The translations under genes were made by a program, and so were the position numbers. From assembly GCF_900107455.1 (NCBI RefSeq), contig NZ_FNQB01000002.1:310001-374000 (forward strand): a DNA stretch of 64,000 nt. Direction: 5' to 3'. The notes below the pieces were generated by a model. The model saw nothing but the letters and a program-made list of their open reading frames with translations, was not told where the DNA came from and did no database searches. Positions within the stretch are counted from its first letter, which is position 1; the number at the start of each line of letters is the position of its first letter. Positions 1 through 64,000 of the stretch are shown here, piece after piece. The stretch comes from Asanoa ishikariensis (GTDB lineage Bacteria > Actinomycetota > Actinomycetes > Mycobacteriales > Micromonosporaceae).

Positions 1-963
1 TGGAAGGTCGAGACGATCGGCGACGACATCGCCTGGATGCGGTTCGGCGAGGACGGTCGGCTGTACGCGGTCAACCCGGAGTTCGGCCTGTTCGGTGTCG
101 CGCCGGGCACCGACTACCGGACCAACCCCAACGCGATGCGTACGCTCGCCCGAGGCAACTCGGTGTTCACCAACGTCGCGCTGACCGACGACGGCGACAT
201 CTGGTGGGAGGGCATGGGCGAGCCGCCCGCGCACCTCACCGACTGGAAGGGCCAGTCGTGGACCCCGGAGAGCGGCGAGCTGTCGTCGCACCCCAACAGC
301 CGGTTCTGCACGCCGATCTCGCAGTGCCCGATCATCGCGCCGGAGTACACCGACCCGGCGGGCGTGCCGATCGACGCGATCCTGTTCGGCGGCCGGCGCA
401 AGACGACGATCCCGCTGGTGACCGAGGCCCGCGACTGGGTGCACGGGGTCTACCTGGGCGCGACGCTGTCCTCGGAGACCACGGCCGCCGCGGCCGGCCA
501 GGTCGGCGTGGTCCGTCGCGACCCGATGGCGATGCTGCCGTTCATCGGCTACAACGCCGGCGACTACTTCGCCCACTGGATCGAGATGGGCAAGGGCAAC
601 GGGGCCGACACGGCGCGGCTGCCGAAGATCTTCTACGTCAACTGGTTCCGGCGCGACGCCGACGGCGGCTTCCTCTGGCCGGGCTTCGGCGAGAACTCCC
701 GGGTTCTCAAGTGGATCGTCGAGCGGCTCGACGGCCGGGGCGAAGCCGTGGAGACCGCGATCGGGCACGTGCCGACGCCGGACGCGCTCGACCTGACCGG
801 GCTCGACGTCTCTCCGGAAGCGGTGGCGGCCGCCCTGCGCGTGGACGCCGACGAGTGGCGGGCGGAGCTCCCGCAGGTCACGGAGTGGTTCGAGAAGTTC
901 GGCGACAAGCTGCCCGGCGTGCTCTGGGCCGAGCTAGACGCGCTCAAGGCCCGCCTGAGCTGA
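1..963 (+). CDS. pckG: phosphoenolpyruvate carboxykinase (GTP), C-terminal part
   Basis: Catalyses oxaloacetate + GTP to phosphoenolpyruvate + CO2 + GDP, the entry step of gluconeogenesis, in the cytosol. The frame is open from base 1, so the N-terminal half lies outside the window; about 320 residues are visible. Recognisable GTP-PEPCK segments are [10 protein letters not shown] near the start, [14 protein letters not shown] in the middle and [13 protein letters not shown] near the C-terminal third, which belongs to the nucleotide-binding end of the family. The gene ends in TGA and is followed at once by a strong hairpin. Truncation is only due to the window edge. Confidence 0.95.
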
Positions 964-977
964 CGTCGCATCGCTTC

Positions 978-1003
978 GGGAGGCCCGAGGGGACGGGCCT
1001 CCC
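978..1003 (+). terminator. hairpin terminator after pckG
   Basis: Perfect 9-bp stem (GGGAGGCCC / GGGCCTCCC) with an 8-nt loop, 15 bp after the pckG stop. There is no U-tract. The 3' arm directly abuts the -10 box of the next gene. Confidence 0.7.
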
Positions 1004-1009
1004 TACACT
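1004..1009 (+). promoter_or_regulatory. -10 box (TACACT), leaderless start
   Basis: TACACT ends 7 nt before ATG 1017, so the transcript would begin at or next to the start codon. No clear -35 is visible; that region is the terminator stem. Confidence 0.55.
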
Positions 1010-1016
1010 CACGTTC

Positions 1017-1874
1017 ATGCCCCCGACGGTCCGCGCGTTGGTCGCGCTCCTCTACGCGACGGCCGCCGCCACCGTCGTGGTCGAGCTAGTCAATTGGGCG
1101 TACGCGCCGGAGCACGGCTTCGGGCTGGCGGTGCGCACCGGCTGGGCGCTGGTCCGCTCGTTCGGCTTCCTGATCCTGGTCTGGCACGTGCGCCGGGGCC
1201 GGGCCGGCGCCAAGCCGCTCGGGCTGATCCTCGCCGTCACCACCGTCTTCGCCGTCGGCCGGCTGGTCGTGCCGCGCTCCGGCGTGCCGCCGCTGCCCGG
1301 CGCGATCGGCTTCGCAGTGCTCACCGCGCTCTGCCTGGCGGTGGTCGTGCTGCTCTACCGGGCGCCGACGGTAGGCACCCATCTCGTCCGGCACCCCAAC
1401 CGGCTCGTTCTCGACCGACGCGGCATCGGCTGGCAGGAGGGCGTGCCGCGCCGGCCACCGGTCGCCGCCTGGACGCTGACCGCCCGGGTCGCCTCCTTCA
1501 CCTTTCCGGCACTGATGGTGGTGCCGGCGTTGGTGGCGCTGGGTCAGGGCGAACTGAGCCGGCTGCCGCTGGTGCTCGGCTGGCTGCTGTTCGCGATCGT
1601 CGTCGGCAACGTTCTGCTGCCGATCGGCATCTTTCTGCTCCGCGACCAGGCCTGGGCACGCGTCTCGCTGGTCGTCGTCACGGTCGTGGTGCTGCTGGTC
1701 GACCTGCCGATGTGCTTCTACCTGCTCGGCCTCGACGGGCTCATCCGCGACGGCGGCCCGCTGCTCGCCGCCGCGGCGGTGACCCTCTGGGGCGTCGCCC
1801 GCTCGCGGACCACAACCGATGCCCGCGTGCCGAGGCCGCGCGCGGAGTCCCCTCTCCCGGATACGGTTCGGTGA
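1017..1874 (+). CDS. multi-pass integral membrane protein, unknown function
   Basis: 285 residues with about seven or eight hydrophobic segments spread over the whole length (first at residues 4-24, last near 250-265) and a polar arginine-rich tail. I do not recognise a family. The start at ATG 1017 is chosen because it has a -10 box 7 nt upstream; longer readings of the frame run antisense-like through pckG. Its stop overlaps the next gene's ATG (ATGA), so it is probably co-transcribed and translationally coupled with the flavoprotein. Function cannot be inferred beyond membrane location. Confidence 0.8.
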   Translation: MPPTVRALVALLYATAAATVVVELVNWAYAPEHGFGLAVRTGWALVRSFGFLILVWHVRRGRAGAKPLGLILAVTTVFAVGRLVVPRSGVPPLPGAIGFAVLTALCLAVVVLLYRAPTVGTHLVRHPNRLVLDRRGIGWQEGVPRRPPVAAWTLTARVASFTFPALMVVPALVALGQGELSRLPLVLGWLLFAIVVGNVLLPIGIFLLRDQAWARVSLVVVTVVVLLVDLPMCFYLLGLDGLIRDGGPLLAAAAVTLWGVARSRTTTDARVPRPRAESPLPDTVR

Positions 1875-3028
1875 TGATCGATTACGACGTGCTCGTCGTC
1901 GGCGCCGGTCCCGCCGGTGCCACGGCGGCGGTGGCCGCGCGCCGGGCCGGCGCCAGCGTGCTGCTGCTCGACCGGTCCAGCTTCCCGCGCGACAAGACCT
2001 GCGGTGACGGCATCGCGCCGCACGTGCTCGATGTGCTGGCCGGGCTCGGCGTCCACGACATCGCGGCCGGCTATGAGCCCGTCCGTTCGCTGAGCCTGGA
2101 GACGCCCGACGGGGTCGCCGCCGGCGAGCTACGCCGACCCGACTACACCATTCCCCGGTACGTGCTGGACGCGCGCATCGTCGACGCGGCCGTCGGTGCC
2201 GGCGCGGAGCTGCGCCGGCACACGGTCAGGTCCGTGCGCGTGGAGGCCGACCGCGTCGTGGTCGACGACACGATCGCGGCCAAGGTGCTGATCGGTGCCG
2301 ACGGCGCCGGCTCGGTGGTCCGCCGGTCGCTCGGGCACCGACCCAACCAGGGCCGGCACCTGGCCGTGGCGATGCGCGGTTACGTGCCCTTTCCCGGGCT
2401 GACCGATCAGCGGATCGTCACCTCGGGGCCGCGGTGGCCCGCGTACGCCTGGGCGTTCCCGATCGGCGACGGCACGGCGAACGTGGGCTACGGCGAGGTG
2501 ATGCGGGGTCGGCCGCTCAGCCGTACGCACCTGCTCGACCGGATGGCCGATCTGCTGCCCGAGATCGATATCGCCGACGTCACCCGGCTGCGCGCCCATC
2601 ACCTGCCGCTGTCGACCTCGCGCCCGCCGCTCGGTGCCGGACGGGTGGTGTTGGTGGGCGACGCCCACTCGCTGATCAACCCGTTCACCGGCGAGGGCAT
2701 CTTCTACGCGGTGCTGTCCGGCTCGCTGGCCGGGCACGCGGCCGCGGTCACACCGGCCCACGCCGCGCGGGCGCACGCCACGGCGCTGCGCCGCCGGCTC
2801 GGCCGGCACCTGCGGCACAGCGCCGCCGCGGCCTGGCTGGCCCGCACACCAGCGGTGATCCAGGCCGCGGTCCGGGCAGCCGGGGCCGACCGCCGGGTCT
2901 TCGACTCGATCGTCGAACTCGGCCTCGGCGACGGTCTGTTACAGCCCCGTACGCTGGGGCGCATTGCTCGGGAGCTGACCGTTCGGCCAGAACAAGCTCG
3001 TCCGTTCGTCCATGGCGGGGGTCGCTAG
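1874..3028 (+). CDS. geranylgeranyl reductase family FAD-dependent oxidoreductase
   Basis: 384 residues. N-terminal FAD-binding GxGxxG (GAGPAGATAA, about residues 10-19), a central GADGAGSVVR motif, and the typical second FAD motif GDAHSLINPFTGEGI near residue 260 place it in the geranylgeranyl reductase family (related to PHBH-type flavoproteins). Members saturate prenyl double bonds, for example in chlorophyll, archaeal lipids and the menaquinone side chain (MenJ). It overlaps the preceding membrane protein by 4 bp and lies 10 bp before a Z-prenyl diphosphate synthase. A role in making partly saturated menaquinone or polyprenyl lipid is an inference from the family and this context. Confidence 0.85.
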   Translation: MIDYDVLVVGAGPAGATAAVAARRAGASVLLLDRSSFPRDKTCGDGIAPHVLDVLAGLGVHDIAAGYEPVRSLSLETPDGVAAGELRRPDYTIPRYVLDARIVDAAVGAGAELRRHTVRSVRVEADRVVVDDTIAAKVLIGADGAGSVVRRSLGHRPNQGRHLAVAMRGYVPFPGLTDQRIVTSGPRWPAYAWAFPIGDGTANVGYGEVMRGRPLSRTHLLDRMADLLPEIDIADVTRLRAHHLPLSTSRPPLGAGRVVLVGDAHSLINPFTGEGIFYAVLSGSLAGHAAAVTPAHAARAHATALRRRLGRHLRHSAAAAWLARTPAVIQAAVRAAGADRRVFDSIVELGLGDGLLQPRTLGRIARELTVRPEQARPFVHGGGR

Positions 3029-3031
3029 TCT
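3026..3031 (+). promoter_or_regulatory. -10 box (TAGTCT) inside the end of the reductase gene
   Basis: TAGTCT ends 7 nt before ATG 3039 and overlaps the last codon of the upstream gene, so the prenyl synthase can be transcribed alone as a leaderless mRNA. Confidence 0.45.
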
Positions 3032-3038
3032 GCAAGTG

Positions 3039-3809
3039 ATGAATCTGCGTGATCTCGTCTATTCGATCTACGAACGGCGGCTGAGTGCTCGGCTGACGGG
3101 CAAACCCGTGCCTCGCCACGTCGGTGTGATGTGCGACGGCAATCGCCGGTGGGCCAAGGAGATGGGATACGTCGATCCCAACGACGGCCATCGGGTCGGC
3201 GCGGCGAAGATCAAGCATCTGCTCGGCTGGTGTGACGAGGCGGGCGTCGAGCACGTGACGCTCTACCTGCTGGCCACCGACAACCTGCGTCGGCCGGCGG
3301 CCCAGCTCGACCCACTGCTCCAGATCATCGAAGACCTCGTGGTCGAGCTCGCCGAGGACGCCAACCCGTGGCGGCTGCGCATCGTCGGCGCGCTCGACCT
3401 GCTGCCGGCCCAGACAGCGGCCGCGCTCAAGGCGGCCCAGGAGCGCACCCGCGACCGGGTGGGCGGGGCCGAGGTCAACATCGCGGTCGGCTACGGCGGC
3501 CGGCGGGAGATCGCCGACGCGGTCCGCTCGCTGCTCCAGGAGCACGCGTCGCGCGGCGGCACCCTGGAGGAGCTGGCCGAGGTGCTCGACGTCGACCACA
3601 TCGCCGAGCACCTATACACCCGCGGCCAGCCCGATCCCGACCTGGTCATCCGCACCAGCGGCGAGCAGCGGCTGTCGGGCTTCCTGCTCTGGCAGTCGGC
3701 GCACTCCGAGTTCTATTTCTGTGACGCCAACTGGCCCGACTTCCGACGGGTCGACTTCCTGCGGGCCCTGCGCTCCTACGCGAGCCGCCAACGCCGCTAC
3801 GGCGCCTAG
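3039..3809 (+). CDS. uppS: (2Z)-isoprenyl diphosphate synthase, UppS family
   Basis: Adds isopentenyl diphosphate units in cis configuration to an allylic diphosphate. 256 residues. Signature MCDGNRRWAK (catalytic Asp33) binds the substrate diphosphate; RTSGEQRLSGFLLWQ starts near residue 205, and the Ser/Glu of SAHSEFYF follows. The length and the position near the phoH2/glpX/ispH group resemble mycobacterial Rv1086 (short-chain Z-farnesyl diphosphate synthase) rather than the longer Rv2361c-type synthase, so product length is uncertain. ATG 3039 is preferred over the in-frame ATG 3012, which would overlap the reductase and lacks a promoter. Confidence 0.92.
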   Translation: MNLRDLVYSIYERRLSARLTGKPVPRHVGVMCDGNRRWAKEMGYVDPNDGHRVGAAKIKHLLGWCDEAGVEHVTLYLLATDNLRRPAAQLDPLLQIIEDLVVELAEDANPWRLRIVGALDLLPAQTAAALKAAQERTRDRVGGAEVNIAVGYGGRREIADAVRSLLQEHASRGGTLEELAEVLDVDHIAEHLYTRGQPDPDLVIRTSGEQRLSGFLLWQSAHSEFYFCDANWPDFRRVDFLRALRSYASRQRRYGA

Positions 3810-3938
3810 CCGCCCGTCCGATCGGCCCAGGTCCGGCGTTACGCCTCCTGCCGCTCGCGGCGGCCATGCCCCCGAAGGCCTGTTCCGCCGCCACTCGCCT
3901 GAGCACCTGGGCGGGTAGCGGCCATCGATGCCGCACGG

Positions 3939-3944
3939 CACACT
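3939..3944 (+). promoter_or_regulatory. -10-like box (CACACT)
   Basis: CACACT ends 7 nt before ATG 3952. It deviates from TANNNT at the first base, so this is weaker than most sites in the window. Confidence 0.35.
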
Positions 3945-3951
3945 TCGTGCC

Positions 3952-4422
3952 ATGAGGCTGCATCGCGTCTTCCAGGTCGGGCTCGTGATCGCCGCCGGGG
4001 CGCTGGCCCTCGGCTGCACGTCGACGGTGGACCGCCAGGCGGCAGCCCCGCCGGCCTCGCCTGGCATGACGGCGGCGTCGCCGCAGGCCGCGCCGCCGAG
4101 CGCCTCGGTCGCGCCCAGCGCGACGAGCGTTCCTGGCACCGAGATGACCCCGCCGGCGGACCGAAACGTCTGTGGCCGGGTCCGGACCGCGACCACCGAC
4201 TACTCGCGGTCCTATGACAACGCGGTGCAGACGGACAAGGAGATGATCGGCAAGAAATGGTCAGGCTTCATCCGTGAGCGCGCCAAAGAGGCGACCGACC
4301 CGAAGCTCAAGGGCGACCTGACGAAGGTGGCCGACGAGGTCGCCCGCTGGCGACCGGGCCAACCGGACCTACGCGCCTACACGAGCCTGCTCAACACGGC
4401 CTGCGCCCGCTGGGGAGTCTGA
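3952..4422 (+). CDS. putative secreted lipoprotein
   Basis: 156 residues. The N-terminus has basic residues, a hydrophobic core and the lipobox ALGC (Cys about residue 19), followed by an Ala/Pro/Ser-rich linker to about residue 65 and a small folded domain. The mature domain has two further cysteines (CGRV... and CARWGV at the C-terminus) that could form a disulphide. I do not recognise the domain. It stands alone between uppS and the converging otsB. ATG 3952 is chosen because it places the signal peptide correctly; an in-frame ATG 24 nt upstream would lengthen the n-region. Confidence 0.75.
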   Translation: MRLHRVFQVGLVIAAGALALGCTSTVDRQAAAPPASPGMTAASPQAAPPSASVAPSATSVPGTEMTPPADRNVCGRVRTATTDYSRSYDNAVQTDKEMIGKKWSGFIRERAKEATDPKLKGDLTKVADEVARWRPGQPDLRAYTSLLNTACARWGV

Positions 4423-4484
4423 CCGTCCGGCTGGGCCGGTCGGCGGCGTTCAGCCAACCGGGCCACCGCCTGGCCGATCGGAGG

Positions 4485-5306
4485 TCAGCGCACCGAGGCC
4501 GCGGCGTCGTCCAGGAAGTCGCCCAACGCTTCGGGGGAGTCGAAGGTCAGGTCGGCGGCGCCGGCTACGGCCTGGCCGGTTTCCGGGTTGGCTACCGCGA
4601 CGCAGACTCCGAAGAAGGACGGGTCGCGTTCCTGGCGGTCGCGCAGTGCCGCGAAGGCTTTCAGGTCGGAGACGTCGTCACCGAAGTACCAGGCGCAGCC
4701 GGCCGAGGCGACCGCCTCGCCGATCACCAGGCCCTTGTCGCGGTCGACCGGCGGCTTGAGCTCGAGCACCATGCGGCCGGTCTGGGTCCGCAGGCCCAGC
4801 CGTTCGGCCTCGGCGTTGCCCCAGCGCTCGACCTCGCCGGCCAGCTCCGGCGCCGTGCGGTAGTGCAGGGCCACCGACAGGCGCTTGTATTCGACGAGGA
4901 TCTCCGCCGGTAGCTCCGCCCGGGCGCGGTCGGCCAGGTCGGCCATCGCCGGCACCCAGGGCAGCGCCGCGGGTTCGGTGACCGTCGGGCCGGAGCCGTG
5001 GCTGTGTTCGAGGCCGTAGAGGCCGTAGAGGTCGACGTCGGCGGCGCCAAGGCGGTCCCGGAGGAAGTCGACCGGGCGGGCCGAGACGATCGCCACCCGT
5101 CGGACGACCCGGGCCAGCGCGTCGATCGCCGACAGGGCCCGGGGCACCGGGCGCACCGCGGTCGGATCGTCCGCCACCGGCGCCAAGGTGCCGTCGAAGT
5201 CGAAGAACAGCACGCACTCGTTGGCCCGATCCGCGGTCAAGCGCCATGCGCTCTCCGCGTTCAGCGGGCGGTCGTCGCGCCCGTGGCCGTGATCTGACCC
5301 CCGCAC
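4485..5306 (-). CDS. otsB: trehalose-6-phosphate phosphatase
   Basis: Hydrolyses trehalose 6-phosphate to trehalose in the OtsAB pathway. 273 residues, normal for the family. HAD motif I DFDGT at residues 36-40 with nucleophile Asp36 and acid/base Asp38; HAD motif III/IV GDDVSD near residue 215. The GTG start at 5306 is supported by TAGGCT ending 7 nt upstream. A longer reading to 5726 runs over the neighbouring gene and is rejected. No otsA (synthase) lies nearby, so its partner must be encoded elsewhere. Confidence 0.9.
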   Translation of the reverse strand: MRGSDHGHGRDDRPLNAESAWRLTADRANECVLFFDFDGTLAPVADDPTAVRPVPRALSAIDALARVVRRVAIVSARPVDFLRDRLGAADVDLYGLYGLEHSHGSGPTVTEPAALPWVPAMADLADRARAELPAEILVEYKRLSVALHYRTAPELAGEVERWGNAEAERLGLRTQTGRMVLELKPPVDRDKGLVIGEAVASAGCAWYFGDDVSDLKAFAALRDRQERDPSFFGVCVAVANPETGQAVAGAADLTFDSPEALGDFLDDAAASVR

Positions 5307-5313
5307 AGGGCAA

Positions 5314-5319
5314 AGCCTA
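5314..5319 (-). promoter_or_regulatory. -10 box (TAGGCT) of otsB
   Basis: Read on the minus strand, TAGGCT is followed by 7 nt and then GTG 5306; this fixes the otsB start. Confidence 0.5.
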
Positions 5320-5380
5320 CCGGGTGTGAGCCGCCGCCGGACCCGACGGATCACCCGGTTGACAAGCCCCCGCTCGCCAA

Positions 5381-5737
5381 TTAGCGATCTTGCTGCCGCC
5401 CTGTCCGCTGTGTGAACGGGACGATGGCGCCCGCTTCCTCGCCGTGGCTGAGCAGATAACCCTCGACGAATCCGGCGTTGCGGTCGCCGGTGTGCGCGTC
5501 GACCTCGTTCAGCCGCATGGCCACGAACTCGGCGAGCGCGGCGATCCTTCCGTTGACCCGGGCGTACATCTCGGCGAGCACCGCGACGACGGTGCCCACC
5601 GACGCCACCGCGACGGTCGCCATGTTGAACGCCGTTGGAACTTCGCTCGTGTCTAGCACCCCGACGATGATGTTGGCAGTCGTGAACAGCGTGACCGAGA
5701 CGGCCGAGACGACGACCGCCCCCCATTTCAGGGCCAT
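5381..5737 (-). CDS. small two-TM membrane protein, unknown
   Basis: 118 residues with two hydrophobic segments (about residues 5-25 and 38-60), then a hydrophilic C-terminal half ending in a basic tail. Start ATG 5737 has a strong Shine-Dalgarno (AAAGGAGGGG). I recognise no family; the size and topology would fit a holin-like or small regulatory membrane protein, but nothing in the sequence proves it. It is part of the small accessory block 5.4-7.3 kb with the HTH regulator upstream on the same strand. The 180-bp gap between the two is visibly richer in A/T than the surroundings. Confidence 0.7.
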   Translation of the reverse strand: MALKWGAVVVSAVSVTLFTTANIIVGVLDTSEVPTAFNMATVAVASVGTVVAVLAEMYARVNGRIAALAEFVAMRLNEVDAHTGDRNAGFVEGYLLSHGEEAGAIVPFTQRTGRQQDR

Positions 5738-5918
5738 CGCAGACCCCTCCTTTGTTGTCCCGCAGGGCTTTGGCTGACCTCCGGTGCTCCCCACCCGACC
5801 CGAGCCCAAGCAGTACAAACGCGCACGCTACTGCGCTGCGTGGGCAAAGATCGTGCCATTCGCCACACGAGTTACAGCTTCTTTCGCCATTTGCGTAACG
5901 AGACCGCTACTTAGATGT

Positions 5919-6479
5919 TTAAACGGCTCTGCGACGCCTGGTCGGCCGGTCGGACGGCAACAACGGGCGGTACGCGAGATAGCGGATCGTCTCTCGAATG
6001 TGGAATTTCTCCGCATCGGACACATTGGGGTCCACGAGCCGGCGCAGCAGCGCCTCGACGTCGGGGTCCATCGGCGGAGCTGTCGGCGCGGGCCGTCCGG
6101 AGGTGGCCGCGTCCCAGCCGAGCACGCCGAACGCGGTGGACGGATTGAGGCCCAGGCCCGCGCAGAACGCGACCACCCGTTCGGCCTCGGGGTCGCTGGC
6201 CCAGTCGGCGCGTACCCAACGGTTGATCGTCTGTCGGGACACGCCCGTGCGACGGGACACCTCTGAACCGCTCCAGGCGCGGGTCGTCCGCGCGTCCTCG
6301 AGCGCCTTGCGAACGAATGCGGCGAACGCGATCTTGCGCCCGAGAGAGGTGTCCGGCACCGGCTGACGGTACGGCCAGTTCTCGATCTTCCCGGCTGATG
6401 TGCGCTGTGTGTATCGCGTGCGTGACGGGTCCGGGTGATCGCCGGTAAACGATCGAGCGGGCTGTTCGGGCAGCGTCAC
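5919..6479 (-). CDS. helix-turn-helix transcriptional regulator
   Basis: 186 residues. A Cro/XRE-like helix-turn-helix lies around residues 68-92 (SEVSRRTGVSRQTINRWVR), followed by a helical segment typical of actinobacterial regulators that act next to small accessory genes. The arginine-rich N- and C-termini are unconserved-looking. GTG 6479 has TAGTCT ending 6 nt upstream. The gene is divergent from 6630, and three TCACG/CGTGA dyads lie between them, so autoregulation and control of the divergent genes is a reasonable inference. Confidence 0.75.
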   Translation of the reverse strand: MTLPEQPARSFTGDHPDPSRTRYTQRTSAGKIENWPYRQPVPDTSLGRKIAFAAFVRKALEDARTTRAWSGSEVSRRTGVSRQTINRWVRADWASDPEAERVVAFCAGLGLNPSTAFGVLGWDAATSGRPAPTAPPMDPDVEALLRRLVDPNVSDAEKFHIRETIRYLAYRPLLPSDRPTRRRRAV

Positions 6480-6485
6480 GAGGTC

Positions 6486-6491
6486 AGACTA
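6486..6491 (-). promoter_or_regulatory. -10 box (TAGTCT) of the HTH gene
   Basis: Minus-strand TAGTCT, 6 nt, then GTG 6479: leaderless. Confidence 0.5.
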
Positions 6492-6534
6492 GGCCGACGC
6501 AGGTTCCGCGCTAATCGCCCGAAAAGCCGATGCT

Positions 6535-6611
6535 GTCACGCACGTGATACGCCTTACGGTGTGTCACGTGAACGAGACGAACAGTGGCGAAACGCGTCAC
6601 GGTTACGTGAC
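6535..6611. promoter_or_regulatory. three TCACG/CGTGA dyads, candidate operators
   Basis: Between the divergent HTH gene and the small gene at 6630 lie TCACG-CA-CGTGA (6536-6547), TCACGTGA (6564-6571) and GTCACG-GTTA-CGTGAC (6596-6611). All use the same half-site with spacers of 2, -2 (overlapping halves) and 4. The last sits just ahead of the ribosome-binding region of 6630. Binding by the adjacent HTH protein is inferred, not shown. Confidence 0.5.
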
Positions 6612-6629
6612 ATCAGGGGGTTCCGGGCG

Positions 6630-6986
6630 ATGAGCGAGCTGGCCACCCGGGAGCAGGCGTTCGGGCTGATCGCGGCAGGAGTCGCGGCCGGCATCACCGC
6701 ACCGTGGCGGCTCTACCTCGCCCGCGGTGCCAGATACGTATCGCTGCAAGTCGCTGACATGACCGAGTGGGACGCGTGGCGCCTGCACCTCGGCTGCCCC
6801 GACCTGCGGATCAAGGTCTACGACACCGGCGCCGAGCTGCGCCGGACCTCGGTCGCCGAGGTGGTCATCGACCAGTGCCGGGTCGCCGTGGAGCTGGTCG
6901 AGGAGGTAGGTGTGGACGACATCGACCACCTGCTCGCCGGCCATCCGCGGATCGACCGCGCACCGCGCTATCCGGACGAGCGGTGA
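6630..6986 (+). CDS. small protein of unknown function
   Basis: 118 residues, soluble, with no membrane segment; rich in aromatic residues in the first half (WRLYLARGARYVSLQV) and acidic in the C-terminal half. I do not recognise the family. ATG 6630 follows AGGGGG at modest distance; an upstream in-frame GTG cannot be excluded. It is divergent from the HTH gene and 16 bp upstream of 7003, with which it likely forms an operon controlled through the dyads at 6535-6611. Confidence 0.7.
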   Translation: MSELATREQAFGLIAAGVAAGITAPWRLYLARGARYVSLQVADMTEWDAWRLHLGCPDLRIKVYDTGAELRRTSVAEVVIDQCRVAVELVEEVGVDDIDHLLAGHPRIDRAPRYPDER

Positions 6987-7002
6987 GAGGCAGCGCGTAC
7001 CG

Positions 7003-7335
7003 ATGACCGTGTATTTCGCGATCTTTCTCGTCATGATGCTCGGCTCGTCCAGCTATGCGGCTGGACGGCTGCACGGGCGGGTCAGTTACCGGACCGGATA
7101 CAGACAAGGCTTTTTCGATGGCGACCGGGGCGTAGGGCTTCGCCGGCGCCAGGGGGCGCGGGCGGTGGCGGAAACGGCCCGGGCGGAACCGCGGCAACGG
7201 TCCGCACCGGACGTCCCGACCACCTTGATCGGTTCGGGAACCACCTATCTGAGCGCCTCCTTCGTGGGGACCACAACCGACGGCGGACGGCACGCCGCGG
7301 AGGTTCGCGAGATCGCGAGCCAGCCCGTGGGGTGA
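7003..7335 (+). CDS. small single-TM protein of unknown function
   Basis: 110 residues. One hydrophobic N-terminal segment (residues 2-20), then a Tyr/Arg/Gly-rich stretch (RVSYRTGYRQGFFDGDRG) that looks like a short conserved motif, then a low-complexity tail. The Shine-Dalgarno-like GAGAGG precedes ATG 7003. It is the second gene of the accessory operon begun at 6630. No function assigned. Confidence 0.65.
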   Translation: MTVYFAIFLVMMLGSSSYAAGRLHGRVSYRTGYRQGFFDGDRGVGLRRRQGARAVAETARAEPRQRSAPDVPTTLIGSGTTYLSASFVGTTTDGGRHAAEVREIASQPVG

Positions 7336-7456
7336 GTGGTCACCCGCGAGCGCTGACCGCCCGGTGGCAGGGCGGTCGCGCGCACCAGGGATCGGGCCAG
7401 TCCGGTGGCTCCGATCCCGACGGCAGCGACGCGTGAGGGGCGCGCGTCGCCGCCGG

Positions 7457-7490
7457 TGGCCGGCCCGGCTAGCGCCAGCCGGGCCGGCCA
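7457..7490 (+). terminator. GC-rich hairpin ending the accessory operon
   Basis: A 14-bp perfect stem with arm TGGCCGGCCCGGCT and loop AGCGCC, 120 bp after the stop at 7335. There is no U-tract. The remaining bases of the 7336-7573 gap show no further feature I can name. Confidence 0.6.
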
Positions 7491-7573
7491 ACCCCAACCT
7501 CTGTAAGAAGAAATCGCGGTAAACGAGTCGGACTTACTTCGGCGTGTACTTCCCCCGGATGGCAGATGCCAGT

Positions 7574-7579
7574 TAGCGT
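7574..7579 (+). promoter_or_regulatory. -10 box (TAGCGT) of the phoH operon
   Basis: TAGCGT, then 6 nt, then ATG 7586 of the small upstream ORF; there is no room for a 5' leader. Confidence 0.55.
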
Positions 7580-7585
7580 CTAGCC

Positions 7586-7735
7586 ATGGCGAGGGGTCAT
7601 CCCACGCCAGCCGGCCGGCCTGGACCTGCGACGACATCGCCACGGGGCCCGCATCCGACCCCGTGCTCCCGGGCACCGGACGAGGCGGAAACACGCGGGC
7701 GGTCCGGGTGCACGCTCGCCGGAGCAGGCCTGTGA
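7586..7735 (+). CDS. small leaderless ORF overlapping phoH (candidate phoAT antitoxin)
   Basis: 49 codons, ATG 7586 to TGA 7735. It begins 6 nt after a -10 box and its stop overlaps the phoH GTG in the classic GTGA arrangement, so phoH would be translationally coupled to it. In mycobacteria phoH2 is preceded by an overlapping small gene (phoAT) proposed as its antitoxin; by position this is the equivalent. The peptide is Pro/Gly/Arg/Thr-rich and low in complexity, and its third-position GC bias is weaker than in neighbouring genes. It may therefore act as a leader whose translation matters more than its product. Confidence 0.5.
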
Positions 7736-9120
7736 CAACTGCGCGCACCACTTCCCGGGCCACCCAGGACACCACCGCGACCGGTCGCGCCCCGCGCGGG
7801 CGCAAGGCCGCCGCGAAGGAGGACGGGCCACCTAGGCCGGTCTACGTCCTGGACACCTCGGTCCTGCTGTCCGACCCTGCCGCATTTCGCCGCTTCGCCG
7901 AGCACGAGGTCGTGCTCCCGCTGGTGGTGATCACGGAACTGGAGGGCAAGCGTCACCATCCCGAGCTCGGCTGGTTCGCGCGGCAGTCGCTGCGCATGCT
8001 CGACGAGCTGCGGATCAAGCACGGTCGGCTGGACCAGCCGGTGCCCATCAACGACCTCGGCGGCACGCTGCGCGTCGAGCTCAACCACTCCGATGACGGT
8101 GTGCTGCCGCCCGGTTTCCGCAACGAGTCCAACGACGCGCGGATCCTGTCGGTAGCCCTCAACCTCGCCGGCGAAGGTCGTCAGGTCACGCTGGTCAGCA
8201 AGGACATGCCGCTGCGGGTCAAGGCCGCCGCGGTCGGGCTCGCCGCCGACGAATATCGGCACGGCCAGGCCAGCGACCCGACCTGGACCGGCATGGCCGA
8301 GATCGAGGTGGGCGACGACGAGGTCAACGAGTTGTACGGCGGTGCCGACCTGGCCCTGGACGCGGCGGCCGAGCTGCCCTGTCACACCGGCCTGGTGCTG
8401 CACTCGTCGCGCGGCTCGGCGCTGGCCCGGGTGCTGCCGGACAAGGTGGTCCGGCTGGTCCGGGGCGACCGTGAGGCGTTCGGCCTGCGTGGCCGGTCGG
8501 CCGAGCAGCGGATCGCACTCGACCTGCTGCTCGACGAGTCGATCGGGATCGTCTCGCTGGGCGGCCGGGCGGGCACCGGCAAGTCGGCGTTGGCGCTGTG
8601 CGCGGGGCTGGAGGCGGTCATGGAGCGCCGCCGGCACAAGAAGGTGATCGTGTTCCGCCCGCTCTACGCGGTCGGTGGCCAGGAGCTCGGCTACCTGCCG
8701 GGCAGCGAGACCGAGAAGATGTCGCCGTGGGCCCAGGCGGTCTTCGACACGCTCGGCGCGGTGGTGCACGAGAACGTCCGGGAAGAGGTGCTCGGCCGCG
8801 GCCTGCTCGAGGTGCTGCCCCTGACCCACATCCGCGGCCGGAGCCTGCACGACGCGTTCGTCATCGTCGACGAGGCACAGTCGCTGGAACGCGGGGTGCT
8901 GCTCACCGTGCTGTCCCGGATCGGCCAGGGCTCGCGGGTCGTGCTCACCCACGACGTCGCCCAGCGCGACAACCTGCGGGTGGGCCGGCACGACGGCGTC
9001 ACGGCGGTCATCGAGGCACTCAAGGGGCATCCGCTGTTCGCGCACGTGACGCTGACCCGCTCGGAGCGCTCCGCCATCGCCGAGGTGGTCACCGACCTGC
9101 TGGAAGACATCCCCAACTGA
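7732..9120 (+). CDS. phoH2: PhoH2: PIN ribonuclease fused to PhoH ATPase
   Basis: 462 residues. The N-terminal PIN nuclease domain (about 36-165) has acidic residues at YVLDTSVLL (Asp41), [18 protein letters not shown] and SKDMPLR. The C-terminal PhoH-type P-loop ATPase (about 245-460) has Walker A GRAGTGKS (Lys284), Walker B VIVDEAQ (Asp380-Glu381) and THDVAQRDN as sensor. Mycobacterial PhoH2 proteins of this architecture unwind and cleave RNA. GTG 7732 has GGAG 7 nt upstream and overlaps the stop of the small ORF; the longer GTG 7663 reading lies inside that ORF. A strong bidirectional hairpin follows. Confidence 0.93.
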
Positions 9121-9125
9121 GCAGC

Positions 9126-9162
9126 GAGGAAGGGGGCCCCGCGAACCGAGGCCCCCTTCCTC
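9126..9162. terminator. bidirectional terminator between phoH2 and the reductase gene
   Basis: A 13-bp perfect stem (GAGGAAGGGGGCC / GGCCCCCTTCCTC) with an 11-nt loop. It lies between two convergent stops 44 bp apart and can serve both strands. Confidence 0.85.
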
Positions 9163-9164
9163 AC

Positions 9165-9755
9165 TCACTTCCGCACGGCGTACCGCAGATGCGTCACGCG
9201 GTTGCCCTGGATCGTCTCCAACGGACCGTCCAGCAGGACCGGCCTGGTGCCCAGTTGGTCGAAGAACGGTGTGCCGCCGCCGAGCAGCACCGGCACGAGG
9301 TCGATCCAGACCTCGTCGACCAGTCCCGCGTCGAGGGCCTGACTCGCGATCCTCCCGGAGTTGAGCCCGACGCCCTTGCCGCCGGCGAGCTCGCCCGCCC
9401 GCGCGATCGCGGCCTCGATGCCGCCGGTCTCGAACGCGAACCACTTGTTGTCCTCGTACCCCGTGGGCGGGTTGTGGGTGAGCACCACGGTCGGTACCTC
9501 CATCGGGTGCATTCCGCCCCACCCGTTCGTGAAGTCGAACAGCTTGCGGCCGACGACCAGGGCACCGAGCTCGTCCAGCCAGCGCTCGTTGCGGTCGGCG
9601 CTGGCCCGCGTCATGTGCCAGGTCATCTCGGGGTTGCCGGTGGGCACCGTGACGTCTCCGTTGTCGTACCAGGCGAACAGATGCTCGAACCCGGTCTCGC
9701 CGGGGCCCGAGACGAAGCCGTCGATCGACATGCTGGCGCCAGTGCTGACCTTCAT
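9165..9755 (-). CDS. RibD C-terminal / dihydrofolate reductase-like protein
   Basis: 196 residues. Full-length match to the RibD_C/DHFR-like family common in actinobacteria: N-terminal MSIDGFVSGP, LVVGRKLFDF, VVLTHNPP, and the NADPH-loop-like GKGVGLNSGRIASQAL, ending with VPVLLGGGTPFF. These are small NADPH-dependent reductases with mostly unknown substrates; some support folate or riboflavin metabolism. Start ATG 9755 has an AGGAGGAG Shine-Dalgarno. It is a single gene, convergent with phoH2. Confidence 0.85.
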   Translation of the reverse strand: MKVSTGASMSIDGFVSGPGETGFEHLFAWYDNGDVTVPTGNPEMTWHMTRASADRNERWLDELGALVVGRKLFDFTNGWGGMHPMEVPTVVLTHNPPTGYEDNKWFAFETGGIEAAIARAGELAGGKGVGLNSGRIASQALDAGLVDEVWIDLVPVLLGGGTPFFDQLGTRPVLLDGPLETIQGNRVTHLRYAVRK

Positions 9756-9879
9756 CGCTCGCTCCTCCTGAGGTTCTGACTCTGTCTGCCCATGCGTCGT
9801 CCGAGGGGGCCGCGGATCGACAGGTTACGGAAACCTTTTTTCTGGCGTGCCGCTTCGTCGGACTTACCCGCCTTTAACC

Positions 9880-9895
9880 CGTGACCCAGATCACA
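9880..9895 (+). promoter_or_regulatory. CRP/Cmr-like palindrome upstream of the wall-hydrolase gene
   Basis: GTGA-CCCAGA-TCACA fits the actinobacterial CRP pattern (GTGA-N6-TCAC) about 110 bp before GTG 10006. In M. tuberculosis the CRP protein Rv3676 controls the wall hydrolase rpfA, which makes the position notable. The rest of the 9756-10005 gap shows no other named element. Confidence 0.5.
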
Positions 9896-10005
9896 CAATG
9901 GTCTCCCTATTTCCCTCCCGGCTCACTGTGCGCAATGGTGTCTGGCGAGCGAACGAGGCCCTGGACGCCGGGGCTGTCCTTGTCCCCGACGAAGGGAACG
10001 ACTTC

Positions 10006-10680
10006 GTGACTCGGCTGTGGAGCCGGTTCGGGGTTCGGGCGTTGGCGGTCGGCATCCTCGTTATCGGGGTGGGCGGCGGCTACTACCTGGGCCACGACCG
10101 AAGGGTCCAAGAGCAGGGGATCGATACGCGGTTCGCCGCGGAGGCCCAGCAGGCGGAAAACGCGCTGCTCAAGGAGCACCATCTCGAGCACGAGTCGATG
10201 ATGGCCCAGCGCCGGGACGCCGAGAAGGTCGCCGCGCAGCGCGCCCAGGTCGCGGCCAAGGCGGCTGCCGAGCGGGCCAAGCGGGCCGAGGAGGCCAGCC
10301 GCAAGAAGCGCGAAGCGGCCGAGGAGCCGGTGAAGGCCAAGCCGTACGACGGTCCGATCCCGGCGTCGTGCAACGAGTACAGCGGCAACCGCAAGATCGG
10401 CTGCGCGCTGCTGCTCGAAGAGGGCTTCAAGATCGACCAGATGCCGTGCCTCGACAAGCTCTGGACGCGCGAAAGCGGCTGGAACCCGAAGGCGCACAAC
10501 TCGAGCTCCGGAGCGCACGGCATCCCCCAGGCCAAGCCCGGCAACAAGATGGCGACCGTCGGCGACGACTGGGAGACCGGCGCGGCCACCCAGATCAAGT
10601 GGGGCCTCGGCTACATCGAGGGCCGCTACGACGACCCCTGCGGTGCGTGGGCGCACTCGGAGGACGAGGGCTGGTACTGA
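10006..10680 (+). CDS. exported lytic-transglycosylase-like cell-wall protein
   Basis: 224 residues. An N-terminal membrane anchor or uncleaved signal (about 9-29), a long Ala/Glu/Lys-rich coiled coil (about 35-110), then a lysozyme-like domain of about 100 residues with LWTRESGWNPKAHNSSSGAHG (the Glu is the probable catalytic acid) and AAT(Q)IKWGLGYI. Such proteins cleave peptidoglycan glycan strands at the cell surface. GTG 10006 has GAAGGGA upstream; ATG 9898 is in frame but lacks a ribosome-binding site. A CRP-like site lies upstream and a strong terminator follows. Confidence 0.8.
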   Translation: MTRLWSRFGVRALAVGILVIGVGGGYYLGHDRRVQEQGIDTRFAAEAQQAENALLKEHHLEHESMMAQRRDAEKVAAQRAQVAAKAAAERAKRAEEASRKKREAAEEPVKAKPYDGPIPASCNEYSGNRKIGCALLLEEGFKIDQMPCLDKLWTRESGWNPKAHNSSSGAHGIPQAKPGNKMATVGDDWETGAATQIKWGLGYIEGRYDDPCGAWAHSEDEGWY

Positions 10681-10693
10681 ACCACAAACATGA

Positions 10694-10738
10694 GGCAGAG
10701 GGTACGAACACTCGCGTTCGTACCCTCTGCCGCTTTTG
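10694..10738 (+). terminator. intrinsic terminator
   Basis: A 16-bp perfect stem (GGCAGAGGGTACGAAC and its complement), a 6-nt loop and then CGCTTTTG. It is one of the two hairpins in the window with a clear U-run. Confidence 0.9.
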
Positions 10739-10745
10739 TGGGCTC

Positions 10746-10751
10746 TAGTGT
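10746..10751 (+). promoter_or_regulatory. -10 box (TAGTGT) of the trypsin gene
   Basis: TAGTGT, 7 nt, then ATG 10759; leaderless. Confidence 0.5.
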
Positions 10752-10758
10752 CTGATCC

Positions 10759-11562
10759 ATGCGGGGGCGGCGCTTTCAAGGCGCGATACTAGTGACGGCA
10801 CTGGCGGCGGTCCTGGGTCTGCTGACCGGGCCGGCCCAGGCGGACGACGGCGCCGGCCAGGAGCGGATCGTCGGCGGCAGCCGGGTCGACGAGGGCTCGT
10901 TCCCGTGGGTCGTGCGCCTCTCGGTCGGCTGCGGCGGCTCGCTGATCGCGCCCCAGGTCGTGCTCACCGCGGGCCACTGCGTCAAAGGCAGCGGCGCGGA
11001 CACCTCGATCCGGGTCACCGGTGGTTCGGTCGACCTCCAGTCGAGCCGGGCCCGCACCGTCCGCTCCGCCTACGTCTACCGGTCACCCGGCTACTCCGAC
11101 GCGGCCGCGGGCGACGACTGGGCGCTGATCCAGCTCGAGCGGGCCTTCGACCTGCCGACGCTGACCTTGGCCGCGGACGGAACGTACGACAAGGGTTTGT
11201 TCACGGTGATGGGTTGGGGCACGACGAAGGAAGGCTCGCTCACCCAACAGACCCGGCTGCGCTCCGCCGAGGTCGACTTCGTCTCCGACTCGTCGTGCGA
11301 CCGCAAGTACGGCAAGATCGATATGGCGATCGTCGGCTCCGACATGATCTGCGCCGGCAAGGGCGGCAAGGACTCCTGCCAGGGCGACTCGGGCGGCCCG
11401 CTGGTGCGCCTCGACGTCAACGGATCCTGGCTCCAGATCGGCATCGTGAGCTGGGGCTACGGGTGTGCGCGGAAGGACTTCCCGGGCGTCTACAGCCAGG
11501 TGTCGGCCTTCGGGCCCGAGATCGCGGTCGGCCTCGCGGTGCTCCGGTCACGTCTGGCGTGA
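10759..11562 (+). CDS. secreted trypsin-family serine protease (S1)
   Basis: 267 residues. Signal peptide about 1-28 (cleavage near AQA-DD), a short propeptide to Arg36, then the mature start IVGG. The catalytic triad is visible: His73 (LTAGHC), Asp120 (DDWAL) and Ser211 (GDSGGP). Asp205, six residues before the serine, predicts cleavage after Arg/Lys, and the Arg36-Ile37 junction would allow autoactivation. Four or more cysteines fit the S1 disulphides. It is an exported protease of nutrient or envelope-turnover type; the rhomboid gene follows after 27 bp. Confidence 0.93.
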   Translation: MRGRRFQGAILVTALAAVLGLLTGPAQADDGAGQERIVGGSRVDEGSFPWVVRLSVGCGGSLIAPQVVLTAGHCVKGSGADTSIRVTGGSVDLQSSRARTVRSAYVYRSPGYSDAAAGDDWALIQLERAFDLPTLTLAADGTYDKGLFTVMGWGTTKEGSLTQQTRLRSAEVDFVSDSSCDRKYGKIDMAIVGSDMICAGKGGKDSCQGDSGGPLVRLDVNGSWLQIGIVSWGYGCARKDFPGVYSQVSAFGPEIAVGLAVLRSRLA

Positions 11563-11589
11563 ACGGTCCTCGCCTGGTACCCCTAGTGC

Positions 11590-12192
11590 GTGTCACAGGA
11601 CTGGACGACCGAACCGGGACGGTTGCGCTTCGGCACCGAGCCGTTCTACGCCGCCGTCGGGCGGGCCTTCGTGGCGATGTGCGCGGTGGTCCCGGTGCTG
11701 TTCGCGATCGAGGCCCTCGACTACTGGCTGGGCCTGGGGCTCGACCCGCGCGGCGGGATCATCCCGCGCAGCGCGTACGGCCTCGACGGGATCATCTTCT
11801 CCCCGCTGCTGCACGACGGCTTCGACCACCTCTACGGCAACAGCGTCCCGCTGATCCTGCTCGGCACGTTCGTGCTGGCGGCGGGCTCCCGCCGATTCAT
11901 CTGGTCGACGGCGCTGATCATGCTCGTCGGCGGCCTGGGAGTGTGGATCGTCGGCACACCCGGCACGGTGGTGGTCGGTGCCAGTGGGGTGATCTTCGGC
12001 TATTTCGGGCTCCTGTTGACCCGGGGGATCGTGGAACGCACGTGGTGGAACCTGGGCGTGGTGGTGCTGGTCGGGTTGTTGTACTGGTGGCAACTCTTCG
12101 GCATCCTGCCCTCCGACCCGCACGTGTCGTGGCAGGGCCATCTCTTCGGTTTCCTGGGCGGAGCGGTAGCCGCGATCGTGTTCCGTAGGTGA
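11590..12192 (+). CDS. rhomboid-family intramembrane protease
   Basis: 200 residues with six hydrophobic segments. The rhomboid catalytic dyad is present: Ser in VVGASGVIFG and His in WQGHLFGFLGG; the conserved DHLYGNSVPL of the second helix is also seen. Rhomboids cut membrane proteins within the bilayer. The GTG start at 11590 lies 6 nt after TACCCC, an imperfect -10. Co-transcription with the upstream trypsin gene is possible because no terminator separates them. The substrate is unknown. Confidence 0.9.
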   Translation: MSQDWTTEPGRLRFGTEPFYAAVGRAFVAMCAVVPVLFAIEALDYWLGLGLDPRGGIIPRSAYGLDGIIFSPLLHDGFDHLYGNSVPLILLGTFVLAAGSRRFIWSTALIMLVGGLGVWIVGTPGTVVVGASGVIFGYFGLLLTRGIVERTWWNLGVVVLVGLLYWWQLFGILPSDPHVSWQGHLFGFLGGAVAAIVFRR

Positions 12193-12282
12193 CTGACCCG
12201 TGGCGATGCTTGCCGGGGTGGCATCGCTGTGCCTAACGTCGATGTCGACCGGGCCAGGTCGCCTGAAGGGCATTGGTGAGCC

Positions 12283-13251
12283 ATGCGGGAAATCGACGTC
12301 GCCATCATCGGGGCGGGACCATCCGGACTGTTCGCGGCCTACTACGCGGGCTTCCGTGGGCTCTCGGTCGCGCTGATCGACAACCTGCCGGAGCCCGGCG
12401 GCCAGGTCACCGCGATGTACCCGGAAAAGCAGATCTACGACATCGGCGGCTTCCCGAGCATCAAGGGCCGCGAGTTGGTCGCCAACCTGGTCGAGCAGGC
12501 CGCGCCGTTCCACCCTTCATATCTGTTGGGAACCCGAGCCGACGCCCTGACCTACGCCGATGACCACCCGGTGCTGACCCTCTCCAGCGGCGAACAGGTG
12601 CGCTGCGGCGCCGTGATCATCACGGGCGGCATGGGCAGCTTCAAACCCCGCCCACTGCCGGCGGCCGAGGCTTTCACCGGCACGGGCATCGTCTTCTTCG
12701 TGCCACACCTCGCCGATCTAGCAGGCCGCGACGTACTGATCGTCGGCGGCGGCGACTCGGCCTTCGACTGGGCGCTGGCCCTGGAGCCCCTGGCCAAGTC
12801 GGTCACCCTGGTGCACCGCCGCGACCGTTTCCGGGCCCACGCCGCCACCGTGGCCCGCGTGCAGGACCTGAGCGTCCGCATCGTGGTCAACGCCGAAATC
12901 GCCAAGATCCATGGCGAGGAGGCGATCACGCACGCCGACATCGCCGTCAAAGGCGCCGAGACCGAGACCATTCCGGTCGACACGGTGGTCGCGGCGCTGG
13001 GCTTCACCGCCGACCTGGGCCCGCTGGCCGAGTGGGGCCTCGACCTGGACAAGCGCCACGTCAAGGTCGACAGCACGATGGCCACCAACCTGCCGAGAGT
13101 GTTCGCGGCCGGCGACATCACTGAATACCCGGGCAAGGTGCGGCTCATCGCCACGGGCTTCGGAGAGGCCGCGACCGCGGTCAACAACGCCGCGGTAGCC
13201 ATCGACCCGGACGCCCACCTCTTCCCAGGCCACTCGAGCGACAACGGCTGA
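12283..13251 (+). CDS. ferredoxin/flavodoxin-NADP+ reductase, TrxR-like type
   Basis: 322 residues. Two Rossmann motifs, GAGPSGLFAAYYAG (FAD, about residue 10) and GGGDSAFDWAL (NADPH, about 158), plus the FAD motif FAAGDITEYPGK near 275. It has the thioredoxin-reductase fold but no redox CxxC, which distinguishes the ferredoxin-NADP reductases of the Bacillus YumC type. It transfers electrons between NADPH and ferredoxin or flavodoxin. A 7Fe ferredoxin is encoded at 58.2 kb but is not adjacent. The N-terminus starts at the canonical position although the ribosome-binding site is poor. Confidence 0.85.
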   Translation: MREIDVAIIGAGPSGLFAAYYAGFRGLSVALIDNLPEPGGQVTAMYPEKQIYDIGGFPSIKGRELVANLVEQAAPFHPSYLLGTRADALTYADDHPVLTLSSGEQVRCGAVIITGGMGSFKPRPLPAAEAFTGTGIVFFVPHLADLAGRDVLIVGGGDSAFDWALALEPLAKSVTLVHRRDRFRAHAATVARVQDLSVRIVVNAEIAKIHGEEAITHADIAVKGAETETIPVDTVVAALGFTADLGPLAEWGLDLDKRHVKVDSTMATNLPRVFAAGDITEYPGKVRLIATGFGEAATAVNNAAVAIDPDAHLFPGHSSDNG

Positions 13252-13370
13252 CGCCTGCCCAGATTCAAGAGGCGGATTGCTCGGGTCCGCGGTGGGCACG
13301 ACCGTTGCTCCCGCCAGAGACCGCTCCGCTTCGCTCCGCTGCCAGGCCCGCTGCGGCTTTCTGACGTCTT

Positions 13371-13526
13371 GGGTGGTGAGCGCTCACTTACCTCTTGGGT
13401 GGTGAGCGCTCACTAACCGCGTGGGTGGTGAGCGCTCGCTAACCGCGTGGGTGGTGAGCGCTCGCTAACCGCGTGGGTGGTGAGCGCTCGCTAACCGCGT
13501 GGGTGGTGAGCGCTCGCTAACCGCGT
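13371..13526. repeat. six tandem 26-bp repeats with palindromic core
   Basis: Head-to-tail copies start at 13371, 13397, 13423, 13449, 13475 and 13501. Copies 3-6 are identical, while copies 1 and 2 diverge in the right half. Copies 1 and 2 contain the perfect palindrome GTGAGCGCTCAC; copies 3-6 have GTGAGCGCTCGC (inner GAGCGCTC still perfect). The array sits in the 437-bp gap between the convergent reductase gene and glpX; the rest of that gap holds a separate inverted repeat at 13597-13642 and nothing else I recognise. Confidence 0.9.
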
Positions 13527-13596
13527 CGCCGCGCCGCCCGCAGTGCCAGCGCATCCACCGCCGAACTCCGGCGGACATGTCGGCGCCCGTCGTCGG

Positions 13597-13642
13597 CGCC
13601 TACATGCTCACGCATGTATCCACGCGCTCGAGCATGTAGGCG
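13597..13642. repeat. inverted repeat before the glpX stop
   Basis: Arms CGCCTACATGCTC and GAGCATGTAGGCG (13 bp, perfect) separated by 20 nt. It lies 46 bp downstream of the glpX stop (glpX is on the minus strand), so a terminator role is plausible, but the loop is long and there is no U-run. Confidence 0.5.
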
Positions 13643-13688
13643 GTCCCGGCAACACCCCGGGTCCGTCGCGACGATAAGGACAGGTCGG

Positions 13689-14711
13689 CTAGCTCTGTTC
13701 GGCCAGCGGGCGGCCGTCGAAGTCGACCGACGAATACAGCGCCAGCTTTTCCAGTTGGTGGTAAGAGTCGATGATTCGGATCGTGCCGCTCTTCGAGCGC
13801 ATCACGATCGACTGGGTGTACGCGCCGCCGGCTCGGTAGTGCACGCCTCGTAGTAGGTCGCCGCTGGTGACGCCGGTGGCTACGAAGAAGGCGTTGTCGC
13901 CCGAGACCAGGTCGTCCGTATGCAGCACGCGGTCCAGGTCGTGGCCCCCGGCCAGGGCCTTCTCCCGCTCGGCCTCGTCGCGCGGCCAGAGCTTGGCCTG
14001 CATCGCTCCGCCCATGCACTTGAGGGCGCAGGCCGCGGTGATGCCCTCCGGCGTACCCCCGATGCCCATCAGCACGTCGACCTCGGACGTGTCGCGGGCC
14101 GCGTAGATCGCGCCCGCGATGTCGCCGTCCGAGATGAACCTGATCATGGCGCCTGCCTGCCGCACCTCTTCGATCAAGCCCTCGTGCCGGGGGCGGTCGA
14201 GGATGCAGACCGTGACGTCGGAGACGCTCGACTTCTTGACCTTGGCGATCCGGCGCAGGTTCTCCGTCACGCCGGCGTTGATGTCGATCACGTCGGCGCA
14301 GTCCGGGCCGACGGCGAGCTTCTCCATGTAGAAGACCGCGCTCGGGTCGAACATCGCACCCCGCTCCGCGACCGCGAGTACGGCCAGCGCGTTCGGCATG
14401 CCCTTGCTCATCAGCGTGGTGCCGTCGATCGGGTCGACCGCCACGTCGACCTCCGGGCCGGTGCCGTCGCCGACCTCCTCGCCGTTGAACAGCATCGGGG
14501 CGTTGTCCTTCTCCCCCTCGCCGATCACGACGACACCGCGCATCTGGATCGAGTTGATCAGCTTGCGCATCGCATCGACGGCGGCGCCGTCGCCGCCCTC
14601 CTTGTCGCCCCGGCCCACCCATCGGCCGGCGGCCATGGCTGCCGCCTCGGTGACCCGGACCAGGTCGAGGGCCAGGTTGCGGTCGAGATCTTGCGGAATC
14701 TTGGCGCTCAT
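13689..14711 (-). CDS. glpX: fructose-1,6-bisphosphatase class II
   Basis: Dephosphorylates fructose 1,6-bisphosphate in gluconeogenesis; in mycobacteria GlpX is the main enzyme of this step. 340 residues. Metal- and substrate-binding DPIDGTT near 96-102, [11 protein letters not shown] near 68, and [12 protein letters not shown] near 205 are diagnostic. ATG 14711 has GAGGAGG 7 nt upstream; the longer reading to 14939 has no such support. Divergent from a DUF4245 gene, as in M. tuberculosis. Together with pckG at the window start it covers two irreversible gluconeogenic steps. Confidence 0.95.
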
Positions 14712-14844
14712 CGGGCGGCCTCCTCGCGTCGCGACGCTGCAGTGTGAGGATCGGTCGTTACCTGAGATCCTGGCATGAACACCCGCTGAACGTCCGTTCG
14801 GGTCACGGTATCGACCCGGTGTGGCCGCGGCGGCCGATGCTCGG

Positions 14845-14850
14845 CACAAT
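14845..14850 (+). promoter_or_regulatory. -10-like box (CACAAT)
   Basis: CACAAT, 6 nt, then GTG 14857; the first base deviates from TANNNT. Confidence 0.35.
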
Positions 14851-14856
14851 TGCCCC

Positions 14857-15408
14857 GTGGAGCAGGAGGCCAGCACCAAAGAGATCGTCGCATCGGCACA
14901 GCGCAGTGAGCGCCGGCCCCGCGACATGGTGATCTCCATGCTGGTGCTGCTCGTTCCGATTCTCCTGGCCTTCGGGGTCTACCGGGTGTTCTTCGACGGC
15001 AACGATCCCATCGCGGTCGACCCGGCCATGGCGCTCGACGACGCCCGGCACGCCAACGCGTTCCCAGTGCTCGTGCCGACCGGGCTGTCCGGCGAGTGGA
15101 CCACGGTCACCGCCCGGTGGCAGCAGATCGACGGCGGCAAGGCGCTGCGCCTCGGGCTGGTCAGCCCCGATGGCAAGGGCGTCCAGGTCGTGCAGACCGA
15201 CGCGGAGCCGACCAAGGTCATCCCGGCCGAGCTCACCGCGAAGGCGCGGCCGGAGGGCACCGTCGAGATCGCCGGCGCCTCGTGGCAGACCTACTCGACC
15301 CGGCCCGGCGAGCGTGCGCTGGTCAAGCTCGACCCGGACAGCACCGTGATCTTGATGGGCGAGGCCGGCGACGCCGATCTGCGTACGCTGGCCGGCTCGC
15401 TCAAATGA
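14857..15408 (+). CDS. DUF4245-family membrane-anchored protein
   Basis: 183 residues. A short cytoplasmic N-terminus, one transmembrane segment (about 24-43, [20 protein letters not shown]), then an extracytoplasmic domain of about 130 residues with the family's WTTVTARWQ and [16 protein letters not shown] stretches. DUF4245 genes typically lie beside glpX in actinobacteria; no biochemical function is known to me. GTG 14857 is chosen for its promoter spacing and because the N-terminus then matches the family's short cytoplasmic leader. Confidence 0.8.
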
Positions 15409-15488
15409 TCTAGGCCCAACGGCCAGCCAACGCACATCTGGGTACGCTACGGCCTCTTCATTTCCAATCATCTATTTGGAGTAGTCCC

Positions 15489-16247
15489 TTGCGTACGCCC
15501 AAGCTGGCGGTCGCCGCCGCGGCCGTCCTGTTCGCCCTGGCCGGTTGCGGTCAAGCCTCCGACTCCGGCACCGGTTCGCCGGCCGCCGCCACCACCACCG
15601 CTCCCGCCGACCCCGCCGCGCAGATCGCGGCCGCCGGCAAGAAGGTCGACGAGAGCAGCTTCAAGTTCAGCTTCGAGACGGTCGGCATGAAGGCCGAGGG
15701 CGTCCGGCACCAGCCTTCGCAGAGCATGCAGATGGCCATGACCGGCGTGTCCGAAGGCCAGGAGATCAAGATCGAAGTGGTCGCGATCGCCCAGGACGTC
15801 TGGACGAAGATGGACCTCGGCATCGACCCGGGCGACGACCCCGCGATGCAGGGGCTTGCCGAGGGTCTCGGCAAGTGGAACAAGTCCACCGCCGACGAGG
15901 AGGACATGCCGTTCGCCGGGGCCGGCGCGCAGACCATGGGCAGTGGCATGACAAAGGGCCTGGCCGACCTCAAGGAGACGGCGCCCGGCACCTTCACCGG
16001 CACTGTCGACATCACGGTCAACAGCGACCTTGACCTCACCGAAGACGAGGCGACGCTCAAGGCGCTCGGCGCGAAGGCCAAGGCGCTCCCGATCACCTTC
16101 ACGCTCGACAGCGAGGGTCGCTTCAGCTCCATCGTCGTCGAGATCCCCGCCACCGGCTCGGTCAAGGCGCAGAAGGGGACCGTCAAGTTCTTCGAATACG
16201 GCGACGTCCCGCAGCCAAAGGCGCCGCCGGCGGACCAGGTCGCGTAG
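15489..16247 (+). CDS. LppX/LprG-like lipoprotein
   Basis: 252 residues. Signal peptide with lipobox LAGC (Cys about residue 20), a short Ala/Thr/Pro linker, then a domain of about 190 residues whose size and pattern (AAGKKVDESSFKFSFET..., Met-rich central strands, IPATGSVKAQKGTVKFFEYG end) resemble the LppX/LprAFG lipid-binding lipoproteins. Those carry lipids across the periplasm-like space in mycobacteria; here the assignment is by pattern only. The TTG start has GGAG 7 nt upstream. It is followed by a bidirectional terminator shared with xseB. Confidence 0.7.
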   Translation: MRTPKLAVAAAAVLFALAGCGQASDSGTGSPAAATTTAPADPAAQIAAAGKKVDESSFKFSFETVGMKAEGVRHQPSQSMQMAMTGVSEGQEIKIEVVAIAQDVWTKMDLGIDPGDDPAMQGLAEGLGKWNKSTADEEDMPFAGAGAQTMGSGMTKGLADLKETAPGTFTGTVDITVNSDLDLTEDEATLKALGAKAKALPITFTLDSEGRFSSIVVEIPATGSVKAQKGTVKFFEYGDVPQPKAPPADQVA

Positions 16248-16263
16248 CACCGCAGGCACCCAC

Positions 16264-16295
16264 TAACGGGCGGTCGTCTCGGCGACCGCCCGTTA
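16264..16295. terminator. bidirectional terminator between lipoprotein gene and xseB
   Basis: A 13-bp perfect stem (TAACGGGCGGTCG and complement) with a 6-nt loop. The last three bases of the right arm are the xseB stop codon. Confidence 0.8.
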
Positions 16296-16499
16296 CGCCT
16301 CGGCGCCGGCCTGCTGACGGGCGGCGTCGAGGCGCTCGCGGGCGCCGTCGAGCCAGTGCTGGCAGATGTCGGCCAGCCGCTCGCCGCGCTCCCAGAGCGC
16401 CAGCGACTCCTCCAGCGAGATGCCGCCCGCCTCGAGCTTCTCGACCACTGACGCCAACTCGGCGCGGGCCTGCTCGTAGCTCAACTTCTCGTCGGTCAC
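16293..16499 (-). CDS. xseB: exodeoxyribonuclease VII small subunit
   Basis: 68 residues, normal for XseB, with the family core [18 protein letters not shown] and [19 protein letters not shown] forming two helices. With XseA it degrades single-stranded DNA to oligonucleotides. It overlaps the end of xseA by 4 bp, so the subunits are translationally coupled. Confidence 0.95.
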
Positions 16500-17743
16500 C
16501 GGTTCTCCTCGCTTGCCTCGTCGACGGTCGTCGACAGCTCACCTCGGGCCAGTCGGACCCGCAGCACGTCGCCCTTGGTCACCTCGGTCGCCGCGCGTAC
16601 GACGTGGCCCGCCCGGCTCTGGACGATGGCGTAGCCGCGGTCGAGGGTGGCGGCCGGCGACAGCGCACGCAGCCGGGCCACGGTATGCCGCAGGTCGGCG
16701 CCCGCCGCGCTGATCCGGTGGTCCAGCGACCGGGAGGCGCGCTCACGCAGCCCGGTCACGTCAACCGACCGCTGCTCGACCATCACGTGGGGCCGGGCCA
16801 GCACCGGGCGCGACCGGACCGCGTCGAGGCGGTGCTGCTCGCGGTCGAGCAGGCCGCGCACCGCGCGGTCGAGGCGCTGCCGGGCCTGCCCGATCACCCG
16901 GATCTCCTCACCCAGGTCGGGCACGATCCGCTTGGCGGCGTCGGTCGGGGTCGAGGCGCGCACGTCGGCGACGTAGTCGAGCAGCGGCGCGTCGGTCTCG
17001 TGGCCGATCGCGCTGACGACCGGGGTGCGGCAGGCGAACACCGCGCGGCAGAGCGCCTCGTCCGAGAACGGCAGCAGGTCTTCCACGCCGCCGCCGCCGC
17101 GCGCGATCACGATCACGTCGATCGACTCGTCGGCGTCGAGCACTTTGAGTGCGTCGATGATCTGTGGCACCGCGGTCGGCCCCTGCACGGCGACGTTGAT
17201 CGTCCGGAAGTCCACCGACGGCCACCGCCGCCGGGCGTTGGTCAGCACGTCGCGCTCGGCCGCCGAGGCGCGCCCGGTGAGCAGCCCGATCCGGCTCGGT
17301 AGGAACGGCAGCCGCCGCTTGCGCCGCTGGTCGAAGAGCCCTTCGGCGGCCAGCATCTTCTTCAGCCGTTCGAGGCGGGCCAGCAACTCGCCGAGGCCGA
17401 CCTGGCGGATCTCGTCGGCGCGCAGGCTGAGCGTGCCCCGAGCCGGGAAGAAGTCGGGCTTGGCGTGCAGGGTGACCCGGGCGCCCTCTTCGAGGTTGGG
17501 CGCACCCAGGTCGAGCACGTCGCGGTTGGTCGTGACGGTGAGACTCAGGTCAGCGGACGGGTCACGCAGGGTGAGGAAGACCGTGCTCGCGCCGGGCCGG
17601 CGGCTGATCTGCGCGACCTGGCCGTCGACCCACACCCAGCCCAGCTTGGCGATCCAGCTACTGATCTTCTGACTCACCACCCGCACCGGCCACGGCTCCT
17701 CCGCGGTGCTCTTGGGGACGCCGTTCGGCTCGGGGGTGGTCAC
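16496..17743 (-). CDS. xseA: exodeoxyribonuclease VII large subunit
   Basis: Catalytic subunit of ExoVII, acting in DNA repair on single-stranded ends. 415 residues. N-terminal OB fold (about 30-125, [23 protein letters not shown]), then the catalytic domain with [29 protein letters not shown] near 205 and SAIGHETD near 240, then a long helical region. GTG 17743 has TAGGGT ending 6 nt upstream. It is divergent from ispH and forms an operon with xseB. Confidence 0.95.
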
Positions 17744-17749
17744 GGCACC

Positions 17750-17755
17750 ACCCTA
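17750..17755 (-). promoter_or_regulatory. -10 box (TAGGGT) of xseA
   Basis: Minus-strand TAGGGT, 6 nt, GTG 17743; leaderless. Confidence 0.5.
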
Positions 17756-17830
17756 CGGTGGGCGACCCGCCGGCCGGTGTCGGTGCGCACTCCCGGCGCA
17801 CGACATTCTGCCGAGGGCGGTCCCGCCACG

Positions 17831-17836
17831 TACCAT
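17831..17836 (+). promoter_or_regulatory. -10 box (TACCAT) of ispH
   Basis: TACCAT, 6 nt, GTG 17843; leaderless. It lies about 75 bp from the divergent xseA -10. Confidence 0.55.
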
Positions 17837-17842
17837 TGGCGG

Positions 17843-18832
17843 GTGATTGAGGAACCCGTCCGTAAGCGTGTGCTCCTGGCCAACCCGCGCGGCTACTGCG
17901 CCGGGGTCGACCGTGCCGTGCAGACGGTGGAAGAGGCCCTCAACCTCTACGGCGCGCCCATCTACGTCCGCAAACAGATCGTGCACAACAAGCACGTGGT
18001 GGCCACGCTCGAACGCCGCGGGGCGATCTTCGTCGAGGAGAACGCGGAGGTGCCCGAGGGCGCCACGGTGGTCTTCTCGGCACACGGCGTCGCGCCCGAG
18101 GTGCACGAGCAGGCCAAGGCCCGCCAGCTCCGCGCGATCGACGCGACCTGCCCGCTGGTGACCAAGGTCCACCAGGAGGCCAAGCGGTTCGCGGCCGACG
18201 ACTACGACATCCTGCTCATCGGCCATGAAGGTCACGAAGAGGTGATCGGCACCGCCGGCGAGGCGCCCGCGCACGTCCAGCTCGTCGACGGCCCGGACGG
18301 CGTCGACAAGGTGACGGTGCGCGACCCCGCCAAGGTGGTCTGGCTGTCGCAGACCACGCTGTCGGTCGACGAGACGCTGGAGACGGTCGAGCGGCTCAAG
18401 GTGCGCCTGCCGCTGCTCCAGTCGCCGCCGAGCGATGACATCTGCTACGCCACGCAAAACCGGCAGCAGGTGGTCAAGCAGATCGCGCCCGACTGCGACG
18501 TGTTGATCGTCGTCGGCTCGCGCAACTCGTCCAACTCGGTCCGCCTGGTCGAGGTCGCTCTCGACGCCGGCGCCCGGGCCTCCTACCTGGTCGACTACGC
18601 CAGCGAGATCGACGACGCCTGGCTGGCCGGTGCCGCCACGGTCGGCGTGACCTCCGGCGCGAGCGTGCCGGAGGACCTGGTCGACCAGCTCCTCGACCAC
18701 CTGGTCGAGCGGGGCTTCGAAGACGTCTCCGAGGTGACCACGGTGGACGAGCGGCTGGCCTTCTCGCTGCCGCAGGAGCTCAAGCGCGACATGAAGGCCG
18801 CCGCCGCGGCCCGCGCCGCCTCAGCCGACTAG
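17843..18832 (+). CDS. ispH: 4-hydroxy-3-methylbut-2-enyl diphosphate reductase
   Basis: Last enzyme of the MEP isoprenoid pathway: reduces HMBPP to IPP and DMAPP with a [4Fe-4S] cluster. 329 residues. The three cluster cysteines are in [12 protein letters not shown] (about residue 19), [10 protein letters not shown] (about 103) and [11 protein letters not shown] (about 204); the proton-donor Glu and substrate-binding HE/SHG motifs are present. GTG 17843 is fixed by its promoter. It supplies the substrates of the prenyl synthase at 3.0 kb. Its 3' end overlaps the convergent gene by 12 bp. Confidence 0.96.
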
Positions 18833-19408
18833 GACGAGGCTCGCGGCGGCCAGTTCCCTGGGTTCGTCGGCCCAGAAGTGCAGCTCGGTCAGTGGCCCAC
18901 GGGGCAGGCCGACGTCGGTCGGTGCCGTGAGCACGAGCTCGACGTTGGTCTGCCCGAGCACCACGACCTTGCCGATCAGGCCATCGGCGGTCTCCTCGAA
19001 CTGCACGCCCTTGCTCTTCTCCAGCGGCCGGTTGCGGGTGCGCACCTGCGCGACCGCCGACCAGGGCACGAAGGCGTCCACGGTGAACCCCGAGCGGATC
19101 CTGATGCCCTCCCGCTGGACCAGGTGCGGGTTCACCCGCACGGCGCCGAGCAGGCCGACCATCCAGAGCAGCCCCCAGATGCTCACCACGAACGCGATGA
19201 TCTGCACCGTGCGCCAGGGCAGCAGGAAGTGCAGGATCGGGATCTCCACGATCGACACACCGATGAAGGCCAGGAGTACGGGCGTCGTCATGGCGCTGTA
19301 GCCGAAGCGGTCACCCGGGCCGGCCGGGTCGGGACGGCGGAAGACCCAGCGGAAAAGGCTGACCCAGACGCCGCGCTCGTACGTCATGGCGGTGCGAAGG
19401 AGGCTCAC
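18821..19408 (-). CDS. PH-domain membrane protein
   Basis: 195 residues with two adjacent transmembrane segments (about 42-60 and 68-92) followed by a soluble domain of about 90 residues in which [22 protein letters not shown] and a buried Trp fit the bacterial PH-like fold found in small actinobacterial membrane proteins. GTG 19408 has TAAACT ending 7 nt upstream. The final 12 bp overlap ispH on the opposite strand. Function unknown. Confidence 0.75.
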
Positions 19409-19415
19409 CCTTCGC

Positions 19416-19421
19416 AGTTTA
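19416..19421 (-). promoter_or_regulatory. -10 box (TAAACT)
   Basis: Minus-strand TAAACT, 7 nt, GTG 19408. Confidence 0.5.
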
Positions 19422-19437
19422 CATTACACTCGCAATG

Positions 19438-19869
19438 TCAAAGCCGCTGCGCCGACGTGATCATCGCCGGTGTGCCCTGCTGGCAGGTGCTGACCAGGTC
19501 GGGGCGCACCTCCAGGGTGGCCCGCACCCGCACGCCCTCGTAGACCAGGCTGGTCGGGGCATTGACCAACAGGTAGCCCTCCAGCAGCAGGCAACCCTCC
19601 TCGACGCCCGAGGTGACCGTGCCGCTGACGTTGACCACCTTCGGCGGCTTGGCCCCCGACGGCCGTGGGGTGGCCGGCGGCACCGGGTCGGGCGGGTTGA
19701 CGGTCGCGGACGGCGCCGGAGGCACGGCGGGCACGGTAGACGCCGACGGAGCGGGGGCGTTCGACGACATCGAGGGCGCCGGAATCGGATCACTCTCGCG
19801 GGAGTTGGCCGAGCAGCCGGCGAGGGCCACCACCATCACTGCCACCAGCGGACCGGTCAACCTGCGCAT
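19438..19869 (-). CDS. putative lipoprotein with Pro/Ser-rich linker
   Basis: 143 residues from ATG 19869; ATG 19887 and the longer 19902 reading are alternatives. Signal peptide with lipobox VALAGC, a Pro/Ala/Ser/Thr-rich spacer to about residue 70, and a small C-terminal domain (about 75 residues) beginning VVNVSGTVTSGVEEGCLLLEGYLL with two further cysteines. The domain resembles a small beta-barrel, but I assign no family. It lies downstream of rmuC on the same strand, 54 bp away. Confidence 0.7.
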   Translation of the reverse strand: MRRLTGPLVAVMVVALAGCSANSRESDPIPAPSMSSNAPAPSASTVPAVPPAPSATVNPPDPVPPATPRPSGAKPPKVVNVSGTVTSGVEEGCLLLEGYLLVNAPTSLVYEGVRVRATLEVRPDLVSTCQQGTPAMITSAQRL

Positions 19870-19923
19870 GACGTCGAAGTGTGTCATTGGAATCTGACGC
19901 ACGCCACCGCAGCCGCGGTTCCC

Positions 19924-21057
19924 TCAGATGAACTCGGGTGCCTGTAGCTGGCGCGGCATGCTCTCCACCTGGGGCGGCGCCACCAGGTCTTCGCCCGAGA
20001 CGCCCAGGTCGGCCAGTTTGCGGGCGCTCACCAGGACCCGTGCTTCCAACGAGCCGACCGCGCGGTTGTACGAGGTGACCGCCGTGCCGAGCGCCGAGCC
20101 CAGCTTGCCCACGTGGTCGCCGACCGTCGACAGCCGGCCGTAGAGCTCGCGAGCGAGCTCGTGCACCGCGACCGCGTTGCGGGCCAGCGACTCCTGCCGC
20201 CACGAGTAGGCGATCGTGCGCAGCAACGCGACCAGCGTCGCCGGGGTGGCCAGCACGACGTTGCGGGCGAACGCGTGCTCCAGCAGCGTCGGGTCGCGCT
20301 GGAGTGCCACGTCGAGGAACGGGTCGGCCGGCACGAAGAGCACCACGAACTCGGGGGACTGGGCGAACGCCGACCAGTAGGACTTGGCCGCCAGCGCGTC
20401 GACGTGTCCGCGCAGCGCCCGGGCGTGCCCGTCGAGGTGCTGATCGCGGGTGCGCTCGTCGCGCGCCTCCATCGCGGTCAGGTAGGAGTCGAACGGCGCC
20501 TTGGCGTCGACCACCACCGAGCGCCCACCGTGGAGCCGGACCACCAGGTCGGGTCGTACGCCCTGGTGGTCGGTCGAGGCGGTCACCTGCTCGGAGAAGT
20601 CGCAATGCTCCAGCAGGCCGGCCGCCTCGACGATCCGCCGGAGCTGGTGCTCGCCCCAGCGGCCCCGCACCTGTGGCGCGCGCAGCGCGGCCACGAGCTG
20701 CTTGGTCTCGGTGCGCAGCTCGCCGGAGACGGTCGACATGGCCCGGACCTGCTCGCGCAGCTCGGCGTAGGCGTCGACCCGCTCCCGCTCCAGCTCGGCG
20801 ACCCGGATCTCGTAGCGGCGCAGGGTCTCGTGCAGCGGCGCGACCGCCCGGGCGACCGCCTCCTGCGACTGCACGGTCGCCTCGAAGGACAACGCCCGCA
20901 TCGACTGCTCCAGGCGCCCCTCGCCTTCTTGGTTCAACTCGATCATGGCCTCGAGTCGGGCAACCCGGGCTGCGGAGCGCGAAACCGCCGCAAACCACCC
21001 GGCCACCGACCCGATCGCCAAGCAGAGGACCACCACGGCCACCGTTGAAAGGTCCAT
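19924..21057 (-). CDS. rmuC: DNA recombination protein RmuC
   Basis: 377 residues. An N-terminal membrane segment (about 4-24), a coiled coil (about 30-115), then the RmuC domain with RGRWGEHQLRRIVEAAG, RPDLVVRLHGG, VVVDAKAPFDSYL and FVVLFVPADPFLDVAL, whose Asp and DAK residues belong to a PD-(D/E)XK-like nuclease fold. RmuC limits inversions at short inverted repeats in E. coli. ATG 21057 has CAGTCT ending 6 nt upstream. Divergent from 21111, 53 bp apart. Confidence 0.92.
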   Translation of the reverse strand: MDLSTVAVVVLCLAIGSVAGWFAAVSRSAARVARLEAMIELNQEGEGRLEQSMRALSFEATVQSQEAVARAVAPLHETLRRYEIRVAELERERVDAYAELREQVRAMSTVSGELRTETKQLVAALRAPQVRGRWGEHQLRRIVEAAGLLEHCDFSEQVTASTDHQGVRPDLVVRLHGGRSVVVDAKAPFDSYLTAMEARDERTRDQHLDGHARALRGHVDALAAKSYWSAFAQSPEFVVLFVPADPFLDVALQRDPTLLEHAFARNVVLATPATLVALLRTIAYSWRQESLARNAVAVHELARELYGRLSTVGDHVGKLGSALGTAVTSYNRAVGSLEARVLVSARKLADLGVSGEDLVAPPQVESMPRQLQAPEFI

Positions 21058-21063
21058 CCGGTA

Positions 21064-21069
21064 AGACTG
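21064..21069 (-). promoter_or_regulatory. -10-like box (CAGTCT) of rmuC
   Basis: Minus-strand CAGTCT, 6 nt, ATG 21057. Confidence 0.4.
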
Positions 21070-21098
21070 CCAAACAGGTGCGACATGACAAGGCGACG

Positions 21099-21104
21099 TA
21101 CCGT
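21099..21104 (+). promoter_or_regulatory. -10 box (TACCGT)
   Basis: TACCGT, 6 nt, ATG 21111; divergent from the rmuC promoter 30 bp away. Confidence 0.5.
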
Positions 21105-21110
21105 CGTGTC

Positions 21111-21920
21111 ATGGGTTGGTTGTGGTTGATCGCGCTGCTGGTGATCGTCATCGCGTTGGTGTTCTATTACCAGCGGTCCGTGGCCGGCCGGCGTGAACGG
21201 GAGTTGACCGACGCGCGCGCCGAGGCTCAGCGCTGGTACGAACGACTCGGCGGACAGGTGATGAACCTGCACGGTTCGGAGCCGGCGGTCCGTCAGGCGC
21301 TGTCCGACGCGGGTGAGCGCTACAACGCGGCCGGCAGCCAACTCGAGCAGGCCCGTTCTCCCCGCCAGTACGAGCTGGCCCGGGAGACCTCGCTGGAGGG
21401 CCTCACCTACATCCGGGCGGCCCGCACCGCGATGGGCATCGACCCGGGTCCGGAGCTCCCGCAGCTCGCCTCGGCCCGCGGCGCCGGCACGCTCACCAAG
21501 GAGCGCACGGTCGACGTGCAGGGCCAGCAGTTCACCGCCGGTCCGCAGCCGGGCAACAACACGCCCTACTACTACCCGGGCGGGCGCTACCAGGGCCGGC
21601 CCGTGCCGTCCGGCTGGTACTCCCAGCCGTGGTGGCGTCCGGCGCTCGGCGGCGCGGTGGGCGTGGTCGGCGGCCTGCTGATCGCCGACGCTCTGTTCTC
21701 ACCCGCGTTCGCGGACCCGGGCTACGGCTACGACGCCGGCTACCAGGAGGGCTTCCAGGACGGTGGCGGTGGCGACGGTGGCGACGGTGGCGACGGCGGT
21801 GGCGACGGTGGAGACGGCGGCGGCTACGACGGCGGAGACGGCGGCGGCGGCGACTACGGCGGCGGGGACTTCGGTGGCGGCGACTTCGGTGGGGGCGATT
21901 TCGGCGGCGGCGACTTCTGA
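21111..21920 (+). CDS. membrane-anchored protein with Gly/Asp-rich repeat tail
   Basis: 269 residues. One N-terminal transmembrane segment (2-20), a helical domain (about 25-105), a Tyr/Pro/Gly-rich stretch, a second hydrophobic segment (about 182-202), then about 60 residues made almost only of Gly and Asp, ending in four GGGDF units. The tail looks like DUF-type proteins in which a hydrophobic segment precedes a GGG-rich end. I do not recognise an enzyme. The TANNNT spacing fixes ATG 21111; a longer in-frame reading runs antisense to rmuC. Confidence 0.75.
   Translation: MGWLWLIALLVIVIALVFYYQRSVAGRRERELTDARAEAQRWYERLGGQVMNLHGSEPAVRQALSDAGERYNAAGSQLEQARSPRQYELARETSLEGLTYIRAARTAMGIDPGPELPQLASARGAGTLTKERTVDVQGQQFTAGPQPGNNTPYYYPGGRYQGRPVPSGWYSQPWWRPALGGAVGVVGGLLIADALFSPAFADPGYGYDAGYQEGFQDGGGGDGGDGGDGGGDGGDGGGYDGGDGGGGDYGGGDFGGGDFGGGDFGGGDF
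21763..21917 (+). repeat. Gly/Asp codon repeat in the 3' end of the preceding gene
   Basis: Short in-frame repeats of GGCGGT/GGCGAC-type units, ending in four 15-bp copies encoding GGGDF. Such tracts are prone to length change by slippage. Confidence 0.8.
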
Positions 21921-21979
21921 TCCACCCGCCGGCCTGACCCGTTCGGGTAGGGCTAGCCGGATGGTGTCGGGGCGTCGCG

Positions 21980-22654
21980 ATGGGCACAGTAGGTGACGTG
22001 ACCGCGACCTACTCGCAGACCTCGACCCCGACCCCCACGCCGGGCCAGGCAACCGGGCGCGCCGCACCGTGGCTGGCCGGCGGCGGCATCGCCCTGCTGG
22101 CCTGCGCGTTGGTCAGCGGCCTCGCCCAGGCCGCGCACGACTTCCGCTGGTGGTCACTGTTCGTGGTGATCCCCACGTCGTTGATCGCCGCCGCCGGCAC
22201 CGTCGCGCTCCGCCGTGGCGGCGGCATCCTCGCGTACGCCGTCGCGAACCTGGGCCTGATCGCGTTCGCGGTCGGCGTGATGTTGATGTTCGGTGACGTG
22301 CCCCGGTTCTGGCCCCTGCTCATCGTGCTGCCGGCCGCCGCGATCGCCGGCAGCTACTGGTGGCGTCCGCAGGACCCGCTGGGCCGGTCGTTCCACCGCA
22401 CGCTCGCGATGCTGGCCACCGTCGCGGTCGTCCTCGGACTGGCGTTCCAGGCCCTGCGCTTCGACCTGTTCGACTTCGAACCGCGCTGGTGGGCCTGGTA
22501 CATGGTGGCGGCGGGCCTGGTCGTCGTCGGCAACGGAGCCGAGTTGGTCCGGCATCGCATGGTCTACCGCGTCTCCGCGGCGGCCCTCGCCGCCGGACCA
22601 GGGATCATCACGATCCTGCTCGGCATCCGCTTCCTGCGCGGCTGGTGGTTCTAG
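21980..22654 (+). CDS. integral membrane protein, unknown
   Basis: 224 residues; Thr/Pro-rich N-terminus, then six or seven hydrophobic segments from residue 33 to 222. No family recognised. The in-frame GTG 21998 is an alternative start. The TAG stop overlaps the valS stop on the other strand by 4 bp (CTAG), so the two converge with no space for a separate terminator. Confidence 0.7.
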
Positions 22655-25191
22655 AAGGCCGACGCCACGACGAGCTCGGTGGTGCGGTCGGGCAGGAAGT
22701 CGAGCTTGCCGATGTGGCCGGCCGCGCGCAGGTCGTCGGCGGCCAGGGCCAACGTCTCCAGCATCGCGGCCGGGCCGAGGACCTCGGCCAGCGGGACCGG
22801 GGTGCGCATCGAGACCTTGCGTTCCGACTTGGCCCGCCGCACCTGCGAGAGCGCGTCGCCGGCCAGCCGGAGCAGCTCGGGTGTCACGTCGCCGGCCAAC
22901 TCGTGGACGGTGGGCCAGGGCGCTTTGTGCACCGAGCCATAACGCCACCACGACCAGACCTCTTCGGTGACGTACGGCAGGAACGGCGCGAACAACCGCA
23001 GTTGGACCGAGAGCGCGGTGGCCAGCGCCGCCCGGGCCGACCCGGACGCCGCCGTGTCGCCGTAGGCCCGCTCCTTGACCAGCTCGATGTAGTCGTCGCA
23101 GAACCGCCAGAAGAACGACTCGGCGGCCTGCAGCGCGGTCGTGTGGTCGTACGCCTCGAATGCCGTCGTCGCCGTGCCGACCACCTCGCGCAGGCCCGCG
23201 AGCATCGCCCGGTCGAGCGGCTCCGTCACGCCGCCGCCTGCCGCGCCGAAGCTGAGCGCGAACTTCGACGCGTTGAGCAGCTTGGTGGCCAGCCGCCGCC
23301 CGATCCGGATCTGCGCGGGGTCGAAGGCGAGGTCGGTGCCCGGCCGGCCGCTGGCCGCCCAGTAGCGCACGGCGTCGGAACCGTTGTCGACCAACAGGTT
23401 CATCGGCGTGACCACGTTGCCCTTGGACTTCGACATCTTCTTGCGGTCGGGGTCGAGGATCCAGCCGGAGAGCACCGCGTCGCGCCACGGCAGCGTGCCG
23501 TGCTCGAAGTGGGCGCGCACGACCGAGGCGAACAGCCAGGTGCGGATGATCTCCTGCCCCTGCGGGCGGAGGTCCATCGGGAACACCCGGGCGAACAGGT
23601 CGGGGTCGGTCTCCCAGCCGCCGACGATCTGCGGGCTCAGTGAGGAGGTGGCCCAGGTGTCGAGCACGTCAGGATCGCCGGCGAACCCGCCCGGCACGCC
23701 CCGCTGCTCCTCCGTGTAGCCCGCCGGCATGTCCGACGTCGGGTCGACCGGGAGCCGGTCCTCGGTGGGCACCAGCGGACGGTCGTAGTCGGGCCGGCCG
23801 TCGGCGTCCAGCGGATACCAGACAGGCACCGGCACGCCGAAGAACCGTTGCCGGCTGACCAGCCAGTCGCCGGTGAGCCCGCCCACCCAGTGCTCGTAGC
23901 GGTGCCGCATGTGGGTCGGCACCCAGTGCAGCTCGCGGCCCCGGTCGAGCAGCGTGGCCCGCAGGTCGGCGTCGCGGCCGCCGTTGCGCAGGTACCACTG
24001 GCGGGTGGAGACGATCTCCAGCGGTGAGTCGCCGCGCTCGTAGAACTTCACCGGATGGGTGACCGGGCGTGGCTCGCCGATCAGGTCGAGCGACTCCGAG
24101 AGCAGCCCCACGATCTCCCGCCGCGCCTGGTTGACGGTGCGGCCGGCCAGGGGCGCGTATTTCTCCGGATCGACGCCGTGCGGCGGCTCGGGCAACAGCC
24201 GCCCGTCGCGACCGATCACCACGCGGGTGTCCAGCCGCAGCTCGCGCCACCAGGTCACGTCGGCGAGATCGCCGAACGTGCAGACCATCGCGATGCCACT
24301 GCCCTTGTCCTTCTCCGCCTGCGGGTGCGCGTGCACCGGCACCTCGACACCGAAGACGGGGGTACGCACGGTGCCGCCGAACAGGTGCGCGTAGCGCTCG
24401 TCGTCGGGGTGGGCCACGAGCGCCACGCACGCCGGCAGCAACTCGGGCCGGGTCGTCTCGATGTAGACGGGCTCGTCGCCGGGCCCGTGGAAGCGCAGCC
24501 GGTGGTAGGCACCCGGCCGTTCCCGGTCTTCCAGCTCGGCCTGGGCGACCGCCGTGCCGAAACCGACGTCCCACAGCGTCGGCGCCTCGGCCGTGTAGGC
24601 CTCGCCCCGGGTCAGGTTGCGCAGGAACGCCCGCTGCGAGGTGGTGCGCGCGTGCCGGCCGATCGTCGTGTAGGTCAGCGACCAGTCGACCGAGAGCCCG
24701 AGCCGGCGCCAGAGCGCCTCGAACGCCCGCTCGTCCTCGGCCGTCAGCCGCTCGCACAGCTCGATGAAGTTGCGCCGGGAGATGGCCGTGGGGTTCTTCC
24801 GCGCGGCGTCGTCGACCGGTGCCGCGGGCGGCGTCCAGGCCGGGTCGTACGGCAGGGACGCGTCTCCGCGCACGCCGTAGACGTTCTGCACGCGGCGCTC
24901 GGTGGGCAGGCCGTTGTCGTCCCAGCCCATCGGGTAGAACACCATCTTGCCGCGCATGCGCTGGAACCGGGCCACGGTGTCGGTGTGGGTGTAGGAGAAG
25001 ACGTGGCCCATGTGCAGCTCGCCGGATACGGTCGGCGGCGGCGTGTCGATGGCGTATACGTCAGACCGGGCCTTCGACCGGTCGAACGCGTACGTTCCCG
25101 CCTCCTGCCACCGGTGCGACCAGGACTCCTCGATGCCATCCAGGGACGGCTTCTCAGGGATCCCGGCGCGACCTTTCGCCGTATCCGTCAT
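22651..25191 (-). CDS. valS: valine--tRNA ligase
   Basis: Charges tRNA-Val. 846 residues. Class I signatures: HMGH (in [16 protein letters not shown], about residue 50) and KMSKSKGN (about residue 590). [14 protein letters not shown] and the editing domain follow in order. The length and the absence of a C-terminal coiled coil resemble the archaeal-type ValRS found in several actinobacteria rather than the classical bacterial form; this is by inspection only. ATG 25191 is leaderless-spaced, and its promoter and start lie inside the 3' end of the upstream PBP gene (38-bp overlap). Confidence 0.95.
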
Positions 25192-27274
25192 AGCGCCAGG
25201 GTACCGCCGGGTTCGAGCCATTTTCGAAGGCCAGGGCCTGGCTCGGCGGGGTGAATCCGCGTTCCGGCTGGCCCGTGACGGCCCGATCGAGCACGTTGGT
25301 GACGGCCTTGATGACATCGACCTGCACCGCGCCGCCGACCCCGTCGGACGGGTGCGCCGGGTTGGCGGCGATGCCGGCGGCCGCGACCTGCGGGGTGAAG
25401 CCGACGAACGACTCGGTGGCGTTGCCCTCGGCGCTGCCGGTCTTTCCGGCGACCGGCCGGCCATCGAGCATTGTGGACACCTGGGTGGCCGTGCCTCCGT
25501 CGCACTGCCCGTAGGCGCCGGCCTGGCCGACCGGGCAACGCGCGGCGTCCACCGCGGCGCGGGCGACGTCGGGCTCGAGGACCTTCTTGCACTCGGGTTG
25601 GCCCGCCCGCACCGGCTTTCCGGCGGCGTCGCTGATGCCCTTGACCGGCAACGGCTTGCAGTACGTGCCGTCGGCGGCGATCGTCGCGTACGCGTTGGCC
25701 AGGTCCAATGGTGTGGTGTCGGCGACGCCGAGGGTGAACGAGCCCCAGTCGCCGGCGTCGTTCTCGGCCCGCTCGGCGTCCGACTTCGCGCGGAACTGGA
25801 TGCCGAGCCGCTGCGCCAGCTCCACCACCTTCTCGGCGCCGACCTGCTCCTCTAGGTGCACGAAGTAGGTGTTGACCGAGCGGCCGAAGCCGGTCCACAT
25901 GTTGCGGTAGCCGTCCATCCACGATGGATTGTCGTTGGCCGGGCAGTAGAAGCCGTCGCAGGACGCCGGTCCGCTGTCCTGCCAGCCGGTCTTGAGCTGG
26001 CTCGGTGCGTCGAAGCCGGAATCCAGCGTGTAGCCGTTCTCCAGCGCGGCCAGCATCGTGAACAGCTTGAAGGTCGACCCGGCCTGGTAGCCGGTCACCG
26101 ACGAGCCGCCCGCGACGAGCTGGTCGACGGTGTTCCCGGCGCCCTTCGCGACGCTGTAGTGCCGGTTGACGGCGAGCGCGAGCACCCGGCCGGTGCCGGG
26201 CTGCACGGCGGCGATCGGCAGGGCCTTCGGCGAGTCGTACCCGTAGACGTCGGTGGCGGCCTTGGTCGCGGTCTGCTGGACCTTGCTGTCCATCGACAGC
26301 GTGATCTGGTAGCCGCCGTCGCGCAGGGCGGCGAGCCGCTTTTGCGGTGTGTCGCCGAACGCCGACTGCTGCTGCCACCAGGAGACGAAGTAGTCGCAGA
26401 AGAACCGGCTGTCGGCCGGGGTGGCGGCCGTGCACCCGTTGGGCACGGTGCCCGGTTTCAGGCCCAGCGGCTTCTGCTTGGCCTGGTCGGCGTCGGCCTG
26501 GGTGATGTTGCCGGCCTTGACCAGCGCGCCCAGCACGTAGTCGCGGCGGCTCTGTGCGGCGGCCTTGTCGCCGTGGATCGGGTCGTACGCGTCGGGGGAC
26601 TGGACGAGGCCCGCGAGCATGGCGGCCTGGGGCAGGGTCAGCTTGGCCGGTGTCGTGTCGAAGTACGTCTGCGCGGCGGCTCCGATCCCGTAGGCGCCGG
26701 CGCCGAAGTAGACGATGTTGAGGTAGTTGCCGAGGATCTGGTCCTTGCTCAACGCGTTCTCGACCGCGACGGCGTACCGCATCTCCTGGATCTTGCGCCC
26801 GACCGTCTCCTCGGTGGCGGCGTCGCGCTCCTCCTGGGTCGCCTTGGGATCGGTCTTAAGCACATTCCGGACATACTGCATGGTCAACGTGGAAGCGCCC
26901 TGCTGCGTCTCACCGCTGCGCCCGTTGGCTATCAGCGCCCGCGCCACACTGCGGGGATCGACGGCCCCGTGCTCGTAGAACCGGGTGTCCTCGGCGGCGA
27001 CGATGGCCTGCCGCATCACCGGCGCGACCTCGCCCAACGCGACGTCGTTCCGGTTGAGATCGGCGAAGGTCGTGATCAGCGTCTTCCCGTCGGCGGCGTA
27101 GAGGCGGGAGGCCTGGGGAACGGTCGGGTGGGCCAGCGCTTCCGGAAGATCGGTGGTCGCGATCGCGACCTTGGTGGCCACGAACCCGGCCAACAACCCA
27201 GCCGGCAACGCCCCCGCGGCGACCAGCAGACCCACCACGCCGGCGCCGATCGCCAGCCGCGTCCATCTCGCCAT
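25154..27274 (-). CDS. class A penicillin-binding protein (transglycosylase/transpeptidase)
   Basis: 706 residues. One transmembrane anchor (about 10-35), a GT51 glycosyltransferase domain (about 60-230) with [17 protein letters not shown] (catalytic Glu) and [13 protein letters not shown], then a transpeptidase domain with SxxK AGSTFKLF, SxN SVNTYF and [12 protein letters not shown]. It polymerises and cross-links peptidoglycan outside the membrane. ATG 27274 has a GGGGAGG ribosome-binding site. Several extra cysteines in the transpeptidase domain ([11 protein letters not shown]) suggest disulphides. It is followed by valS with overlapping ends. Confidence 0.94.
25198..25203 (-). promoter_or_regulatory. 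-10 box (TACCCT) of valS inside the PBP gene
   Basis: Minus-strand TACCCT, 6 nt, ATG 25191. No Shine-Dalgarno, no T-box-like leader. Confidence 0.5.
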
Positions 27275-27443
27275 CGGTGCCTCCCCTGAGTTGCCCCTGC
27301 ACTCAGGCTGCGCCATCCGCCGAGTGATCCTCACTTAGGATGCGTATGTTCTACGGAAATGCCCAGCTACCGGGCCAAATTCACACACCTCTGCCAGCAA
27401 CTGTCCAGCCCGCGCTCAGAGGTGGTCACGCAGCGCACTTGGA

Positions 27444-29282
27444 TCAGAGCAGCGAGTCCTGCCACTGGGTGTGTAGTCGGGCATAGCGGCCTCCGCCCGT
27501 GATCAGGCGGCTCGGTGGGCCGTCTTCGACCACCCGGCCGTCGTCGACGACCAGGACGCGGTCGGCGATCTCGACCGTGGACAGGCGGTGGGCGATCACC
27601 AGGGCCGTGCGCTGCCGCAGGATGGTCCGCAGCGCCCGTTGGACCAGTCGTTCCGTCGGCACGTCCAACGAAGATGTGGCCTCGTCGAGGATCAGCACGC
27701 CGGGGTCGGCCAGGAACGCTCGCGCGAACGCCACCAACTGTCGCTGCCCGGCGGACAGCCGACCACCGCGCCGGTGTACGTCGGTGTCGTAGCCCTCCGG
27801 CAGCGCGGCGACGAAATCGTGCGCCCCGATCGCCCGGGCCGCCGCCACCACCTCCGCGTCCGTCGCATCGGGGCGGCCGAAGCGCAGGTTGTCGGCGACC
27901 GTACCCGCGAACAGGTGGTTTTCCTGGGTGACCATGACGACGGCCCGACGCAGGTCGGTATCGCCCACGTCGCGCAGGTCGACGCCGTCGAGCCGGACGG
28001 TGCCCGAGTCCGGGTCGTAGAACCGCGCCACCAGTTTGGCCACGGTCGACTTGCCCGCGCCGGTGGCGCCGACCAGCGCCACGATCTGGCCCGCGGGTAT
28101 CTCGATGGTGAAGTCGCTCAGCACCGGTGGACCGTCGCGGTAGCCGAAGGTGACGTTCTGGAAGGTGATCGCCCGCCCGCCGCCGGCCGTTGGCAGCGGC
28201 ACCGCACGGGCCGGCTCCGGCACCGCCGGCCGCTCGTCGAGCACCCCGGCCAGCTTCTCCAGCGCCGCCGTGGCCGACTGCAACGCGTTGTAGAACTGGC
28301 TCAGCTCCTGCATGGGCTCGAAGAACCGGCGCAGGTAGAGCAGAAACGCGGCCAGCACACCGATCGCCGTCCGGCCGTGCAGCACCTGCCAGCCACCGAA
28401 GGTCAGCACGCCGGCGATCGCCACGTTGCCGATCAGCTTGATGCTCGGCGAGTACACCGCGATCAGCCGGAACGCGCGCAGCGACGCCACCCGGTAGTCG
28501 TTGTTGAGCTCGTCGAAGATCTGCTGGTTGCGCGGCTCCCGGCGGAAGGCGTGCACCGCCCGGATGCCGCCCAGCGACTCGACGAAGTGGACGATCACCA
28601 GAGCGACCGCTTCCCGGGTACGCCGGTAGGCGACGGCCGACGCGCGCGCGAACCAGCGCGACAGGAACAGCAGGAACGGGAAGGTCAGCAGCGTCACCAG
28701 GGCCAGCGGCGCGTCGAGGTAGAGCAGCACGCCGGCCACCGAGACGACCGACAGCCCGGCCAGCACCAGGTCGTCGATGCCGCCGTCGACCAGTTCGCTG
28801 ATCGAGTCCATGTCGCTGGTCAGTCGGGCCACCATCCGGCCCGACGTGTAGCGCTCGTGGAACCCGATCGACAGCCGCTGGAAGTGGTCGTAGACCCGTT
28901 GTCGCAGGTCGCGCAGCACGTCCTGGCCGATCCGGGCCGACAGGCGCAGGAAGCCGCGCTTGCCGAAGTATTCGGTCAAGGACGCCGCCACGAAAGCCAG
29001 GCCGACCTCGATCAGGATCGTCGGATCTCCCTGGCGCAGCGGCGGGATGCCTTTGTCGATGGCGAGCATCACCAGGAACGGCCCGGCCATCCCGGCGACG
29101 CTCTGCAACAGCAGCAGGACGATCGTGGCGGCCAGCGCGCGCCGGTGCGGGCGCACCAGGGAACCCAACAGCACTCGGCTGCGTACCCGTAGGCGCGCGA
29201 CTGCCGCAGGGTCGCTGGCCTCGGCGGCGGTCCGGTCGGCATCGAGGTCGGCGGCCCGGCCGCGCCAGGCGTGCGCCGTCAT
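27444..29282 (-). CDS. ABC exporter half-transporter (subunit B)
   Basis: 612 residues: a soluble N-terminus of about 45 residues, six transmembrane helices (about 50-350), then a nucleotide-binding domain with Walker A GATGAGKST, signature LSAGQRQ and Walker B VLILDEATSSLD carrying the catalytic Glu. Its start overlaps the end of the upstream partner gene by 4 bp. Together they form a heterodimeric exporter of the lipid/multidrug type; substrate unknown. This subunit has the intact Walker B but LSAGQ instead of LSGGQ. A longer reading to 30008 runs through the partner gene and is rejected. Confidence 0.92.
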   Translation of the reverse strand: MTAHAWRGRAADLDADRTAAEASDPAAVARLRVRSRVLLGSLVRPHRRALAATIVLLLLQSVAGMAGPFLVMLAIDKGIPPLRQGDPTILIEVGLAFVAASLTEYFGKRGFLRLSARIGQDVLRDLRQRVYDHFQRLSIGFHERYTSGRMVARLTSDMDSISELVDGGIDDLVLAGLSVVSVAGVLLYLDAPLALVTLLTFPFLLFLSRWFARASAVAYRRTREAVALVIVHFVESLGGIRAVHAFRREPRNQQIFDELNNDYRVASLRAFRLIAVYSPSIKLIGNVAIAGVLTFGGWQVLHGRTAIGVLAAFLLYLRRFFEPMQELSQFYNALQSATAALEKLAGVLDERPAVPEPARAVPLPTAGGGRAITFQNVTFGYRDGPPVLSDFTIEIPAGQIVALVGATGAGKSTVAKLVARFYDPDSGTVRLDGVDLRDVGDTDLRRAVVMVTQENHLFAGTVADNLRFGRPDATDAEVVAAARAIGAHDFVAALPEGYDTDVHRRGGRLSAGQRQLVAFARAFLADPGVLILDEATSSLDVPTERLVQRALRTILRQRTALVIAHRLSTVEIADRVLVVDDGRVVEDGPPSRLITGGGRYARLHTQWQDSLL

Positions 29283-31042
29283 GCGGCGTCCGCGATCGCC
29301 GCCGCCTCGGAGAGCACCGCCCGGTACGCGGGCACGGTGGCCAAAAGTTCCGAGTGCGTGCCGGTCGCGACGATCACCCCACCGGCGAGCAGCGCCACGC
29401 GGTCGGCCAGGGCGATGGTCGACGGCCGGTGCACCACGAGCAGCGCGGTGGTGTCCGAGAGCACACCGGCCAGCGCCTTCTCGACCAGCGCCTCGGTGTG
29501 CACGTCGAGCGCCGACAGCGGGTCGTCGAGCACCAGCACCCGGGGCCGGCTGAGGATCGCCCGGGCCAGCGCCAGCCGTTGCCGCTGGCCGCCCGACAGC
29601 GAGAGCCCCTGCTCGCCGACCCGGGTGTCGAGACCCCAGGGCAGGTCCTCGACGAAGTCGGCCTGGGCCAGCGCGAGCGCTTCGTGGATCTCGTCGTCGG
29701 TGGCGTCGGTGCGGCCCAGCGCGAGGTTCTCCCGGACCGACATGGAGAACAGCGTCGGCTCCTCGAACGCGACGCCGACCACCTCGCGCAGCGAACACAT
29801 CCGCAGGTCGCGGATGTCGCGGCCGTCGAGGGTGATCCGGCCCGAGGTCACGTCGTAGAGCCGGGGCACCAGGGAGACCAGCGTGGTCTTGCCGCAGCCC
29901 GTGGTGCCGACCACGGCGAGGGTCTCGCCCGGCCGCACGGTCAGCGAGATGCCCCGCAGCACCGGCACGTCGCTGCCGGGATAGCTGAACCACACGTTGT
30001 CGAAGCACACCTCGCCCTTGACCGGCCCGGCCTTTGTCGCGCCCGGGCGGTCCACGATGGAGGGTGGCGCGTCGAGCACCTCGTAGATCCGGTCCGAGGC
30101 GGTCATCGCCTCCTGTGCGTTGCCGATGATCCAGCCCAGCGACTCGATCGGCCAGATCAGCATGAGCTGGAGCGTGACGAAGGCGACGAGCTCGCCGATC
30201 GTGAGCCGGCCGGCGGCGACCTCCATCGCGCCGGCCACCAGCACCGCCGCCAGCGTCAGGTTGGGCACCAGGTCGAACTGGGCGGACGTGCCGGCGAGTT
30301 GGCGGCCCTTGTCGACCGCGGTGTCCCGCAGCCGATCGGCGCCGCTGCCGAACTGGTCGCTCATGAACGACTGCCGGCCGAACGACTTCACCGTGCGCAG
30401 GCCGCGGGCGGTCTCCTCGACCTGGGTGGCCAGGTCGCCCTGCTCGTCCTGCATCCGCCGCGAGGTGCGCAGGTAGGTGCGGGTGAACCGGCGGCTGACC
30501 ACGACCAGCGGCACGGAGCTAGCCGCGACCAACAGGCCAAGTGGCCAGTGCAATTGGATCAACAGACCCACCACCACGGCGTACGTGGCCAGGTTGACGA
30601 TCAGGAACAGCAGGCCGAAGGAGAGGAAGCGGCGGATGACCGACAGGTCGGCGGTGACCCGCGCGAGAAGCTGGCCGCTCTGCCAGCGATCGTGGAACGC
30701 GACCGGCAGCCGCTGGAGGTGCGCGTAGATCTCCTGCCGGATGGTGGCCTCCATGCCGAGCGCCTGACTCGACTGTGACCAGCGGCGGATGAAGGTCAGC
30801 GTGGCCTCGGCGACTCCGAGCAGCAGCGCCAGAGCACCGAGCGCGAACAGGCCGCCGGGGTCGTGGTGGGCGATCGGCCCGTCGACCACCCGGCGGATGA
30901 CCAGCGGCACCGCGATGCCGACGGCGGTGCCGGCGAGTGCGGCGAGGATCAGGCCGGTGAACTGGAGGCGGTAGGGGCGGAGGTAGCGGCGAAGCCGCCA
31001 CAGGTTGCGTACCCCTGACTGATGGTCACCTTTGGTACGCAC
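29279..31042 (-). CDS. ABC exporter half-transporter (subunit A, degenerate catalytic site)
   Basis: 587 residues: six transmembrane helices (about 20-310), then an ATPase domain with Walker A GTTGCGKTT and signature LSGGQRQ. In Walker B (VLVLDDPLSALD) the catalytic Glu is Asp. In heterodimeric exporters such as TM287/288 this degenerate site pairs with the partner's non-canonical signature, exactly the combination seen with the downstream gene. GTG 31042 has TACCGT ending 6 nt upstream, so the exporter operon is probably leaderless. Confidence 0.92.
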   Translation of the reverse strand: MRTKGDHQSGVRNLWRLRRYLRPYRLQFTGLILAALAGTAVGIAVPLVIRRVVDGPIAHHDPGGLFALGALALLLGVAEATLTFIRRWSQSSQALGMEATIRQEIYAHLQRLPVAFHDRWQSGQLLARVTADLSVIRRFLSFGLLFLIVNLATYAVVVGLLIQLHWPLGLLVAASSVPLVVVSRRFTRTYLRTSRRMQDEQGDLATQVEETARGLRTVKSFGRQSFMSDQFGSGADRLRDTAVDKGRQLAGTSAQFDLVPNLTLAAVLVAGAMEVAAGRLTIGELVAFVTLQLMLIWPIESLGWIIGNAQEAMTASDRIYEVLDAPPSIVDRPGATKAGPVKGEVCFDNVWFSYPGSDVPVLRGISLTVRPGETLAVVGTTGCGKTTLVSLVPRLYDVTSGRITLDGRDIRDLRMCSLREVVGVAFEEPTLFSMSVRENLALGRTDATDDEIHEALALAQADFVEDLPWGLDTRVGEQGLSLSGGQRQRLALARAILSRPRVLVLDDPLSALDVHTEALVEKALAGVLSDTTALLVVHRPSTIALADRVALLAGGVIVATGTHSELLATVPAYRAVLSEAAAIADAA

Positions 31043-31048
31043 CCCGTG

Positions 31049-31054
31049 ACGGTA
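31049..31054 (-). promoter_or_regulatory. -10 box (TACCGT) of the exporter operon
   Basis: Minus-strand TACCGT, 6 nt, GTG 31042. It lies between the exporter start and the ogt stop. Confidence 0.5.
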
Positions 31055-31069
31055 AACGCTGCGAGTGTC

Positions 31070-31561
31070 CTAACGCATCTCGTGCCCGAGAAGCCACTTT
31101 TTCACTTCGAGTCCGTAGCGGTAGCCGCCCAGGGTGCCGTCGGTGCGCAGCACCCGGTGGCAGGGCACGAACGGCGCGATCGCGTTGCGGGCGCAGGCCT
31201 GCGCGGCCGCCCGGACCGCCGCGGGCCGCCCGGCCAGCTCCGCGAACTCCGTGTACGTGACCGGTTCGCCGGCTTTGACGTCGCGGAGCACGTCCCAGGC
31301 GCGGCCGAGGAAGCCTCCGCCGGACCGCTGCTCCACCGGCACCGCGTCGAGCGCCGTGAGATCACCGTCCAGATAGGACTTGACCGCGTCGGTGATCGGG
31401 CCGAGGTCCTGCTGGGGCTGTGGTTGCCCACGCAAACTCGGGTGTACGAGGGCGAGCAGCTCGTCGACGCTGTCGGTGAAGCCGGCGGCGCGCACGACAC
31501 CCGCGTCGGTCGCGATGATGGTCAGCGGGCCGGTGGGGGTGGACATGGTGGTGGTGTTCAC
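31070..31561 (-). CDS. ogt: methylated-DNA--protein-cysteine methyltransferase
   Basis: Removes alkyl groups from O6-alkylguanine in a single-turnover transfer to its own cysteine. 163 residues. Active-site PCHRV near residue 131, preceded by the recognition helix (AVRAAAQACARNAIAPF) and followed by LGGYRYGLEVKKWLL. GTG 31561 overlaps the stop of ada-alkA (GTGA), so the two are translationally coupled. The same ada-alkA/ogt pair occurs in M. tuberculosis (Rv1317c-Rv1316c). Confidence 0.95.
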   Translation of the reverse strand: MNTTTMSTPTGPLTIIATDAGVVRAAGFTDSVDELLALVHPSLRGQPQPQQDLGPITDAVKSYLDGDLTALDAVPVEQRSGGGFLGRAWDVLRDVKAGEPVTYTEFAELAGRPAAVRAAAQACARNAIAPFVPCHRVLRTDGTLGGYRYGLEVKKWLLGHEMR

Positions 31562-32976
31562 GCGTTCCTCCAGAGACGGATCAGGGCGTACGAGCGCCAC
31601 GGCCGCCAGTTCGCGGCGTGCGCTTCCAGTGCTTTCGGGTCGTCCGGCAGGCCGAGGTTCTTCGCGCCCCGGCGGACGGCCAGGTCGGTGGGCAGGAAGA
31701 CGTCCGGGTCACCGGCGGCGCGCATCGCGACGTAGCCGGCCGTCCAGGCGCCGATGCCCGGCAGGGCGACCAGGCTGGTGACCAGTTCCTCGCGGTCGGC
31801 GCCGAGGTCGAGGTCGACGGTGCCGTCGGCGACCGCGCGGGCCAGGCCGCGGATCGTCGCCCGGCGGGCGGCCGGCATCGGCAGGGCCTCGTCCGGCAGG
31901 TCCGCGACCATGGCGGGGTCCGGGAAGCCCGGTTGGCCCGTCGCGGCCGCGATCCGGCCCAGGATCGTGCGGGTCGCCGGCACCGAGATCTGCTGGCCGA
32001 CGATCGCCCGGACCGCCGTCTCGAAGCCGTCGACGGCGCGCGGGACGCGTACCCCCGGCTCCTTTTCGACGATCTTGGTCAGTTTCGGGTCGGCCTCGAG
32101 GGTGGCGTCGATCGCCTCGGGGTCGGCGTCCAGATCGAGCAGCCGGCGGCAGCGGGCTACCGCGGGCGCCAGGTCCCGGACGTCTTTGAGCCGCAGCGTC
32201 GCGGCGACGTGTGCGCCGGTGCCGTGACCGGGGATCGGCGTCAGGGCCACCTCGCCCGCGCCGTGCGGCAGGGTCATCGTGCGGCGGTACGTGCCGTCCG
32301 TCACCTCCTCGACGCCGGGGATGGCGCGGTCGGCGAGGAACTCGAGCAGAGCGGTGGCGTGCAGCGGGGGACGGTAGGCGAGCCGCAGGTTGACGACGCC
32401 GGCCTCCTTGGCCTTCGTTTTTGTCGCTCGCAGCGTCGACGGCGGGCCGCCGTACACCTCCTTGATCGTGTCGTTGAACTGCCGCACTGAGCCGAAACCG
32501 GCCGCGAAGGCGATCTCCGCGAGGCCGAGGTCGGTGGTCTCGACCAAGATCCGGGCGGTCTGAGCGCGCTGTGCTCGCGCCAGTGCCAGCGGACCGGCGC
32601 CGAGCTCCTCGGTGAGCATCCGGTGCAGGTGGCGCTCGGTGTAGCCCAGCCTGCCGGCGAGCCCGGGAACCCCCTCGCGGTCGACCACGCCGTCGCCGAT
32701 GAGCCGCATCGCGCGACCGACCGTGTCGGCCCGCACGTCCCATTCGGGTGAACCCGGGGCGGCATCCGGCCGGCACCGGCGGCAGGCCCGGAACCCGGCC
32801 CGCTGAGCTGCGGCGGCACTGGGGTAGAAGCGGACGTTTGCCCGTTTTGGCGTGATGGCCGGGCAGGAGGGCTTGCAGTAGATCCCGGTCGACGTCACGG
32901 CCGTGTAGAACCAGCCGTCGAACCGCTGGTCGCGGCTGTCGACTGCGCGGTAGCAGCGCTCGAACTCCAGTTCCAT
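31558..32976 (-). CDS. Ada regulator fused to AlkA 3-methyladenine glycosylase
   Basis: 472 residues, three parts. Ada methyl-phosphotriester domain (1-80) with zinc/acceptor cysteines Cys34, Cys38, Cys65 and Cys68; AraC-type helix-turn-helix (about 85-185, IAFAAGFGSVRQFNDTIKEVYG); AlkA glycosylase (about 195-472) with the helix-hairpin-helix LPGIGAWTAGYVAMR and catalytic Asp431 (PTDLAVRRG). It should sense methylated phosphate through a cysteine, activate its own operon, and excise alkylated bases. The Ada methyltransferase activity on O6-guanine is supplied separately by ogt. ATG 32976 has CAGGAT ending 7 nt upstream. Confidence 0.93.
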   Translation of the reverse strand: MELEFERCYRAVDSRDQRFDGWFYTAVTSTGIYCKPSCPAITPKRANVRFYPSAAAAQRAGFRACRRCRPDAAPGSPEWDVRADTVGRAMRLIGDGVVDREGVPGLAGRLGYTERHLHRMLTEELGAGPLALARAQRAQTARILVETTDLGLAEIAFAAGFGSVRQFNDTIKEVYGGPPSTLRATKTKAKEAGVVNLRLAYRPPLHATALLEFLADRAIPGVEEVTDGTYRRTMTLPHGAGEVALTPIPGHGTGAHVAATLRLKDVRDLAPAVARCRRLLDLDADPEAIDATLEADPKLTKIVEKEPGVRVPRAVDGFETAVRAIVGQQISVPATRTILGRIAAATGQPGFPDPAMVADLPDEALPMPAARRATIRGLARAVADGTVDLDLGADREELVTSLVALPGIGAWTAGYVAMRAAGDPDVFLPTDLAVRRGAKNLGLPDDPKALEAHAANWRPWRSYALIRLWRNA

Positions 32977-32983
32977 GCCATCG

Positions 32984-32989
32984 ATCCTG
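32984..32989 (-). promoter_or_regulatory. -10-like box (CAGGAT) of ada-alkA
   Basis: Minus-strand CAGGAT, 7 nt, ATG 32976; weak match. Confidence 0.35.
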
Positions 32990-33073
32990 CCTCGCTTCGG
33001 CCATTCTGGCTCGCGGGATTCGGACATGGCCGCTAGCTGTGTCGACGCTCAGCTTTTTGTCGGTACCGTGCTG

Positions 33074-33079
33074 CACACT
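33074..33079 (+). promoter_or_regulatory. -10-like box (CACACT)
   Basis: CACACT, 7 nt, ATG 33087. TACCGT 10 bp further upstream is an alternative that would leave a short leader. Confidence 0.35.
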
Positions 33080-33086
33080 TGTGGTC

Positions 33087-34175
33087 ATGGCGAAGAAGTC
33101 GACATGGGCGTTGGGGATCCTGGGCGCGGCCGCTGCGGCGCTGGCCTGGGCGGCACGTGACGTGCCGCGGGCGATGGGCGCCAGCCCCGAGGAGCGCCGG
33201 GTCGCCCCGTCGCCACAGTGGCGCGACGGCAAGTTCCACAACCGGGTCCCCGCCCGCACCCTCACGCAGCCGGCGGGTTCGATGCTCGGCTCGTTCCTGC
33301 GCGACCGCGAACGCCGCAAGCCGCGCCTGCCGATCCCGCTGGCAGCGCCGTCGCACGCGACGACCCAGGGCCTACACCTCACCTGGTACGGCCACTCGTC
33401 CGCGCTGGTGGAGATCGACGGCGACCGGGTCCTGTTCGATCCGGTGTGGAGCGAGCGCTGCTCGCCGTCCCACCTGGTCGGCCCCCGCCGCCTGCACGAG
33501 CCGCCGGTGGAGATCTACGAACTACCGACGCTGGCCGCGATCGTGATCTCGCACGACCACTACGACCACCTGGACCTACCCACGATCCAGGAGCTGGCCC
33601 GCACGTCAACGGCCCCGTTCGTGGTCCCGCTCGGCGTCGGCGCCCACTTCGCCACCTGGGGCGTCCCACCGGAGCGAGTGATCGAGCTCGACTGGGACGA
33701 GTCGATCACAGTCGCCGGCCTAACCCTGACAGCGACAGAGGCCCGCCACTTCTCAGGCCGGGGCCTAACCCGAGACGAGACCCTATGGGCGTCCTGGGTG
33801 GTAGCCGGCCACGGCCGCAAGGTCTTCTACACAGGCGACTCGGGCTATTTCGACGGCTACGCCGAGATCGGTGCGGCCCACGGCCCGTTCGACGCGACCC
33901 TGATGCAGATCGGGGCCTACGGAGACGGCTGGCCAGACATCCACATGACCCCGGAAGACGCGGTCCGAGCCCACCAGGCGGTCCGTGGCGGCTTGCTGAT
34001 CCCGCTGCACTGGGGCACGTTCGTGCTGGCCTTCCACGACTGGTCAGAGCCAGCGGACCGCCTATGGTCCGAAGCCAAAGCCGAGGGCGTGACGCTAGCG
34101 GTGCCGCGCCCCGGCGAGCGGGTCGACGTCGACACCCCACCCGCGGTCGACGGCTGGTGGCAAGCGATCGCCTGA
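33087..34175 (+). CDS. metallo-beta-lactamase-fold hydrolase (NAPE-PLD/UlaG-like)
   Basis: 362 residues. An N-terminal hydrophobic segment (about 5-25) that may anchor it or act as signal, then the MBL fold with TWYGHSSALVEIDGDRVLFDPV, the metal-binding ISHDHYDHLD, GDSGYF, and a final His in LIPLHWGTF. This matches the NAPE-hydrolysing phospholipase D-like/RomA group. The substrate is unknown. ATG 33087 is chosen over an upstream in-frame start that falls before the promoter-like element. Confidence 0.85.
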   Translation: MAKKSTWALGILGAAAAALAWAARDVPRAMGASPEERRVAPSPQWRDGKFHNRVPARTLTQPAGSMLGSFLRDRERRKPRLPIPLAAPSHATTQGLHLTWYGHSSALVEIDGDRVLFDPVWSERCSPSHLVGPRRLHEPPVEIYELPTLAAIVISHDHYDHLDLPTIQELARTSTAPFVVPLGVGAHFATWGVPPERVIELDWDESITVAGLTLTATEARHFSGRGLTRDETLWASWVVAGHGRKVFYTGDSGYFDGYAEIGAAHGPFDATLMQIGAYGDGWPDIHMTPEDAVRAHQAVRGGLLIPLHWGTFVLAFHDWSEPADRLWSEAKAEGVTLAVPRPGERVDVDTPPAVDGWWQAIA

Positions 34176-34190
34176 CCCCTCGACCGTCTG

Positions 34191-34540
34191 GACCTGGTGA
34201 TCGGCCGCTGCCGCGCCTTCCGCGGAGCGGCGGGTCGGCGGCGATCGCGGTTTGCGCGAGCCAGCGGGCCGGCAGCGGTCGCGCGCTGCCGCGGTTCGCG
34301 CGAAGCGGCGACGGCCTGATGCCCCGGGCCCCGGACCTGGACCTGGTGATCGGCCGCCGCGGCGCCTTGCGCAAGGCGCCGGGCTGGCAGCGGTCGCGTG
34401 CTGCCGCGGTTCGCGCGAACCGGCGACCGCCTGACGCCCCGGACCTGGACCTGGCGATTGGCCGCTACGGCGCCTCGCGCAAGGCGGCGGGCTGGCAGCA
34501 GCCGCGCGCTGCCGCGGTTTGTGCCGGGCGGCGGGCCGTC
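34191..34540 (+). repeat. three degenerate direct repeats upstream of ychF
   Basis: Units begin with GACCTGGTGATCGGCCGC-like sequence at 34191, 34340 and 34448 and share the later string GCGCTGCCGCGGTT. The first unit is about 149 bp with an internal partial duplication, the second about 108 bp, the third incomplete. They occupy the first half of the 851-bp gap 34176-35026. The second half holds the large inverted repeat at 34634-34775, a small CCGGGGC-AAA-GCCCCGG hairpin (34804-34820), and the ychF promoter; I see no convincing gene in the gap. Confidence 0.7.
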
Positions 34541-34633
34541 ATCGGTCGCGACCGCTGCCCCGCTGCAGACCGCCCCGCCAGGTCCACCCAGGGCCGCGAT
34601 CGAAGATCAACAACCACACATCAAGCCGCAGCC

Positions 34634-34775
34634 GGGGTGGGTCTCGTTGTCGGGCGTAGCCCTCAAGTCAGGATCTCCGGGCGGTGACAAGGTGGAGCGC
34701 CCCACCGGACGTACGACCTTGTCACCGCCCGGAGATCCTGATGCCCTTGCGAAGTCCGACAACGAGACCCACCCC
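34634..34775. repeat. 142-bp near-perfect inverted repeat
   Basis: Symmetric element: outer arms of 20 bp (GGGGTGGGTCTCGTTGTCGG at 34634-34653 and its complement at 34756-34775), 14-nt unpaired stretches on each side, inner arms of 26 bp (34668-34693 and 34716-34741, starting TCAGGATCTCCGGG), and a 22-nt centre. It is non-coding on inspection, with no terminal duplication noticed, and lies 250 bp before ychF. It could be a MITE-like or REP-like mobile palindrome. Confidence 0.85.
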
Positions 34776-35012
34776 TCCCGGGCCTCCGCAGCTCGGGCGG
34801 GGTCCGGGGCAAAGCCCCGGAGACCACCAACAGCGCCCCACCAAAGCCCGAGCACCCGTCGAGATCCGAAGGGCGCCCGAGGCAACCACGACACCGGCCG
34901 CCAACCCCGGGGCCCCGCGGTGCCGAGACAAAGGCACCCCCAGATCCACCGTTTGATCTTGCCCCTAGGCCGCCCATCCCAAGCCGGCCACGACCCACTG
35001 AGCTTCCCTGCG

Positions 35013-35018
35013 TAAGCT
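35013..35018 (+). promoter_or_regulatory. -10 box (TAAGCT) of ychF
   Basis: TAAGCT, 8 nt, GTG 35027; spacing is one base longer than the usual 6-7 seen in this window. Confidence 0.45.
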
Positions 35019-35026
35019 GGTCTGTT

Positions 35027-36112
<1,086 letters not shown>

Positions 36113-36307
36113 CCCGGGTCCGACGGCCCGGCCCGGCGAGGCCGGCGTGCGGGGCCACCGCATCGTCGAGAAGGTCGCCTCGGCCGACTGGGACCCGCCG
36201 GCGTCGAGCCTTCGTCTCGGCCGGCCTGAACCAGCCGGCTCGAGGCTTCGCCAGATCCGGGCTGGCTACGCTTTCGATCGGATCGCTTCGACGTCTGGGG
36301 ATGACTT

Positions 36308-36568
36308 ATGTACCTGCTCGAACTGGCCTTCGACGGCAACCCTGAGCGGCTGGAGCACCGGCCCGCACACCGTGAGGTCCTCGCGGCTCTCAAGGAGCGC
36401 GGGAAGGTCGCGATGGCGGGCCCGTACGCCGACGAGTCCGGGGCTTTGCTGATCTTCGACGTGGCCACCGAAGAAGAGTTCGAGGCGTTGGTTGCCGCCG
36501 ACCCCTACTACCGGGCTCCCGGTGTCACGATCGCCGCCAAGCGCCTGTGGAATCCCGTCATCCGGTGA
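36308..36568 (+). CDS. YciI-family protein
   Basis: 86 residues, whole-length YciI-like ferredoxin-fold: the His of LEHRPAHREVLAAL and the Asp of GPYADESGALLIFD occupy the family's putative active site. Function is not established; the fold resembles chlorite-dismutase-like dimeric proteins. Ribosome-binding TGGGG precedes ATG 36308. The last 11 bp overlap the convergent gene. The 195-bp gap after ychF has GC-rich inverted segments but nothing I can name. Confidence 0.85.
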   Translation: MYLLELAFDGNPERLEHRPAHREVLAALKERGKVAMAGPYADESGALLIFDVATEEEFEALVAADPYYRAPGVTIAAKRLWNPVIR

Positions 36569-36929
36569 TGTAGTGCAGCACCACGTTGTGGACGTGGTGG
36601 GCCTTGTCGGAGCCGCGGAACTCGACCTCGTACGTGTGGGCGCCCACGTGGATGGCGATCGTGCCCGTCGAGAAGAACGCTCCGCCCCAGGACTTGTTGC
36701 TGACCACGCTCACGCTGGTGATCTTGGCGTACGGGATGCTGGTGATGGCGACCTTCTTGCCGATGAACGACTTGTCCTGCACGATCACGCGGCGGTTGGT
36801 GACACCGATGAAACCAGTGCCGGCGCCGATCGCGTCGTAGACCGCGATGACCTCCTCGCCCTGCAACAGGCCGCTCTCGATCTGCCGCAACTGCTCTTTC
36901 CGGTCGTACTTGGCGTTCGTGGTCGTCAT
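36558..36929 (-). CDS. small PH-domain (YokE-like) protein
   Basis: 123 residues. An N-terminal helix (YDRKEQLRQIESGLLQGEEVIAVY) followed by a bacterial PH-like barrel with GFIGVTNRRVIVQDK, IPYAKITSVSVVSNK and a terminal helix (AHHVHNVVLHYI). These proteins are common in actinobacteria; their role is unknown. ATG 36929 has TAGCGT ending 7 nt upstream; the longer reading to 36956 would include that promoter. Confidence 0.8.
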   Translation of the reverse strand: MTTTNAKYDRKEQLRQIESGLLQGEEVIAVYDAIGAGTGFIGVTNRRVIVQDKSFIGKKVAITSIPYAKITSVSVVSNKSWGGAFFSTGTIAIHVGAHTYEVEFRGSDKAHHVHNVVLHYITG

Positions 36930-36936
36930 ACGAACG

Positions 36937-36942
36937 ACGCTA
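36937..36942 (-). promoter_or_regulatory. -10 box (TAGCGT)
   Basis: Minus-strand TAGCGT, 7 nt, ATG 36929. Confidence 0.5.
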
Positions 36943-36997
36943 AGGGCCGCGGTCAAGGACGAGATTTCTCACGCTAGGCAGCACGGGCGGGGCCGGG

Positions 36998-37003
36998 CAT
37001 GCT
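36998..37003 (+). promoter_or_regulatory. -10-like box (CATGCT)
   Basis: CATGCT, 6 nt, ATG 37010; divergent from the PH-domain gene. Confidence 0.35.
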
Positions 37004-37009
37004 GTCGCC

Positions 37010-37768
37010 ATGAGTCTCGATGGTGTGGTGGCGTTGGTTACGGGCGGCTCGCGGGGGATCGGGCGGGCGGCGGCCCAGCGGCTCGCGGGCAGCGGCGCGA
37101 CCGTGGTCGTGCACTACGGGACCAACAAGGCCGCCGCGCAGGAGACCGTGGACAGTCTCGGCGCCGGTGGCCACGAGATGCTGCCGGCCGACCTCAAGGA
37201 CCCGGCCCAGATCAAAGAGCTCGTCGACCAGGTGGTCGCCCGGCACGGCACGATCGGGGTCCTGGTCAACAACGCCGGGACGTACGAGCCGCATCCTGTG
37301 CTCGAGACCTCTTACGAGCAGTGGCAGGACGTCTGGCGGCGGACGATGGACACCAACCTGACCGGGCCCGCCAACCTGATCCACGAGGTCGTGCCGCACA
37401 TGGTCGCCGCCGGCGGTGGGCGGATCGTCAACATCACCTCGCGCGGCGCGTTCCGGGGTGAGCCGACCCACCCGGCCTACGGCGCCAGCAAGGCCGGCCT
37501 CAACAGCCTCAGCCAGTCGCTGGCCAAGGCGCTCGGCCAGCACAACATCTTCGTCACCGCGGTCGCGCCCGGGTACGTGGACACCGACATGGCCGCGCCC
37601 TACCTCAACGGGCCTCGTGGCGAGGCGATCCGCAACGAGACCGCCATCGGGCGCATCGCGGATGTCGACGAGGTGGCGAAGCTGGTGGTCTTCCTGGCCA
37701 CGCCGGGCACGGAGTCGATGACCGGCGGGGTCATCGACATCAACGGCGCTTCCTACCTGCGTACGTGA
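37010..37768 (+). CDS. short-chain dehydrogenase/reductase (FabG-like)
   Basis: 252 residues. Classical SDR: NAD(P)-binding TGGSRGIGR (about 11-19), NNAG (about 88-91), catalytic Ser in NITSRGAF, YGASK (Tyr/Lys about 157-161), and the C-terminal GGVIDINGASYL. It resembles 3-oxoacyl-ACP reductases and general SDR oxidoreductases; the substrate cannot be told from sequence. No fatty-acid genes lie nearby. The end overlaps the open reading of a degraded fragment on the other strand. Confidence 0.88.
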   Translation: MSLDGVVALVTGGSRGIGRAAAQRLAGSGATVVVHYGTNKAAAQETVDSLGAGGHEMLPADLKDPAQIKELVDQVVARHGTIGVLVNNAGTYEPHPVLETSYEQWQDVWRRTMDTNLTGPANLIHEVVPHMVAAGGGRIVNITSRGAFRGEPTHPAYGASKAGLNSLSQSLAKALGQHNIFVTAVAPGYVDTDMAAPYLNGPRGEAIRNETAIGRIADVDEVAKLVVFLATPGTESMTGGVIDINGASYLRT

Positions 37769-37885
37769 CGGCGGAGCCGGTGGCTTCGTAACCGTCGGTG
37801 ACGAGGAAAGGCCACAGCGCACCGAGTAAGCAACCCAGGAGAGTGGCGCCGGATACCCACAGCAGCGAGTGGCGGTAGGTCGCCG
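37740..37885 (-). pseudogene. possible remnant of a membrane-protein gene
   Basis: On the minus strand, upstream of TGA 37742-37740, a frame reads SATYRHSLLWVSGATLLG, then CLLGALWPFLVTDGYEATG, and ends AGRKRR-stop. It looks like a transmembrane helix with a basic tail, yet no ATG, GTG or TTG occurs in frame before an upstream stop. It directly follows the stop of the 37891 gene. It is either a decayed gene end or a chance reading. Confidence 0.3.
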
Positions 37886-37890
37886 ACTGG

Positions 37891-38310
37891 CTACTCCACG
37901 TTGAGAACGAGCCGGTAAGCGTCTTCGATGCGCGCCGCGAGCGTCACTTCGCGTTCCGTGATCGACACCCCGTCGGCGGCTGCGAGCTTGACCTGTGTGT
38001 AACCATCGAGGCGACGGATTTCAGCCCTGAGGCGCAATGCGTCCGCGCAGACCTTCACCCGTTCGGTGAGATCGCTGTGTTGCGAGTTGTCGAGCTGGAA
38101 CACCCGCTTGAGCTGCTTGTCCTCGCGCGACCAACCGGCCAGCAGGGCGAGCGCGTCTGACAGATAGTCGCCTCGGGCCCGACCGTTCCACAGGGCTCGC
38201 ATCCACACCTCCCAGGCGTCGTTGCCGGCTTGTGGCCAAATCGCCGCCATCTCGTCATGGTTCGGCGCCCTCAGTCTTTCGCTGACCGGCCCTGGTGTCC
38301 ACGCCCACAT
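37891..38310 (-). CDS. hypothetical protein, accessory type
   Basis: 139 residues, soluble, Trp-rich in the first half (MWAWTPGPVSE, AAIWPQAGNDAWEVWMRALWNG), then a helical region (DLTERVKVCADALRLRAEIRRLDGY) and a short beta-like end. No family recognised. ATG 38310 follows AAGGGGGAA, a good ribosome-binding site. It has looser codon bias than its neighbours and a degraded fragment beside it, so this spot may be a site of gene gain and loss. Divergent from mutT. Confidence 0.6.
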   Translation of the reverse strand: MWAWTPGPVSERLRAPNHDEMAAIWPQAGNDAWEVWMRALWNGRARGDYLSDALALLAGWSREDKQLKRVFQLDNSQHSDLTERVKVCADALRLRAEIRRLDGYTQVKLAAADGVSITEREVTLAARIEDAYRLVLNVE

Positions 38311-38382
38311 TTCCCCCTTGTGGTGACCTAGGGGACGGCTCCGGCACCCGAAACGACATTTCATCTGGCAGGCTGGTTGCTC

Positions 38383-38823
38383 GTGCACGCCGAACGTCCG
38401 AGTCAGTCCGCCAGCCGGGGGAGTGCGACCATCCTCGTCATCGTCGGTGCCGCCATCGTTGCTGAGCGTAAAGTTCTGGCCTGCGCCCGGGCACATCCTC
38501 CGGAATTAGCCGGCATGTGGGAGTTTCCCGGCGGGAAGGTCGAGCCGGGTGAGTCCGAGACCGGTGCACTCGTGCGGGAATGCCAGGAAGAACTGGGTGT
38601 GCGGATCGCGGTCGGTGATCGCATCGGCGACGATATCCCGTTGGGACACCGCCGTACCGTATTGAAGATTTTCGCCGCACGACTGGTTGACGGCGACCCG
38701 AAGCCGTTGGAGCATGCCGCCCTGCGCTGGCTGGGTCCCGACGAGCTCGACGACGTGCCGTGGCTCCCGGCCGACGCCCCGATCGTGGAGGCCCTCCGCG
38801 CCGGCCCCTGGCTGGGCCAATAG
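38383..38823 (+). CDS. mutT: MutT-type Nudix hydrolase (8-oxo-dGTP diphosphatase)
   Basis: 146 residues. Complete Nudix box starting GGKVEPGESETG and ending RECQEELGV, about residues 49-71. WEFPGG immediately before it is typical of MutT proteins that sanitise 8-oxo-dGTP; the protein also has the terminal WLGPDELDDVPWLPAD found in that group. GTG 38383 is preferred to the TTG two codons upstream. A strong terminator follows. Confidence 0.88.
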   Translation: MHAERPSQSASRGSATILVIVGAAIVAERKVLACARAHPPELAGMWEFPGGKVEPGESETGALVRECQEELGVRIAVGDRIGDDIPLGHRRTVLKIFAARLVDGDPKPLEHAALRWLGPDELDDVPWLPADAPIVEALRAGPWLGQ

Positions 38824-38826
38824 AAA

Positions 38827-38856
38827 AAGGGCCCCCGGCCGAAGCCGGGGGCCCTT
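38827..38856. terminator. bidirectional terminator between mutT and sdhB
   Basis: A 13-bp perfect stem (AAGGGCCCCCGGC and complement) with a CGAA tetraloop, preceded by an A-run that becomes a U-run for sdhB transcripts on the minus strand. Confidence 0.85.
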
Positions 38857-38865
38857 ACAAAAGCC

Positions 38866-39915
38866 TCAGTCCTGGTCCGGGTGCGCGTAGTTGAGGTCGC
38901 GCGGAGGCATCGGGAACTCCACGTCGTCGCCGAACGGTGATGCGGCTCCCGAGCGGTCGAACGCGGCCTCGCTGACGCCCAGGCGGCCGTTGGCGCCCAC
39001 CGCCGGAAGCTGCGCGGGCCCGACCCGCCGGTGCCAGTTGACGCCTCGTTCCACTTCCTGCTCCTCGGTGCGTTCGTGTGCGTCCGGAAGGTCCACGCCG
39101 GTCATGGCGGGGCCCGCGGAAACCGCATGGCTGGAGCCGGACTGTACCAACTGGTCATCGTCAGGGTGCCGGCGGAAGATCTTGCTGCCCAGCCACACCA
39201 GCGGATCGTATTTACGGTCCACCACGCGCTCCTTCATCGGAATGATCGCGTTGTCGGTGATCTTGATGTGCTCAGGGCACACCTCGCTGCAGCACTTGGT
39301 GATGTTGCAGTACCCGAGGCCCTGATGCTGCTGAGCGTACGTCTTCCGGTCTTCCCGCGCGTCCAATGGATGCATATCCAGCTCCGCCGCGCGGATGAAG
39401 GTCCGCGGACCCGAGAACGCCTTCTTGTTCTCGTCGTGGTCACGCACCACGTGGCAGGTGTTCTGGCACAGGAAGCACTCGATGCACTTGCGGAACTCCT
39501 GCGAGCGCTCGACGTCGATCTGCTGCATCCGGTATTCGCCGGGTGCCAGGTCGGCGGGCGGGGCGAACGCCGGCGTCTCCCGGGCCTTCTCGTAGTTGAA
39601 CGAGACGTCCGTGACGAGGTCGCGGATCACCGGGAAGGTGCGCAAGGGCGTCACCGTGATGGTCTCGTCCTCGGAGAACGTCGACATCCGGGTCATGCAG
39701 CCCAGCCGCGGCATGCCGTTGATCTCCATCGAGCACGAGCCGCACTTGCCGGCCTTGCAGTTCCATCGGCAGGCGAGGTCGGGCGCTTCGGTGGCCTGGA
39801 GCCGGTGGATGATGTCGAGCACGACCTCACCCTCGTTGACCTCGACCTGGTAGTCCTGCAGGTCGCCGCCGGTCTCGTCACCACGCCAGACCTTGAATTG
39901 GCGCTTCTCTCCCAT
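38866..39915 (-). CDS. sdhB: succinate dehydrogenase iron-sulfur subunit with long C-terminal extension
   Basis: 349 residues. [2Fe-2S] domain with Cys49, Cys53, Cys58, Cys61 and Cys73; then the [3Fe-4S]/[4Fe-4S] domain with CIECFLCQNTC and CNITKCCSEVCPEH. It passes electrons from SdhA to the membrane subunit. The usual family end is near residue 245; residues 243-349 form a polar, Pro/Gly/Glu-rich extension with no further cysteine, ending PPRDLNYAHPDQD. It starts one base inside the sdhA stop (TAATG), so it is translationally coupled. The three-gene set resembles mycobacterial Sdh1 (Rv0247c-Rv0249c). Confidence 0.94.
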   Translation of the reverse strand: MGEKRQFKVWRGDETGGDLQDYQVEVNEGEVVLDIIHRLQATEAPDLACRWNCKAGKCGSCSMEINGMPRLGCMTRMSTFSEDETITVTPLRTFPVIRDLVTDVSFNYEKARETPAFAPPADLAPGEYRMQQIDVERSQEFRKCIECFLCQNTCHVVRDHDENKKAFSGPRTFIRAAELDMHPLDAREDRKTYAQQHQGLGYCNITKCCSEVCPEHIKITDNAIIPMKERVVDRKYDPLVWLGSKIFRRHPDDDQLVQSGSSHAVSAGPAMTGVDLPDAHERTEEQEVERGVNWHRRVGPAQLPAVGANGRLGVSEAAFDRSGAASPFGDDVEFPMPPRDLNYAHPDQD

Positions 39916-41828
39916 TACTTGCTCGCCCCTTCGGTAGCAGACGTGTCGAACTCCGCCAGCTCTTCCTCGGTCAGGTACTTCGAAAGCTCGCCTCGGTCGA
40001 AGAGCCCGACCAGCTCCGGCCGGATCTTCGGCAGCGGCTTGTGCTCGAGCCGGACCTTGTCGCCGTCGAGCGAGCAGACGAGGTTGACCGTCCGCCACTT
40101 CGCGGACATCGCGGGGAAGTCCTCGCGGGTGTGGCCGCCCCGCGACTCCTCCCGCTCCAGCGCCGCCTTCGCGGTGCACTCGGAGACCACCAGCATGTTG
40201 CGCAGGTCCAGAGCGAGGTGCCAGCCCGGGTTGTACCGGCGGCCGCCGGTCGCACCGACGTTGGCGACCCGCACGCGCAGCTCCGCGAGCCGGGTCAGGG
40301 CGTCCTCGAGCTCGCCCTTGCGGCGGATGATGCCGACCAGGTCGCCCATCACCGCTTGCAGATCCTGCTGGAGCTTGTACGGGTTCTCGCCCGTCTCCCG
40401 CGCGAGCGGGGCGAGCGCCGTGTCGACGGCCGCCTCGACGTCGGCCGCGGGCACGGTCGGACGCTTCTCCATGCTGTCGACGTAGCTGGCCGCGAACTCG
40501 CCGGCGCGCTTGCCGAACACCAGCAGGTCGGACAGCGAGTTGCCGCCGAGCCGGTTGGAGCCGTGCATGCCGCCGGACACCTCGCCGGCCGCGAACAGGC
40601 CCTGCACGTGCCCCATCGCCGCGCCGGAGTCAGGCTCGACCTCGACGCCGCCCATCACGTAGTGGCAGGTGGGGCCGATCTCCATGGGCTCCTTGGTGAT
40701 GTCGACGTCGGCCAGCTCCTTGAACTGGTGGTACATCGACGGCAGGCGCTTCTGGATGTACTCGGCCGAGCGACGCGACGCGATGTCGAGGTAGATGCCG
40801 CCGGCCGGAGTGCCGCGACCCTCCTTGACCTCGTTGTTGATCGCGCGGGCGACCTCGTCGCGGGGGAGCAGCTCCGGCGGGCGCCGGTTGTTGTCCGGGT
40901 CGGTGTACCAGCGGTCCGCCTCCTCCTCGGTCTCCGCGTACTGCTTGCGGAAGACGTCGGGGACGTACTCGAACATGAACCGCTTGCCCTCGGAGTTCTT
41001 GAGGACGCCGCCGTCGCCGCGGACCGACTCGGTGACCAGGATGCCCTTGACCGAGGGCGGCCAGACCATGCCGGTCGGGTGGAACTGGAGGAACTCCATG
41101 TTGATCAGCGTCGCGCCGGCGCGCAGGGCCAGCGCGTGGCCGTCGCCCGTGTACTCCCAGGAGTTCGACGTGACCTTGTAGGACCGGCCGACGCCGCCGG
41201 TTGCCAGCACCACCGCGGGCGCCTGGAACAGCAGGAAGTCGCCGGACTCGCGGTAGTAGCCGAACGCGCCGGCGATCCGGTCACCGTCGAGCAGCAGCTC
41301 GGTGATGGTGGTCTCGGCGAACACCCGGATCCGGGCGTCGTAGTCGCCGAACTCGCGCTTGTCCTCCTGCTGGAGCGACACGATCTTCTGCTGGAGCGTG
41401 CGGATCAGCTCCAAGCCGGTGCGGTCACCGACGTGCGCGAGGCGGGGGTACTCGTGACCACCGAAGTTGCGCTGCGAGATCTTGCCGTCCGGCGTGCGGT
41501 CGAACAGCGCGCCGTAGGTCTCCAGCTCCCAGATCCGCTGCGGCGCCTCTTTGGCGTGCAGCTCGGCCATCCGGAAGTTGTTGAGGAACTTGCCGCCGCG
41601 CATGGTGTCGCGGAAGTGCACCTGCCAGTTGTCGCGCGAGTTCGCGTTGCCCATCGCCGCGGCGGCGCCACCCTCGGCCATCACCGTGTGGGCCTTGCCG
41701 AACAGCGACTTGGAGATGATGGCGACCCGCTTGCCGGCCAGCCGTGCCTCGATCGCCGCGCGGAGGCCGGCGCCGCCGGCGCCGATCACGACGACGTCGT
41801 AGTGGTGTCGTTCGATTCGCTCAGTCAT
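39915..41828 (-). CDS. sdhA: succinate dehydrogenase/fumarate reductase flavoprotein subunit
   Basis: 637 residues. FAD-binding GAGGAGLRAA near residue 17; covalent-FAD His in GKAHTVMAEGG about residue 48; substrate-site residues in HPTG (EFLQFHPTGMV) and the catalytic Arg/His in the GGNSLSDLLVFGKRAG to C-terminal part. It oxidises succinate to fumarate. It lies between the membrane subunit (10 bp upstream) and sdhB (1-bp overlap) in a three-gene operon with no separate sdhD, as in the Sdh1 type. Confidence 0.96.
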   Translation of the reverse strand: MTERIERHHYDVVVIGAGGAGLRAAIEARLAGKRVAIISKSLFGKAHTVMAEGGAAAAMGNANSRDNWQVHFRDTMRGGKFLNNFRMAELHAKEAPQRIWELETYGALFDRTPDGKISQRNFGGHEYPRLAHVGDRTGLELIRTLQQKIVSLQQEDKREFGDYDARIRVFAETTITELLLDGDRIAGAFGYYRESGDFLLFQAPAVVLATGGVGRSYKVTSNSWEYTGDGHALALRAGATLINMEFLQFHPTGMVWPPSVKGILVTESVRGDGGVLKNSEGKRFMFEYVPDVFRKQYAETEEEADRWYTDPDNNRRPPELLPRDEVARAINNEVKEGRGTPAGGIYLDIASRRSAEYIQKRLPSMYHQFKELADVDITKEPMEIGPTCHYVMGGVEVEPDSGAAMGHVQGLFAAGEVSGGMHGSNRLGGNSLSDLLVFGKRAGEFAASYVDSMEKRPTVPAADVEAAVDTALAPLARETGENPYKLQQDLQAVMGDLVGIIRRKGELEDALTRLAELRVRVANVGATGGRRYNPGWHLALDLRNMLVVSECTAKAALEREESRGGHTREDFPAMSAKWRTVNLVCSLDGDKVRLEHKPLPKIRPELVGLFDRGELSKYLTEEELAEFDTSATEGASK

Positions 41829-41838
41829 GTCAGTCGCC

Positions 41839-42642
41839 TCAGTTGATGAACCGCACGTCGCCGAACCATCCCGCCGAGACCGCCATGATGTAGAAGTCCG
41901 TGATGGCGAGCGTCGCGAGAGTGATCCAGGCCAGCTGCATGTGCCGGGTGTTCAGCTTGGACACGAACGTCCAGAAGCGGTAACGCACCGGGTGGCGGGA
42001 GAAGTGCTTGAGCCGCCCGCCCGCGATGTGCCGGCACGAGTGGCAGGAGAGCGTATAGGCCCAGAGCATGACCACATTCAAAATAAGAATGAGGTTGCCG
42101 AGCCCGAAGCCGAATCCCTCGGGGCTGTGGAACGCCTTGATGGCATCCCACGTGTTGATGACCGAGATGATGCCGGCGGCGTAGAACGCGTACCGGTGGG
42201 CGTTCTGGAAAATCAGCGGGAAGCGCGTCTCGCCCGAGTAGGTCTTGTGACCGTCGGGGACCGCGCACGCCGGCGGGGAAAGCCAGAACGAGCGGTAGTA
42301 CGCCTTGCGGTAGTAGTAGCACGTCAGCCGGAAGAGCAGCAGGAACGGCAGCGTGAGGGCCGCCTCCGGGATGATCCACCAGCTCGGCAGGAAGGTGCCG
42401 AACTCTGCCGCCTCGCCGCACCTGTCGGTAAGACATGGCGAATAGAACGGCGTCAGATAGTGGTAGTCCTCCACGAAGAACCACTTGTGCATGTAGACCC
42501 GGACGGTCGCGTAGGCGATCCAGGCGCTCAGCCCGATCACGGTGATGAGGGGCGCTATCCACCATCGATCCGTACGCAACGTCCGAGCCGAAATCGAGGC
42601 GCGCGCCTGCGCCCCGACCGGCCTCGTCGCCGTTGTCGTCAT
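41839..42642 (-). CDS. sdhC: succinate dehydrogenase cytochrome b / membrane anchor subunit
   Basis: 267 residues with five transmembrane helices (about 30-48, 90-110, 145-165, 175-195, 235-255). Candidate haem or quinone-site histidines are in QNAHRYAF, LSCHSCRH and NTRHMQ. Cys-containing loops (SPCLTDRCGEA; LSPPACAVPD) on the outer side recall the single-anchor mycobacterial Sdh1 subunit. First gene of sdhCAB; ATG 42642 has GGGAGAC 6 nt upstream. The 119-bp gap before it must hold the operon promoter, but I see no clear box. Confidence 0.85.
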   Translation of the reverse strand: MTTTATRPVGAQARASISARTLRTDRWWIAPLITVIGLSAWIAYATVRVYMHKWFFVEDYHYLTPFYSPCLTDRCGEAAEFGTFLPSWWIIPEAALTLPFLLLFRLTCYYYRKAYYRSFWLSPPACAVPDGHKTYSGETRFPLIFQNAHRYAFYAAGIISVINTWDAIKAFHSPEGFGFGLGNLILILNVVMLWAYTLSCHSCRHIAGGRLKHFSRHPVRYRFWTFVSKLNTRHMQLAWITLATLAITDFYIMAVSAGWFGDVRFIN

Positions 42643-42761
42643 GAAGTCTCCCGCAAGGTTCTTATGGCCGCTGGCCGGCGCGTGACGGTGCACACGTTAC
42701 GCCGGGGGAATCAAGCGGCTCGCAGAGGTGCCAGCGGGTGTGATCAATCCGCTCGACGCAC

Positions 42762-43418
42762 TTACAGATCGGGTGCACCGAGCCGGCGTACGGACGGCGA
42801 ACAGTCGCGGTGAAGGTCTTCGAGACGTTCGAGCACCGGTAGGTCGCGGTCGCCACTCGGTGCGACGAAGAACGCCGGAGCACCCGACGAGGCCTGTCGG
42901 TCGAGCGCGTTCGCGTACGCGGTGCGGGCCTCTACGAGCTCCGTCCACATGTTCACGGTCCGGTCGTCGGCGCGGTCGTCCCGGTCGCGTTCGGCGACCC
43001 GGCGCAGGTCGTCGAGGAACGGCTGGAGGGCGGCGTTCTCGTTGCGGATCGCGACGGCACGCTGGCGCGGACCGGCCGCGGAGCCCGGCGGCGCCACCCG
43101 GTTGAGCCGCACCTCGAGCGCGCGGCACGCGTCGTCGACCCGCACCCGGTCGCGGCCGTCGGCACTCGCCTCGTCGACGGCGCCGACGAGCCGCGCCACG
43201 CCGATCGAGATGCCCGTGCAGGCACCGAGCACCACCACGACGGCGGCGACCACGATCGCGATCACAATCCGGCGACGACCCCGATTGTCCTTATTGTCTG
43301 GACCGGGAGTCGTTGCCGTGTCGGGATCCGGCGCCGAAGCGGGCGCAGGATCCACCAATTTATCCGGTTCGGGCGCGTCGGGCGACCTCGGATACGGCGG
43401 GGGTGGCGGGGTCGTCAT
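42762..43418 (-). CDS. single-TM protein with proline-rich cytoplasmic N-terminus
   Basis: 218 residues: a Pro-rich N-terminus (PPPPPYPRSPDAPEPD), one transmembrane helix (about 52-75) and an extracytoplasmic helical domain of about 140 residues with two or three cysteines, one near the end (LHRDCSP). No family recognised. It lies 10 bp after tldE and is probably the third gene of that operon. Confidence 0.7.
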   Translation of the reverse strand: MTTPPPPPYPRSPDAPEPDKLVDPAPASAPDPDTATTPGPDNKDNRGRRRIVIAIVVAAVVVVLGACTGISIGVARLVGAVDEASADGRDRVRVDDACRALEVRLNRVAPPGSAAGPRQRAVAIRNENAALQPFLDDLRRVAERDRDDRADDRTVNMWTELVEARTAYANALDRQASSGAPAFFVAPSGDRDLPVLERLEDLHRDCSPSVRRLGAPDL

Positions 43419-43428
43419 ACAGACGAAT

Positions 43429-44811
43429 CTATCCCGACGCGCCACCCGTGAAGTTCCACGAAGCCAGCCGCAGTGACGGACCGGTGAAGCCGAACAGGTC
43501 CCAACTGTCGGCCGGCGTGATCGCGTTGCCGCCGACCCCGAGCACCGCACCCGGCCCGAGGGCCAGCGGGTAGGACTGGGTGAACCGGAAGTTCCGGACC
43601 GGCCGGGTGATCTCCCCGTCTTCCACCAGCCATACGCCGTTGCGGGTCAACCCGGTCACGACCAGGGTCTTCGGGTCGAGCACCCGGGTGTACCAGAAGT
43701 CGGTGACCAGCAGGCCACGCTCCATCGTGGACAGCAGCGCGGCGGTGTGCCCGTCGGCCGCCGGCCCGGCCACGGCCGCGGTCGGGGCGCTCTCGTCGGG
43801 CAGCAGCCGCAGGTTGGCCGGCACCGGCCCGAACGCGCCGCCACCGGGCCAGCCGTGCCCGGTGGAGACGGTGCCCGCCTCGGCCGCGGACCGCCGGTCG
43901 TACGCGACGCCGGTGGTGATGCCCGCGTCGACGAAGGTGACCGGCCGCTTGGGCGTGCCCTCACCGTCGAACGGGATGCCGACACCCGCGGTCGCGGTCA
44001 CGTCGTCGACGAGGGTCACGGCCGGGTCGAACTGCGCCGCACCGATCTCGGCGAACGACTGCCGCTCGTTGTGCAGTTTCCCGTTGAAGCCGTACAGCGC
44101 GAAGTTGGTCAGCAGGTCGGCCACCGCGGTCGGCTCGAGCACCACCTCGTAGCGGCCCGGCGGCAGCTCGATCGCGTCCGCGCCGGCCCGGGCCTTGAGT
44201 GCGGCCCGACCGCCGAGCACCGCGCCGTCGAGGTCGGCGAGCCGGCGCGAGCCGAGTCGCGCGACGCCGTCGGAGCCCGGCACGCGCGCGATGCCGTCCA
44301 TCGCCGCCTCGGCCGCCCGACCCGCGACCGCCTGGCCCGCGCTGTTGGCGAAGGCGCCGGACCAGTACACGGTGCGGCAGTAGCCGGCCGTCTCCAATCC
44401 CTCGGCCGCGTCGACGAAGGCGCGCACGCGGGCGGCCCGCTCGTCGGGCGTGGCCTGCGCGGTCGCCTCGTCCCAGGCGCCGTCGGTGACCAGCGGCGCG
44501 GCCGGTGCGAGGCCCGGCCAGCCGGGGTCGACCGGGGTCAGTGGCACCGCCGCGATGGTCCGCTCGACGAGCGCGGTCAGGCCGGCCTCGTCGACCACTG
44601 TGGTCGAGCCGCCGACGGTCCGGCCGTCGAGGTGGACCCGCAGCCGGACGGCGGAGGTCGCGTCGGCCACGTTCTGGTGGATCCCCGAGTTGGCGAACCG
44701 GGTCAGCGCCAGGGCGGTGTGGTCGACCAGCACCTCGGCCTGCGCGCCGCTGCCGGCCAGCCGCCGGACCAGGTCGACGACCCGGCCCGCGAGATCGAGC
44801 TCCGCCGACAT
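43429..44811 (-). CDS. tldE: TldE/PmbA-type metallopeptidase-family subunit
   Basis: 460 residues, matching the PmbA/TldD superfamily without the HExxxH motif, as expected for the non-catalytic TldE partner. Recognisable are LALTRFANSGIHQNV near residue 32, the LTNFALYGFNGK region and the C-terminal VTGLTRNGVWLVEDGEITRPVRNFRFTQS stretch written here in part. TldD/TldE degrade unfolded peptides and trim modified peptides such as microcins. Its ATG shares the last base of the tldD stop (TGATG). Confidence 0.9.
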   Translation of the reverse strand: MSAELDLAGRVVDLVRRLAGSGAQAEVLVDHTALALTRFANSGIHQNVADATSAVRLRVHLDGRTVGGSTTVVDEAGLTALVERTIAAVPLTPVDPGWPGLAPAAPLVTDGAWDEATAQATPDERAARVRAFVDAAEGLETAGYCRTVYWSGAFANSAGQAVAGRAAEAAMDGIARVPGSDGVARLGSRRLADLDGAVLGGRAALKARAGADAIELPPGRYEVVLEPTAVADLLTNFALYGFNGKLHNERQSFAEIGAAQFDPAVTLVDDVTATAGVGIPFDGEGTPKRPVTFVDAGITTGVAYDRRSAAEAGTVSTGHGWPGGGAFGPVPANLRLLPDESAPTAAVAGPAADGHTAALLSTMERGLLVTDFWYTRVLDPKTLVVTGLTRNGVWLVEDGEITRPVRNFRFTQSYPLALGPGAVLGVGGNAITPADSWDLFGFTGPSLRLASWNFTGGASG

Positions 44812-46238
44812 CAGCCCGTCACCCCCACCCGTACGCCCGTGAACCGGGCCGGAGCCGCGGGATGGCCGGTGTGCCCGGTCTGGCCCGGCTGGCCCTTGCC
44901 GCAGTTCGGGATGCCCCACGCCGTGACCTCCGACGAGAGCATGTCCATCGACTGCCAGAAGGTCGGTCCGATCCCGGTGTAGGTCGGGTTGCGCAGCATC
45001 CGGCCGATCTTGCCGTTCTTGATCTCCCAGCCGATCTCGCAGCCGAACTGGAAGTTGAGTCGCCGGTCGTCGATCGACCAGGACCGGTTGGTGTCCATGA
45101 AGATCCCGTCGTCGGTGCTGGCGATGATCTCTTCGAGCGTGTGCGGCCCGGGCTCCAGCCCGACGTTGGTCATCCGCACCATCGGGAGCCGCGCCCAGCC
45201 GTCGGAGCGCACGCTGCCGGCGTAGTCCAGACCGGCCACCGACGCGGAGTCGCGCCCGGCGAGCACGCCGACCCAGAGGCCCTCGTGCACCGCGTAACGG
45301 GCCGAGGCCGGGGTGCCCTCGTCGTCGAAGCCGAAGCTGCCGAGCGCGCCGGGGATGGTCGGGTCGATCGCGATGTTCATCAGCGACGACCCGTAGCGCA
45401 TCGAACCCAGCTTGCTCAGGTCGAGCCAGGAGGTGCCGGCGTAGGCGGCCTCCCAGCCCAGGATCCGGTCGAGCTCGATCGCGTGCCCCACCGACTCGTG
45501 GATCTGGAGCGCCATCTGCTCACTGCCGAGGATCAGCGAGGTCTGTCCGGCCGGGCAGGGCGCCGCGGTCAGCAACTCGCGCGACTCGATCGCGACCCGG
45601 GCCGCGTTGCCGGGCAGGTCGAGCCCGGTGACCATTTCCCAGCCTCGGGTGCCGTACTGGTTCCCGTAGGACCTTCGCTGCGACTCGCCGTCGCCGATCG
45701 AGGTCGCCGTGATGCCGCCACCGCACTCGCGGAACCGCTGGTCGATGCGGTGTCCCTCGCTGGAGACGAACCACTTCGCGGTGTCCCAGATGCGGTAGTG
45801 GCTCTCCGCGAGGTCGGCGCCGTGCTCGCGCATCGTGGTGGTGAGCCCGACCATCAGCTCGGCCTTGTCGGAGAGCGGCACGCTCAGCGGGTCGACCTCG
45901 CAGGGAGACGACCAGGAGCCGGTCGCCGCGGGCAGTGGGATCAGGCCGGTGGCGGGGACAGGCACGCTCGCGCTCGCGGCGGCGATCTTCGCGGCGCGGG
46001 TGCCGGCCGCGCGGGCGGCTGGGTCAGACATGTCGGGCACGGCGTAGAAGCCCCAACCGGATCCGACCAGTGCGCGTACGCCGACACCGGCGTCCTCGTC
46101 CTGGCTCAGCTCTTCGAGCTCGCCGTTGCGTGCGGACATGGACTCGGTGCGCCGATGCATCACCCGCGCGTCCGCGTAGCGCGCCCCGGCGTCGAGAGCG
46201 GCCTGGACCGCGGCGGCTGCCGCGTCGAAATGGGTCAC
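44811..46238 (-). CDS. tldD: TldD metallopeptidase
   Basis: 475 residues. Zinc-binding HESVGHAIELDR (HExxxH, about residue 250) and the downstream Cys/His-containing C-terminal part (PNCGKGQPGQTGH) that completes the metal site. With TldE it forms the heterodimeric peptidase. GTG 46238 has TAGGCT ending 7 nt upstream. First gene of tldD-tldE-42762. Confidence 0.93.
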   Translation of the reverse strand: MTHFDAAAAAVQAALDAGARYADARVMHRRTESMSARNGELEELSQDEDAGVGVRALVGSGWGFYAVPDMSDPAARAAGTRAAKIAAASASVPVPATGLIPLPAATGSWSSPCEVDPLSVPLSDKAELMVGLTTTMREHGADLAESHYRIWDTAKWFVSSEGHRIDQRFRECGGGITATSIGDGESQRRSYGNQYGTRGWEMVTGLDLPGNAARVAIESRELLTAAPCPAGQTSLILGSEQMALQIHESVGHAIELDRILGWEAAYAGTSWLDLSKLGSMRYGSSLMNIAIDPTIPGALGSFGFDDEGTPASARYAVHEGLWVGVLAGRDSASVAGLDYAGSVRSDGWARLPMVRMTNVGLEPGPHTLEEIIASTDDGIFMDTNRSWSIDDRRLNFQFGCEIGWEIKNGKIGRMLRNPTYTGIGPTFWQSMDMLSSEVTAWGIPNCGKGQPGQTGHTGHPAAPARFTGVRVGVTG

Positions 46239-46245
46239 CCTGCGG

Positions 46246-46251
46246 AGCCTA
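46246..46251 (-). promoter_or_regulatory. -10 box (TAGGCT) of tldD
   Basis: Minus-strand TAGGCT, 7 nt, GTG 46238. Confidence 0.5.
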
Positions 46252-46404
46252 GGTCACGATTCCGCGACGCGCGCGAACCAGACGGCATGCATCGCGCGTC
46301 CTCGATGCAGAGTCGTTACCACGGACCAGGCTGACAGTTCGATGGCCGTAGCTTACTTTCAGCGCCAGCGGTCGGATGCAACTTCCTTTCGCACTCGAAG
46401 CGTT

Positions 46405-46416
46405 CACTGCACAGTG
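46405..46416. promoter_or_regulatory. 12-bp palindrome upstream of the peptide permease operon
   Basis: CACTGCACAGTG, 29 bp before ATG 46446 in the 207-bp gap between divergent tldD and the permease operon. Possible operator; no regulator is encoded next to it. Confidence 0.3.
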
Positions 46417-46445
46417 CACGACCCGGAAGGGAGGTGACCGAGGCC

Positions 46446-47462
46446 ATGACGGATGGCGCCACCGGACCGGTTGGCCTGAAGGTCTCGACGCCCGACGAAC
46501 CGGCCGCGGACGTGTCGGCCACCGTCGCCGAGAACGTCCTCGGCCGGTCGCCCGGACAGCTCGCCTGGCTGCGGTTGAAGCGCGACCGCACCGCCTGGGC
46601 CAGCGGCTTCGCGCTGCTGTTCTTCGCGGTCGTCGCGATGGCGGCACCCCTGATCGAACGCCTCTACGGCAAGGGTCCGCTCGACCGCTTCTCCGACAAG
46701 CTCGACGGGAACGGCAACCCGCTGGGCTACCTGGGTGGCGTCAGCGCCGAGCACTGGCTGGGCGTCCAGCCCCGGCTCGGCCGCGACATCCTGATCCAGA
46801 TCGTCTACGGGATGCGCACGTCGCTGCTCGTCGCGCTGACCGCCGCGCTGCTGACCATCGTGCTCGGCGTGGTGGTCGGGATCGTCGCCGGCTACCTCGG
46901 CGGCAAGGTCGACGCCGTCCTGAGCTGGCTGACCGACCTGACGCTGGCGTTCCCGTTCTACATCTTCTGCTTCGCGTTCGTGCCGATCGCGGTCGCCCAG
47001 CGCTACGGACCGACGGACCAGGAGGCGTCCTGGTTCCGGCCGGTGTTGTTGATCATCGTGTTCGTGCTGTTCAACTGGACCTACAGCGCCCGCCTCGTCC
47101 GCGGCCAGGTGCTCACCCTGCGCGAGCGGGAGTTCGTCGAGGCGGCCCGGGCCTCCGGTGCCGGCCTCGGGCACGTGCTGTTCCGCCAGCTTCTGCCCAA
47201 CCTCTGGGCACCGATCCTGGTCACCTTCTCGCTCAACGTGCCGGCGCTGATCACCGCCGAGGCCGCCCTGTCGTTCCTCGGCATCGGCATCCTCGAGCCG
47301 ACCCCGGACCTGGGCCGGCTGATCGCTGACAGCGTCAACTACGTCCGTGACGACCCCGCCTTCACCCTGACCGGCGGCATCACGCTCTTCGTGCTGGTGC
47401 TGGCGTTCAACCTGTTCGGCGACTCGCTGCGCGACGCCCTCGACCCGAAGTCCGACCGGTAG
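46446..47462 (+). CDS. peptide ABC transporter permease, DppC/OppC type
   Basis: 338 residues. A hydrophilic N-terminus, first transmembrane helix at about 50-70, an extracytoplasmic loop with SAEHWLGVQPRLGRDILIQ, then five more helices. The EAA loop is EAARASGAGLGHVLFRQLLPN, typical of the C-type permease. ATG 46446 is chosen over GTG 46434, which would overlap the GGAGG ribosome-binding site. First gene of a three-gene operon (C, B, A order) with an unusual lack of ATPase genes. Confidence 0.9.
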   Translation: MTDGATGPVGLKVSTPDEPAADVSATVAENVLGRSPGQLAWLRLKRDRTAWASGFALLFFAVVAMAAPLIERLYGKGPLDRFSDKLDGNGNPLGYLGGVSAEHWLGVQPRLGRDILIQIVYGMRTSLLVALTAALLTIVLGVVVGIVAGYLGGKVDAVLSWLTDLTLAFPFYIFCFAFVPIAVAQRYGPTDQEASWFRPVLLIIVFVLFNWTYSARLVRGQVLTLREREFVEAARASGAGLGHVLFRQLLPNLWAPILVTFSLNVPALITAEAALSFLGIGILEPTPDLGRLIADSVNYVRDDPAFTLTGGITLFVLVLAFNLFGDSLRDALDPKSDR

Positions 47463-47473
47463 GGGGCGCGACG

Positions 47474-48469
47474 ATGCTGCGGTTCTTCATCAAGAAGCTG
47501 CTCCTCGCGGCCACGACGCTGATCACCGTCAGCGTGATCACCTTCGGGCTGTTCTTCGCGGCGCCGAACAACCCCGCCGAGCTCATGTGCGGCAACCGCA
47601 AGACCTGCACGCCCGCGCAGGAAGAGAGCATCGCCCGGCGGATGGGCCTCGACAAGCCGGTCGTCCAGCAATATGCCGACTTCATGGCCGGCATCGTGAA
47701 GGGGCGCACGTTCGGCGAGGGCGACGCGGTGCGCGAGTGCCCGGCGCCCTGCCTGGGCTACTCGTTCCGCAACGACGAACCGGTCACCGACATCATCGGG
47801 CGCACGCTGCCCGTGACGCTGTCCATCGTGTTCGGTGCCGCCGTGGTCTGGCTGCTGATCGGCGTATCGGTCGGCATGGTCTCGGCGCTGCGCAAGGGCA
47901 CCATCTTCGACCGGGGCGCGGTCGGCTTCTCCCTGACCGGCGCCTCGATGCCGATCCTCCTGTTCGGGCCTTTACTGCTGATCATCTTCGTGTACGAGAC
48001 GGGCCTGCTGGCCTATCCCAGCTACGTACCGCTGACCGAGAACCCCGTCAAGTGGGCGGCCGCGATGCTGCTGCCCTGGCTGGCCCTCGGTTTCATCAAC
48101 TCCGCCAGCTACGCGCGGCTGTCCCGTGCGCAGATGCTGGAGACGCTGTCCGAGGACTTCGTGCGCACCGCGCGGGCCAAGGGCATGACCAAGTTCCGGG
48201 TGTACGGGAAACACGCGCTGCGGGCGGCGATCACGCCGATCGTCACCATCGCGGGTCTGGACCTGGGCACCTACCTCGGCGGCACGGTGGTGACCGAGAC
48301 GATCTTCGGCTTCACCGGGCTGGGCAAGGCATCGCTCAACGCGGCGATCAACCTCGATATGCCGCTGGTTATGGCGACGGTGCTGCTCGCCGCGTTGTTC
48401 ATCGTCGCGGCCAACGTCATCGTCGACGTCCTCTATTCGTTCATCGACCCCAGAGTTCGTCTCGCATAG
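47474..48469 (+). CDS. peptide ABC transporter permease, DppB/OppB type
   Basis: 331 residues. A short N-terminal helix and the B-type N-terminal stretch (FGLFFAAPNNPAEL), six transmembrane helices, and the EAA-like loop RTARAKGMTKFRVYGKHALR followed by GTYLGGTVVTETIFGFTGLGK. Two cysteine pairs sit in the large external loop (CGNRKTC; ECPAPC), which is more than usual. It begins 11 bp after the C-type permease and pairs with it to form the channel. Confidence 0.9.
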   Translation: MLRFFIKKLLLAATTLITVSVITFGLFFAAPNNPAELMCGNRKTCTPAQEESIARRMGLDKPVVQQYADFMAGIVKGRTFGEGDAVRECPAPCLGYSFRNDEPVTDIIGRTLPVTLSIVFGAAVVWLLIGVSVGMVSALRKGTIFDRGAVGFSLTGASMPILLFGPLLLIIFVYETGLLAYPSYVPLTENPVKWAAAMLLPWLALGFINSASYARLSRAQMLETLSEDFVRTARAKGMTKFRVYGKHALRAAITPIVTIAGLDLGTYLGGTVVTETIFGFTGLGKASLNAAINLDMPLVMATVLLAALFIVAANVIVDVLYSFIDPRVRLA

Positions 48470-48594
48470 ACCCACGGGCGCGTGTCGGTGTGGGCCGTGC
48501 CGACACGCGCCCGTGATCCGAAAGAAATGTTCGGTGTAGAGGCTCATGTCGGAGGATTTCTGCAATCCTCCGCGGGATAGGGAGGGAGTGACCG

Positions 48595-50358
48595 ATGCGT
48601 TCAACACGGACGTTGCGGCGGCTGACCGCGGCTACCGGGGCCGCGTTGCTGCTGACGGCGACGCTTGCCGCTTGTTCGAAGAACACCGGCGAGTCCACTG
48701 AGCAGGGCAAAGAGGTCGTCGAGAGGACGGGCGCGATCTCGACCGACCCCAAGGAGTCGCAGGGGCCCGCGCCGGAGGTGGCAGGTGCGACCAAGGGCGG
48801 CACGCTGAAGGTGATTCAGCAGACCGACTTCGAGCACATGGACCCCCAGCGCACCTACGTCGTCGGCGCGATGGCCGTGCAGCACATGCTGGTCCGCAAC
48901 CTGACGCAGTTCCGGGAAGACGGCAAGGGCAAGCTGACGCTGGTCGGCGACCTCGCGGAGAGCCCGGGCAAGGACGTCAACAACGACTGCAAGACCTGGG
49001 AGTACACGCTCAAGAAGGGCGTCAAGTACGAGGACGGCACCGAGGTCAAGGCCGCCGACGTGGCGTACGGCATCGCCCGGTCGTTCGAGGAGACCATCGA
49101 CGGCGGGCCGACTTACGTGCAGGAGTGGCTGGCCGACAACCCGACCTACAACGCGGTCTACAAGGGCCCCTACACCTCCGGCAACACCAACGTGCCGGGC
49201 CTGACCGTGAACGGCGACTACGGGCTCAAGTTCGAGTTCAAGAACCCGCACTGCGACCTGCCGTTCGCGCTGTCCATGGGCACCTCGGCGCCGCTGCCAG
49301 CCGCCAAGGACACCAAGCTCGAGTACGACCGGCACGTCTTCTCGTCCGGCCCGTACAAGATCAAGGAATACATCAAGGACAGCAAGCTGGTGCTGGAGCG
49401 CAACCCGAACTGGGACCCCAACACCGACCCGATCCGGCACAACTACCTCGACGGCCTCGAGGTCGAGATGGGTCCGGACGACGCCGCGCAGACCGAGCGG
49501 GCCATCGCCGGTGGCGCGGACGCCAACGCGATCGCCTGGGACGGCGTGCCGCAGTCGCTGGTCAGCAAGGTGCAGGGTGACCCGTCGCTCAAGGAGCGCA
49601 CGATCGACACCCCGAGCCTGTTCGTCTGGTACCTCGCGATCAACAACCAGAAGGTCACCGACATCAACGTCCGGCACGCGATCGGTTGCGCGCTCGACAA
49701 GCAGGGCATCCTGCTGACCCAGGGTGGCGACGCGGCCGGCCGGCTGACCAACAACCTGCAGGCCGACACCACGATCGGCTACCAGGAGATCGCCGACCCG
49801 ACCGGTTGTGGCCCCACGGGTAACCCGGAGAAGGCCAAGGAGCTGCTCGGCGGCAAGAAGATCAAGCTCGCCTTCATGTCGCGCGACACCGCCTTCGGCC
49901 AGCAGACCGCGCCGGTGCTCAAGGACAGCCTGGAGAAGGCCGGCTTCGAGGTCGTCGTCTCCTACATCGCGCAGCCGAACCACAACCCGACCGCGCGTAC
50001 GAAGGACAACCCGTACGACATCTACATCAGCAACTGGGGTGCGGACTGGCCGAGCGGCGCGTCCACGATCCCGGTGCTCTACGACGGCCGCAAGATCGGC
50101 CCGCAGGGCAACTCGAACGTGTCCTACTTCAACGGTGACGACGTCAACACCGCGATCGACGCGGCGTCGGCGCTGCCGGCCGGCGAGGCGGGCGACGACT
50201 GGTCCGCGATCGAGAAGACCATCATCGACAAGTACTACCCGGTCGTCCCGATCTACCAGTCCAAGACCTTCGTGGTCATGGGCGACAAGGTCGGCGGTGT
50301 CTTCCACTCCGACTCGATCGGCACGATGGTCTACTACAACGCCTTCATCAAGCAGTAA
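48595..50358 (+). CDS. peptide-binding lipoprotein (SBP family 5)
   Basis: 587 residues. Lipoprotein signal with lipobox LAAC (Cys about 27), a short linker, then the family-5 solute-binding fold: GGTLKVIQQTDFEHMDPQRTY, WEYTLKKGVKYEDGTEVKAADV and RHAIGCALDKQGIL. It captures peptides outside the membrane for the two permeases upstream. AGGGAGGG precedes the ATG. A strong terminator with U-run follows, so the transcript ends without ATPase genes. Confidence 0.93.
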   Translation: MRSTRTLRRLTAATGAALLLTATLAACSKNTGESTEQGKEVVERTGAISTDPKESQGPAPEVAGATKGGTLKVIQQTDFEHMDPQRTYVVGAMAVQHMLVRNLTQFREDGKGKLTLVGDLAESPGKDVNNDCKTWEYTLKKGVKYEDGTEVKAADVAYGIARSFEETIDGGPTYVQEWLADNPTYNAVYKGPYTSGNTNVPGLTVNGDYGLKFEFKNPHCDLPFALSMGTSAPLPAAKDTKLEYDRHVFSSGPYKIKEYIKDSKLVLERNPNWDPNTDPIRHNYLDGLEVEMGPDDAAQTERAIAGGADANAIAWDGVPQSLVSKVQGDPSLKERTIDTPSLFVWYLAINNQKVTDINVRHAIGCALDKQGILLTQGGDAAGRLTNNLQADTTIGYQEIADPTGCGPTGNPEKAKELLGGKKIKLAFMSRDTAFGQQTAPVLKDSLEKAGFEVVVSYIAQPNHNPTARTKDNPYDIYISNWGADWPSGASTIPVLYDGRKIGPQGNSNVSYFNGDDVNTAIDAASALPAGEAGDDWSAIEKTIIDKYYPVVPIYQSKTFVVMGDKVGGVFHSDSIGTMVYYNAFIKQ

Positions 50359-50371
50359 GGCAGCACGTTGA

Positions 50372-50403
50372 GGAGGGGCTCCCGTTCGGGGGCCCCTCCT
50401 TTT
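50372..50403 (+). terminator. intrinsic terminator of the peptide-transport operon
   Basis: Stem GGAGGGGC-T-CCC / GGG-G-GCCCCTCC (one T.G wobble) with a GTTC loop, then TTTT. Confidence 0.9.
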
Positions 50404-51206
50404 CACAGTCTCTGGTCGAGCGGGCAGAACCAGGTGCTGCGGCCGCCGTACGTGCCATGGGACATCGGGGTGCCGTCTCGAGGGCAGCGAGCGTCCGGGC
50501 CGCGCATCCGGACGATCTCCAGCGTGTGTACGCCGCCCCCGGCCACCGAGGTGCGGATCGCGTAGCGGGTAGCCCGCAGCAGCGCCGCCACCTCGTCCGC
50601 GGAAAGGTCGTCGACCGGCTTGCCGGGGTGCATCCTGGCCCGCCAGAGGATGTCATCGGCGAGCAGGTTGCCGATCCCGGCGATCGCATGCTGGTCGAGC
50701 AGGCGGGCCTTGACCGGCGCGGTGCCGCGGCCCAGCATCGCCCGGAACTGCGCCGGCGTGATCTCCGTGGCGTCCGGCCCGAGCAGCTCGATCGGCGGAT
50801 CCAACCGGATGCGGCCGAGCCGCCGCGGGTCGACCAGCATCAGCCGGCCGCCGTCGGCGAACGTCAGCGCGAACCTGGAGTATCGGAAGTCGCCCGGTGC
50901 CCGGCCGCGCTCCCAGTAGTCGCCGCCGTCGACCTCGGTGCCGTCCGGATCGGCCACCACGATCTTGCCGGACATGCCGAGATGGATGCCGAGGACCGGC
51001 CCGTCCCCGGACGTCTCGCACCACATGCTCTTGCCGCGCCGGTGCGCCACCGTCAGCCGCCGCCCGACCAGCGCGGCGCGGATCTCGCCCGGCGGGTGCG
51101 GCCGGCAGACCCAGGTGTCGTGGTCGTCGACGTCGACGACCTCCCGGTCCAACGCGGCCCGCGCGATCACCGAGCGGGCGTTCTCGACCTCCGGTAGCTC
51201 CGGCAC
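50403..51206 (-). CDS. Fpg/Nei-family DNA glycosylase with a Cys2Asp2 finger
   Basis: 267 residues. N-terminal PELPEVE (Pro1 as nucleophile after Met removal, Glu2 catalytic), conserved Lys in HRRGKSMW, helix-two-turn-helix with LLDQHAIAGIGNLLADDILWRA, and a C-terminal finger. In that finger Cys241 and Cys261 are kept, but the partners expected to be Cys are Asp244 and Asp264, with canonical spacing. It excises oxidised bases and nicks the strand. GTG 51206 begins 3 nt after the upstream gene's stop, so the two form an operon. Whether it is Fpg- or Nei-like in specificity is open. Confidence 0.9.
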   Translation of the reverse strand: MPELPEVENARSVIARAALDREVVDVDDHDTWVCRPHPPGEIRAALVGRRLTVAHRRGKSMWCETSGDGPVLGIHLGMSGKIVVADPDGTEVDGGDYWERGRAPGDFRYSRFALTFADGGRLMLVDPRRLGRIRLDPPIELLGPDATEITPAQFRAMLGRGTAPVKARLLDQHAIAGIGNLLADDILWRARMHPGKPVDDLSADEVAALLRATRYAIRTSVAGGGVHTLEIVRMRGPDARCPRDGTPMSHGTYGGRSTWFCPLDQRL

Positions 51207-51209
51207 CCG

Positions 51210-53216
51210 TCAGAGGGTACGGCGCAGGAAGTCGCGTTCGGCCAGCAGCCGCCGGGCCAGGTCGGCCTCGCGGAGCAGCTCGTGCGGGCGGTTGGTCCGG
51301 GTGAGCGCGGTGGACAGCCGGGCCACGTGCGCCGACTCCTCGAGGTCGGTCGGGTCCGCCACGATCAGCAGTGGTTGCACCGCAGACCGGGTGGGCACGG
51401 GCTCGGCCGCCAGCTCCAGCAGCGAGTGGTGCGCGTAGATGTCCGGGCCGTCGACCGGCTGGCCGAGATAGCGCTCGGCGTACGCCGAGCCGCACCGCGC
51501 CCAGTCGACGATCGGGCCCTCGGCCACCGCGCAGCGGAACACCTCCGGGCGGCGGAGCACGGCGAGCGCCGCGAGCCAGCCACCGAAGCGCCGGCCGCGG
51601 ACAGCCACGCGTGCCAGGTCGAGGTCGGGGTGCTTGCCGCTGAGCGCGGTGAGCGCGTCGGCCTGGTCGGCGAGCATCACGTCGGCGAGCCGGCGGTGCA
51701 CCACCTTCTCGAACGACGGCGCCACGCCGGGCGTACCCCGGTTGTCGACGGTGACCACGGCGAACCCGTTGTCGGCCCACCATTGGCGCTCGATCCAGGC
51801 GGCTCGCTCGGCCCGCACCTCCTGGTGCCCCGGGCCGCCGTCGATGTCCAGCAGCACCGGCATCCGGCGACCGTCGACGTGCCCGGCCGGGTAGACCACG
51901 GCGGCCGGCAGGCGCCGGTCGGTGACCCGTTCCAGCGCGGGACGCGGCGCGGTCGGCGGCTCGGCCGAGAGCAGGTCCAGCTTCGCCACCTGGGCGTCGC
52001 CCTTCCAGACCGTCCAGCGGGTGCCGGTGTGGTCGAGCGATCGGGCGCCGATCACCAGCACGTCGCCACCGACCGCACCCGTGTGCCACCCGGGCGCGGT
52101 GGTCAGCCGGCGCGACTCCACGCCGCCACCGCCGATCGCCGTGCGTACCCGGAACAGGTGTTGCTCGCTCGGCTCGCCGTCACTGGCCTCGACCAGCAGG
52201 TCGGGGGAGCCGCCCGGGCCGGGCATGCGGCCGACCACCCGGCGCAGGTAGAGCGACGGCGGCGTGAGCAACGTGCCGTCGGCGAACAGGCAGCGCGCGT
52301 CGTAGCCGTCGTGCGCTAGCTCGCCCCCGACCAGCACCCGGCCGTCGGGGAGGTGGCAGGGCGTGCCGGCGACCGGCTCGACCCAGCGCGGGTCGGCGAG
52401 CTCGGCGTGCACCTGGGTCTCTCCGGTGCGCGGGTCGACCGCCAGCACGAGGCCGTGCTGCTGCATCCGGCGCAGCACCGTGATCAGTGGGCCACCCTCG
52501 ACCCAGTCGACGGCGACCAGGTACGGATAGGTCTCCCGGTCCCAGTGCACGTCGACCCAGCCGCCGTCGAGGTCGAGCAGGTGCAGGCTGACCTCCGCGT
52601 TGACGCCCCCGGCCAGCGACCGGGCGATGGTCACCGGCGGCTCGCCGACCTCTAAACGGGTCACCCGGGTGTCGTCGACCCGCGTGGCCAGCAGCGTCTT
52701 CCCGTCCGGCGACCACCAGTAGCCACGGCGCCGGTCGAAGTCCCGCGCGGCGACCTCCTCGGCGCGGCCCCAGCTCACGTGGGTGCCTTCGCCGGCCAGC
52801 AGCACGTCGGCGCCGTCCGGCTCGATCACCCGCAGCTCGCCGGTCGCGCTCAGGTAGGCGATCCGCGTGCCGGTCGGGTCCGGGCGGGCGTCGGTGACCG
52901 GCCCGGCCGCGGTGACGTCGGTGACCGCGCCGGTGCGCAGGTCGACCTGGCGCAGGCGGCCGTCGGCGACCAGAGCCGCCACCCGGGCCAGCGGATCGGC
53001 CGCGTACGCGTCGATCGGGCCCTCGGCGACGAGTCGCTCGACCGAGGGTTCGCCGTCGCCGGCCGGTAGGTCCAGCGTCCATAGCGAGTCGGTGGGATCT
53101 TCCGGGCCGGCTGAGCGCAGGAACAGCACCCGCGAGCCGTCGACAGCCACGGTGACCTGGTGCGGGGCGCCGCGGGTGAACCCGTGGGTCCGTGCGGCCA
53201 GCTCGGGAAACTCCAC
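51210..53216 (-). CDS. S9 (DPP-IV-like) peptidase homologue lacking catalytic residues
   Basis: 668 residues. An N-terminal DPP-IV beta-propeller (about 1-420, with FDRRRGYWWSPDGK) and a C-terminal alpha/beta-hydrolase domain with GGPGHQEV, NRGTPG and GSAYAERYLGQP. The nucleophile motif GxSxGG reads GRRFGG, so the expected Ser is Arg543, and the segment where the catalytic His should be reads HELLREADLARRLL. The Asp region (ADPTD) remains. It is probably an inactive scaffold or binding protein. GTG 53216 has TACGAT ending 6 nt upstream; co-transcribed with the glycosylase, divergent from mshB. Confidence 0.9.
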   Translation of the reverse strand: MEFPELAARTHGFTRGAPHQVTVAVDGSRVLFLRSAGPEDPTDSLWTLDLPAGDGEPSVERLVAEGPIDAYAADPLARVAALVADGRLRQVDLRTGAVTDVTAAGPVTDARPDPTGTRIAYLSATGELRVIEPDGADVLLAGEGTHVSWGRAEEVAARDFDRRRGYWWSPDGKTLLATRVDDTRVTRLEVGEPPVTIARSLAGGVNAEVSLHLLDLDGGWVDVHWDRETYPYLVAVDWVEGGPLITVLRRMQQHGLVLAVDPRTGETQVHAELADPRWVEPVAGTPCHLPDGRVLVGGELAHDGYDARCLFADGTLLTPPSLYLRRVVGRMPGPGGSPDLLVEASDGEPSEQHLFRVRTAIGGGGVESRRLTTAPGWHTGAVGGDVLVIGARSLDHTGTRWTVWKGDAQVAKLDLLSAEPPTAPRPALERVTDRRLPAAVVYPAGHVDGRRMPVLLDIDGGPGHQEVRAERAAWIERQWWADNGFAVVTVDNRGTPGVAPSFEKVVHRRLADVMLADQADALTALSGKHPDLDLARVAVRGRRFGGWLAALAVLRRPEVFRCAVAEGPIVDWARCGSAYAERYLGQPVDGPDIYAHHSLLELAAEPVPTRSAVQPLLIVADPTDLEESAHVARLSTALTRTNRPHELLREADLARRLLAERDFLRRTL

Positions 53217-53222
53217 ATCCGG

Positions 53223-53228
53223 ATCGTA
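53223..53228 (-). promoter_or_regulatory. -10 box (TACGAT) of the S9 homologue
   Basis: Minus-strand TACGAT, 6 nt, GTG 53216. Confidence 0.55.
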
Positions 53229-53282
53229 TGGGCTACAAGGGGTCGGTGAGAGTCGTTCCGAGAGGCCCCTCGGCGACACGCG

Positions 53283-53288
53283 TAGAGT
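53283..53288 (+). promoter_or_regulatory. -10 box (TAGAGT) of mshB
   Basis: TAGAGT, 6 nt, GTG 53295; divergent from the S9 promoter. Confidence 0.55.
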
Positions 53289-53294
53289 GGCCCG

Positions 53295-54188
53295 GTGGCT
53301 CGACGACTACTGCTGGTGCACGCCCATCCGGACGATGAGTCGATCAGCACCGGCGCGACGATGGCGCACTACGCGGCGCTGGGTGACCAGGTCACCCTCG
53401 TGACGTGCACCCTCGGCGAAGAGGGCGAGATCTACGTTCCCGAGCTCGCGAAGCTGGCCGCGGCCGACGCTGATCAGCTCGGTGGCTACCGGATCGCCGA
53501 GCTGCGGGCCGCGTGCGCCGCACTGGGCGTCGGCGACGTCCGCTTCCTCGGTGGCGCGGGGCGTTACCGCGACTCCGGGATGATGGGGCTCGCCACCAAC
53601 GACAACCCGCGCTCGTTCTGGAGCGCCGACGTCGACGAGGCCGCCGCCTACCTGGTCGAGGTGATGCGGGAGACCCGGCCGCAGGTCATGATCACTTACG
53701 ACGAGAACGGCTTCTACGGGCATCCCGACCACATCCAGGCCCACCGGGTCGCGATGCGGGCGGCCGAGCTGGCCCGGGCCGAGGGCGTCGGTCCCGAGAA
53801 GATCTACTGGATGGCGCTGCCCTGCAGCGTGCTCGAGGCGGGCCTGCACGCCTTCGCCGACACGGTCGGCAACCCGTTCGAGGGCGTCGAGAGCGCCGAC
53901 GACTTCCCGTTCGGCACCCCGGACGACGAGATCGCCGCCCGGATCGACGCGACCGACCTGCACGACGCGAAGGTCGCCGCGCTCAAGGCGCACGCGACCC
54001 AGATCCCCGACTCCTCCTGGCTCTACGCGCTGGCCGGCGACTTCGGCAGCGAGTTCATGGGCGTCGAGTACTACACCCTCGCGGCCGGCGAGCGCGGTCC
54101 GGGCGATGGGCCGAACGGGTGGGAGACCGACCTGTTCGCCGGCATCGCCGTGGCCGAGCCGGCGCCGGCGGAGGCCGGTTCGAGGTGA
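53295..54188 (+). CDS. mshB: N-acetyl-GlcN-inositol deacetylase (mycothiol synthesis)
   Basis: Deacetylates GlcNAc-inositol to GlcN-inositol, the second committed step of mycothiol biosynthesis. 297 residues. LmbE-family zinc site AHPDDE (about 10-15) and the distal HPDH near residue 145; [13 protein letters not shown] is characteristic of MshB. Gene order mshB followed by a small membrane protein is the same as in M. tuberculosis (Rv1170-Rv1171). Its stop overlaps the next gene's GTG (GTGA). Confidence 0.95.
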
Positions 54189-54679
54189 CCAGCGTGTCCA
54201 GCCCCACCGACCACCTGCCGCCGCCGGAGCCGCCGGAGCCCGCGGAGACCCCGGCCCCCGAGCCCAGGCCGAGCCGGGACCGCGGTGCCGTCGCGGTGCT
54301 GCTGACCACCGCCGGCGTGCTGCTCGCGGTGCTGATGGCGGCGCTGTCCGCCGTGCTCGAGCTCCAGTTGGTAAGCGTGCGGGTCGGCGGGCAGTTGATC
54401 GGCGTCTCGGCCCTGCTGGCGCTGGTCGGCAACCTGTTCATCGGCTGGTTCGCGTACCGGGCGACCAAGCACAAATGGGCCGTTTTCCCGCCTGCCCTGA
54501 TCTGGCTCGCGATCACCCTCATTGCCGCCGGCAGAACTACAGAGGGTGACTATCTGATTGCATCGAATAACTGGGTGGGCTGGGCCATGATCGGGCTCGG
54601 TTCACTGTCCTGGACGATTGTCGGCATCCGACTCGTCTCTTCTTCACCTGCGAAAACGTCAGCGAGAACGCTGTACTGA
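54185..54679 (+). CDS. membrane protein coupled to mshB
   Basis: 164 residues: a Pro/Glu-rich N-terminus (about 35 residues) and four transmembrane helices (about 38-58, 68-90, 98-118, 130-150). It corresponds by position to Rv1171. Translationally coupled to mshB through a 4-bp overlap, so a link to mycothiol metabolism is possible but unproven. Confidence 0.75.
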
Positions 54680-54791
54680 GCGGCCGGCGCCGGGTGGCGC
54701 CGAAGGTGAGCGCGGCCACGCAGTCGTGTCAGACCCGAGATCTCTTCGTTACACTTCGTGCGGTCTACTAAATCCCGACTTAAGGTATTTG

Positions 54792-56693
54792 ATGCAGACC
54801 GCCCTCTGGAGCAACAAGCGTCGTCGCCGGTACGCCGTCGGCGGCGCGATCCTCGCCCTGCTGCTGGTTCTGATCGGTGTCCTGGCCGGGTTCACCAACC
54901 GAGGTGAGAAGGGCGATTTCGCCCGCGGCACCTCCGTGCTCGGCATCGACATCGGCGGCCTGGACCGTTCGGATGCGGCCGCTCGCCTGCACTCCGGGCT
55001 CGACGGCAAGCCGGAGCTCGACAAGCCGATCACCGTGCACATCACCGGCGACTCCGCCAAGACGGCCGACGCGCTGGTCACCCCCGACCAGGTCGGTCTC
55101 GCGGTCGACATCGACGCGACCGTGGCCGCGGCCGCCGCGCACGGTGGCGACCCGGTCACCCCCCAGGTCACCCTCGACTCCACGAAGCTCGACGACGTCC
55201 TGCGCCCCACGGTCGCGCAGGTCACCTCCGACGCCGCCACCCCCGGCTCGGTGACGTTCGACGGCGTCACCCCCAAGGTCACCTACCCGTCGCCGGGTAA
55301 GGCCGTGGACCTGCCGAAGGCCACGGACGCCGTGAAGACCGGCTGGATCGACGCGATCTCGGCCGCTGGTGTCACCACCGGCGGCACCGTCCCCAGCCCG
55401 GGCCAGACCGGCGCGCCCGCCGTGTCGGTGCCGCTGGTCGAGGTCGACAACGGCAAGGCCCGCGCGGCGGTCGACCAGCTGATGGACACGCTGGTCAAGC
55501 CGGCGGTAGCCGCTCCGGTGACCGTGCACTCGGCGAAGGGCGACGTCACGATCACGCCCGACATGATCGCCAAGAGCCTGAAGATCGACGGCGCGGCCGA
55601 CGGCACCGTCACGCCGTCCGTCGACGCCGGCGCACTGCGGACCGCTATGGGCCCGGCCATCTCCAAGATCGAGTCATCGCCGCCGAGCGCGGTGAAGGGC
55701 GAGGGCGCCACCCAGCAGGTGCTGGTCAGCGCGGCCGGCGGCCAGTACGTGGACGGCGGCAAGCTGGCCACCGACGTGCTCGGCGTGCTGCCGCAGACCG
55801 GCGCCCGCAGCGTGAACGCCACGCTGAACCCGGCTCCGGCCCAGGTCGCCGACGCCAACCTGCAGAAGCTCGGCGTCAAGGAGAAGGTCTCCTCGTTCAC
55901 CACGAAGTTCACCGGCGGGCTCACCGAGCCGCGGGTCAAGAACATCGTGACCGTGGCCAAGAAGGTCGACGGCGCCGTGGTGAAGCCCGGTGAGACCTTC
56001 TCGCTCAACGGCTTCACCGGCTGGCGCGGCTACGAGCAGGGCTACGTCGACGCTCCGGTGATCGTCGACAACAAGCTCGTGCCCGCGGTCGGCGGCGGCA
56101 TCTCACAGTTCACCACCACCATGTTCAACGCGAGCTACTACGCCGGCCTCAAGGACGTCGAGCACAAGCCGCACTCGTTCTACATCTCGCGGTACCCGTC
56201 GGTGATCGAGTCGACGATCTACTGGCCGAACCTGGACCTCAAGTTCCAGAACAACACGCCGTACGGGATGTTGATCGACACGTCGTACACCAAGGACTCG
56301 GTCACGGTCTCGATGTGGAGCACCAAGGTCTACGACAGCGTCAAGACCGAGTGGGCGCCGAAGCACGACGTGACCAAGCCGGAGAACAAGACCCTGCCGG
56401 CCGGCCCGGACTGCATCGCCACGACCGGCACCGATGGCTTCACGCAGGACGCCTACCGCATCATCACCAAGGGCGGCAAAGAGGTGCAGCGCGAGAAGTT
56501 CTCCTGGCGCTACGATGCGGAACCGCGTTACGTCTGCGAAAAGCCCACCGACGACAAGCCCGCGAGCGACCAGGCCACGCCCGACCAGGCCACGACCGAA
56601 TCGCCCGACAACCAGCTGGAGCAGCAGCCGAGTGACGTCCCGGTCGCACCGGTGACGCCGCCGGTCACCTCCGGCGGTGGCTGGGGGCGGTGA
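54792..56693 (+). CDS. VanW-family envelope protein
   Basis: 633 residues. One N-terminal transmembrane anchor (about 15-35), two or three repeats of a peptidoglycan-binding-type domain (about 45-370, each with G..V/..TPD.I), then the VanW domain (about 380-530, with VKPGETFSLNGFTGWRG, GGGISQFTTTMFNASYYAGL and HKPHSFYISRYP). The end is Pro/Thr/Gln-rich. It is exported and probably wall-associated; VanW-domain proteins occur near vancomycin-resistance genes, but their role is unknown and no van genes are nearby. Confidence 0.88.
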   Translation: MQTALWSNKRRRRYAVGGAILALLLVLIGVLAGFTNRGEKGDFARGTSVLGIDIGGLDRSDAAARLHSGLDGKPELDKPITVHITGDSAKTADALVTPDQVGLAVDIDATVAAAAAHGGDPVTPQVTLDSTKLDDVLRPTVAQVTSDAATPGSVTFDGVTPKVTYPSPGKAVDLPKATDAVKTGWIDAISAAGVTTGGTVPSPGQTGAPAVSVPLVEVDNGKARAAVDQLMDTLVKPAVAAPVTVHSAKGDVTITPDMIAKSLKIDGAADGTVTPSVDAGALRTAMGPAISKIESSPPSAVKGEGATQQVLVSAAGGQYVDGGKLATDVLGVLPQTGARSVNATLNPAPAQVADANLQKLGVKEKVSSFTTKFTGGLTEPRVKNIVTVAKKVDGAVVKPGETFSLNGFTGWRGYEQGYVDAPVIVDNKLVPAVGGGISQFTTTMFNASYYAGLKDVEHKPHSFYISRYPSVIESTIYWPNLDLKFQNNTPYGMLIDTSYTKDSVTVSMWSTKVYDSVKTEWAPKHDVTKPENKTLPAGPDCIATTGTDGFTQDAYRIITKGGKEVQREKFSWRYDAEPRYVCEKPTDDKPASDQATPDQATTESPDNQLEQQPSDVPVAPVTPPVTSGGGWGR

Positions 56694-56733
56694 GCCCACG
56701 CCGACTGACGCCAGTTGAGCGTGGGAGGCGTCC

Positions 56734-57198
56734 ATGAGAAACCGTTGGCTACGGATCGGCGTCCTCGCCGGCGCGTTGTTCGCGATCAACCTGGTTGCCC
56801 GGGGGGTCGCGAACTTCGCGTTCGGCGACGACACGGACATGCAGGACCGGATTTCGCTGATCTTCTTCGGCGTGGTCGCGCTGACGCTGGCGGTCGTCGC
56901 CTTCCGCTGGGGGCGTGACCGCCCGGTCGGCATCCTGCTGGCGGACATGGCCGGAGCCGCACTGGTCGCCTGCCTGGCGACCGTGCTGATCGGGCCGGCC
57001 GTGTTCGGCAGCAACCCGGTCGGCGGCGGCGCGGGCGAGTTCTTCGCCCAGATCTGGCTCTACGCCGCGTTCAGCGCCGGCGGCTTCCTGGTCGGCTACC
57101 TGCTGCTCGTGGTGCTCGGCCGGGACTACCGGTCGCGCCAGCTCGCCGCGTATTCGAAGGCCAAGCTCAGCAAGCCGCGTCGGGTCGTGCGGCGCTAG
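56734..57198 (+). CDS. integral membrane protein, unknown
   Basis: 154 residues with four transmembrane helices (about 5-25, 35-52, 68-90, 105-127) and a basic C-terminus (SKAKLSKPRRVVRR). GGGAGG ribosome-binding site. No family recognised. Its last 32 bp overlap the convergent acetyltransferase gene. Confidence 0.7.
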   Translation: MRNRWLRIGVLAGALFAINLVARGVANFAFGDDTDMQDRISLIFFGVVALTLAVVAFRWGRDRPVGILLADMAGAALVACLATVLIGPAVFGSNPVGGGAGEFFAQIWLYAAFSAGGFLVGYLLLVVLGRDYRSRQLAAYSKAKLSKPRRVVRR

Positions 57199-58141
57199 GT
57201 TGCTCCCGGGTCAGGTAGCTGTGGTGGGTGGTGAAGCCCATCGTCCCGTAGAGCGCGACCGCGGCCGTGTTGCGCTCTTCCACCTGGAGGAACGCGTGGG
57301 TCGCCCCGAGCTCCACGGCCCAGCCGGCGAGCGCCGCGGTGACCCGGCGGGCCAGGCCCTTCCGCCGGTACGCCGGCACGACCTCGATCGAGGCCAGGTG
57401 CAGCCACCGCCGTTCGTCGCCGACCACCGCGCCCCGACCCGCGGCGATGAGCGTGTCGCCGTCGTACACGTTGGCGAACCGGACCTCGGGTGGTCCGGTC
57501 AGCACCTGCAGCGCCGAGGCCGGCAGGCTGTGCTTGCGGGCCTCGTAGATGGCCAGCCAGTCGTCGCTGGGCGCTTTCGCCAGCGACACGCCCGAGTGTT
57601 CACCGGTTCCGACCAGCGGTAACAACGGCGCGGTCTGCAACAGGGTGAGCGGGCGGGCGGTCCAGCCGCGGGCGTCCAGTGCCGCTCCGACCGGCGCCGC
57701 GAGCGGCAACGGCGTGTTGACCAGAGCCGGCTGGCCGCGCTCGGCGTACCAGGCCTCGATCGCGTCGATCGCCGCTTCCAGCGGCCGGTCCGGGTCGCCG
57801 ATCGGCAGCGCGGAGTTGGCCCGGCCGGTCCACCCGTCGGCGCTGCGCAGCAGCCAATCGCCCAGCTTGCCGCGGATAGGCGCGGGCCAGGCGGCGTCGG
57901 CAGCGAGTTCCAGCGCGATCACGCTGCCGGCGGTCGGGCGGCGTTGCGGCGGCACCCGCTTGGCCCGGTGTACCTCCGCCAGGGGAATGACGATCGTCCC
58001 CTTGGCCGTGGCCACGGTGAGATTGCTCTCGTCTACCGCGACAAGCTCGCCGAGCGCGTCGGAATAGAGCGGACGACCGTTACGAACACCGACAATCCGC
58101 CGGATCACCACACGGTGTCCCACATCCTGCCGTCGGAGCAC
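57167..58141 (-). CDS. GNAT-family N-acetyltransferase with N-terminal extra domain
   Basis: 324 residues. The first 70 resemble a small beta-barrel seen at the head of some actinobacterial GNAT proteins (GHRVVIRRIVGVRNGRPLY); the GNAT fold is in the C-terminal half with acetyl-CoA loop VVPAYRRKGLARRV and FLQVEERNTAAVALYGTMGF. The acceptor is unknown. GTG 58141 has GAAGGGGGG upstream; the much longer reading to 58663 is antisense to the ferredoxin gene and rejected. Divergent from fdxA by 81 bp. Confidence 0.85.
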   Translation of the reverse strand: MLRRQDVGHRVVIRRIVGVRNGRPLYSDALGELVAVDESNLTVATAKGTIVIPLAEVHRAKRVPPQRRPTAGSVIALELAADAAWPAPIRGKLGDWLLRSADGWTGRANSALPIGDPDRPLEAAIDAIEAWYAERGQPALVNTPLPLAAPVGAALDARGWTARPLTLLQTAPLLPLVGTGEHSGVSLAKAPSDDWLAIYEARKHSLPASALQVLTGPPEVRFANVYDGDTLIAAGRGAVVGDERRWLHLASIEVVPAYRRKGLARRVTAALAGWAVELGATHAFLQVEERNTAAVALYGTMGFTTHHSYLTREQPSAARPDAAC

Positions 58142-58222
58142 GATCGACCCCCCTTCACGCGAGATACTAGGCTCTTGAGCGTCGCGGGTGATCGCGGCGT
58201 GGCTTGCGGAGGAGAGGAACCC

Positions 58223-58549
58223 GTGACCTACATCATCGCGGAGCCTTGCGTCGATCTGCTCGACAAGGCGTGCATCGAAGAGTGCCCCGTTGACTGCATC
58301 TACGAGGGCAACCGGATGCTCTACATCCACCCCGATGAGTGCGTTGACTGCGGGGCCTGTGAGCCGGTGTGCCCGGTCGAGGCGATCTTCTACGAAGATG
58401 ACGTCCCGGAGCAGTGGAAGGACTACACCACCGCCAACTACGAGTTCTTCGCGGATCTCGGTTCTCCTGGTGGTGCGTCCAAGGTCGGCAAGATCGACAA
58501 GGACCACGCCGTGGTGGCCGCCCAGCCGCCGCGGGAAGCCGAGCACTGA
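58223..58549 (+). CDS. fdxA: 7Fe ferredoxin
   Basis: 108 residues. Cysteine pattern of FdxA/FdxC-type 7Fe ferredoxins: CVDLLDKACIEECPVDC at the start ([3Fe-4S] plus one ligand of [4Fe-4S]) and CVDCGACEPVCPVEAI. A low-potential electron carrier. GTG 58223 follows GGAGGAGAGG. It lies 5 bp before dapC, as M. tuberculosis fdxC precedes Rv1178, so the two are probably co-transcribed. Confidence 0.95.
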   Translation: MTYIIAEPCVDLLDKACIEECPVDCIYEGNRMLYIHPDECVDCGACEPVCPVEAIFYEDDVPEQWKDYTTANYEFFADLGSPGGASKVGKIDKDHAVVAAQPPREAEH

Positions 58550-58554
58550 CCGGC

Positions 58555-59655
58555 GTGCGCGTCTCGGCCACCCTGCCGGACTTTCCGTGGGACCTGCTGG
58601 AGCCCGCCAAGGCGGTCGCGGCAGGGCATCCGGACGGCATCGTCGACCTGTCGATCGGCACACCGGTCGACCCGGTCCCGGCGGTGGTCCGCGAGGCGCT
58701 CTGCGCGGCCGCTGACGCGCCTGGCTACCCGCTGACCGCCGGCACGCCCGCCGTGCGCTCGGCGATTCGTCGGTGGGTGGCCCGCGCGTGCGGCGCCACC
58801 TTCGACGACATCGGCGTGCTGCCGACGATCGGCTCCAAAGAGCTGGTCGGCGGGCTGCCGGCGCAGCTCGGGCTCGGCGCCGGCGACGTCGTGGTGATCC
58901 CGCCGGTCTGCTATCCCACCTACGAGGTGGGTGCCCGGCTGACCGGCGCCAAGGTGATGCGCGCCGACTCGCTGGTCTCGCTCGGCCCGGCGACGAACAT
59001 CAAGCTGATCTGGGTCAACTCGCCCGCGAACCCGAGCGGTCGGGTGCTGCCCCCGGCCCACCTGCGCAAGGTGGTCGACTGGGCGCGCGAGCGGGGCGCG
59101 GTGGTGGCCAGCGACGAGTGCTACCTGACCCTCGGCTGGGAGGTCGAGCCCACCTCGATCCTGTCGCCGTCGGTCAACGGTGGCTCGCTCGACGGCCTGC
59201 TCGCGGTGCACTCGCTGTCGAAGCGCTCCAACCTGGCCGGCTACCGGGCCGGCTTCGTGGCCGGCGACCCGGCACTGGTCGGCGAGCTGCTGGCGGTGCG
59301 CAAGCACGCCGGCATGATCGTCCCGCAGCCGGTGCAGGCGGCGATGGTGGCCGCCCTCGACGACGAGACGTCCGCGACCGAGCAACGCACGCGCTATGCC
59401 GCCCGGCGCGGCGTGCTGCGTGAAGCACTGGAGAAGGCCGGCTTCGCGATCTCGCACTCCGAGGCGGGCCTCTACCTGTGGGCGTCCCGCGACGAGGACT
59501 GCTGGTCCACCGTGGAGCACTTGGCGCAGCTCGGCATCCTGGTCGCGCCGGGCACGTTCTACGGACCGACCGGCGAACGCCACGTCCGGGTCGCGCTGAC
59601 CGCCACCGACGAGCGCATCGCCGCCGCCGCTGAGCGCCTGGCCTCGGCGGCCTGA
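58555..59655 (+). CDS. dapC: N-succinyldiaminopimelate aminotransferase
   Basis: Transfers an amino group from glutamate to N-succinyl-2-amino-6-ketopimelate in the succinylase branch of lysine/DAP synthesis. 366 residues, class I PLP aminotransferase: NSPANPSGRV, DECYLTLGW, and the PLP-lysine in HSLSKRSNLAGYRAGF (about residue 222). Actinobacterial DapC assignment rests on sequence and on the fdxC-dapC order known in mycobacteria. dapD and dapE, the enzymes before and after it, are 2-4 kb downstream. Confidence 0.93.
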   Translation: MRVSATLPDFPWDLLEPAKAVAAGHPDGIVDLSIGTPVDPVPAVVREALCAAADAPGYPLTAGTPAVRSAIRRWVARACGATFDDIGVLPTIGSKELVGGLPAQLGLGAGDVVVIPPVCYPTYEVGARLTGAKVMRADSLVSLGPATNIKLIWVNSPANPSGRVLPPAHLRKVVDWARERGAVVASDECYLTLGWEVEPTSILSPSVNGGSLDGLLAVHSLSKRSNLAGYRAGFVAGDPALVGELLAVRKHAGMIVPQPVQAAMVAALDDETSATEQRTRYAARRGVLREALEKAGFAISHSEAGLYLWASRDEDCWSTVEHLAQLGILVAPGTFYGPTGERHVRVALTATDERIAAAAERLASAA

Positions 59656-59656
59656 C

Positions 59657-60319
59657 ATGCCGGACCCGGTGGTCCCGGTGGTCGCGGTCCGTGGTGAGGC
59701 CGTGCGCGAGGTGCCGCCGGAGCTCGCCCGGTTCGTCGTCACGGTCGCGGCCCGCGACAAGGACCGCCAGGCCACCCTGCGCCGGCTCTCCGAGCGGGCG
59801 GAGCAGACCCGGGCGGTGATCGACGGCTACGGCGCCGCGGTCGAGCGCCGCGAGTCCGGCGGCCTCCAGGTCTATCCCGAGCGCAAGCGGTCGGGTGAGA
59901 AGGTCGCGGCCTACCACGGCAGCGTGACCACGACCGTCACCCTGGCCGACTTCGACGTGCTCGGCGAGCTGATGCTGCGGTTGGCGGACCAGGACCAGAC
60001 CGAGGTCGGCGGGCCATGGTGGGAGCTCCGCCCCGACAGCCAGGCGCATCGCGAGGTGCGGCGGGCCGCGATCGAGGACGCCATCTCGGTGGCCCGCGAC
60101 TACGCGGCGGCGCTCGGTGCCCGGATCACCGCGCTGGTCGAGGTCGCCGACGCCGGCCTGCGGCCGGCGGGAATGCAGCCGATGTTCGCCCGCGCGGCGG
60201 CGGATGCGGGCGGGGCCGGGCCCGTTGTGGACCTTGACCCGCAGGTGCAGACCGTGCACGCGGCGATCGAGGCCCGATTCACGATCAGCGAACCTACCGC
60301 CCTAACGCAGGTCGACTGA
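59657..60319 (+). CDS. SIMPL-domain (DUF541) protein
   Basis: 220 residues covering a full SIMPL domain: VVAVRGEAVREVPPELARF, SGGLQVYPERK, VTTTVTLADFDVLGELM and a C-terminal ARFTISEP. No signal peptide, so probably cytoplasmic, unlike many relatives. Starts 1 nt after the dapC stop and is presumably in the same transcript. Function unknown; its last 18 bp overlap the convergent glycosylase gene. Confidence 0.8.
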   Translation: MPDPVVPVVAVRGEAVREVPPELARFVVTVAARDKDRQATLRRLSERAEQTRAVIDGYGAAVERRESGGLQVYPERKRSGEKVAAYHGSVTTTVTLADFDVLGELMLRLADQDQTEVGGPWWELRPDSQAHREVRRAAIEDAISVARDYAAALGARITALVEVADAGLRPAGMQPMFARAAADAGGAGPVVDLDPQVQTVHAAIEARFTISEPTALTQVD

Positions 60320-60940
60320 CGTGCCACCGGGTTCCAGCGCGGCCGCGGCCCAGCAGTAGCGGGCCAGCACCGTCCGGTACGGCCGGAACCGCTCACCCTC
60401 CGGCTCGAGCTGCTTGGGCGTCGGCACGTCGTCCCGGGGCCAGATGTGCGTGAAGCCCTGCCGCACGCCGAGGTCGTCGACCGGCCACACGTCGAGCCGG
60501 TGCAGCTCGAAGATCAGGAACATCTCGGCCGTCCAGGGGCCGATGCCGCGTACGCTGACCAGCCGTTCGATGATCTCCGCGTCCGGCATCCGCGCGCCCG
60601 CCCGCAGCACCACCGTGCCGTCGAGGACCTTGGCCGCCAGGTCGCGCAGCGCGGCCATCTTGTTGTGCGACAGGCCGGCGCCCAGGAGTTGCTCGTCGGA
60701 GAGGTCCACCAGCGCCTCGGGGGTGAACGCGCCGTCGACCAGGGCCCGCAGCCGGCCGTGGATGGCCGTCGCGGAACGGCCGGAGAGCTGTTGGAACGTG
60801 ATCGCCCGGACCAGTGCGGCGAATGGCCCGTCGGGGTCCCGCTTGCGGTGGTGGATCGGCCCGGCCCGGCGGATCACCCGCGCCAGGGCCGGGTCGACCG
60901 CGGCCACCCGGTCGGTCGCCTCAGCGAGGCCGACGGTCAA
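60302..60940 (-). CDS. AlkA-like DNA-3-methyladenine glycosylase
   Basis: 212 residues, HhH-GPD fold: ITFQQLSGRSATAIHGRL, then the hairpin VRGIGPWTAEMFLIF and catalytic Asp in VWPVDDLGVRQGF. It removes alkylated purines; the second such enzyme in the window besides ada-alkA. TTG 60940 overlaps the preceding stop (TTGA); longer readings run into the neighbour gene. Confidence 0.88.
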   Translation of the reverse strand: MTVGLAEATDRVAAVDPALARVIRRAGPIHHRKRDPDGPFAALVRAITFQQLSGRSATAIHGRLRALVDGAFTPEALVDLSDEQLLGAGLSHNKMAALRDLAAKVLDGTVVLRAGARMPDAEIIERLVSVRGIGPWTAEMFLIFELHRLDVWPVDDLGVRQGFTHIWPRDDVPTPKQLEPEGERFRPYRTVLARYCWAAAALEPGGTSVDLR

Positions 60941-61257
60941 GAGTCCCGCACCTCGACGGCCACGTCGACGCCCGGGTAGTACGCGGTCACGTCGGACGCG
61001 CCGTACTTGCTGGTGAACCCCTCGATCACATGGTCGACCGTGCTGCGGTCGGTGATCAGGCGAGCCTTGGCCGACGTCGGGCCGAGCTTGAGCGTCGGGT
61101 TCTTCCGTAGGTTCCGGTACCACTGGCTGTTCGCGCCGCCGACCGGGAGCAGAAAGGTGGACTTGCCCTCACGCACGAACCAGACCGGGATCGAGTGACC
61201 CTCGCCGGTCCGCCTGCCGATGGTGGTGAGTTCGATCTCCGTCGCTTCGCGTGCCAT
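60937..61257 (-). CDS. deazaflavin-type (Ddn/PNPOx-like) oxidoreductase
   Basis: 106 residues. Short split-barrel protein with TTIGRRTGEGHSIPVWFVREG and GANSQWYRNLRKNPTLKLG, the pattern of actinobacterial F420-dependent nitroreductase-like proteins (Ddn relatives). The cofactor is inferred from the family. CAGGAGGGGG precedes ATG 61257. First gene of a two-gene operon with the AlkA-like glycosylase. Confidence 0.8.
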   Translation of the reverse strand: MAREATEIELTTIGRRTGEGHSIPVWFVREGKSTFLLPVGGANSQWYRNLRKNPTLKLGPTSAKARLITDRSTVDHVIEGFTSKYGASDVTAYYPGVDVAVEVRDS

Positions 61258-61328
61258 CGCACACCCCCTCCTGACCACGGTAAGCGCGGGTCCGGAGCAG
61301 CCGCCGAGTAACGGCCGATCCGGCGTGC

Positions 61329-61334
61329 GATAGT
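61329..61334 (+). promoter_or_regulatory. -10-like box (GATAGT)
   Basis: GATAGT, 7 nt, GTG 61342. The first base deviates. Confidence 0.35.
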
Positions 61335-61341
61335 TCCTCGC

Positions 61342-61968
61342 GTGACGTCGTACCCCCTCGATGTGCTCGTGGCCCGGGCGGCCGCGCTGGCCGATCTCGG
61401 CCCCCGCCGACTGCTCGGCATCGTCGGTGCGCCGGGCGCCGGCAAGTCCACCCTGGCCGCCCGGATCGTCGAGGGAGTCGGTCCGACGGCCGCGCTGGTG
61501 CCGATGGACGGCTACCACCTGGCCGAGGCCGAGCTCGACCGGCTCGGGCGGCACGAACGCAAGGGCGCGATCGACACGTTCGACGCGGGCGGCTACGCCT
61601 CGATGCTCGGCCGGCTGGCCGCCGGAGGACCGGAGACCGTGTACGCGCCGGCGTTCCACCGGGAGATCGAGGAACCGATCGCGGGGTCGATCCCGGTGCC
61701 GCAGGAGGTGCGGCTGGTGGTCACCGAAGGCAATTACCTGCTCGTGCCCGAGGAGCCGTGGTCGGGCGTGCGGCTGCTGCTCGACGAGGTCTGGTATCTG
61801 GACCTCGACGAGGAAGAGCGGCTGCGCCGGCTGGTCGAGCGGCACGTGGCCTACGGGCGCAGCCGGGCCGAGGCCAAGACCCGGTCGTACGGCAGTGACC
61901 AGGTCAACGCCGAGCTGATCGCCACGACCCGCGCGCGCGCCGACCTGGTCGTCCGCCTGGCCGATTAG
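61342..61968 (+). CDS. nucleoside/sugar kinase of the uridine-kinase-like P-loop family
   Basis: 208 residues. Walker A GAPGAGKST (about 29-37), PMDGYHLAEAELDRLGRHERKGA as the substrate loop, VTEGNYLL, and the LID-like LVERHVAYGRSRAEAK. This is the PRK/URK-like family (PRK09270 group); the substrate could be a nucleoside, sugar or vitamin precursor. The stop overlaps the dapD stop by 4 bp. Confidence 0.85.
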   Translation: MTSYPLDVLVARAAALADLGPRRLLGIVGAPGAGKSTLAARIVEGVGPTAALVPMDGYHLAEAELDRLGRHERKGAIDTFDAGGYASMLGRLAAGGPETVYAPAFHREIEEPIAGSIPVPQEVRLVVTEGNYLLVPEEPWSGVRLLLDEVWYLDLDEEERLRRLVERHVAYGRSRAEAKTRSYGSDQVNAELIATTRARADLVVRLAD

Positions 61969-62915
61969 TCGTTGGCGTGCAGGGCCGCGTTGAGCTCGAT
62001 GCCGCTGCCCGCACGGGGTCGGGCCTCCAGCGCGCCGGTCACCGAGTTGCGCCAGAAGAGCAGGTTGGGTAGGCCCGCTAGCTCGCGCGCCTTGACCACC
62101 CGGCCGTCCGGCAGCGTGATCTTCGAGCCGGCGGTGATGTAGCAACCGGCCTCGACCACGCAGTCGTCGCCGAGCGAGATGCCGATGCCGGCGTTCGCGC
62201 CGAGCAGGCAGCGCTCGCCGATCCGCAGCTTGTCCTTGCCGCCACCGGACAGCGTGCCCAGGATGGACGCGCCGCCACCGATGTCGGAGCCGTCGCCGAC
62301 CACGACGCCGGCCACGATCCGGCCCTCCACCATCGAGGTGCCCAGCGTGCCGGCGTTGAAGTTGACGAAGCCCTCGTGCATGACGGTCGTGCCGCTGGCC
62401 AGGTGGGCGCCCAGCCGCACCCGGTCCGCGTCGGCGATCCGGACGCCCGCCGGCACGACGTAGTCGGTCATGCGCGGGAACTTGTCGATGCCGTACACGG
62501 TGAGCTGTCGGCCGGCCAGCCGCTCGCGGACCCGCAGCTCGTCGACCCGGTCCGGCGGGCACGGCCCGGCCGAGGTCCAGGCGACGTTGGCCAGCATGCC
62601 GAAGATCCCGTCGAGGTTGAGCTCGTTGGGGCGCACGATGCGGTGGGAGAGCAGATGCAGCCGCAGGTACGCGTCGGCGGCGTCCTTGATCGGGTCGGCC
62701 AGCGAGCCGAGCTCCACCACGACGATCTCGGCGCGCAGCCCGGGCAGGGCGCGCTCACCGACGGCGCCCGCGGCGGCGCCGAGCAGGGCGGCCGGTTCGC
62801 CGCTGGGACGGGCGCCGAGCCCGAGGTTGTCCGCCGGGAACCAGGCGTCGAGCACCTGGCCTTCCGCGGTGCTGGTCGACAGGCCGATTCCCCAGGCAGG
62901 CTGCTCGCTCGTCAC
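61965..62915 (-). CDS. dapD: tetrahydrodipicolinate N-succinyltransferase
   Basis: Succinylates tetrahydrodipicolinate in the DAP/lysine pathway. 316 residues. An N-terminal domain (1-130) specific to actinobacterial DapD, then the left-handed beta-helix of hexapeptide repeats (about 160-270, with VRIADADRVRLGAHLASGTT and GDGSDIGGGASILG) and a C-terminal end with NLLFWRNSVTGALE. GTG 62915 has TACCGT ending 7 nt upstream. It is divergent from dapE with only 24 bp between the start codons. Confidence 0.95.
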   Translation of the reverse strand: MTSEQPAWGIGLSTSTAEGQVLDAWFPADNLGLGARPSGEPAALLGAAAGAVGERALPGLRAEIVVVELGSLADPIKDAADAYLRLHLLSHRIVRPNELNLDGIFGMLANVAWTSAGPCPPDRVDELRVRERLAGRQLTVYGIDKFPRMTDYVVPAGVRIADADRVRLGAHLASGTTVMHEGFVNFNAGTLGTSMVEGRIVAGVVVGDGSDIGGGASILGTLSGGGKDKLRIGERCLLGANAGIGISLGDDCVVEAGCYITAGSKITLPDGRVVKARELAGLPNLLFWRNSVTGALEARPRAGSGIELNAALHAND

Positions 62916-62922
62916 GGTTATG

Positions 62923-62928
62923 ACGGTA
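62923..62928 (-). promoter_or_regulatory. -10 box (TACCGT) of dapD
   Basis: Minus-strand TACCGT, 7 nt, GTG 62915. It shares bases 62927-62928 with the dapE -10. Confidence 0.6.
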
Positions 62929-62932
62929 GCGT
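62927..62932 (+). promoter_or_regulatory. -10 box (TAGCGT) of dapE
   Basis: TAGCGT, 7 nt, ATG 62940; overlaps the dapD -10 by 2 bp in divergent orientation. Confidence 0.6.
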
Positions 62933-62939
62933 GCGAGTC

Positions 62940-64000
62940 ATGACCAACCCGCTTACCCCCGCCGTCCTGTCGGATCCGGTCGAGCTGACCCGTGTGCTGG
63001 TCGACATCGAGTCGGTGTCGCTGCACGAGAAGGACATCGCGGACTGTGTGGAGCAGGTTCTGCGGGCGGCGCCGCACCTGCGGGTGGAGCGGCTGGGCAA
63101 CACGGTCATGGCCCGCACCGAGCTCGGCCGGGCGCAGCGGGTGGTGCTCGCCGGCCACCTCGACACGGTGCCGATCGCGGACAACCTGCCGGCGAAGGTC
63201 GACGGCGAGATCATGTACGGCTGCGGCACCTCGGACATGAAATCCGGTGTCGCGCTGGCTCTCCAGCTCGCCGTGGCGCTGCCGGAGCCGCGCTACGACC
63301 TGACCTACTTCTTCTACGAGGCCGAGGAGATCGACTCCGTGTATAACGGGCTCAACCTCGTCTCCAAGAGCCACCCGGAGTGGCTGGCGGCCGACTTCGC
63401 CGTGCTGCTCGAACCGACCCACGGCGTGGTCGAGGCGGGGTGCCAGGGCACGATGCGGGTGCTGGTCTCGACCACCGGCAAGCGGGCGCACTCGGCCCGT
63501 TCGTGGCGGGGCGTCAACGCGATCCACGCGGCCGCCGGCGTGCTCGACCGGCTGGCCGCCTACGAGGCGCGGCAGGTCACCATCGACGGCTGCGGCTACC
63601 GGGAGGGCCTCAACGCGGTGCGGATCAACGGCGGCATCGCCGGCAACGTGATCCCGGACCGGTGCGAGATCGAGGTCAACTACCGGTTCGCGCCCGACCG
63701 GACCGTGGCCGAGGCGGAGGCTCACCTCCGCGAGCTTTTCGAGGGGTACGAGGTGACGATGGTCGACGCGGCCCCCGGTGCGCTGCCGGGCCTGGGCGCG
63801 GCGCCGGCGCAGGAGTTCCTGGAGGCGGTCGGCTCCGACCCGGTCGGCAAGCTGGGCTGGACCGACGTGTCCCGCTTCGCGGCCATGGGCATCCCGGCGC
63901 TCAACTTCGGCCCGGGCGACCCGAACGTGGCACACGCGGCCGACGAGCGGGTGGAGATCCCACTGATCCGGCAAGGCGCGGCCACCCTGCACCGCTGGCT
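62940..64000 (+). CDS. dapE: succinyl-diaminopimelate desuccinylase, 3'-truncated by window end
   Basis: Hydrolyses N-succinyl-LL-DAP to LL-DAP. The frame is open from ATG 62940 to the last base (353 codons seen). M20 metallopeptidase: GHLDTVP (metal His, with Asp), CGTSDMKSG (bridging Asp), EAEEID (catalytic Glu plus metal Glu) and a dimerisation domain. A few terminal residues are missing. Divergent from dapD; its substrate is the DapC product, so the window carries three consecutive enzymes of the succinylase DAP branch. Confidence 0.95.
   Translation, partial: MTNPLTPAVLSDPVELTRVLVDIESVSLHEKDIADCVEQVLRAAPHLRVERLGNTVMARTELGRAQRVVLAGHLDTVPIADNLPAKVDGEIMYGCGTSDMKSGVALALQLAVALPEPRYDLTYFFYEAEEIDSVYNGLNLVSKSHPEWLAADFAVLLEPTHGVVEAGCQGTMRVLVSTTGKRAHSARSWRGVNAIHAAAGVLDRLAAYEARQVTIDGCGYREGLNAVRINGGIAGNVIPDRCEIEVNYRFAPDRTVAEAEAHLRELFEGYEVTMVDAAPGALPGLGAAPAQEFLEAVGSDPVGKLGWTDVSRFAAMGIPALNFGPGDPNVAHAADERVEIPLIRQGAATLHRW

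Follow-up and report, generated by a model that had tools for sequence, protein, structure and literature searches.

The window analysed here, a stretch of 64,000 nucleotides from the 9.09 Mb genome of Asanoa ishikariensis (Micromonosporaceae), carries a phoH2 gene on its forward strand (7732..9120) that starts with GTG at 7732. The product matches PIN_4 (E 2.8e-25) and PhoH (E 3.3e-47) in Pfam and is, by these matches, a PhoH2-like protein in which an N-terminal PIN domain is fused to a PhoH helicase domain. A Shine-Dalgarno sequence, GGAG (7721..7724, forward strand), lies seven bases 5′ of the GTG, and none of the 17 columns that cover it and the start (7720-7736) varies in the genus. Further upstream, the sequence TAGCGT (7574..7579, forward strand) has the form of a -10 promoter element. 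It is invariant in the genus, as are all 11 columns from 7574 to 7584 in the aligned genus genomes, and 34 of 35 family rows have a TAnnnT box, mostly TAGCGT, in the corresponding position, L180 being without it. The box is real in this comparative sense, and transcription is predicted to start some seven bases past it, at about 7586. Six bases separate TAGCGT from an ATG at 7586, a spacing that fits a leaderless start.

The interval between promoter and phoH2, called the leader in the following, contains two more GTG codons in frame with phoH2 (7663 and 7708); automatic annotation could place the phoH2 start there and so mask the leader. A near-perfect inverted repeat (7457-7490, TGGCCGGCCCGGC...GCCGGGCCGGCCA) with no T run lies in the gap that separates the phoH2 promoter from the small gene 5′ of it; a search of the genome returned this repeat as a 94% self-match on the opposite strand. 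On the other side, phoH2 adjoins a RibD_C-like reductase encoded on the reverse strand (9165-9755; PF01872, E 3e-7), and nearby, on the forward strand, 9847-10680 gave an SLT transglycosylase match below threshold (E 0.041). A similar SLT-like sequence, read by eye, terminates just 5′ of phoH2 at locus L028.

The initial annotation had described a 49-codon ORF in the leader (7586..7735, forward strand) and proposed that it encodes a PhoAT-type antitoxin or is translated to gate PhoH2 synthesis. The elements it listed are all there: TAGCGT, the ATG, 49 codons and a TGA (7733-7735) overlapping the GTG, so that a small ORF indeed lies directly 5′ of phoH2 and overlaps it. However, its length is no more than expected by chance, since a frame of 48 codons remains open in 67% of trials under an order-1 Markov model of the leader and in 50% of trials with the composition of the first 20 kb of the window. 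The overlap of TGA and GTG arises because phoH2 begins with GTGAC, and any open frame in that register stops there. GC by codon position is 0.73/0.84/0.71 in the ORF and 0.76/0.45/0.93 in phoH2; the pattern of the ORF is unlike that of phoH2 and therefore not coding-looking. A Pfam search of the peptide gave no match.

Comparison with relatives points in the same direction. The region is present in all six genomes of the genus, and both the window and its closest relative keep the frame open, but one base is missing near 7690 in four of the five same-genus relatives and the frame is therefore out of register with the GTG. A frame broken in close relatives is what the initial annotation itself had named as refuting its proposal. 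Nor did the synonymous substitutions that it suggested looking for appear in excess: variable sites before the indel are distributed 1/4/5 over the codon positions of the genus alignment, which is no third-position excess. Among 25 family loci, the distance from ATG to GTG ranges from 137 to 153 bases and falls into the three frames 9/6/10 times; among the 150 of 184 family matches listed, the frames are 60/49/41. At 10 of the 25 loci the ORF continues in frame into phoH2, where it could pass for an N-terminal extension of PhoH2, and at five, four of them from the same genus, it runs on out of frame for 236-1445 bases beyond the phoH2 start, something hardly expected of a conserved translated leader. 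From frame, Pfam and chance tests we judge that the ORF is no conserved protein gene; with a frame broken in the genus and near-even across the family, a PhoAT-like protein was rejected as the conserved function.

What is conserved is the leader as such. Between 7585 and 7731 the genus alignment has 146 gapless columns, of which 11 vary. Immediately 5′ of this stretch the count is 32 of 132; the opening codons of phoH2 have 23 of 104, and its body has 206 of 1280, with 164 of these 206 at third positions. The leader varies about three times less than its flanks and is the most conserved of the stretches compared. Covariance models describe it as an RNA that includes the Shine-Dalgarno sequence and the first phoH2 codons (7585..7736, forward strand); the window scores 128.1 bits with model R1, 127.5 bits with R2 and 115.9 bits with R3. 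R1 was built from 12 sequences, its seed alignment (A3) having taken 12 of the 25 family loci.

For an assessment of the fold, 51 diverse family members were realigned with R1 (A7; 51 of the 62 rows of A5, with L180 and ten near-duplicates left out and a spurious second match in L161 excluded by a stricter threshold). In this alignment, whose model already contained the stems P1, P3 and P5 and thus leans towards them, 18 of 38 pairs have changed on both sides, as against 5-6 with slid partners and 7.3 ± 1.6 in shuffles, and none of 500 shuffles reached 18. Paired cells amount to 93.4% versus 26-47% after sliding, and 66 cells have changed on both sides versus 5-9. The stems P1, P3 and P5 are maintained through compensatory changes across the 51 family members. 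P3 (7641..7665; CACGGGG...CCCCGTG with loop GCATCC at 7651-7656) has six of seven pairs changed on both sides and 98.6% of cells paired, and its compensatory pairs are also seen on a plain MAFFT alignment (GC 21/AU 4 and GC 23/AU 1). P5 (7695..7719; loop GGGTGC at 7706-7711) has five of seven pairs changed on both sides with 97.4% of cells paired. In P1 (7586..7609; 7587-7595 with 7601-7609, mismatch 7592/7604), seven of ten counted pairs have changed on both sides and 84% of cells are paired, two of the ten pairs failing in most sequences (34 of 51 and 30 of 48). Its first pair joins the T of the ATG at 7586 to the A at the end of P1. An ATG or GTG is kept in 48 of the 51 sequences; in the three that lost the start codon by a change of T to C, the partner A has become G every time, turning U-A into C-G.

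Two further hairpins on the same strand, P1b (7611..7623; CCGG...CTGG) and P4 (7669..7679; CCGG-GCA-CCGG), are nearly invariant, with 99% and 93.5% of cells paired in A7 and, in P4, no both-side changes; they are suggested by conserved complementarity. RNAalifold on a MAFFT alignment of 25 sequences gave only three covarying pairs, did not find P5 and, in preference to P1b, paired the P1b region over a long range with the Shine-Dalgarno region. The fold of the window sequence from 7585 to 7760 is not unusually stable (z = +0.76; 155 of 200 shuffles as good).

The loops of P3 (GCAYCC) and P5 (GGGUGC) are complementary in 94.7% of A7 cells. No both-side changes occur at this contact in the family, and slid versions equal its covariation score. 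By eye, several Actinoplanes-type sequences, L018 and L021 among them, have an extra A in one loop together with an extra U in the other, but in L020 and L025 only the U has been added. Among the mycobacteria, a single pair of the contact has gone from C-G to U-A in three sequences and fails in ten. From complementarity, then, a P3-P5 loop-loop contact is likely. A rival pairing, in which the P4 strand meets the P5 loop, has 88.5% of cells paired without any both-side change and was set aside as less supported. P5 ends one base 5′ of GGAG. The 3′ strand of P1b can pair with the Shine-Dalgarno region in 94.7% of cells, with one pair changed on both sides (5 cells), and could mask this region, which would make it a possible switch.

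Within the family, R1 matches 184 of 250 genomes and 25 of 44 genera, with one copy each. Full phoH2 is missing in eight family genomes, and a ninth (G062) has part of it; none of the eight has an R1 match at E ≤ 0.001, the nearest being a weak match in G007 (E 0.0013). The probability of finding no leader match in these eight is p = 1.7e-5, a value that ignores relatedness. In 33 of 35 rows checked, two of which are duplicates (L168 of L029, L177 of L032), the leader ends at an in-frame phoH2 start; in L159 phoH2 is in a different frame, and L180 has no phoH2. Most of the 66 genomes without an R1 match do have phoH2, and they apparently do without such control. Of 20 phoH2 loci that are R1-negative (no match at E ≤ 0.001), eight have a TAnnnT box at a distance of five or six bases 5′ of the ATG of phoH2 itself, five of these boxes being TAGCGT; the remaining 12 have a different start arrangement. 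Absence of the leader thus coincides with leaderless phoH2, which suggests that the 5′ end of the leader is the transcription start. The apparently leaderless phoH2 loci of family genomes are L264, L265, L267, L270, L271, L274, L275 and L278; L028 and L030 share the leaderless-type arrangement. Two of the other 12, G042 and G045, have chance-level R1 matches (E 0.28 and 0.25) some 270-340 bases 5′ of phoH2, possibly from a leader that has diverged.

Beyond the family the signal weakens. An order-wide search with R2 matched 73 of 397 genomes, 67 from the own family and six from two other families; the six matches (E 3e-4 to 5e-3) all lie just 5′ of phoH2, and R2 also matches Geodermatophilaceae loci (E 1e-5 to 3e-3). 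R3, which was trained on some of these other-family and Geodermatophilaceae loci, matches 18 of 71 phoH2-locus sources. At E ≤ 0.1, all 17 of its matches outside the window are on the right strand and 5-208 bases before the PIN motif. Four of them, three from Geodermatophilaceae and one similar locus, were outside the training and reach 5e-10 to 1e-6; the others, including Nocardia L059, are weak singly (0.0019-0.089). Among the mycobacterial sources one of 13 has an R3 match (L203, E 0.01). A9 took 40 of 41 sources, L065 being below threshold. A crude hairpin picker applied across the order often picked wrong hairpins and was excluded from the counts. Elsewhere in the order, mycobacteria included, weaker homologues appear to stand ahead of phoH2; outside Geodermatophilaceae and the two families with R2 matches, they were identified by weak E-values and reading by eye. 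A class-wide R3 search matched three of 246 genomes, all from the own family, with Mycobacterium-like genomes among the misses, and nothing is shown for the leader outside its own order.

At many out-of-family loci, a short ORF led by GGGAGG crosses P3. Among the 63 loci listed, the peptide RGPAPGPR is exact in 11 (e.g. VTEQLSARGPAPGPRIA) and present as a near variant in about 14 more; Geodermatophilaceae and others use a different reading frame across P3. Such Shine-Dalgarno-led uORFs are possible translation-sensing leader peptides. The window leader has no GGGAGG-led start, and a translated uORF may have belonged to the ancestral leader. The loci with the RGPAPGPR uORF are L059, L065, L089, L239, L240, L241, L243, L250, L251, L253 and L259. 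L075, L084, L086 and L059 have Rfam matches to the ASdes sRNA at distances of about 0.7-2.5 kb from phoH2. The name of ASdes refers to desaturase antisense, so these phoH2 genes may have a desaturase gene nearby.

The mycobacteria are of special interest, since the initial annotation had drawn its analogy from them. According to that annotation, mycobacterial phoAT overlaps phoH2. At 32 mycobacterial loci, 147-165 bases separate the box from a GTGAC-type start, and the first dozen codons of the ORF that follows TAGCGT are mostly kept (MASDMLCCPGGT-like). This ORF, which we take from its position to be the published phoAT, resembles that of the window in sitting between a TAGCGT-type -10 box and the GTG of phoH2 and in that it can end in a GTGA overlap. 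In contrast to this likeness, the ORF frame is not conserved here, and among 30 scored mycobacterial loci (L213, where a different start was picked, and L221, which has no box, were left out) the GTGA overlap is found in only 15; four share eight bases and 11 end elsewhere. The full-length PhoAT protein is, by this comparison, not well conserved in mycobacteria.

When 31 of the 32 mycobacterial leaders were aligned (A8; L212 left out), 99.5% of cells were paired in P3, 93.4% in P5 and 90.3% in the loop contact, and 95.1% over the whole fold, compared with 33-55% after sliding. Both-side changes are modest, with five pairs and 18 cells versus six pairs and 12 cells at a slide of +1. These pairing figures suggest that the same structured leader RNA probably underlies the mycobacterial phoAT locus, too. 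The phoAT analogy thus holds by position and, it seems, at the level of the RNA, but not for a conserved frame at the locus studied here. In M. tuberculosis, the 5′ UTR of Rv1095/phoH2 is given as 210 nt in Table 8 of PMC3207917, with UTR/CDS abundance ratios of 4.7 in exponential and 11.9 in stationary phase, and the authors regarded high ratios as indicating candidate riboswitches. What is reported there is, as here, a transcribed and abundant leader before phoH2; in the excerpts of that paper at hand, length and abundance are given, and no fold, homologues or covariation for phoH2. For phoAT itself, a short gene 5′ of phoH2 and co-transcribed with it, the product is reported to bind PhoH2 and to relieve its effect on growth (PMC7390352, PMC4826407), and these reports stand against a purely RNA-based view in mycobacteria.

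Altogether, a conserved, covarying, promoter-proximal leader is tied to a single gene. In the genomes searched it occurs in single copy, has phoH2 behind it in every case with an identified neighbour and did not turn up where phoH2 is lacking, which makes it most likely a dedicated cis-regulator. We are fairly confident that this interval forms a 5′ leader on phoH2 mRNA, has a conserved fold and most likely acts in this way on PhoH2 synthesis, presumably by cis-control of phoH2 translation; a protein antitoxin is not needed here. The suggestion that a leader gates PhoH2 stands as far as the leader is concerned, but the conserved thing is an RNA fold and no peptide. According to this model, the first approximately 146 nt of the transcript would fold into a string of hairpins, and the fold beside the Shine-Dalgarno sequence could set how often ribosomes start on phoH2. 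It is tempting to speculate that PhoH2, an RNA helicase and RNase, restrains its own translation by binding, unwinding or cutting its leader, possibly by way of a P1b strand that alternates between its own hairpin and pairing with the Shine-Dalgarno region. The element serves a gene for an RNA helicase-RNase, and none but this gene was seen behind it; on these grounds, autoregulation by PhoH2 is the mechanism we consider likeliest, although we put it at somewhat less than an even chance.

Of the rival explanations, one holds that translation of the leader matters and not the peptide: ribosomes that start at the leaderless ATG or at a Shine-Dalgarno-led uORF would unfold P3, and the phoH2 start would become exposed or hidden as a result. 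The retention of ATG or GTG in 48 of 51 family sequences and the frequent crossing of P3 by a GGGAGG-led ORF outside the family argue for it, and there are published precedents for control by uORFs, both in riboswitches of mycobacteria and in a toxin-antitoxin operon of E. coli (PMC11260477, PMC12121999). However, the frame fuses to PhoH2 at 10 of 25 family loci and overruns its start out of frame at five, and the window leader lacks GGGAGG. In addition, the pair was retained in the three sequences that lost the start codon; the T would be kept because it pairs with A, which counts against translation. We regard this explanation as unlikely.

Metabolite riboswitches usually serve several genes of one pathway. 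The phoH2 leader, in contrast, has one copy per matched family genome, its matches with an identified neighbour precede phoH2, and no Rfam family matches at the leader. A ligand-binding riboswitch in control of phoH2 therefore seems doubtful, despite the conserved hairpins, the conserved GCAYCC loop with its complement in P5 and the high UTR/CDS ratio in M. tuberculosis together with the hint of its authors at riboswitches (PMC3207917). Quite improbable, in our estimation, is that excess structured leader RNA is itself the true antitoxin, which would bind or occupy PhoH2, be it as inhibitor or as substrate, in addition to throttling its translation; the 4.7- to 11.9-fold UTR/CDS ratio reported for M. 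tuberculosis would allow such a reading. If it were true, the leader RNA, acting in cis or in trans, would account for the relief credited to the PhoAT protein, and PhoH2 would be an RNA-restrained (type III-like) system across this actinobacterial order.

That a PhoAT-type antitoxin protein encoded at 7586-7735 neutralises PhoH2 is very improbable. Its position matches the reported phoAT (PMC7390352, PMC4826407), its overlap agrees with what the initial annotation says of phoAT, and the frame is open in the window and the closest relative, but with breaks in four of five same-genus genomes, near-even frames in the family, fusion to phoH2 at 10 of 25 loci, no Pfam match, no third-position bias and a GC pattern that is not coding-like, it is already refuted as a conserved function as far as sequence comparison can tell. 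An ordinary promoter and Shine-Dalgarno region without RNA function can be practically dismissed: these signals explain part of the conservation, but the 147 intervening bases are more conserved than coding sequence and covary as stems, and compensatory changes far from both signals already speak, on comparative grounds, for refutation.

The conserved leader RNA takes the place of a guessed toxin-antitoxin gene and gives a handle on the control of PhoH2, a widespread RNase-helicase of poorly known role. It also makes a published claim testable, namely whether mycobacterial PhoAT acts as a protein or its effect stems from the underlying leader RNA. In Rfam 15, the window gave no match at gathering score, and in 16 related loci no leader match was found, ASdes being the only hit and located elsewhere; known RNA families were thus rejected as candidates. 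Guanidine-III (13.2 of 36 bits, below gathering) was rejected because its score is at chance level and other hairpins are supported. A description of a phoH2 leader RNA was not found in the openly licensed literature, among the matches listed. The family appears to be new, although structured mRNA leaders as a kind are already known.

One of these, the Actino-pnp RNA motif RF01688, precedes what we take to be the gene of an RNA-degrading enzyme. It is likewise a structured leader from actinobacteria (PMC2864571), but it belongs to a different gene, and Rfam gave no match to it in the window or in the 16 other loci. The proposed mechanism resembles that of the autoregulatory leaders of RNA-binding proteins, for example ribosomal proteins (PMC7247131), in which a structured leader is combined with a gene product that binds RNA. 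From these, the phoH2 leader differs in lying outside Rfam and in serving a helicase-RNase, which would be the putative ligand of its own messenger.
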